A DNA stretch of 42,479 nt from Pigoraptor vietnamica (lineage: Eukaryota; Opisthokonta; Filasterea). The notes under the pieces are model-generated. The model worked only from the letters and a program-made list of their open reading frames with translations, ran no database searches and had not been told where the DNA came from. The DNA is taken from NCBI GenBank assembly GCA_943704525.1, contig CALSCQ010000322.1:1-42479 (forward strand), written 5' to 3'. Shown here one piece after another: positions 1 through 42,479 of the stretch. Within the stretch, counting starts at the first letter, position 1, and the number at the start of each line of letters is the position of its first letter. Position numbers and translations under genes: made by a program.

Positions 1-119
<119 letters not shown>

Positions 120-163
120 CACACTGTCGCATTTCACACGCAAGCACAAGCAGCCACACTCAC

Positions 164-286
164 CAGAGCCCCGCCGATGGCGCCCTGCTTGGAAAGGTAG
201 CCCTCCTGCACACGGGTCGTTGAGTCAGCGCACACAATACGTGGCATCACACGCACACACCACACCCACAATACCTTCTGCGACAT
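164..286 (-). CDS. PH-domain-like protein, first two exons (partial)
   Basis: On the minus strand, ATG at 286-284 opens exon 1 (286-275, residues MSQK). A GT donor at 274-273 and a TGCAG acceptor at 210-206 lead to exon 2 (205-164), which ends at a GTGAGT donor at 163. The joined product begins MSQKEGYLSKQGAIGGAL. The EGYLxKQG start followed by a short glycine loop is the classic first strand of a pleckstrin homology domain, which binds phosphoinositides or proteins at membranes. The rest of the gene lies beyond the left edge, past the (GT)n intron. An in-frame upstream ATG at 331 exists, but it adds an unremarkable leader. It is divergent from the NEK-like gene. Only 18 residues are visible, so the family call rests on a short motif. 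Confidence 0.5.
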
Positions 287-331
287 TCTCTCTCGAAGGT
301 CGTCCACACAGCCTCGAGACATAACGCGCAA

Positions 332-753
332 AGCCCAGGGACCACTTCAGTCCGGAGGCTCTTAGAGCAGTCGTCAGTTCCAAACATTGTAAGACGAAGC
401 GAGAGCTCGCTTACCTTTCGGAATTCGTGACGAGATCTCGGAAGTATTGGTTGCCGCGGTAACAGACTGATCACGTGATTGCGCGGTGGGGCCAAACGGC
501 CCGGCGACGGCCTGAGCAACACCACAACGGCAAGCACAGCACGCACTGTCTTATGTTTCTCTCCACGCGAATGTGACCCACTGCTCTGCCAGGCATCCAC
601 TCTACTCGCTCTCCACTGCCGTGCACGGCATCCACTCTACTCGCTCTTGTGTGGGCGCACCTGGCATGAATTGTTCGGCGCGCCTGTAGAGTGAGAGGCG
701 ACTACAAACACTGATTTCGTCGGAGAACGTCGCCGCGCGGGGCGTCTGCGAAA
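332..753. promoter_or_regulatory. Divergent intergenic region (PH-like gene / NEK-like gene)
   Basis: This 422-bp gap separates two divergent start codons, so it should carry both promoters. I see no TATA box. It contains a 21-bp perfect direct repeat, GGCATCCACTCTACTCGCTC plus T, at 592-612 and 627-647 (35-bp period). The NEK-like start has the context AAAATGGCGGAG, which is shared with the J-protein start at 34025. Confidence 0.5.
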
Positions 754-5264
<4,511 letters not shown>

Positions 5265-5958
5265 GTTGTATAAAGCTTGTTGAGGTAATTGGCCTCCCAC
5301 AACCCACACCCCCTCTTTCCCTCCCCAACACACAAAAAGGCGCGCGCACACACACACGCGTGCGCCCTTCACTCCACTTACATACATAGTCTGTCACATT
5401 ATCCTTCGTCTCTCTGGTCTGACATTGCCGGCATAGTATGGGTTGTTGGTTGTCGCCCCAACGCCCGTTACGTTATTCGTGGAGTCTCGCTTGCGCAACG
5501 TCGCAGCCGTTTAGAACCGTAGCGCGTGCCTCGGCGCACCGCTCACCCATTCCGCGAGTGTCACCCCTAGCCAGCGAAACCGGCTTTGCGGCAGCGTGCA
5601 GTTCGGTCACGTGTTACGGCCTGAGAAGCACAGTGGGTTGCCATAGAATTGTGAAGTGCGAGATTGGACGGCGACTGAACGGTGCGAAACCGCACTGTCG
5701 CCATGTGAGCACGCTGACCACGCAGTTGCGACACTGCATCCGGTTAGCAGACAGAGTCCGTCCCTCAGTTCGTAACAGTCTCATGTTACCTTTCATTAGC
5801 AAGTACTCAGTAGTGATGATTGGAGTTGAATGATAAATTTTGTGAAGTTTGGTACATTTTCAAATTATTTGTGCCGGATTGGGGGGGGGGTCATGTTTGT
5901 CTCTCGTTCTCACTTTGTCTCGCGTTGTTGACAGTCCGCCCGCACGAGACAACGCGCG
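5265..5958. other. Intergenic region, NEK-like 3' flank
   Basis: It holds the 3' flank of the NEK-like gene, a pyrimidine/CA-rich patch (5290-5400), a run of ten G (5881-5890) and then the upstream promoter of the PARP gene. Open frames here (for example 5438-5833) have no recognisable domain and no coding-like third-position bias, so I call no gene. Confidence 0.6.
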
Positions 5959-5966
5959 TATAAATG
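5957..5966 (+). promoter_or_regulatory. Probable TATA box of the PARP gene
   Basis: TATAAAT at 5959-5965 is followed by a short leader containing GAAGACAAGACAAAATCCC. Transcription would start near 5985-5995. It is the only well-formed TATA box I see upstream of a gene in this window. Confidence 0.5.
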
Positions 5967-6075
5967 GCCTTTCTCCCATCCCTCGCAGGAAGACAAGACA
6001 AAATCCCTCTCTCTGAAGCGCGATTGTAGCATTAGAGACTAGTCTTTCAGTGCCTGACCCCTGTACTCGCCTGAG

Positions 6076-6446
6076 GTACGCGCCGTTTTGGGGCGGCGGG
6101 CGTCAGTGTCCTGCAGAGAGGTTGTAAACCATTATGTTTCGCGCGCGTGTGTCATTTGGTGTGTACCTGTATATGTGTGCCTGCGGTGTGTGTGTGGATG
6201 TGGGTGTGTGGACGCGCGCCGTGTGGCGGGGAGTCAGTGTGTCACTCCGGGTCGCAGTTGCTGTGGGTGTAGTGCGCGCCGATGTCGCCGGCGTGTGTGT
6301 GTGCGTTTGCAATGTGCGCATGCGAGCTCTGTTTGAGCTCTACGCAACTGACCGTCTCATCAGTTGATCGGCCGCAGCGCCCTGCCCGTGCCCAGCCCCA
6401 ATCAGACCACGTGACTCACGGCATCCCCTGCCTGTGCAATCCGCAG
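6076..6446 (+). other. Probable 5'-UTR intron of the PARP gene
   Basis: A donor CTGAG|GTACGC (6076) and acceptor AATCCGCAG (ends 6446) flank a GT-rich 371-nt stretch with stops in all frames. The acceptor lies one base upstream of the ATG at 6448, so translation would start at the edge of exon 2. No transcript data are available. Confidence 0.55.
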
Positions 6447-6447
6447 A

Positions 6448-8096
6448 ATGCCCATGAAAACCCGCAATAAGGCGCGACGCGAGCGTCGACCCCCCAAGCG
6501 CTACGTGGACGAGCTCGACGCGGAGGCCGACCGTCCCCCTTCCCGCCGACAGCGTAACGACGTGTCTCTCGCGAATGCGACACGCCAAGCCGGGAAGCGC
6601 CCCGTGTCCGCGGACAACGGCAGCGACGACGGCTCCGACATGGACGTTGACGAGGCGCCGCAGTCGCAAGTGCACAGCCACAAGCGGAAGCGAGAGGCGA
6701 GGAAGGCGGACAAGCTCAAGGCGTCCGCAGACAAGGCTGGGGCCCCACCGGACAAGGGTAAGGCTCCCCTGTCGTCTGCGGGCCCTCCGGCCAAGCGGCG
6801 CAAGACGGCCGGTGCACAGCCCGCGGGTGCTGGGCCCAGCAACGAGCGCATCGTCCTTGGTGCGTCATCTGCCACCGACGATGACGCACTTCTGACGCCC
6901 GCGGCTGTTGCTGGCGCAATTGCGTCGTGGAACATCGCGGCGCCGGCCGTCGCGCCACCGCGCGGGAAAAAGGGGCGGGAGATCGAAGCGCGGGCCAAGC
7001 GTGCGCAGAGCGCGTCTGGACAAGTCGCCGCCCTTCCCGCCACGCTCTTTGTTGAACCGACGCTCGGTGCAGGACTGTGCGTGGACGCGTGCTGCTCGCG
7101 GTGCGCCGGTCTCGCTGCGTTCGGCGCCATCGCGGCGAACGACGAAACCGCGCTGGCGCAGCTACGCGACGACAAGAGGCGCGTGGCGAGCGTGTGGGAG
7201 AGGCCCGCCCCGAACGTATTCGCCACCCCCGTGGACGCCGCCCTTCGCTCCGGCAACCTCGCGCTGTTCAAGTGCATTGAAGACGATGCGCACAAGAGAG
7301 GCCGCGTGCAGTTTCCCGTCAACACGATCAAGCAGGACAACGACACGGGCTTCGTGGGGCGGTCGACGTACAACCACGCCGTGCGCAAGGTCAACGCAGC
7401 GCGCGGCGGGAGGGAGGGAAACGTGGCCTTTGTGGACTGGCCGTCGGCAGACCCTTTCGTGGCGACAGAGCAGACGCGAAGGTATTCGAACGACGAGTCC
7501 CGCGAGAACGACGCGTTCGTGCGGTGCTTGAACGGGCAGGGACTCACTGCCCAGGTGGTGGACTACTGGGCGCTCACGTACAGCCACTTTTGCCAGTCAT
7601 CCGGGGTGTTCTACGCGTGCGAAGCGGGACAGCGCGAGGTGCGTGCGGCCTTCACTTTACCACGACCACCCCACAACCAAACCCCGCTTTATGTGCGCAT
7701 ACAAATCTCTTTTTCTACTCTCCACGCCAATATCACTCGCGCAATCCCATTTCTCTGCGCGATCCGCTAAGCGTCACGCCGGCGGTGCTCTCTTTACTTA
7801 CGCGCGCAGGTGGCTGAGCGGTTCGTCCGCGCCGCCGACTCGAGCTGGGGCTTCAACGACCTCCACCTCAAGGTGCTGAGTGGGGAGGCGCTCGGCGATT
7901 TCCGCGCTGTTCAGGCGACGAAGAAGGCCGTCGGGAACCAATCCATTACGCCCGTCCACATGGCAGCGATCAACCCTGACGTGAGTGGGACATCTGACGG
8001 TTCGCATGTCATACTATCCACGTGGTCAGGCACACACAAACACACGCGCACACACACACACACACACACGCACACACACACACACACACACACGCA

Positions 8097-8130
<34 letters not shown>

Positions 8131-8175
8131 ACACACGCGCACGCGCACACTCACACACACACACACACACACGCA

Positions 8176-8228
<53 letters not shown>

Positions 8229-11200
8229 CACACGCGCACGCGCACACTCACACACACACACACACGCAACGCACACATGTCGAAGCCCTCACCCTGTCCC
8301 CTTTGTGCTCCTGAAGAATCCATAGCGCACGTTCGTTCTTGCGCGCTCTGTATTTATCCACCCACGCTCGCTTGCCTCGCCTGCAGCCGTCCTTCCTTGC
8401 CACCCTCCTGAACGAGGCAAAGGAAGGCGCCACGGAAGCAACGGGCTCGCTCGGCCGCACTGCCGCGCACTTTGCAGCCGCGTGCGTCGGCGATCGCCCC
8501 CTTCGCCACCTTGTGGGCGCCGGGTGCAACATTGGCGCACCGGACAAGGCTGGCGTCACGCCGCTCCACATGTGCGCGAGGTGTGTCTATCCGGTCACGT
8601 GGTTCGCTGACATCCTTGCTCCCGCTTTCATTATTGTCAGTTTACATGGTCGGTTTTTTTCAGCGGAATTTTGTCGTGCCTTGCTCAAACGCTGTGCCGC
8701 CAATCGAACGCGCGTGCCACGGCTGCATTGATCGTTTGACGTGCCCCTTTGACACGCTCTTGCGCCGCGGTCCTCACACACGTGCAGGTTTGGCCGCACG
8801 CACAACGTGGCTGTCTTCGCCGAATCGTCGGGCGGTTCGCTCGAGGGATCGAAGCCAGACAAAAAGGGCCGTACGGCGGTGCAGTACGCGTCGCACTTTG
8901 GCCATCCGCACACCCTTGCCGCCCTCATCGCACACGGCGCCCCTCTCGACGTCGCCGACAAGGACGGGAAGATAACGCCGCTCATGGAGGCGGCGCGCAG
9001 CGGACATCGCGCGTGCGCCGAGATTCTCCTCGCCGCGGGTGCGGACGCTGAGGCGACGGACAAGGCCGGGCGCACGCCCCTTCACCACGCCGCCAAGAAC
9101 GGCGCCGCGCGAATTATCGCGCTCCTCCTCTCGACGGGGTGCAATCCGGACTGTGCGGACTCGTCCGGAAACACGCCGCTCCACTATGCCGCTGCCTATG
9201 GGTGGGATGAGTGCGTGCGCATACTGATCCACGGCGGAGGCGCCAACGCGAGCGCCCTCAACGCGTGGAAGGTTGGCCCGCTGTTCATCGCCATGATCAA
9301 GGGACACATGCGCTGCGCCGAGACACTCATGTCGCACCCGGGCGTCGACGTCAACCAACGCGACGCCGAGGGACAGACGATGCTCCACCACGTGCTCTCG
9401 TCGCCCTCGGACGGCACGCGTCGGCAGGTGGAGTTTCTGCTCGCGCGCGGCGCATCGGTTGCCATTGCGGACGCGAAGGGGTTCACGGCGCTGCATGCGC
9501 ACTTTTCACGCGACAAGGAACGCGACAGGACGCTGGCCAACTACGACTACGCAGCGGCGGAAAAGGCGGCGGCGGAAAAGGCGGCGGCGGAAAAGGCGGT
9601 GCCCGAGGAGGCGAGGGAAGGTGTGCCGCAAGTTGCGGCTGAACCCGCGGTGAACACCGACGTCGACATGGCGAGTGCGAGCGACGCTGAGAACAGCGCG
9701 GGGGAGGAGGACTCTGAGGCGGGCGATAGCGACGGCAATGAAGAGGATGAAGGCGCCGACGACAGCGATGGCAGCGACGCGCCCGAGGCGATGGACGCGG
9801 CACCCCTAGCACCCGCGGCACTCCCGGCACCTGACAATGACGTCATCGCGATTGCGCACATGCTCCTCAAGGGTGGCGGTGCCGACCCCTGCGCCGCAGA
9901 CGGCGAGGGGAACACGGCCGTGTCGCTGTCGGTTAGACAGGGATCCATGCGCCTCTTCCGCGTGTTGGCAGACGCCGGCGTGCTCGATGCCGCGTGCAGT
10001 GTGCGCACGTCGAACGGCCGCAACCTGCTGCACACCATCCTCGGGGGTGATGCGGCGAGTCACGTGCACCCGCAGCACTGGCTGAACATTCTGTACGCGG
10101 GGGTTGCCAAGGCGACGCTGTGCCGAATGGCGCGGGAAGTGGACGAGAAGGGGTTTACGCCACTCCACTTGTTGTGCCTGTCGTACACCGGCTTCTCGGA
10201 TCATACGATCCTCACGCTGGTGTCGTCGTTCTGCGCTGCGTGCAGTCCGGACATGAACGCTGCCGTCACGCTGGACCCCTCGCACGCTGGCCGCACCGCC
10301 CTTCACTTTGTGGCCCACACGCGGCCCGACTTGGTCGAGGAGCTTGTTAAGCTGGGGTGTTCGCCCTCCGTTGCTGACGCGCGGGGCAACTACCCCCTGC
10401 ACTCGCTTCTGTCGTTCCCTTCGGGCCGTCGTTCGTTGGTCGTGACCATTGCCAGCCTGAAGTGCCTCCTGCACGGACCCGCTGTCAACGCGCGCAACAA
10501 CAAGGGCGAGACGCCCCTCCTTCTCGCTGTGCGGTCGTGCGATTGGCGTGTTGTTGGCGCGCTTCTCGATGCGGGCGCCGACGTCAACGTCGTGGACAAG
10601 GACAACCGCACACGTGAGTCTCCCAAAACATCAGAGTCGGTCTATCCGCTTGTGTCTTGTTCGGGATCGAAAACGTCCGCATTCGTTCAGTTCGTGGTGA
10701 CGCCTCGTCGCCTGTTCTTCTCAACTAACGCGCCTTGCTGACCTCCCTCGCAGCTCTCGCGATCGTGGCGGCGGAGACGGGCGACAACACCATCACCGTC
10801 GCCTCGGTCCTTCTCATGGCAGGCGCTAATCCCGACGCGCCTGCGGGCGTACCGGGTGCCCCCGTCCCTCTCGTTGCCGCCGCGTCCAAAGGGCTCGCCG
10901 TCGTCGTGCGCATGCTCGCGGACGCCGGCGCGGACCTCAACGCGCAGACGACGGCGCCGCCGGAGAAGAGCAACGGGGAAGCGGGAGCTGCGGCGCCCGT
11001 GCAGGTGCAGGTTTTTGGCTACCACCACCACCAGCAGCAGTCCGAGACCGTCCTCGTCGCCGGCACGACCGCCTTGCACGCCCTTGTCGCCCGCATGTCC
11101 AAGTCGCCGGACAACATTGAGCTGGCAGCGCTCGTGCGCGTTCTCGTCGAGCGCGGCGCACGCACGGACCTGCGCGACTCGAAGGGGCGAACGCTGCTGC

Positions 11201-14200
11201 ACCTGTGCTTTCCGGAGAACACCTTCAGCGACGAGTACCTGCGCCAGCAGCAGCAGGCCATGCAGTATCACCACTACGGCTACGGTCACCAGGCACAGAA
11301 GGACCAGGACCCCATCGCCGTTCTCAGCGACGTGTGCCCTTTGCCGGGGATTGACGTGGACGCTCGCGACGCAGAGGGTCGCACGCCCCTCCACTTTGCG
11401 TCGGCATCGAACGCCATCATATCGAGCATCTACCTCCTGCAGCGGGGCGCTGACGTGAACGCACGTGATGCGAAGGGGAACGGCCCCCTCCAGGTCGCGA
11501 TTGCGCGCAAGCACAAGGAGATGGCGTCCGTGCTGGCGAGCAGGGGCGCAGACCCTCGTGCGCCGTACGTGGAAGCGTCTGGTGCGTCGGTGACGACGTT
11601 TCGCGCGGCCGCTTCGGCACAGATGAAGGCGCTGTGCTATCTGATGGTGGGCGCTGGGATGGACGTTGTCACAGCGTGCGAAGACTCGCTCGCGCTCGGT
11701 GACGCGGATGGCATGCGCGCGATCATGGCGAAAGCAGACGACGCCCAGCTGCGGGGAACGACGGCGCGGGGACGTAACCTGTACCACGCGTGCGCCCAGT
11801 ACCCCGCCTTGTTTCCGATCGACCCTTTGAGAGGCTGGGGTTTTGAAATTCCGTCGCAACGCTTACACGGCAAGTCCTCCGCTGCCGCGAGCTCGGGCGG
11901 CTCTGGATCGAGCGAGGCCGTCGTGGACGCTTCGAACCCCTTTGCAAGGGTGCGCCAAATCCGACAGGGAGGGGGTCTTCCGGCACCCCCTTTCACGGCG
12001 CTGACCAGTGCGTCGCAGTACGCTGTTGAGAAGGACCTGCTCATGCTCATTTACGCGCGCGGTGTGGATGCCTGCGCCGTCGACGCGGACGGCGACACTC
12101 CGCTGCACATTGCCTGCGAGAAGGCGAACGTTGTCGTGGTGTGGCACCTCCTCCAGTGCAACGCAAGCGTCTCGGCGCGTGACAGGGATGGGCGTACCCC
12201 CCTTGGTCGGATTCCAGTCGGGTCCACCAATGAGAACGTGCAGCGCACACTCGCAGAGGTCATCTCGAGCGGCGCCTGCGTCACCGACGCGTTGCCGAAA
12301 GGCAGTGTCCCCCTGTTTTATACGGCCGTTCTCGGTGGAAATCAGAACGTCGCCTGGAGCCTCGTTCGCAAGGGTGCCGACGCGAACGAACCGCACCCGA
12401 ACACGGGGCGCACGGCACTGTCGGAGGCGCTGAGGACGTCGTCGCTCTCGGCAATCGGTGTTTGCGTGTTCATTGCGAAGATGGCGGCGCCTCTGCGTGT
12501 GGACATTCCGGACAACGAGGGACGTAACGCCCTCCATTACGCCGTGGGTGTGAGCCAGTCGTCGTTTGCGCGCCACGAGAAGACCGCAAAGGTGCTCAAG
12601 ATGCTTGCGCCGAAGGTCGCCACCGGTTTCGAGAACGCCTTGCGCATGCGAGATGCCGTCGGAATGACGCCCGTCGACTACGCTCGGCGCCTGCGTGACC
12701 CCGCCGCAATCGAAGCGCTGCGGGAGATGGACGCGAGTGCGGTCGATGAAGCGATGGCACGGCCGCTCGACCCCTTGCCGCCCCTTCCACCCTTCCCTAC
12801 GCTCGACGCACCCGCCATCCCCGTGAGCCCGCAGGCGGACGCACAAGCCATGCGCGAGAAGCACGCCGCGGCGGTGGATGCCGAGTGGGAGAAGAGCCGG
12901 CGCGAGGGGAAGGTCACGTATGCCGTGGACGAGGAGGGCAACTTCCCCGCCACCGCCGTCGTGCACACGAACGCGGCGGGCGTTGCGTTTGACGCGCTGC
13001 TGCACCGCGCGGACGCTTCGTACGGCGTCTACGGCAAGAACGACTTTTATCGGATGCAGGTCGTGCACATTCCGACGCAGGACCTCTTCCTCCTGTGGAC
13101 GCGCTGGGGCCGCGTGGGCGAGACCGGCATGCACCAGAAGACGCCGTTCCCTTCCGCCGCGGAGGCAGAGACGGAGTTTGCAAAGATATTCCGCTCGAAG
13201 ACGGGCAACGCGTATGACGCGCCCGCGTTCGAACCCGTCCCCGGAAAGTACCGCCTTCAGTCAGTCGCGACGCGTCCGGACCCGGGCGACGCCCTCTGCC
13301 GCTTCGACCCCGCCGCCGGTGGGCTCCCCACACAGCTCGACGGTCGCATCGTTCGCCTCCTTCGGCTGGCCACCAACACGAAGCTGCTGAAGGGGGCGTT
13401 CGAGCGTAAGCGGATCGGCGACGGGATGCTCGGCCGCGTGCCAGACTCTGCTGTCGTGGACGCTGTTGCCGCGCTCGCGGACATCGCGGCGTGCAACGAC
13501 GAGATAGCGGCAGCAGACAAGGCGCTGGACGTGGCGCGCCTCCGCGCTGCGAAGGAGCGCATGCCGCCGCTGCTGAACCGGTTCTACGAGCTCGTGCCGC
13601 ACACGTCGCAGGGGGAAATGACGATTTCCGACATCAACGACAAGATACGCATGCTCGTTGAGATTGGGGACCTCCAGGTGGCCGCGCGGCTGCACCTCGG
13701 CGCCCAGCTGCGACAGGCGGAGATGAACCCCGCGGAGGTACTGCGGTGTTTTCTTTCTGTCACTGCGTCTTCGTGTTTCGGCACTGTTGTATGTGTCAGC
13801 GCGCGTAGGTAGGCACGTGTGCTCTGTGGGGTCATGTGGGTGTGCGTGTGCGTGCGTGCATTTTCTCACATACTGTTGAGTAATTGTCTCACGCCTTCCC
13901 CCATTGTCCTGTTCAGTACGTCTTCCGTGGTCTCGGAGTCGACATTCGCCCTGTGGAGGACGGCACCGACGAGTTCGCGGTGATTCAGAAGTGGGTTGCA
14001 GTCAATGGAGTGCGCCAAGGCAGTGGGCACCGTGCGTGAAGAGGCGTCCTCGTGTGTGATTGTTCTGACACGTTTTGTATTACGAAACCCCTGACTGTAG
14101 ATAACCTGAGCGCACGTTCGCAGGTACTTCACCCTGTCCAAGGAACACGACTCGCTTTCGATCGACACCGTCTTCGCTGTGCGTCGTCCCGGCGAAGCGG

Positions 14201-14932
14201 CGTCTGTGGACGCACACGCGGCGGCGGGCGGAGAGTGCATGCTCCTATGGCACGGCTCTGGGCTGGAGAACTCGCTCGGCATTCTCGCGGATGGCCTGCG
14301 CATTGCGCCTCCCCATGCGAAGCTCACGGGTTCGATGTTCGGAAAGGTGAAGTGAACAACTTTTTGCGCGTGGGTGGGCTTGCATTACCAGATCAAGGGC
14401 GTGGCGTACAGTATTCGCGTATTATGTTCGTGAGGATGTACTGTCCGCAAGTCCGTTATCGCCAAGCGTATTAACGCCGTGTGCGCAGGGCATTTACTTT
14501 GCGAACGCATTCGCGAAGTCCAGTGGCTACTGCGGGAACGGCCACTTTGGGTCGGACGCCGCGCGCAACCACCGCGTCGCCTTTCTCTGCCGCGTGGCGC
14601 TCGGCCGCCAGAGCCACGGAAAGCACTTTACGTGCGCAGAGGACGTCGCCGCGAGGGACGGCGAGTTTGACAGCACGTATGGGTGCGGCAATAATCGTCC
14701 CGACCCCGATAATCGGTATGTCCTGCAGCGCGGCGGGGCGGTGGTCCCGATGGGTCCGCTAGTGCCGGTGCCGTGGATTGAGACTCGCGAGCACACGTGC
14801 GGGCTGAACTACGACGAGTTTGTTGTGTACGACCCGTCGCGCGTGGAGATTCAGTACGCCGTCCTCTTTCGCGTAACGGGGTGGAAGAAGAAGAAGAAGG
14901 GCGCGACCAAGTCTGCATTCGGCGGCATCTGA
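6448..14932 (+). CDS. Giant ankyrin-WGR poly(ADP-ribose) polymerase
   Basis: Coding exons: 6448-7638, 7810-7980, 8387-8580, 8788-10613, 10754-13737, 13917-13990, 14124-14346, 14489-14932 (about 2368 aa). The N-terminus has basic nuclear-signal-like clusters ([16 protein letters not shown]). Ankyrin-type repeats ([12 protein letters not shown] motifs) run from about residue 240 to 1830, interrupted by an Ala/Glu then strongly acidic insert (about 772-866). A WGR domain follows ([10 protein letters not shown]1912), then a PARP regulatory helical domain and the catalytic domain. The H-Y-E triad is intact: H2190 in LWHGS, Y2224 in GIYFA, E2331 in YDEFVVYD. The glutamate predicts polymer synthesis from NAD+ rather than mono-ADP-ribosylation. 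This order matches the C. elegans PME-5 type rather than vertebrate tankyrase, which has SAM and no WGR. A nuclear DNA-damage or chromatin role is inferred. Confidence 0.93.
8034..8276. repeat. Duplicated (CA)n tract in PARP intron 2
   Basis: The tract carries two copies of a marker string, AACACACGCGCACGCGCACA, near 8130 and 8227. Each is preceded by a CGCACACACATACAC marker (near 8092 and 8172). The differing offsets show a tandem duplication followed by repeat-length slippage. Confidence 0.85.
9554..9598 (+). repeat. Three 15-bp coding repeats in PARP
   Basis: GCGGCGGAAAAGGCG occurs three times head to tail and encodes (AAEKA)3. It forms a short helical segment at the start of the acidic insert that separates two ankyrin blocks. 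Confidence 0.9.
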
Positions 14933-15700
14933 TTGCTGCCCGCGGCGCGAGGCAGTGCAACTAGTCCCGGCGGCGCTGAAGCGTGTCATTGCTCTTGCTT
15001 TATAATTTTTTCTTTCACAGCGTTGTGTGATACATTTCCCTCTTCTTTTGTCCAGTTTCGACGAGGGCATGTTTGTGTGTGCGTGCGCGGGGTGAATGGT
15101 GTGTGCGTGTGTGTGTATGTGTGTGTGTGCGTGTTTGTGTGTGTGTGCGTGACGGCTTTAAAATTTCTCTTACTGTAGTTGCAGTGTTCCATGGCTGAAG
15201 TGACGATAATACGCGGTCGTTTGGCGATGGGGCCAGTCAGTGACGGCCATAGCGCGTGCACGGCCGAGTGCGGCAATGGAGTGCAGCCACCGCAGCCGAG
15301 AATTGAGGCTCGGCAGCCAATGTCGGGAAGCACCATCCCACCCCTCGGTACCACCCGCCGTGACACACGCAGTCGCCTCTATCCATCCCATAACCGTCGA
15401 CACTCAGCTGCAGCCATATTGCTTACTCGATGACACTTTCCATTTCCCTGCGCTCGCACAATGGCATTTGCAATCTCTTGCCGACCCCACGCCACGTCGC
15501 AACGCCACAACCTCGGATCGGCGCCGCGGCCACTCACACAGTCCACACTGTTGGCCTCGGCTGTGGCTGACCGAGTCTTGACTTATCCGCCAATATATGC
15601 GCGCACCCCACAACAATAAAACACAGTCTATTAGGACCCGTCTCGCGCACACCGGCCACTCACACGGCACACTGTCAATGCACCACATGGGGCACACAGA
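14933..15700. other. Intergenic region, PARP 3' flank
   Basis: Contains the 3' flank of the PARP gene, an imperfect TG tract (about 15075-15152), and unique sequence with no open frame I can support. An AATAAA occurs at about 15615, too far from the PARP stop to call confidently as its poly(A) signal. Confidence 0.5.
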
Positions 15701-15709
15701 GCTACAGAC

Positions 15710-16159
15710 GTGGCTGACGAGACAGCACGTGGCAGGGTGTCCGTGATTGCTTCGCTCCTACGCGGAAGCAAAGGTAAGAGGGGGGATTTAGAGTACCGTA
15801 GTACCGCCAACTGCAGCCGTGTTGTGGGCGCCCGTCCACGTTCGAGGAAACCGAGGACGCGGCGACACAGCACGCGCAAAGACGCGCGTGTGTCGAAGAG
15901 GCGTCTGCACGACCGCGGTCTCTGCTACGAGTCCGTTGCCGCGACCGAGTGGCTGCATGGCGACGGTCCCGAAGGGCGGCGTCTCAACCCACGGATCGTA
16001 ACCGCGCTCACACTCACCGCGCTGTCGGATGCGGGTGTGGTGCGGGCGTTTGCGATCGTCGTTACCCCGTCTAAGAAAGCGGCGGACGCGTGGCGATTGT
16101 GCGCGCGTTGGCGGACGCGTACGCACAGATCGGCGGGGGCTAGACGATCGCGCAGCTAA
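15710..16159 (+). pseudogene. Possible decayed coding segment, unrecognised
   Basis: A 149-codon open frame without an ATG has coding-like third-position GC in its second half (motif ALTLTALSDAGVVRAFAIVV). Near 16090 a different frame becomes protein-like (VAIVRALADAYAQIGGG, then stop), and near 15820-15900 a third frame does too (STFEETEDAATQHAQRRAC). Such frame switching resembles a gene with indels. I recognise no family and cannot define a start. It could also be chance in GC-rich DNA. Confidence 0.2.
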
Positions 16160-16492
16160 CATTACATAACGAAGTGCGGCATGAGCCGTCGCTCACATGC
16201 AACTGATGGCACCGGCAGCACCCTTCGCACGCGTGCTCTTCCCCGCGGAGGCCCCACCAATTCCCGCAGAATAGGAACCGCGCACTCCTGGGACCAACGG
16301 CGGCTGCCATCGCCGCGCGACGTCGGCGCGGAGGCTGGTTCTTTTTCCGTTGTTTTCAGCGCGCAGTAGCAGTCGTGACACACATTCAAATTTCACCCAG
16401 CCCAAACCCATTGAGACAGGTCTGATGCGAGCCTGGAAAGAGTGACAGTGTGCACGCATCCGCAATTCGTTTCTGCGTCCCCTCTCTCACCC
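16160..16492. other. Intergenic region, no gene seen
   Basis: Unique GC-moderate sequence upstream of the Myb-like locus. I see no promoter motif, repeat or supported open frame. Confidence 0.4.
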
Positions 16493-17609
16493 ATGGCACT
16501 CTCGCTGCTCTTGCGCCTCCCTCTGCGACCGCTCGCATGCCGCGCTGTTCCGTCGGCGCTTTTGTCGAATGCAGCGGAACCCGCGAGTGTGCGACGCCGC
16601 CCACAACCCGGTTGGTGTGGTCGTGGAAACAGACGGACCTCTATCGCAGTGCGGTGAAGGCGTACGAACAGCGTGCGCCACCCCTTAGGTGGGAGAAACG
16701 GAAGGACCCAACGGACCCGAAAACCACGCGCTTGCCTCAACTGACGGACGAGATGCGAAGTGCGCTGGACCCCTCCGCGCCCGTCGTTTCAACGAAGCGC
16801 TCTTCCCTCTTCACGCACGACGACGACCGCCGCATTATTGCGTTGCTGAAGGAGGGCGCCGGGTGGGCGGAGATTGCGAACGCCCTCGGCAAGAGCCGTA
16901 TGCAAATTATGGCGCGTTTCATAACGGCGCTTGACCCGCTGCTGCGACACGGGCCATTTACCGCCGAGGAAGACGCGGCGATACGCGCGCACGTCGACGC
17001 ACACGGGCCCACGAATTGGCCGCTACTGTTGAAAAGCATGGACTATGCGAGGTCGATTACAGCCTTACGTGATCGGTGGCAGCGGGTGTTGGCGAACCCT
17101 TCGCCGTGGAGAAGAACGGGCGCAAGTGGGTCGATTTCGCAAAGGAGTTTGAGGGGCATTCTACTATTGTCATTCGCCTGCGCTATGTTCTGAGGCTGCT
17201 CCCAAAGTGGCTCCGCGTTCCCATTCGCAACGAAATCGGCCCCCTCGTGCGCATTCTGCGCGCGGACGGCGCCGTGGACGGGCCGCTGTCGTCGTTCAAG
17301 GACGCAGAAGCTGCGCGCAATTGGGTGGCGCTGTGCCTCGGAATGGACGGTGCGTCGCAGGTGGACTGGGATGCGCTGAACAGGGCGAGCGGGGCGCGGA
17401 GGGGCGCGGCGATGGACGCCGTGCAGGAACTTGAGCGTCGTCTGTCGGTGGCGGAGTGGAAGGAGGGGGCGGCGCGCGTGTGGCCGGTGCCGTCGTGGTC
17501 ATGGCCGCGTCTGATTTGCGAAGGGCGCATGTCGCCGATTGGGGCTGTCAGTGATGAAGCACCCCGCGATATGGCTGTTTGTGCGTGGAATGGCGCGTGT
17601 GTCGAATGA
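16493..17609 (+). pseudogene. Myb/SANT DNA-binding protein, reading frame disrupted
   Basis: Frame 1 (ATG at 16537) encodes a WSWKQTDLYRSAV segment, then two Myb/SANT repeats: LFTHDDDRRIIALLKEGAGW...RF and PFTAEEDAAIRAHVDAHG...RW. A third repeat starts at NPSPW, but about 10 residues later in the family consensus the sequence has moved to frame 0 (AVEKNGRKWVDFAKEF...). The rest runs in frame 0 to a TGA at 17607-17609. A second possible shift lies upstream: ATG at 16493 in frame 2 opens an attractive amphipathic leader (MALSLLLRLPLRPLACR) that would need to join frame 1 near 16610. Myb proteins of this kind are nuclear, so that leader may be chance. Either the gene is a pseudogene or the assembly has small errors. 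A 41-nt GT-AG intron could also restore the frame, but it is far shorter than other introns here. Confidence 0.6.
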
Positions 17610-18284
17610 ATAGAGTGAAACGACAGCGGCGCATATTTCGAATGGTGTCAGTGTGCGTGGCTGCGCATGAGTGCTCACGGCAGTGTGCGTGGCTGCAGCC
17701 GGTGCATGAGTGCTCAGTCAGCAGTGCAGTGCATCCGGAGTGCTCGCGGGGTGCAGTGAATGTGCTCAGTGCCCAGTGCGTGGCCGGCTGCAGTGCCATG
17801 ATGAGTCGGCTCAGTGTGCGTGCCTGCAGCCGGTGCATGAGCCAGTGCTCAGCTGCACTGTCGGCTGATCAGTGAGTGCTCAGTGTCAGTGTGTGTTTCA
17901 ATTGCGAATGGCGTGTCTGCGTGGCTGTGTGATTGTGCAGTCCGGCCGTGTGCCAGTGTATCCTAGCGCTGGGACCCGCGCAAGCAGTCATCTCGCCTGA
18001 CTCGCTTCGTTTCCATTAAATTAGGCAGAGCCGGCCGGGAAGTAGTGGCACGAGCAGTTCATCCGGGGTGAAAGCAGGTATCACGTGACCGATTCCCTGG
18101 GGAATTTCTCTTGGGCGTGCCCTTTTTGCACCGCGCCACTTCTTCGCAAACGAGAAAGAAAAAACGCCGCACTGCAGAAGCATGCACGCTCAATCCGCGC
18201 GTACATTGCATGGCTGAAAAGGTTAGCAGTTTCTGGAGGGGCCGCGGTCGGTGACAGTCTCTGTCTCCGAGCCGAGGGCTTGAG
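17610..18284. other. Intergenic region upstream of the epimerase fusion
   Basis: The first 290 bases hold degenerate repeats (separate entry). The remainder, 17900-18284, should include the promoter of the fusion gene. I see no TATA box. Confidence 0.5.
17640..17900. repeat. Degenerate GTGCTCAGTG-type repeats
   Basis: Variants of CAGTGTGCGTGGCTGCAGCC followed by GGTGCATGAGTGCTCAG recur three times (near 17648, 17680 and 17810), with shorter GAGTGCTC/AGTGCTCAG pieces between them. The tract follows directly on the end of the Myb-like frame and has no coding frame of its own. Confidence 0.7.
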
Positions 18285-21200
18285 ATGCGGTACGTCGCTC
18301 TTTTTCTCTGCGCGGCCGCGCTCTGCGGCATTGCTGGTGTCGTGTGGGGCGCCCCCGCAATGGCCCCTCTCCCGCAGATGCAGCGCGACGCCGCCGCAGC
18401 CAAGGCCTCCGCGGTCATTCTCGTGACGGGCGCGGCGGGTTTTATTGGCATGCACACAGCCATTTCGCTCTCGCGCGACCCACGCGTGCGCCTAATCGGC
18501 GTGGACAATTTCAACTCGCGCTCGGACGTCGACCTGTTGTTGAAGCAAGAGCGCGCACTGCAGCTGCGGGCGAATAATGTGACGATTTTCAACAGCGACG
18601 TGTGCGACCTCGTCCTCATGGAGATGCTCTTCAGGCGCTTCCAGTTCACGCACGTCGTGCATCTCGCCGCGATGGCGGGTGTTCGGAATTCGCTCCATAA
18701 CCCCGTCGCTTTCGTGCACGATAACGTGCGCTGCTTTTCGCGGCTGCTGGACATGGTCCGCCGAGCGCCCGAGATGTACGGCGGCGAGATGCCCAAGGTC
18801 GTCTTTGCGTCGACGTCGTCCGTGTATGGGATGTCCAACGTGGGTGGCTGGTTAATTTGACCTGTGCGTGTGTAGGCGTGTGTAGGAAGGCGTGTGTGCG
18901 TGCGTGAGCGTGTGTGTCGCCGGGTTACTCTGCTAGAATGTGTCGTGTTGCGCGGCGCGCCAATTATTGAAACTGGCTTGTGTCACGCCCAATTCAATTA
19001 GCATCTCGTCCGTACAAGTCTTTCTTTGACCGCCCAATGCTTCAACCGCGCAGAAGCAGCAAAATTCGGTTCGCGACCGAACGGACGGCCAAACTAGCAT
19101 CTATGCGTCGACGAAGAAGACGGACGAGCTGCTCGCGCACGCGTACCACGTCCGCTACGGCATGAAGCTCGTGGCGCTTCGGTTCTTCACCGTGTACGGC
19201 CCTTGGAACCGCCACGACATGGCCATGTACCTCTTCACCGACGCGATATGGAAGGGCGAGGAAATCGACGTCTTCGACAGAGGAAACCTTCGGAGGGACT
19301 TTACGTACGTCGCGGACGTTGTCCGCGGGGTGTCGACGGCGGTAACGCGCGATATTCCCGGCGGCTTTCGCATCTTCAACATCGGCAACTCGAGCCCGCA
19401 CACCGTGTCGTATCTCATCGGTGAAATTGAGCGACAGCTCGGGCAGAAGGCGCGCAGGCGGTTCATGCCGTTTCAGAAGGGCGACGTGGTCAAGACGGCG
19501 GCGGATTTGTCCGAGTCTGTGTCGGGGCTGGGATTCGAACCCCTGACCCCCCTGAGGGACGGCGTGCGGCAGTTTGCCGACTGGTACCGCACCTTTGCGG
19601 CGCACGTCAAATCGGACAACGCGAGCTCGATCGGGCGGCGGGGGACGTTCTACTCGAAGGCGCTCTTGAAGCAGCGGCGCGCCATGCACTACGCGGGGAT
19701 GGAAATGGTCACGGCGTTCAAAAACAACGCGACGTCGTGGATGCTGCAGAGCGACTACGCCCGGTGGAAGGCGGACGTCGCTATCCCCGGTCGCTTTGAG
19801 CTGCCTGATCGGTCACCGCGGTCGTTTCTCTTTTTCAAGGTTTGTCCTCGGTTGAGCTGCACGTATCACCCTTTGCGGGAGGTTCCGGTGGTCACACACT
19901 AACACGAGTGTTCCTTTTGTGTTTGTTCGTCTCTCTGTTGTCGACGGCCCTCGTCCGGACAGGGGAAAGATTCGATGGGCGGCGATGTGATACAGAGCAT
20001 GAAGTATGCGCGCAACCCCGAGAAGCTACAGGAAATGTGCGACGAGATTCCCATGTGCGTGGCGTTCAACACGAACGGACTCCTCAAGATCACCGTACAC
20101 AGCTCGGCAAAGTGGCGCAGCTTCAACACTACGAGCAACGAGGGGCTCTACGTCGCGGGTGGGTCGAAGTGCGCGGTGGGCCGCCTGTGCTGAGAACGGC
20201 GGCTGTTCCGTGGCGTTCACTTGCTTGTCCGGTTCACTCGTCCCATCGCGACGAAGGCGTTACGTAGTTGTTTGCACGCACGTTGTCTTTTCTGAGGCTG
20301 ACGTTTCGCGCCCCGTCAGACATCGATCCCTGCAAGCGTGACATCCACACGTGCGCCGCGAATGCCCGCTGCATGCACACGGGTCCGTCCAAGTTCAAGT
20401 GTTACTGCAACCCCGGTTACGTCGGCGACGGTATGCAGTGCCATCCCATGTTTGACACGGACGGCCTCCCGAAAGATCCGGGAGAGTTGGACCGCATCCG
20501 CCCGTACCTCAAGCCCGCGCCACCCCCGCGCACGTGAGTGTTGTCACACGCCACGACTTCCTTCTGCCGGCCTTATGCAGCCGGCGTGTGTTGTCGTCAA
20601 GTGTATGTCATGTTTCACCCTTAGTTTGCGGGAAATGCCAACGATGATTTACCCTTTCCTCTTGTTTGGAACACCCGGTAGGTACACATTCCACCCGTAC
20701 GTCGACCCTCCCGGCTACGATCTCATGTCCGCGGTCGGCCACGAGCGCAACATTCCGCAGCTGAAGGCGCTCTGCGACAGCACGCCCGACTGCGGTGCGT
20801 TTAACACGAACGGGATCCTGAAGACCCTCGTCGGCGCCCCGCAGACCGAGTGGAAGCAGTGGACGGGCAACAGCTCAGAGGGATTTTTCATTGCCCGTAA
20901 GTGGTTGCCCCGCAGCGCTTCACCACTTGTTTGTCTTGCCAATGCTTTGACCTGATGTGGTGCAGTGGTTGCGAATTGCACGTTTATGTTTGTTTGTCTG
21001 CCCGCAGACGTCGACCACTGTGCGGAGGGTACCCACGACTGCCACCACCGCGCCACGTGCACGTACTTGGGCCAAGGACTCTTTGAGTGCGCCTGCCTCC
21101 CCGGGTTTGTGGGTAACGGGCGCCACTGCCGGTCGAGTCTGGACCCCGTGGAAAGCCATTCGGCGCCGGCAGACGACCCAGACGCGCCCCCGGTGCTTAA

Positions 21201-22610
21201 TTACCTGACGCGCATTGACGACAAGCTGATCGACACGGAGTACGACATGAACGCGAGTAAGCTACGCCCGCCGTGGCTCGTGAACGTGCAGGTGGCGATG
21301 GAGAAGCGCCCGCGACTCGTCGACGATTACGCGTACGCGCAACAGCTCGCGCGCGTGACGCGGGACACGAAGCTCGCTGAGACGAGGCGAGGGACCAAGG
21401 CCGAGGAGCATCCGCCGGCCGACACCGAAGGGGCGGCGGACGCTGCAGCCCAACCGAAGCAGCTGCCGCACGGGTCGCGCGGCAAGGGCGGGAAGTGGAA
21501 GAAGGGGCAGGTGGTGGAGATATTGCTTGCGGGCGACCCGGAACACTACAAGGGACTGCTCGCTGTGATCGAGTCTGTGCGGCGCAGCACGCCCGACCCC
21601 TCGCGCGTGCGGTTCCACGTGGCACTCGCGCAGGACGGCCTGAAGAACACGATCCCTTTTGAGCGCATGCTCGACTGTTACGGCGTGTCGCGCGTGGACG
21701 AAGAGGGCCGCGATCTCATCGAGATTCGCCACTTCAACGCCCGGCAACTCGCCAAGCACGCGCTCACGGTGCACGGGGCAAAGGCGGTCTTTGGGAATCT
21801 CGCGAGCGACGCGAACCTCGCCCGCTTCTATTTTGCGACGCTCTTTCCCTTCGTTTCCAAGGCGATTTACTTTGACGCCGACGTCGTTGTCCGCGGCGAC
21901 GTCGTCGACCTTTGGAACGTCGTCCGCGGAATGTCGACTGTATTTGCCGCCGTCAAGCGCACCTCGCCGACGTACGGATCGCTCTTTGGATCCAGCGCGG
22001 TAAGGGGCTGGCCACTGCATATTGCCGGTGTAGGCTGTTCCGTTTTGCACTTAGGCAGAGGGGACAGAAGTATTTGTGTGACTGGGCCGCTCACATTGCC
22101 TTACCTGGCCGACAACAGGACAAGGTGCGCAAGATGCTGCACGATAACTTCGGGCGCTCTTTTTCCGACGGCGACGCGACGTTCAACGCCGGCGTCTTTG
22201 CAATCGACCTCTCCAAGTGGCAGGCCGCTAACATGACGGCGGAGGCGGAGTTTTGGATCGAAGCGAACGCGCGGATGAAGCTGTGGCCGTTTGGGTCGCA
22301 GCCCGTCCTCCTGCTATCGATGGCGGGACGGTGGTCGGAGCTCCCGCGCGAGTGGAACTTTGACGGTCTCGGGTGGCGGCGAAAGGACGACGTGAACCGC
22401 GAGCTCATGGCGAAGGCGAAGCTGTTCCACTTCAGCGGCCGACAGAAGCCGTGGGCTGCGTCGAACGATTTTGCGGACATGTGGCGCGAATATGCGGGGC
22501 TTCGGGAGTGCTCCACTCACGGCCGGTGTCACTCCGTTCTCGGGTGCATCTGCGACGAGGGCTATGAGGGCGTCGCGTGCGGGTCGCGGGTCGACGCCAA
22601 CGCCAACTGA
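18285..22610 (+). CDS. UDP-sugar epimerase / PAN-EGF / GT8 glycosyltransferase fusion
   Basis: Seven exons: 18285-18839, 19054-19839, 19963-20158, 20320-20533, 20682-20896, 21008-21999, 22119-22610 (about 1149 aa). A hydrophobic N-terminus (residues 1-23) suggests a signal peptide or type II anchor. Residues 44-350 are a short-chain epimerase: GAAGFIG (49-55) binds NAD, with SSVYG and the Y202-x3-K206 catalytic pair (YASTK). It is closest in style to UDP-glucuronate 4-epimerases (RFFTVYGPW, DFTYVADVV). Then come two PAN-like modules (CVAFNTNGLLK, CGAFNTNGILK), each followed by a Cys-rich EGF-like module (DIDPC..., HVDHC...). Then a GT8 domain: FDADVVVRGD (DxD, 945-947) and HFSGRQKPW (H1090), and a last EGF-like knot. 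GT8 includes plant galacturonosyltransferases, so epimerase and transferase could use the same sugar, UDP-GalA. The donor and acceptor are not proven. It is convergent with the cyclase gene. Confidence 0.88.
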
Positions 22611-22918
22611 GTGCGCGCGAAATATAAGTATGCGTACGTAAAGCTACAATCGATTGTTATATAATTGCCAATGGCTGAGCTTTAGTTTTGTCGCGTGACT
22701 GGACGGTAGTCTTTGTGAAGTAGTGACATTTACTGCACGCCGAGAGCCGCGAGGACTGCCAAAGCCCAGCGCACTCTTGGCCTGTCCGGATTCACACAAT
22801 CCGGAAAGAAGCGGCAGTGAAATCGCCACGCAAACCGCAGCACAATAAAGCAACCCGTAATGAAGAGTAGACGCGCGTAGATGCGGCCAGACACAGAAAG
22901 CGACGTCGACCGGCCACG
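22611..22918. other. Convergent intergenic region
   Basis: 308 bp between two stop codons. AATAAA at 22844-22849 on the plus strand could be the poly(A) signal of the epimerase-GT8 gene. The segment 22620-22670 is AT-rich compared with the surroundings. Confidence 0.5.
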
Positions 22919-25900
22919 CTACTTGAAGTCATGCTTGCTGAGACCGACGGCCATGTCGAGCGACGGCAGCTGCTTCCCGTACCCCTTTTTCCCCGTGAGA
23001 AAAAACGTGCGCATGAGACCCTTTCCCTTGACAAACGAGACGCCCCGCTCCTCCAGGTGGTACTGCCCGGTCGCCTCGAGCATTTGCGCCGCCGCATTGC
23101 TGAGGTGAATGCGGAGGGCTGCGCGGACGGGCGGCCCAAAAGTTAATAAATAAATAATAAATTAAATAGCGTAGGCCTAAATTATATTAACAAACAGTCA
23201 GGTGACAGCATTATCCATCCAACGGAAAAAGTCTCTCGGGCTCGCACAAGCACCAAGCACTGCGGAGACATCCGACCAAAATTTGATGAAACAAATAATA
23301 AATGCCTCTGTCAATCACAACGGAAAAAGTCAGGCCCTCGCAAGTACGCGTCTGTTGCACGAACTACCCACCGAGACCCCCGGTCTGCATTCTGCTGGCC
23401 GTGTTGATTGTGTCGCCGAAGACGGAGTAGTTGGGCATTTTGACGCCCACCACACCCGCAACGCACGGCCCTGCGGGGGAGGTCAAATGAGGAGGGCAAT
23501 CCTGTGTGTGTGTGGGTGCGCGCGTGCGCGCGTGCGTGCGTGTGCGTGTGCGTGTGCGTGTGTGTGTGTGTGTGTATCGTAAGAGGGTATCCATCTCATG
23601 AATGCCCGCGTTTTCAGAGTCTGTCAGCACCAGCATGTTGAGCAGACGCACCAGAGTGTATGCCAATACGAAGCTGCAGCTGGCACGCGTCGTCGTGAGG
23701 CACAGTCAGGCCGTTGACGGCCGCGAGAAAGTCCAGCGCGAGGTCGGCAATTTCGGTGGCATGCCTGTTTTCGTTGCGCACGGGAAGGCCTGACACGACA
23801 ATCACAATGTCGCCAATGGTATTGACCTGGAGGGAGGGGCAGAATTGGGTCGGGGTCATTAATTTCTCTGGTTTGATGCATAAAAAAAAAAATTCTAAGC
23901 GTGCTGGCTCAAACTCTTGCTCAACGAACTGACGGCTAAGTGAATCGATGTAACGTGGAAGAAGATAACCATAATTGACAGCGGTCATTAACTGTGGAAA
24001 GGCATGACGCCACCGACTGCGGAAAAACAAATCGGAAAAAAGGGCGTACCTTGTACACGTCCCTTCCCTCGATCACGGCATCGGCCACGCTGTAAAACGA
24101 ATTGAGGAAATCGACAATCTGCGCGCACCACAGACACAAAGTGTGAGTTCGCGCGAGAAAGAGAAGAACAAAAACCATGTCAACACAACAGCAAAAACGA
24201 CCATTGCAAGTATTATCCAATCCGTTCCTGACGACCACCACACGCACCTCGAACGGCGACGAGCGCGAAATAACGGCCGAGAAACCGACAATGTCGGAAA
24301 ACATGACGGTGACATTCTCATAATACTCGGGCTTGACCAGGCGACCCAGCTTGAGGTCCTGCGCCACGCTCTTCGGCATGAGGCGGTACAGCAGTTCCTC
24401 CGATCGCTCCTTCTCCCGCTTCAGCTGCCGCGACCGATCGCGCACGACCGAGCGCAGGTTGTGCGCGTGGCGCTCCAGCAAACGAATCATGTTGTCGACG
24501 AGCGAGAAGGGCGTCGGGTACTGCTTCAGGAGCTCTTCCGAGACGATCTCAAACGACTGGGGGCGTTCGAGGGGATTCTCGGCCCAGCATGCCTTCATGA
24601 ACGCGATATAGGCGGAGGGCGCGGGCTCGTCGTTGAGCTCTTCCTCCGAGGGAATGTTCGGCCGAAGTCCCTCCATCGCCACCTGCGCATTGGCGCCGTT
24701 AGCACCGAGGCGCTTGCACGAAAAGAGGATCCGAAAAGATTAGAAGAAAAACATATAATAAGGGAAGAAACGCAATGACAAAAGAAACGTAATGGCGCAT
24801 GCTCCCATGAATTGCGCACACGCACACGGACTCCACACAACGACATCGCTTCGAGAATCACGTACTCACCTTCAGCACGATCCCCGTCGGCATCATCGCT
24901 GTGATGTCGGCGTACGGCTGTTCGCGCGTAAGCAGCTCAAACATGATGATCCCGAACGAGTAGATGTCGCCGGCCTTTGTGCCGTGCGAGTAGTGCCCCG
25001 GCGTCGGCTGCTTATCGATCAATTCGGGCGCCGTCCAGAACATCCCCGAGTAGTAGCGGTACTCTGTGAGCTGTTCCATGTCGTCGTGCGAGCGGAAGGA
25101 CGCGAGGCCAAAGTCTGCGGCAGAACGAGGGGCAGTTAGGAATGCTGTAGCAATCACGGATGCTTGAACGAGAGAGGGAAGTAACGAGAGCGTGCGCCGA
25201 TGGCGTGGACTCAATGCTGAGGGCCGGGGATTAGAAGGCAGCGACGAGCAATAGCCACACCCACCGGTGACCTTTGTGACCCATCGCGAGTCAATCACGC
25301 AGTTCATGCTCGTGAGCCGCCCGTGGGCGCCGATGGGTGAGTTGTGGAGGTGCGCCATGCCCGCCGCAATGTCCCGCGCAATCGAGTACTTGAATTCCCA
25401 GTCCAAATGCACCTCGGTGTCGGCGAGGACATCCGCGAGCGACCCACGCGACGCGTATTCCGTGAGAATGCACACGTTGGGCGGCTCAACGCACGCGCCG
25501 ATAAAGTCGACGAGGTTCGTGTGGCGCGTCTTGCGCATGAGTCGCATTTCGCGGCGTAGCACAGTCGTCAGTTGGACCTTGGCCTTCGGGATCCGCTTGA
25601 TGGCCACGCGCATGCCGTGGCTGAGGGAAAGGGTTCGAAGGGGTGAATGCGGTCGGAGCGACTACTGTGGTCGGCTTTCATCGTGCGCGGCATGCAGGAG
25701 CATGAACTGAGTGCGCGAATGTACGGGCGAGACAAGCACGCACGCTATCACGGTCGGCGACATGGAGCCGCAGTACTCACTAGGTGCCCGTCAGTATGAA
25801 GATCTGGTCCAGGTCGCCCTTGGAATGGCTGCTTGCGCGGCTATCCAGCAAATTCGAGTGGCTGCTGCGGAGCGAATTGCGGCTCACGGACGACGGCACT

Positions 25901-28900
25901 CCTGCGCCCATTCATGGCGATTGGTAACAGTCCTCACGCAAGTATCGAAGTCCGGGCCAGTGCGACCCCACCCACATCTAAAGTGAGTCGTGACATGCGC
26001 GGACGTACCAGTGCGACCCCACCCACATCTAAAGTGAGTCGTGACATGCGCTCACGTACCAGCCACATCTACAGTCAGTCCGGACATGCGCGCACGTACC
26101 CTTTTGCTTGTCCAGAATGACGTCCTTGTAGTCGATGCACCAGTCCATGTTCAGAAGTTCGGCCTCGGCGCGGCTCCGTTTCAGTCGCAGCCACAGCAGC
26201 GCACACGCGACAAGTACCACCGCCGTCGAACACAGCACGGCGGGCAGGATGATGACAAGGGGACGTGCGGCTTCTGTTCGCAAAACAACGGGTTAGGGTT
26301 AGGGTTAGGCACGACAAACACAAAGCGTTTTGCCTCCTAAGGGATATTGCAGTCCATTGAATGCTCGTGTACAAACTACGTCCCCCACGTGATGTCACTC
26401 ACTCTTTTCGCACTTGGCGCCCTCGTACCCAGAGCGGCACGAGCAACGCCCCGCGGCAGAGCAGGAGAAGGCCATGGCAGTCACCGTCGTGTTACCCACG
26501 GTAACCGGACGCCCACCGAGGGTCGACGGATCGGCATGATCCGTGCAAGCGCAGTCTGAAAAGAAAGGAAAAGAGCAAAGCACACGCGACAATTGGCAGA
26601 CGACGTTAGCGGGTCGCTTCTGTGACCACCAGGGCACAGGGGGTGCGTCGTAATAGCCACACCAAAACAAACAAACAAATAAAAAACTCACGGACCAAAG
26701 ATTATACTTAATAGTACACCCACCGAGTTCGCAGCGTGTGCCGTAATAACCGTTGTAACAGACGCACGCGTTACTCGCGCCATCCACGTGACGGCACGAC
26801 CCTCTGTCCCTCTCGCACGCACCAGAGCCGTAGGGAGGGTCGCACACGGCTGCACGTGACAATGAGTGAGGACGGGACGGGGGCGGGGGCGAGCGAGAGA
26901 GAGAGAGACGCGCGAGGCAGAGGGAGAAAGTAGACAGATTCAGCCACTTTGAGAGCAGACTGTAATATAAGCTGAGCAAGGAGACGCGCGCCCACCGGCG
27001 TCGCAGAGGACCCCCGACCACCCCGGATTGCACGCGCACGTGTCGGGAGCGACGCAGCGGCCCTGGTTGCAGGGGGGATCGCACACGGCTGCGAGCAGTG
27101 GCCGCATCGGTTGTGAGCGAGCCGCGATATAAGGCGAGGTGAGACGAGTCAGTGTTCCGCAGACGCGACGAGGGAAACGGAGCAGAAACAGACACTAATG
27201 CGCACGCACACATGCAAGCGTGTCGCCCAGCGCAGACACTCACGGATCGAGCAGTCGGCGCCGATGTACGCCTTGTTACCCGGCTTGCGCGGGTTCTCGA
27301 CGCACGCGCACGTGTTCTCAGACACGCACTCGCCGTTGTTGAAGTCGTGCGCAGGCGCAATGGGGCGGCAGATCTGCAGGCGCTGTCCGACGCGCGTGCA
27401 TGCAGAGGACGCGTACTGCGCAGTGAAGAGGGGAGAGTGCGCAACGTTGGCATCGACAGTGGCAAATGGAACGAACAAGCCATTCACATCACATCCACGA
27501 GCGTGTAACGCAGGTGGGAAGCCAAACCCGTATAGCTTTGACACAAGGACGCAAGCGCAGCGCACGTGCCTTTGTTCCCTCAATGCCGCACGATGTGATG
27601 AGTTCGGCGTAAGGGTTGGAGGGGCGCACAAGCTCAGGCATTAGGAGGTTTCTGCACGCCACTCTCGTGGCAAGATTTTTCTGCGGCGCCAGTCCACCTG
27701 CGGCACAAGGGGCAATGGTGAGGGTTAGGAACGGGAGACAAGACGGCGCCACTTATTATCGCGATGTTGGGCGAGATGCGGAGCAAATGACAACTCGCGA
27801 CTGCCTTCGGTGCACGCGCACCCAACATGCAAACCAAACACTCACCAAAAGTGCACTCGCGCACGACGGGGACAAACGGCGCGACGGCGGCCACGCACGC
27901 GGCACTTGGGACGCACGCCCCGCCCCCAGTCGCGTTCGCCATCGAGCAGGCGCCGGCGGCACTTGCGTTTAGATAGGGAGCGCAGGCGGTCCCAATCGCG
28001 GTGGTGTTCGGGAAGCTGCAGGGGCAAATTAAGAAATCACAAGGAAGAAAATGCGCATAACATAACACAAAAAAAAAAATGCGCAGCTAACGAGGTCTTC
28101 ACTCACGTGGCGTTGACGTATGACGCACACGCCGGCAGCGTCATGTTGACGACAGCGCCGCCGCACGCCACCACGAGCGGGTCCAGCGCACCGGACGGGC
28201 CCACACGTGCTTGACACGCAGACGCCCCGAGCGAGGAGGCGCTCATCGCAGCGGGAAAAGCAACGCCGCAGTCCACGGCGGTCGCGGGCGTGCCCACGTA
28301 TGCGACGCACGCAGGCGAAGGGCGACACGTGGCGAGGAAGGCGGCATCGGCCGCGCACATCCCCATTGCGAACGAGGCGACCACCGAAGAGCAATTGCTC
28401 CCGATGGCCGTCTGCAAGCCGACGTAGCCGACGCACGCCAGGGACGTGGCGTTCTGACCGGATGCACCGCAAGCGGCGGTGGCGTTCGCATCGCCCGCAC
28501 CAAGCAGCAGAGTGAGCCGCGCGCTGACTTCGGCGGTGAGCACTGTACGGAATGATGTCGCGAACTGCGACGCCACCTGCGAGGCAATCGCGGGCGCATA
28601 CACATCGCCCATGCGCTGCTGCGCGGCGAGGACAGCCTGCGTCGTGAGAGCCCCGCGAACAGTGGACGCGAAGGCGGCGCGCGTGAGGTTGCTCATCGTC
28701 TCGGAGAGTGCGACGGGCGTGAGCGTAACGGCCGCATAGACGCCGCAGTTCTGGTTAGGGAGATAGGGTCGCGAGTCGTTCCGATAGCCGCCGCCGCAGC
28801 CAAGCGAGCAATTGTCTGGAGATAGAAAGAAAGCGGGAGCAGAGTGCGGGAAAGACATAAATTTGTGGGCGAGAGCGTGTGAGAGAGTAAATGCAACTAC

Positions 28901-31900
28901 ATGCAAGCTCTCCCCCGAGCGAAACAAACTCGAGCAGCACACATGCGCACGCCCAGACACCCACGCGAGAGTGCGTAGACGTCGTTGCGGAACACAATCT
29001 GGCCCGTGGCGGTGTTCAGCGACGCATACATGCGCGTGCCGGTCGCGGCAGTGGGCGGGAACGCCATCTTCGGTCCAAGCGGAATCTCATACAGCGGCTG
29101 ATCGGGAGCGGCCATCGAACCGGCGTAGACGATCTGGTAGTTCTGCGTGCCGAGGGGCGGCTGAAGGCCCGTCGCGTGCGAGTAGTGGTTGTCGAGCTCG
29201 AGAACGACGATGGAGACACCGGCGCGGTCGCCGTTTGCATCCAGCTTGACATCGCCCGAGAGGCCACTGAATTGCATCTGCGATCGAGGTTGGGGTTAAG
29301 TGTGCGTGGATGGAGCATGCGGATACTGAATGGGATCAGCTTCGCACTGAGACACGCTCGAATACAAAGAGACCAGCGCGCGAGAAGGTGCACTGTGCAT
29401 GCACGTGCTCACGCACACGCACACGCACACGCACACGCACACGCACACGCACACGCACACGCACACGCACACACACTCGCGCCACGCACCGTGCGAAACA
29501 CCTGCGTAATCGCCGGCCCCGTGATCGTGGCGTTCGCGCGCATCATCATCGTCATGGCCTCAAACGCCATGACACCGGCGTCCTGGGCGAGGGCGCAGTA
29601 CGCCTTGACGGCGACCGTCGGGTAGATGAGGCGGGCGCTGTACACCGCGGGGTCCTTCTGAGAGAACTTGTCGAGAATCCGGGCGAGGCGCGGGTCCGTC
29701 GGGCTGCCGTACTGTCCGACAAAGAATAGCATGCCGCGGAGTATCTCGGTGCAAAAGGGCGGCTGCTTGCACAGCCCGTCCTCGGGAAACTGGTTCTGGA
29801 AGGGGAAGGTGCCCGCGACGCCCGTGCCCGTCAGCCACGTGACCCCGTGCAGGCCGCTAATGCCGTACTTGTACGACATGCGGTAGAGGTTGAACGACGT
29901 CTCGTCCTGCACGGTCGTGAAGATCGCGCGCACGTTGGCCGTTTTGAAGCGCACGAGATAGGGGCCGAGGTCGATGCGTTCGTTGGAGGAGGGTATCGTC
30001 ACCTGCGGCGAGCGAGCGCGCGTCGTCCGTTACAGACAGCCATTTCATGTTTCCTAATGAGCAATGCATCAATCGCATCCCTGTGGGTGGTCCTGATCAA
30101 AACGAGCGCGCAACAGCGGCTGACCTGCACTGTCGAAATTCCGAGGTCTCGGAGGGTGCTTTTGAAGAGTGGCGGGCACGGGAACTGGACGTTCTCGACA
30201 ATGCCCTGAGAAGAGTGACAAGTGACATTTAACGAAGGAGTGCGCATGTTCAGAGAAAAGTTTGGGGGGGGGGGGGGGGGTTAAGGTGCGGAGATGCCCT
30301 ACAGTTTACCGTATGAGATATTTGTGCGAGAATTACGCCAGTGCGAGGCCAAGCGAGACAGGCAGCCCACCACGTTGTTCCACCCCCGCGCCGCAATGAA
30401 GCGCGCGATGGCGATGGCCTCCTGGCCCTGGGCGCGGCAAATGCGGCTGTAGTAAGGGTAGAGCGTCTTGTCCGAAACCTCGTCGGCAAACACGGAGAAC
30501 TCGAGCTGCGCCACCTTCTTGACCGTGCAGATCCTCCCAAGTTGCACTGACGCAGCGGCGAGCATGGGGCCCAGCATCACGGCGGGCTTCAGACGGTCGA
30601 TCATGTCCAGACCCACCTGGGGGAAAAGGGTGCGCGGGTGTGAGAGGGGGGGGGGGGGTAAATACATTGACAAGCCGTGGACGCCCGTCCATTGACCCGC
30701 GGGGACATATCGCCATGTGCGCGATAATGCACACACAGCACATCGGACTATCACGTGACAGTAACTGCAATATCAGCGTGATCTACGCAATAGGACACGC
30801 AATAGACACTCACATCAAGCGCGGTGATCTGCGCGGACGCCGCGTCCCCAAACTCGACGTTCACGTGCGCAGCGCGCCCAGGCACGAGGCTTGGGTACAG
30901 GCCGGCGCGGAGGTCGTCGAAAAAGATGCGGATGATTGTCTCGAGGGTGCCGCCGATCCAGTACCACAGTCCGCTCACGGGCGTAATCACCGCAATGTCA
31001 ATGTCCGCTGCGTGTGCACAAAAATAGGAGTGACCAATGGGCCATCGTGAGAGGATTGTGACAGTGTGTGCTTGCGTGCGTGCGTGCTCATGTGTGTGCG
31101 TATGTGTGCGTGCGTGCGCTGGTGTGAGCGCCAATTCGAATGCGACGACTATACCCACGGACGACATCGAACGGCCGCAACGTGAACGACACAGTCTGAC
31201 CCAGCGAATTGGTGGCAGAAAACGTGAGGTTCACGGCGGTGGCCACGGAGCACACCGAGCCGGTGAAGTCGAACACCTTCGGAACAAACAGAGACATATT
31301 TAGCGACAACGACCAAGTTTGAGCCTCTGCGATGGTCGACCGTTACATCATCACTGGAATAGACTATTCATCGACTGGAAGCAACACGTGCAAGACATCC
31401 CTTCACATGTACAGCGATAGTCCGCACAACGACTCACGAATGCATTGTCGCGAACGACGGCAGCAAACAACGGCAAACATAGAGTAACGCACCCCACGCG
31501 TGGGCCGAAATGTCTGCTCCGTGAGGCACAAACCGCCCGCGCTCGCCGTCACAGTCATGGACGAGTCACGTCCCGACGTAACGACGTAACCGGCTGCGTC
31601 GTAGATTTGGATGCGCGGCAGGACGTCAAACTGAAAGTGGGACCGAAGTGGACGCGAGGCGTCCGTGTTGGTGCCGGCGACGACGCGCATTTCGACCGCC
31701 ACTTGCGCTGTCGCGAGTGGCGAATGTTAGCATCGTGCTTGCGCGCATATGCATGCCCACACAGGGGCCACACAAGGATGTCGGGCAGGCACCCCACCGC
31801 CACGTAGCTGACATAACGCACAGACTCGTGCAGACACGCACCCTTCGCATTGAAGAACGGCGTCAAGAGTACGGCCTCGGGATCCACCGTAGCATTGTAC

Positions 31901-33357
31901 TCCGTCGGCAGCCGCGTGAACGGGCGGTAGGGTCGCGATGCGGTGAAGTTGAGGCAGAGCCCATCCAGCGCATCGAGTATCTGAACGCCCGCAAACACAG
32001 CGACACCCGCCTGCGCCCGCGCGCGCATGACGGCCTCCCCATTGTGCGCCACAAACACGTTGGCGCCTCCCAACTCGACAAGCGATGCGTTGGCGATGAG
32101 GCGACCGTCGGCGTCGAAGGACTTGAGGGCGGTGCCGTTGATGGTGCGGGGAATGGTCAGATCCACTGCGGCCGCCGCGTCGAGACCGTCCGTCAGCCGC
32201 ACAAAACCGCCCGCGCCGTCGCTCGTTAGCACCTCGACCACGATCGGTGCGAGAGGGTTGTTCGCCGTGACATTGGAGAGAGAGGCGCTGACGACACGGA
32301 GCTTGGCCACAGTCCCTGAAGGGCAGCGCAGTCAATTTTGAGTCGAACGCAACGGCAAGACGGACAGAAAGTGCTCGTGTGTGCTTGTGTGTGAAAATGT
32401 GTTGGAGGCATGCGTAGCATATATGCTTGCGTGTTTGCAAGTTGCATGGGTTTGCGCGCGCTCGCGCGTGTGTGCGCATCAGTGTGCATGTGGTATGCGT
32501 ATGTCTCCATGTTCGTTAATCCAAATGTTCTCATGCGTGTTGAACTCAGTACGCCACTGCCACTCACGTGTGACTCGCACGGCGGCGGAGCGCAGGGGGG
32601 CCACGGAAGGGTCGCTGGGCACAGTGAACTGGAGGTCGCGCGTGTCGAATGCGCCGCCAAAGCCGACCATTGTGTGCCGCGTGTGCGTGAGATGGCGAAA
32701 CGTCGCATAGCCAGCCGACGGGGACACGCGCGCACGCACCAGCCCGTCCTGTGGGCACGTGACGCGCGGTGCCGGCAAGGGCACGTCCACAGTCGACTCG
32801 ACGCCCTCCACCACGCACAGTTGACCGGCGTACGTGTCTGGCACACTCGCGTTCGACGAAACCGATGCCACCGCAATTTCAAACGGCAACCCCGTCGACG
32901 GGTCCACCGCTGCAAGGCTGCCATTCGTCCAGTGCACGGCCACGCGAATGTCCCGCTGCATGAACGCGCCCTCGGGCACATTAAACGCGTCCAGGGCGTC
33001 CTGCAACTGCGCGGCAGTCCGGACACTGCCACTGTCTCCGAGGGACAGAAGAGACGCAACCTGGGCCGCGGTGGACGCGCGGTCCGGAGGGGCATAGGCG
33101 GGATCGAAGCGCAGCGCGAGGGTGGATGCACTGGCCGCATGGAGACACGCTGGGAAAGCAGTCAAGTGCGCGCGTAAGCATGAGTTTTTTTCTGCGCGAG
33201 ACGGCAGGGCACGCGAGGAAGACTGACGCTGTTTCGCAGGTGTAGGCCCCAATTCGCGGGCAGAAAAGCACTCACCGGACAGCGCAAACACCGCAAGGGC
33301 AAGTAACGCAGAGAGGGCGCCGCTGCGTGAGACCTCTCTCTGTCGCCTGCGCCCCAT
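22919..33357 (-). CDS. Receptor-type nucleotidyl (guanylate-like) cyclase
   Basis: Exons on the minus strand: 33357-33276, 33149-32568, 32315-31842, 31707-31493, 31276-31159, 31007-30814, 30616-30371, 30205-30125, 30002-29490, 29277-28965, 28815-28107, 28015-27846, 27697-27528, 27415-27244, 27088-26996, 26849-26724, 26555-26403, 26273-26100, 25901-25781, 25620-25265, 25114-24870, 24682-24248, 24118-24050, 23826-23652, 23470-23372, 23118-22919 (about 2094 aa). Order: signal peptide; beta-rich repeats (to about 490); PBP1/ANF-type ligand domain (about 491-935); Cys-repeat region; EGF modules; TM about 1474-1498; kinase-homology domain with VAIK but HGRLTSMN in place of HRD; signalling helix; class III cyclase with both metal Asp (D1899, D1943) and NTASRM. 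The residues that choose GTP (Glu, Cys) are N1939 and S2011, so the substrate is open. The joint 27528/27415 is the least certain. Confidence 0.9.
23513..23576. repeat. GT/GC-GT tract in cyclase intron 24
   Basis: Plus-strand TG/CG units, reading as CA in the sense of the cyclase gene, sit between exons 23652 and 23470. This is one of the few intronic tracts with CA in the sense orientation. Confidence 0.9.
25951..26100 (-). repeat. 51-bp tandem repeat with duplicated splice donors
   Basis: In cyclase intron 18 a 51-bp unit starting GTGCGACCCCACCCACATCT occurs at 25960 and 26011, with a shortened third copy to 26100. Each copy ends in a match to the real 5' splice site. On the minus strand these read GGTACGTGCGCGC (the used donor, at 26099), GGTACGTGAGCGC and GGTACGTCCGCGC. 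The exon edge itself has therefore been duplicated into the intron. Confidence 0.85.
26290..26309 (-). repeat. Three telomere-type repeats at an intron branch site
   Basis: GGGTTAGGGTTAGGGTTAGG on the plus strand is CCTAACCCTAACCCTAACCC in the sense of the cyclase gene. It ends 13 nt before the CAG acceptor of the TM exon. CTAAC is the usual branch-point core, so this array offers three branch adenosines at the right distance. Confidence 0.85.
29412..29475. repeat. (GCACAC)n tract in cyclase intron 9
   Basis: About ten hexamer units, perfect except at the ends, lie 13 nt downstream of the donor at 29489 in the sense of the cyclase gene, where they read (GTGTGC)n. Confidence 0.93.
30264..30280. 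repeat. G17 run in cyclase intron 7
   Basis: Seventeen consecutive G on the plus strand give a C17 polypyrimidine run in the sense of the cyclase gene, 58 nt upstream of the acceptor at 30206. A second run, G13, is at 30646-30658 in intron 6. Confidence 0.95.
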
Positions 33358-34024
33358 TATTCCCCGCGTGCGCATGAAAGCGCGACCCACGCACACAGAA
33401 TGCAGGCCGGTGCCCTACGGCGCGAACATCCTTCGAGTTCGATGCACCACGCTTCCGCTACGTTGCGGCCATCAACTGACGTGCGCGCAACGGCCGCGCT
33501 CGGCGATGCGTGCCGATATTGGGCTGTTTGTAGAGAGTGTGTGAAAATGTGCACCGCACGCATGCAAGTGCTTGTGCTTATGTGCGTGTGTACGTATGCG
33601 TGCGCGTGTGCATGTATGTGGCCCTTGTGAGGTCTTGGCCGAGTTTCCGCAGTGGCAGTGCATTGCGGACTGTGTTAGACGCCGACGCCGTGTCACCTAT
33701 GCAAATGTACTGTATCCAGGGCCAAAGAGGGCTACTAAGAGATGAGCTGAGTACCATTATTTATTCTAAATGAAATAAGTATTATCCAAATAAATTCCAT
33801 ACGAAACGACCATTTACAAAAAGAGCAATTGACGCTCGTGGACAGACCTCAAGGTGGCGGGCGCGTCGTGTATTTTATGGTATGAATGAAGAGCGCTGAC
33901 CGGTAACTGTTTTCTCCACCGTGACGACCTCATGCCGTCACTCCAAGTGTCCCAGTGGCCGAGACAAGAGCCGTGCTTTTTTTGTGCCGCGGACTGTCGC
34001 CTGTTGCACTTGCCCACACACAAA
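33358..34024. promoter_or_regulatory. Divergent promoter region, cyclase / J protein
   Basis: 667 bp between divergent start codons. The part next to the cyclase is GC-rich. A TG-rich patch lies at 33575-33630 and an unusually AT-rich patch (ATTATTTATTCTAAATGAAA and following) at 33750-33810. No TATA box is placed well for either gene. Confidence 0.5.
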
Positions 34025-34727
34025 ATGGCGGAGGAGAAGATCACGCTGCCAGACGACGCGCTGCTCGCTTCGTTCCTCTCGGACGTGGACGCAGCACAGC
34101 CAGCACCGCCCACCGCGCAAACGCACGTGCACGCGCCGGTGCCACACGCAGACTCGAAGGCCACGGCGACGCACGCGACTGTGTTTGAGTGGACGAGCGA
34201 GGCGCAAATAACGCGCATTCTGCGTCCCGGCGCCGCCTATCGCAATCTGAATCCCTTTGACGTCTTGCTCATTCCGCACAATGCCCCGCCGGAAGAGGTC
34301 AAGCGCCAGTACCGAAAGGTACTGCTCCCACTGCTGCGTGGTACGGCAATGCCGCGTGAATATGCTTTGCGTAGTGTTGTGTTACCACACGCGGCTCTCA
34401 CGGCACGTGATGTGTGTGAATATGTGTGTGTGTGACTCGCTGCTGTTAAGGCCCGCGATGTGTGTCAATATGTGCTTTGTGGTGTTGTGTTACCACTCGC
34501 TGCTGTGTCACGGCACGCGTTGTGTGCGAATATGTGCATGCGTGGTGTTGTGTGGGCACTTGCGATCTGCTCTCATTCGATTGTCTGTTGCGACCCCAGC
34601 TGTCCATTCTGGTGCATCCAGACAAGAATAGCAACAATCCCCGCGCACACGAGGCTTTTGAAGGTGTGCTGCGCCTGCAAGTGTGTGTACGTGTGTGTGT
34701 GTGTGTCTGTGTGCGTGTGCTTGTGTG

Positions 34728-34762
<35 letters not shown>

Positions 34763-36033
34763 GCGTGTGTGTGTGTGTGTGCGTGCGTGCGTGTGCGTGC
34801 GTGTGTGTGTGTGTGTGCGTGCGTGCGTGTGGGTGTGTTGCTATGTGGTCTGTTCGTTCGTGTGCGAGTGCATGAGTGTGCTGGGAATAAGGAATCAGAT
34901 GGCCTGAGCTCGCGTGTCTTGTGGGCTCTAGGGTATACTGAGCTGCACCCGCCTTATCCGCCTTGCTCATGAGCCCCTCATTCCACGTTAGCTGTTAACA
35001 AGGCGCACAAAATGCTCGAAAACGAAGAGTCCCGGCAAAAGTGGGTTCTCCGACTGCACGTGGGGTCCAACTAGAGTCTCTCTCTCTCCCCCTCTCTCTC
35101 TCTCACTCACACACACACCCCCTCTCTCTCCTCTTTCTCTATGGCAACCAGCTATGGATTAATGTTGAGGCGGCCTCTTTCTCTTTCGCTCTCAACCTCT
35201 GTTTTCTGCACCGTTATTCATCTCGTGGCGTGCCATTTTCTGCGCCGGGTAGATGCGAGCGCCTCGTGAACGACGCCAAGGGTCGCTTGGACGCCGAGCT
35301 CGTCAACAAGAGGCGCGCGGCTGCGCGGGACGCGAACATTACAATCGCGACAAAGGCCCCCGCGGCGGGAGAGGAGGACCCCCTGAAGGCCAACGGGTTG
35401 ATAGAGGAGGACCGGCACCCAGAGGAGTACGAGAAGCGCCTGCGGATCGCCATTTGCAAGGCATTTGCCGACATGGAGCAGAGGTGTGTGGTGCATGTCT
35501 GTGTGTATGTATGCCTGATATGTGTGTGGTATGTGTATGTGTGTGCGTGTTGTGTTGTGTGTAATTGTGCGTGTCTGTGTGTGTGCGTGTGTTGTATGTG
35601 TGTGCGTGTCTGTGTGTTCGTGTGTGTATAGATGTGTCTAATGTCATTGCTACAGGCGTCGTGAGCTGGACATTCGCGAGGCAACACTGAGAAAGCGCAA
35701 GCGCGAGCAAGAGATCGAGGAGGAAGAGAAGCGGAAAAAAGACGCCGCGTACAAGAAGGAGTGGGAGGAGACACGCACTCAGCGAGTGGCGAGCTGGCGT
35801 GATTTTGCGAGTGGCAAGGGCAAGTGAGTCGCGCGCATTCGAATGGCTTATTTTTGTATGACATTTTTTTTTTTTTTTTTTTGTCGTCTGCGAGTCACTT
35901 GATATGGTGTGTGTCTGTGTGCCTGAGGTATACTCAACGTGTCGCAATTGCACACACGCACAGGACAAAGTCGTCGGGTCCGCTCAAGCCGCCTTCGCTC
36001 AAAACAGAGGGCCGTGCAGCACAACCCAAATAG
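34025..36033 (+). CDS. DNAJC8/SPF31-like J-domain protein
   Basis: Six exons: 34025-34318, 34600-34663, 34992-35040, 35253-35483, 35656-35823, 35964-36033 (291 aa; human DNAJC8 is 253). The J domain is split across exons 1-3: NPFDVLLIPHNAPPEEVKRQ, then LSILVHPDKN (H104-P105-D106) and AHEAFEAVNKAHKML. The HPD motif needed to stimulate Hsp70 ATPase is intact. The C-terminal half is a charged helix (RKRKREQEIEEEEKRKK) ending in a WRDFASGKGKTKSS-like tail, which matches the family's C-terminal WRNF region. DNAJC8/SPF31 is a spliceosome-associated nuclear protein, so a role in splicing with Hsp70 is inferred. The start ATG at 34025 has the context AAAATGGCGGAGG. Introns 1, 2 and 4 hold repeats. 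Confidence 0.9.
34338..34558. repeat. Minisatellite in J-protein intron 1
   Basis: A unit of roughly 66-70 bp containing GTGTGAATATGTG, GTGGTGTTGTGTTACCAC and CGCTGCTGT recurs about four times, with some copies truncated. It fills intron 1 (34319-34599). Confidence 0.75.
34681..34845. repeat. (GT)n/(GC)n tract in J-protein intron 2
   Basis: An imperfect GT tract with GCGT and TTGT interruptions begins 17 nt after the donor at 34664. A weaker GT-rich tract also fills intron 4 (35484-35655). Confidence 0.92.
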
Positions 36034-36299
36034 GGCACTACGTCCAGACATCATTCTTCCGGGCGTTTTCCTAGTTAGTGACGGCGGTGAATTGAAAAGT
36101 TCCACTAATGCGCCATAATTCTATAGTTTCCTCAAATTAAATCATGCGGCAACGAAACGAGTCACACGGACACAATGGTCAGCCACCTCGGCCGCGGTGC
36201 CGCTGTCACCCTCGACGAGGAAATCATTTTCAACACGACCCCTTTGCGCATTCCCTCATCACGTCGCATAAGCCCACAGAAGACGCGAACGGACGCAAG

Positions 36300-39180
36300 A
36301 TGGGCGCGCGTCTGTGCTTACTGGCATGTGTTATCGCCCTCCTCTCTCTTTGCGCTCTGCATGGTGCGAGCGGGAGGCGCATCAACATCGGCATGCTCCG
36401 ATCCACTAGCCAGGGAAGCGCGGAACGGAACGACCACTTGCGGGTGCGTGTCAGTGTGCGCGGATGAATAAGTGAAGTGTGCGCGTGAGTGAGTTGTTAT
36501 TCCGGTCCATTTGTGCGCGTGAGTTGAGTATGTTCCCGACCGATTTCTCTGTGCGTTGTCCTGCTGAACCACACTGAGCGTGGGCACCGCCATTGGCCAC
36601 TGTGCGCTACATGCGTGCATGTGCCAAATATGGCCCTAACTGAACGCCGCCACCCGCCAACACAGCTGTGTGTCGAGCACATCAACAACAAAACAGGTGC
36701 GTAACCGCGCATGCCCCTTTGCTCATCCCCCCTCGCCCATTCCACTTGACGCACAAGCATGCGTGCACTCGCGGTGGTTGTCCGTGCCCGCTTTGACACT
36801 GGCTTGCTGCTTAACGCGATTCCAGATGGCTACTGGGATGACCTGCTCCCGAATGTGACGCTGGACCTCGTCGTGAACACGACGGGCAGCTGCGTGAGCC
36901 GCATCGCGCTGAATGCGGCCGCGTGGCAGGTGCTGACGGCGAACGTGTTTGGCGTCATTGGGTCGACGTGCTCGGGGGACTCGGAGGTGGTCTCGCAGCT
37001 TCTGAGTCTGGACACGTTCAGGAGGCCGCAGATATCGTACAGCGCCACCAGCCCAAAGCTGTCGGACAAGTCGCTGGTGGGTAGTTTGCACGGCGCCACA
37101 ACTGACTGACGAACGTGTAAACGTGTACTGCGCGCCCGTCCCTGCACACTGGCTGATGGCCCCGCTTTTGTTCGCAGTTTCCAACGTTTATGCGGACGGT
37201 CGTTTCGGACGATTTCCAAGGGCGCGCTCTCGCGCAGCTGTGCGCCTACCACGGGCTGCGGCGAGTGGGTGTGCTGAAGAGCGACTCTGCGTACGGGCAG
37301 GGCATCGCGCTCGTGTTCTCGCGGGAGGCGGACCGGCTGGGCATCCATGTTGTGGCCGAGGAGACGTTTGCGGAGATCAACTCGCAGGACGTGCGGCAGC
37401 AGCTGCGCGTGCTGCAAAAATCGAACGTGCGCGTGATTGTGCTCTTCGCGGAGGAGCAGGACGCCTACAACATCTTCTCGCAGGCCATTCCCATGGGACT
37501 CACCGGGCCGAGGTTCCAGTGGATTGCGTCGGACGGTGCGTGCAGCTCCGTCGTCTGCTGCGTTTGAATCGCCGTGTGTCTGTCAATGCCGCTGTTTCCA
37601 TATTTGGCGCACTCCCTCGTCTCGTCGGTCTTAAGATTGTCACGTAGTCGCGCGATTTGCGCGTGCGTTGCTTGAAAGTGCCGCGCGATTGTGCGTCTGC
37701 GAGCTGCGATGTTCGCGTGGCCGTGACACGTTTCGCCCGCATAGCCGCCGTTTCGGACGGGTCGTACCAGACGTCCGTCGGGGGGGTGCCCACGGTCAAC
37801 GAGGCCGTCCGTAACGCCATGTTCGGCATGCTGGGCGTGCAGCCCGCGAGCGGCTACGGGCCAAAGTACAGCGCCTACGTCCAGCTGTGGCAGTCGCTGC
37901 CAAGCTCGTATTTCGACGCGGATGGGGACAGGTCGACCGTGGACTCGTATGCGCCCGGTACGCCGCAGTGTGCACCCCTGTTGGGATTTGTACCTGTGCA
38001 CGTGCACGCACGTGGTCCTGTGCTCGGGCAACTCGTGTGCTTTCTCACTTACTTTGCCCCCCTTCCCTCCAAACACACCGCACACACACACACACACACA
38101 CAAACATACGAAAATTGCAGCCACGTACGATGCGTGCGTGACGTTTGCCATGGGACTTAATGCGACGTATGCGCGCGGCTTCCTCGAGACGGACGCCGAC
38201 GAGCTGCTCGCGAGCCTCAAGAACGTGTCATTTGTCGGCGTGAGCGGCGAGATCTCGTTTGACGCGAACGGCGACCGCGTGAGCGGCCTCTACAGCATTT
38301 ACAACATGAATCGCACCATGGGGTCGCCCATTGGCGCGTGGGATGCGCACACGGGCGTCTCGTACCAGAGGGCCCCGGTGTTCTCGAACGGGCGCGCCGT
38401 GCCGCCCATCGACGGAAGCTGTCCGGACGACTGCCTCGGGGAGGGCGTGTGCGACGTGAACACGGGCCTGTGCGGGTGCAACACGGGACGAAGCGGCGCG
38501 AACTGCTCGGTCGTCGCGCCTGAGGTGCTCACGGAGCAGGCCACCGGCAGCGACATCCCGTGCGGGCACATTGCGCACTATCGCGCAGAGGCACCATCCC
38601 TCGGCGCCGTCCTCACGTTTCGCCTCAAGAGCGGGCGCGACGTGCGCACGGGGGCATTTGACAGCGTGCTGTACGTTGGCCGCGCCGCCCCAATCGTCAC
38701 CGTCAACGCGTCGGACCCGGCGTTTGCGCCTCGCCTCGACCCCTCGAACGGCGACCTCCAGCTCTACTCGGTGGCAATCGCGTCTGCCGATGCCCTCGGC
38801 ACGTACTTTGTGGACGTTTACGGCACCGGGCGATCCTGCCCAGCGAGCTACCGATTGGAGTACACGGTGATGCTGCCCAGCGCCGGGTCGTCGAGTGAGT
38901 ACGTGCTGCCGCCGTGTGCGCGTGTGTGTGTGAATGTGTGCGTGCTTGTGTGCGCGTATGTGCGTGTGTGCATGTGTGTGTATGTGTGTGTATACGTGTG
39001 TGCTTGCGTGTGTGTGTATGCGTGTGTGCTTGCGTGTGTGTGTATGCGTGTGTGCGTGCGTGTGTGTATACGTGTGTGCTTGCGTGTGTGTGTATGCGTG
39101 TGTGCGTGCGTGTGTGTGTATGCGTGTGTGCGTGTGTGCGTATGTGCGTGTGTGCGTGTGTGGGTGGGTGTGTTTGTGTG

Positions 39181-39254
<74 letters not shown>

Positions 39255-41677
39255 CGTCCGTGAGGACGCTGATTTTAGCGTGGTCCTCTGCGCCAATTCC
39301 ACCCCTCGCTCAACTCGCACGTGCGCACACATGCAGGCAAGTCCCACGTCGCCGTGATCGTTGGGCCAATGGTCGGTGCGATTGGGGCGTGCGTCATTGG
39401 ATTTGGGACACTTTTCCTCGTTTACCGCCGCCGGCAGAGGGGTCTGCTGCGCCGCGTGCAGCGCTCCCTCATCAAGTCGTCCGAGATTGAACTCATGGGC
39501 GAGATTGCGGAGGTGGGCGCGCGCCGCGATTCAGACTTCGCACTCACGAGATCAATTGGTGACATCGCTTTCGTCCCCCCCCCCCCCTCCCCACGATCCG
39601 ATCCGTTTCTTATAGTTGCAGTTTTTTTTCCTTGCACACGCTGAACCGCCCGTCTTATCCTCTCTGCGCAGGGCGGGTTTGGCGTGGTGTATCGCGCGCG
39701 CTTCCGCGGCACCATCGTCGCCGTCAAAATGCTGAAGACCCCGACGAACGAGGCCGCGCGCAAGAGCCAGTCGATGGGCTCCGATCTGCGCGACACGCAG
39801 GTGAAGTCGGCGCAGCTCCGCACCCGCGCCGCGATCGAGCGCGCCCGCCAGTCGCTCATGGCGCCGAGTGTGGCGGCGACTCGGAAGAAGTCCGCGGCGC
39901 GCAAGCCTTCAAAGCAGCAGGGCGGGTGGTTCGACACGAGGGACCTCACGCTGCCGGGGGCGTCGATGGCCGAGGACCGCGACAACGTGCCTGCGACGGC
40001 GATGACGCAGGCGAAAAGCGCGGGGGACCTCGCGGGCGGGACGGAAGCGCAGGGAGGAGGGAAGACCAAGTCGATTCGGTGGCTTGCGACGGACGCGCCC
40101 GCGGCTGGGTCCGCAGATCAGACGTGGAAGGAGAACATGCGCATGTTCCTGGACGAAGTGGACATCATGTGGTGCGTGACCGGGCCGATGCTTGAGCGCC
40201 TGCCACGCGTTTGCGTGCGTGTGTGTATGCGCGTCACTCTCGAACACGTTTCCCGAGTTCTGATGTGCTCTGCGGCTGTTGTCACATTGCCTGAAATGAC
40301 GCGCGTGTCGTTAATGGCCCTTCCACCCGCTTCCCGCGCAGCAAACTTAGGCACCCGAATATCGTTTTGTTTATGGGCTACGTGGCGGACGACCCCTCCC
40401 GTCCAATGATTGTTCAAGAGGTACGCGCTGACCCTCGCACACACCCCCGTTTCCCCAGTGGTCGTTCAGAAGGGACTCGCTGCCAAAGGCACTGCGCGAC
40501 GCACACACTCCCCTGTGCAACGCACCGTTCTTCGCATGCGCGCGTTGCAGGCATTCCCTTGTGCTCTCGTGGATAGCGTTGGGCAGCTGCTGATGCAAAT
40601 TTATCGAATCGCAGTTTCTCAACGGCGGCAGCTTGTACGAGGGACTCTCGCAAAAGAAGCCGTGGTCGCTGAAGACGAGGTTGCAGATGGCCATGTGAGT
40701 GGCGGTCATGCGCACGTACACATGCACACACACGCACACATACACGTGCAGGCACATTCACATTTCATGCATCCTCATGCATGCAATTGATCGTCCGTAT
40801 ATCGCTGTCTCACCGCCGTCGCACTCGCAGCGATGCTTGCGCCGGAATGGAGTACCTCCACCTCAACACGCCGTGCATTCTGTGGGTACCCGAGTGGCGC
40901 CGTCGAGTGCTATTGCGCACAATGTGTTGTGTGTGTCGCCGGTGCTCACGCGCGCCCCTTGCTTCCGCGCAGCCACCGCGACCTCAAATCACCCAACGTG
41001 CTCTTGACCTCCTCACTTCAGGCGAAAGTGACGGACTTTGGGCTGAGCACCATGAAGTATGGCGACGATAGGAAGGACGACAAGGACCTCGTCGGCACCA
41101 TCGCCTACATTGCGCCAGAGTGCTTTTCTGGAGAGCCGTGCTCAACAGCCACCGGTGGGTTGGCGTGCACGCGTCAGCTGCCGGTCGCACTCGCGGCTGA
41201 CATTACCGGCGCGCAGATGTGTATGCGATGGGCATTGTGCTGTGGGAGTGCATCACTCGCGCCGACCCCTACGGCGAGGACTTCCAGTGCGGCGCCTTTA
41301 GCTCGGTCGACCAGATATTGTCGGCGGTGGTCGAGGGCGGTGGGTGTGGCGCATTCGCCAAAGTCCTCTTTACGCGGTGTTTGCGTCGCATGCCCAAGTG
41401 TTCACTTCTGGCTTATTATGTGCGGGTCGTGGCTGCAGACTACCGCCCGCCCATCCCCAGCGACGTGGATCCCGAGCTCGGCCGCATTGTGCGTGACTGC
41501 TGGTCGCGCCACGCGTCGGTGCGCCCGTCCTTCTCGACACTCCGCGAGTCGCTCACAGAAGTCGTGGGCAGGATGACGGACGACGACGCGAGCCCTCAGA
41601 AGAAGGCCGACGCAGACAGCGAATCGGTCTACGGCCCCCCGGGCGACGAGCCGGAGATGGACGTCCAGCCGCTCTAA
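36300..41677 (+). CDS. Receptor kinase: PBP1/ANF-type ectodomain, EGF, TM, TKL kinase
   Basis: Fourteen exons: 36300-36443, 36666-36696, 36826-37076, 37178-37535, 37745-37957, 38121-38894, 39337-39512, 39672-40171, 40342-40420, 40615-40694, 40831-40881, 40973-41154, 41217-41339, 41439-41677 (about 1066 aa). Order: signal peptide (1-25); ligand-binding domain of the PBP1/ANF-receptor fold ([50 protein letters not shown]); one EGF-like module (about 433-465); a beta-rich juxtamembrane domain; TM (about 595-620); kinase. The kinase has [16 protein letters not shown]668, HRDLKSPN (D889), DFG (907-909), GTIAYIAPE and RPSF, so it is catalytically complete. HRDLKSPN is typical of the tyrosine-kinase-like (RAF/MLK) group, so Ser/Thr activity is expected. 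A Lys/Ser/Ala-rich insert of about 140 residues separates K668 from the helix-C glutamate (E811). Confidence 0.92.
38915..39255. repeat. GT microsatellite with higher-order units in receptor-kinase intron 6
   Basis: It starts 20 nt after the donor at 38895. From about 38985 to 39130 a 24-26 bp unit (GTGTGTATGCGTGTGTGCTT and variants) repeats about five times. It then becomes pure (GT)n from about 39187 to 39250. Confidence 0.92.
39575..39587. repeat. C13 run in receptor-kinase intron 7
   Basis: Thirteen consecutive C lie in the sense strand of intron 39513-39671. Like the two runs in the cyclase gene, it is C in the sense orientation of an intron. Confidence 0.95.
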
Positions 41678-42029
41678 CAACTGAATGAAATCAGGTCTCG
41701 GTGACGCCATGGTGACGCATCTGTGTAACCCTCACCACGCGTTGCACATGTCCGCACTTGGCAACCACCGAATGTCGGCTCGCCGGGGTTGTCACGCCGA
41801 GACAAGGGGAAACAGCCAGTGGGCGTCAGTACGAGTGACCCTTTTCATCCACGCTTCACGGCCTCTGCGGCGCCTTCTCTTCTCTGTAACGTCCCTCTTG
41901 CCGACTCTGTCGTCGCTTCAGGAGGGCGCGAAGAAGGGTGCTTTTCTGTTTTTTCCTTTAGCACAGCTCACGCCGTTTAGTCTGCGATTACCACCTCACA
42001 CCTTATCGACACATTCCGAGTGACGGACG
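41678..42029. promoter_or_regulatory. Short intergenic region between tandem receptor genes
   Basis: 352 bp between the stop of the receptor kinase and the ATG of its paralogue. It must hold the 3' end of the first and the promoter of the second. I see no clear poly(A) or TATA signal. Confidence 0.45.
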
Positions 42030-42221
42030 ATGGCCGTCGGCGTCCGCGCACGCTGCACCGGCCATGGACCCTTGCGCGCCTTGCGTGCTGCCCTTCTCTG
42101 TGGTGCGCTCTTCGTTGCCGTCTCGCACGTTCCAATGGGAGATGCCGTCGGCCGCACCATTACGTTTGGCTTTCTCAAGTCGACGAGCACGGGAGTGAAG
42201 GAGCGCAGCGAACACCTCAGG
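42030..42221 (+). CDS. Tandem receptor paralogue, exon 1 only (partial)
   Basis: ATG at 42030 opens 64 codons ending in AGG before a GTGGGT donor at 42222. A hydrophobic segment (LRAALLCGALFVAV) is a signal peptide, followed by RTITFGFLKSTSTG...RSEHLR. The complete upstream gene has [14 protein letters not shown]...RNDHLR in the same place and also ends its first exon after the HLR arginine in phase 0. Sequence and splice position together identify a tandem duplicate. The rest, expected to encode a PBP1-type ectodomain and a cytoplasmic kinase or cyclase, lies beyond the right edge, past the (GT)n intron. Confidence 0.8.
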
Positions 42222-42367
42222 GTGGGTCCGTTTGTAGGGCATTCTGCGCGAAAATGCCTATTGATTCGATGTGTGGCTGTAAGTGTGTGCTGTCAAATTT
42301 TGATTGTTTGGTTGTGTGGACGCTGCGCGTCTTAGCCTACGTGCCCAAAAGCCCCTTGATTGATTTC

Positions 42368-42479
<112 letters not shown>

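Follow-up and report, generated by a model that had tools for sequence, protein, structure and literature searches.

In plants, the epimerization of UDP-uronates and the transfer of sugars by family 8 glycosyltransferases (GT8) are carried out by separate proteins. Among the nucleotide-sugar enzyme families of Arabidopsis, two catalytic domains on one chain are found in RHM only, according to the accessible part of the source (PMC3220709), which also proposes a chlamydial source for the plant UDP-glucuronate 4-epimerases (GAE). In UGAepi, the carboxylate site is formed by Thr126, Ser127, Ser128 and Thr178, the base is Tyr149 and NAD is tightly bound, whereas decarboxylases have Glu in the place of Ser128 (PMC7984243); Arg185 of UGAepi holds UDP-GalA (PMC12338863). 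Of the GT8 enzymes, all members of the GAUT1 family carry the motifs DxD and HxxGxxKPW, with an expected role in binding Mn and the donor (PMC7533613); human GLT8D1 takes UDP-Gal as its donor with low efficiency (PMC10709319). Mimivirus R655 is described as a putative glycosyltransferase of collagen that is 23% identical to human GLT25D1 (PMC9546862).

The window analyzed here is the entire contig C121 (42,479 nucleotides) of the Pigoraptor vietnamica genome. At 18285-22610 of the window, a predicted gene appears to join a UDP-uronate-type epimerase and a GT8 glycosyltransferase in one polypeptide, as the original prediction claimed and as the rebuilt coding sequence bears out. The product is probably a single protein of the secretory pathway that combines a UDP-GlcA/UDP-GalA epimerase, a GT8 domain (most likely for GalA transfer) and a stem of module-EGF repeats. 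Like plant RHM, it has a sugar-nucleotide enzyme and a second catalytic domain on one chain (PMC3220709), but RHM joins two nucleotide-sugar steps, whereas the fusion would join a nucleotide-sugar step to a transfer. The N-terminal half shares with UGAepi and GAE the fold family (as judged by sequence), the NAD motif, the YxxxK pair, the Thr/Ser/Ser site and an equivalent of Arg185, but unlike them it continues at its C-terminus into modules and a GT8; frames in the best 80 bacterial and best 80 viral relatives are no longer than 475 and 377 amino acids. The C-terminal half shares with plant GAUT and animal GLT8D1 a nearly whole PF01501 domain, the DxD and the HxxGxxKPW, but differs from both in the addition of an epimerase and EGF repeats. 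The fusion thus seems to be a new arrangement of enzyme kinds that are already known. The original prediction knew of no described GAE-GT8 fusion, and none is described in the titles and abstract openings among the matches listed by a literature search; the same architecture may be present but unremarked in other protist genomes.

Gene model and domain organization

When the gene model was rebuilt, the previously proposed phase-consistent frame of seven exons was reproduced, and the junctions 19839|19963 and 20896|21008 were recovered identically (Table 1). The predicted exons make up one frame of 3450 nucleotides including the stop codon, encoding 1149 amino acids. All six introns are of the GT-AG type and 111 to 214 bases long, and GC3 in the phase of the model is coding-like in all seven exons (0.815-0.861, versus 0.400-0.514 for GC2). 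Retention of intron 6 would shift the frame without introducing an in-frame stop codon, and the splice that removes this intron is crossed by the alignment to the GT8 profile. The stop codon within intron 2 lies in a sequence that we take to resemble a branch point. On the minus strand there are long frames at 18062-18982, 19045-19812 and 21265-22050; long antisense frames are frequent in high-GC coding DNA.

Table 1. Parts of the predicted epimerase-GT8 gene (window coordinates).
Feature	Coordinates	Strand	Content
Exon 1	18285..18839	+	Start codon; hydrophobic stretch at the N-terminus, residues 4-22; epimerase, NAD-binding half (TGAAGFIG, TSSVYG)
Exon 2	19054..19839	+	Catalytic half of epimerase (YASTKK, YGPWNRHDMA), linker, SFLFFK
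Intron 2	19840..19962	+	123 bases; in-frame TAA at 19900-19902 within CTAAC
Exon 3	19963..20158	+	Remainder of module copy 1
Exon 4	20320..20533	+	EGF copy 1 (six cysteines), then linker
Exon 5	20682..20896	+	Module copy 2
Exon 6	21008..21999	+	EGF copy 2 with six cysteines, then linker and first half of GT8 (DxD at residues 945-947)
Exon 7	22119..22610	+	Second half of GT8, HxxGxxKPW from residue 1090, EGF-like C-terminal tail, stop codon

The predicted protein consists of a hydrophobic N-terminus, the epimerase, two repeats of a module followed by an EGF domain, the GT8 domain and an EGF-like tail. In Pfam, the epimerase (PF01370) matches at residues 45-296 over the whole profile (1-240 of 240; E 2.9e-44) and includes TGAAGFIG at residue 48 and YASTKK at residue 202. 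Glyco_transf_8 (PF01501) matches at residues 827-1100 over positions 2-251 of 253 (E 1.9e-38; 132.9 bits, cut-off 24.3) and includes DAD at 945-947 and HFSGRQKPW at 1090, confirming the proposed GT8 domain with its DxD and HxxGxxKPW motifs. EGF_3 matches in two stretches (64.3 bits, cut-off 28.5), with six cysteines in each EGF copy, whereas the C-terminal tail has five cysteines and scores 15.4 with EGF_2, below the cut-off of 22.1.

The most hydrophobic stretch of 19 residues is 4-22 (mean 2.27), in agreement with the secretory-type N-terminus that had been expected; a second, weaker stretch (up to 1.74, residues 36-62) lies in the NAD-binding strand. Together with eight N-glycosylation sequons and the EGF cysteines in sixes, residues 4-22 fit a lumenal protein, and a lumenal location is predicted on these grounds. 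The hydrophobic N-terminus could be either a signal peptide or a membrane anchor; if it is a signal peptide, retention in the Golgi is left without an explanation.

The GT8 domain and its sugar donor

Among solved structures, the GT8 domain is matched best by WbbM, 5gvv and LgtC (in the order WbbM, LgtC, 5gvv when the fusion alone was the query), and the name GAUT is absent from the PDB rows up to E 1. Within the genome, the domain is 32% identical to a GT8 pieced together on contig C406. The end motif HxxGxxKPW of the fusion is found in the bacterial WbbM as well, so it is not specific to GAUT. Because WbbM shares this motif and GLT8D1 uses UDP-Gal, the assignment of UDP-GalA as the donor stays provisional, a suggestion drawn from the nature of the fused partner.

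Alternatively, the fusion may be real but its GT8 domain may use UDP-Gal, UDP-Glc, UDP-Xyl or UDP-GlcA, with the epimerase serving to remove UDP-GalA, to make UDP-GlcA from UDP-GalA or to supply other enzymes in the same compartment. Several donors are used across the members of GT8, UDP-Gal by GLT8D1 among them (PMC10709319), and the solved matches with no GAUT name would agree with a different donor; but the physical fusion of an epimerase to a transferase is explained most simply as donor supply, and the pair of motifs is common to the GAUT1 family (PMC7533613), even if the second of the pair is present in WbbM too. This alternative is regarded as rather doubtful.

The epimerase domain

The solved chains that best match the epimerase domain are 5u4q (E 8.7e-73), named by its depositors as a dTDP-glucose 4,6-dehydratase, and 6zl6 (E 1.4e-37), which we take to be the UDP-glucuronate 4-epimerase of Bacillus cereus (BcUGAepi). 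In 6zl6, R185, Y149 and T126-S128 are located as the literature on BcUGAepi states. The BcUGAepi residues for substrate binding and catalysis are kept in the fusion as T177, S178, S179, Y202, T231 and R238, and K206 is the Lys of YxxxK. In NCBIfam, dTDP-glucose 4,6-dehydratase and GalE head the 19 rows obtained, and no row reaches its curated cut-off: TIGR01181 (dTDP-glucose 4,6-dehydratase) scored 120.9 against 365.1 and TIGR01179 (GalE) scored 113.9 against 262.3, which supports neither identity. The reading of the domain as a uronate epimerase is well supported by the residues and less so by the library names.

Conservation in 76 or more of the best 80 bacterial relatives is seen at 93 alignment columns; the fusion has the common residue in 77 of these and differs in 16, including a Tyr-Tyr pair and both neighbours of R238. 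The Tyr-Tyr pair is present in all 80 of these relatives and in an unfused paralogue of the same genome, and it is absent from BcUGAepi. A tree was computed from 58 rows picked by their likeness to the query: 40 bacterial loci (the first of the 80), 15 viral loci out of 80, BcUGAepi, the paralogue and the fusion itself. BcUGAepi is the one row known to have been assayed; the clade of the fusion is not known to contain an assayed enzyme. In this clade, which has eight rows and a support of 99/97, the fusion is joined by the paralogue, by five Chlamydiota and by a bacterium of unassigned group, a placement that matches the chlamydial source proposed for the plant enzymes (PMC3220709). The exact place of the fusion in the tree is unsure because its branch is long (3.32 compared with a median of 0.58), BcUGAepi is placed far outside the clade and the rows were chosen by likeness. 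The kept BcUGAepi residues favor the uronate-type epimerase that was originally proposed, and the chlamydial grouping would agree with it.

A role of the epimerase domain as a mere scaffold, inactive or repurposed, for stabilizing or regulating the transferase is improbable. Such a role would agree with the long branch, with the 16 changes among 93 positions conserved in the family and with the presence of an unfused GAE elsewhere in the genome as a possible source of the activity, but the catalytic and carboxylate-binding residues have been kept, which is unexpected for so divergent a dead copy.

The module-EGF repeats and the unity of the gene

The module is approximately 71 residues long, contains two cysteines and is repeated along with its EGF domain. 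The two module-EGF copies are 36% identical over 113 residues (E 1e-29), and because introns 3 and 5 have the same place and phase in the two units, the unit was probably duplicated within the gene. These regions had been labelled PAN at first, a label that did not survive comparison with Pfam: no PAN row was returned for the whole protein up to E 0.1 or for either copy up to E 10, in a single-copy search in which most matches above 0.1 are dropped by the HMMER filters. Copy 1 matched one unrelated row (E 0.12) and copy 2 matched none, and the PAN/apple assignment was dropped. A structure of the module predicted from the two sequences had a mean pLDDT of 48.1 and was set aside.

When a profile of the two copies was compared with the PDB, it matched residues 262-308 of mimivirus R655 (9crz; E 1.6e-4), the sole other row up to E 10 having an E value of 1.9. 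In R655, as in the fusion, the module sits with a glycosyltransferase, but that of R655 is GLT25D1-like rather than GT8, and an epimerase is not mentioned in the accessible part of its description (PMC9546862). This points to a small module, unmatched in Pfam, that the fusion has in common with a mimivirus glycosyltransferase. Copy 2 as a query had at least two matches in the P. vietnamica genome, both within the fusion gene, and no relatives were found in virus sequences scanned with the module-EGF unit.

The six residues SFLFFK encoded at the end of exon 2 seem to be the opening of module copy 1. The epimerase and the apparent start of module copy 1 share exon 2, and EGF copy 2 and GT8 share exon 6, so a false join of two genes would have to fall within 19840-21007 and keep the frame. 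It is very improbable that two neighbours, a GAE-like epimerase gene that stops with the TAA at 19902 and an EGF-GT8 gene beginning in or before exon 3, were joined in this manner: retention of intron 2, the length of which is a multiple of three, would bring the stop codon into frame, and exon 3 carries in-frame Met codons, but the 3′ end of one gene and the promoter and 5′ end of the other would need to fit within 123 bases, the sequence from exon 3 onward would have EGF domains yet no signal sequence, intron 2 keeps its GT-AG and the frame, and the alignment of R655 to the module starts at the strand that the last codons of exon 2 encode. The two module copies also align across the end of exon 2, which is not decisive because the input was cut at SFLFFK and one of its six residues is identical. 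As far as can be judged from the DNA, 18285-22610 is one gene.

Proposed function

Genes of the UDP-glucose/GDP-mannose dehydrogenase family (PF03721) are present in the genome, with nine exon-wise matches, so UDP-GlcA can probably be made by P. vietnamica. UDP-GlcA would be synthesized in the cytosol and then carried into the lumen by a presumed transport step. There, the N-terminal domain of the fusion would use its own bound NAD to interconvert UDP-glucuronate and UDP-galacturonate; if NAD is bound as tightly as in UGAepi (PMC7984243), the epimerase needs no lumenal pool of NAD. The GT8 domain would move the sugar, most likely galacturonate, with retention onto a glycan or protein acceptor. 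The module-EGF repeats may form a disulfide-stabilized stem that tethers the two active sites to each other in the lumen, and this stem may contact the acceptor. What would be gained is a locally high concentration of UDP-GalA, where the equilibrium alone gives a mixture.

Activity of both domains and their coupling are predictions from sequence. We tentatively suggest that the protein is a self-supplying lumenal glycosyltransferase, in which UDP-GlcA is converted to UDP-GalA and passed to the chain's own GT8 site for the synthesis of a galacturonate glycan, in an organism with GAE genes that fall together with chlamydial ones in the tree. If both halves are active, an activated sugar would be made and used on one chain in the secretory lumen. 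Such a protein would offer a natural test of whether it matters that nucleotide sugars are physically coupled or channelled, would indicate a galacturonate glycan outside the land plants, and would be a ready-made enzyme for the transfer of GalA from UDP-GlcA.

Occurrence of the fusion and genome context

The novelty of the architecture held as far as it was followed, namely through the best bacterial and viral epimerase loci and the viral GT8 loci, with flanks of up to 4000 bases and often less. At E 1e-3, GT8 is unmatched in every one of the best 80 bacterial epimerase loci, where frames are at most 475 amino acids from stop to stop, and likewise in every one of the best 80 viral epimerase loci, where the longest frame is 377 amino acids. 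Conversely, no epimerase match at E 1e-3 was found in 52 viral GT8 loci (longest frame 474 amino acids), in 33 of which the fused GT8 re-found the transferase. Virus sequences scanned with the whole fusion protein yielded no relatives.

The P. vietnamica genome was searched in its assembled form of 32.5 million bases in 1395 contigs. No match to an 18S primer pattern, with up to two mismatches allowed, was found in it, and a profilin exon is closest in the PDB to chains that we take to be plant-type profilins (68 bits), followed by Acanthamoeba profilins, which is not decisive for affinity. Of its other epimerase and GT8 places, two were inspected in detail for a fusion: the unfused GAE paralogue on contig C1328, where the other parts of the fusion are unmatched in the surrounding 9001 bases, and an unfused GT8 on contig C406, where they are unmatched in the surrounding 9501 bases (tblastn, E 0.01 in both cases). 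In tblastn at E 0.01, the fusion did not match the GT8 loci on contigs C933 and C229. A locus on contig C629 has EGF repeats in common with the fusion and is otherwise a weak match (28.6%). The window also contains pieces of a receptor guanylate cyclase and kinase, an RCC1-kinase and ankyrin-WGR proteins, which mark it as eukaryotic.

Unfused relatives and a possible accessory module

The P. vietnamica genome also encodes an unfused UDP-glucuronate 4-epimerase (GAE) on contig C1328, which is 45% identical to the epimerase domain of the fusion gene and possesses the Tyr-Tyr pair (kept in 80 of 80 bacterial epimerase relatives compared) that is absent from the fused copy. An unfused GT8 gene is found on contig C406, and the C-terminal stretch of its product presumably resembles animal GLT8D proteins.

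The module of about 71 residues that occurs twice between the epimerase and GT8 domains of the fusion gene has no Pfam match; it is similar to residues 262-308 of the mimivirus glycosyltransferase R655 (PDB 9crz, E 1.6e-4), and may be an uncatalogued accessory module of glycosyltransferases.

Locations of unfused genes, modules and neighbouring features
Feature	Location	Strand
Unfused GT8 gene	C406, about 3513-4598	
Unfused GAE gene	C1328, about 5237-3656	minus
Module of the fusion gene, two copies	window 19963-20157 and 20683-20895	
Guanylate cyclase and kinase pieces, near the fusion gene	window 23939-25661	minus
ANF-receptor frame with kinase piece downstream, near the fusion gene	window 37745-41573	plus
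Long ankyrin frames	window 8753-13809	

Other loci

Elsewhere in the genome, a full Epimerase match (C1045:1815-2597) lies inside a 659-aa open frame, longer than a single epimerase domain requires. Four contigs (C1263 in two places, C161, C1150 and C353) carry regions that match the UDP-glucose/GDP-mannose dehydrogenase family, which suggests more than one such gene. In the window, the second ankyrin frame is followed by WGR and PARP regulatory matches, the latter slightly below the cut-off.
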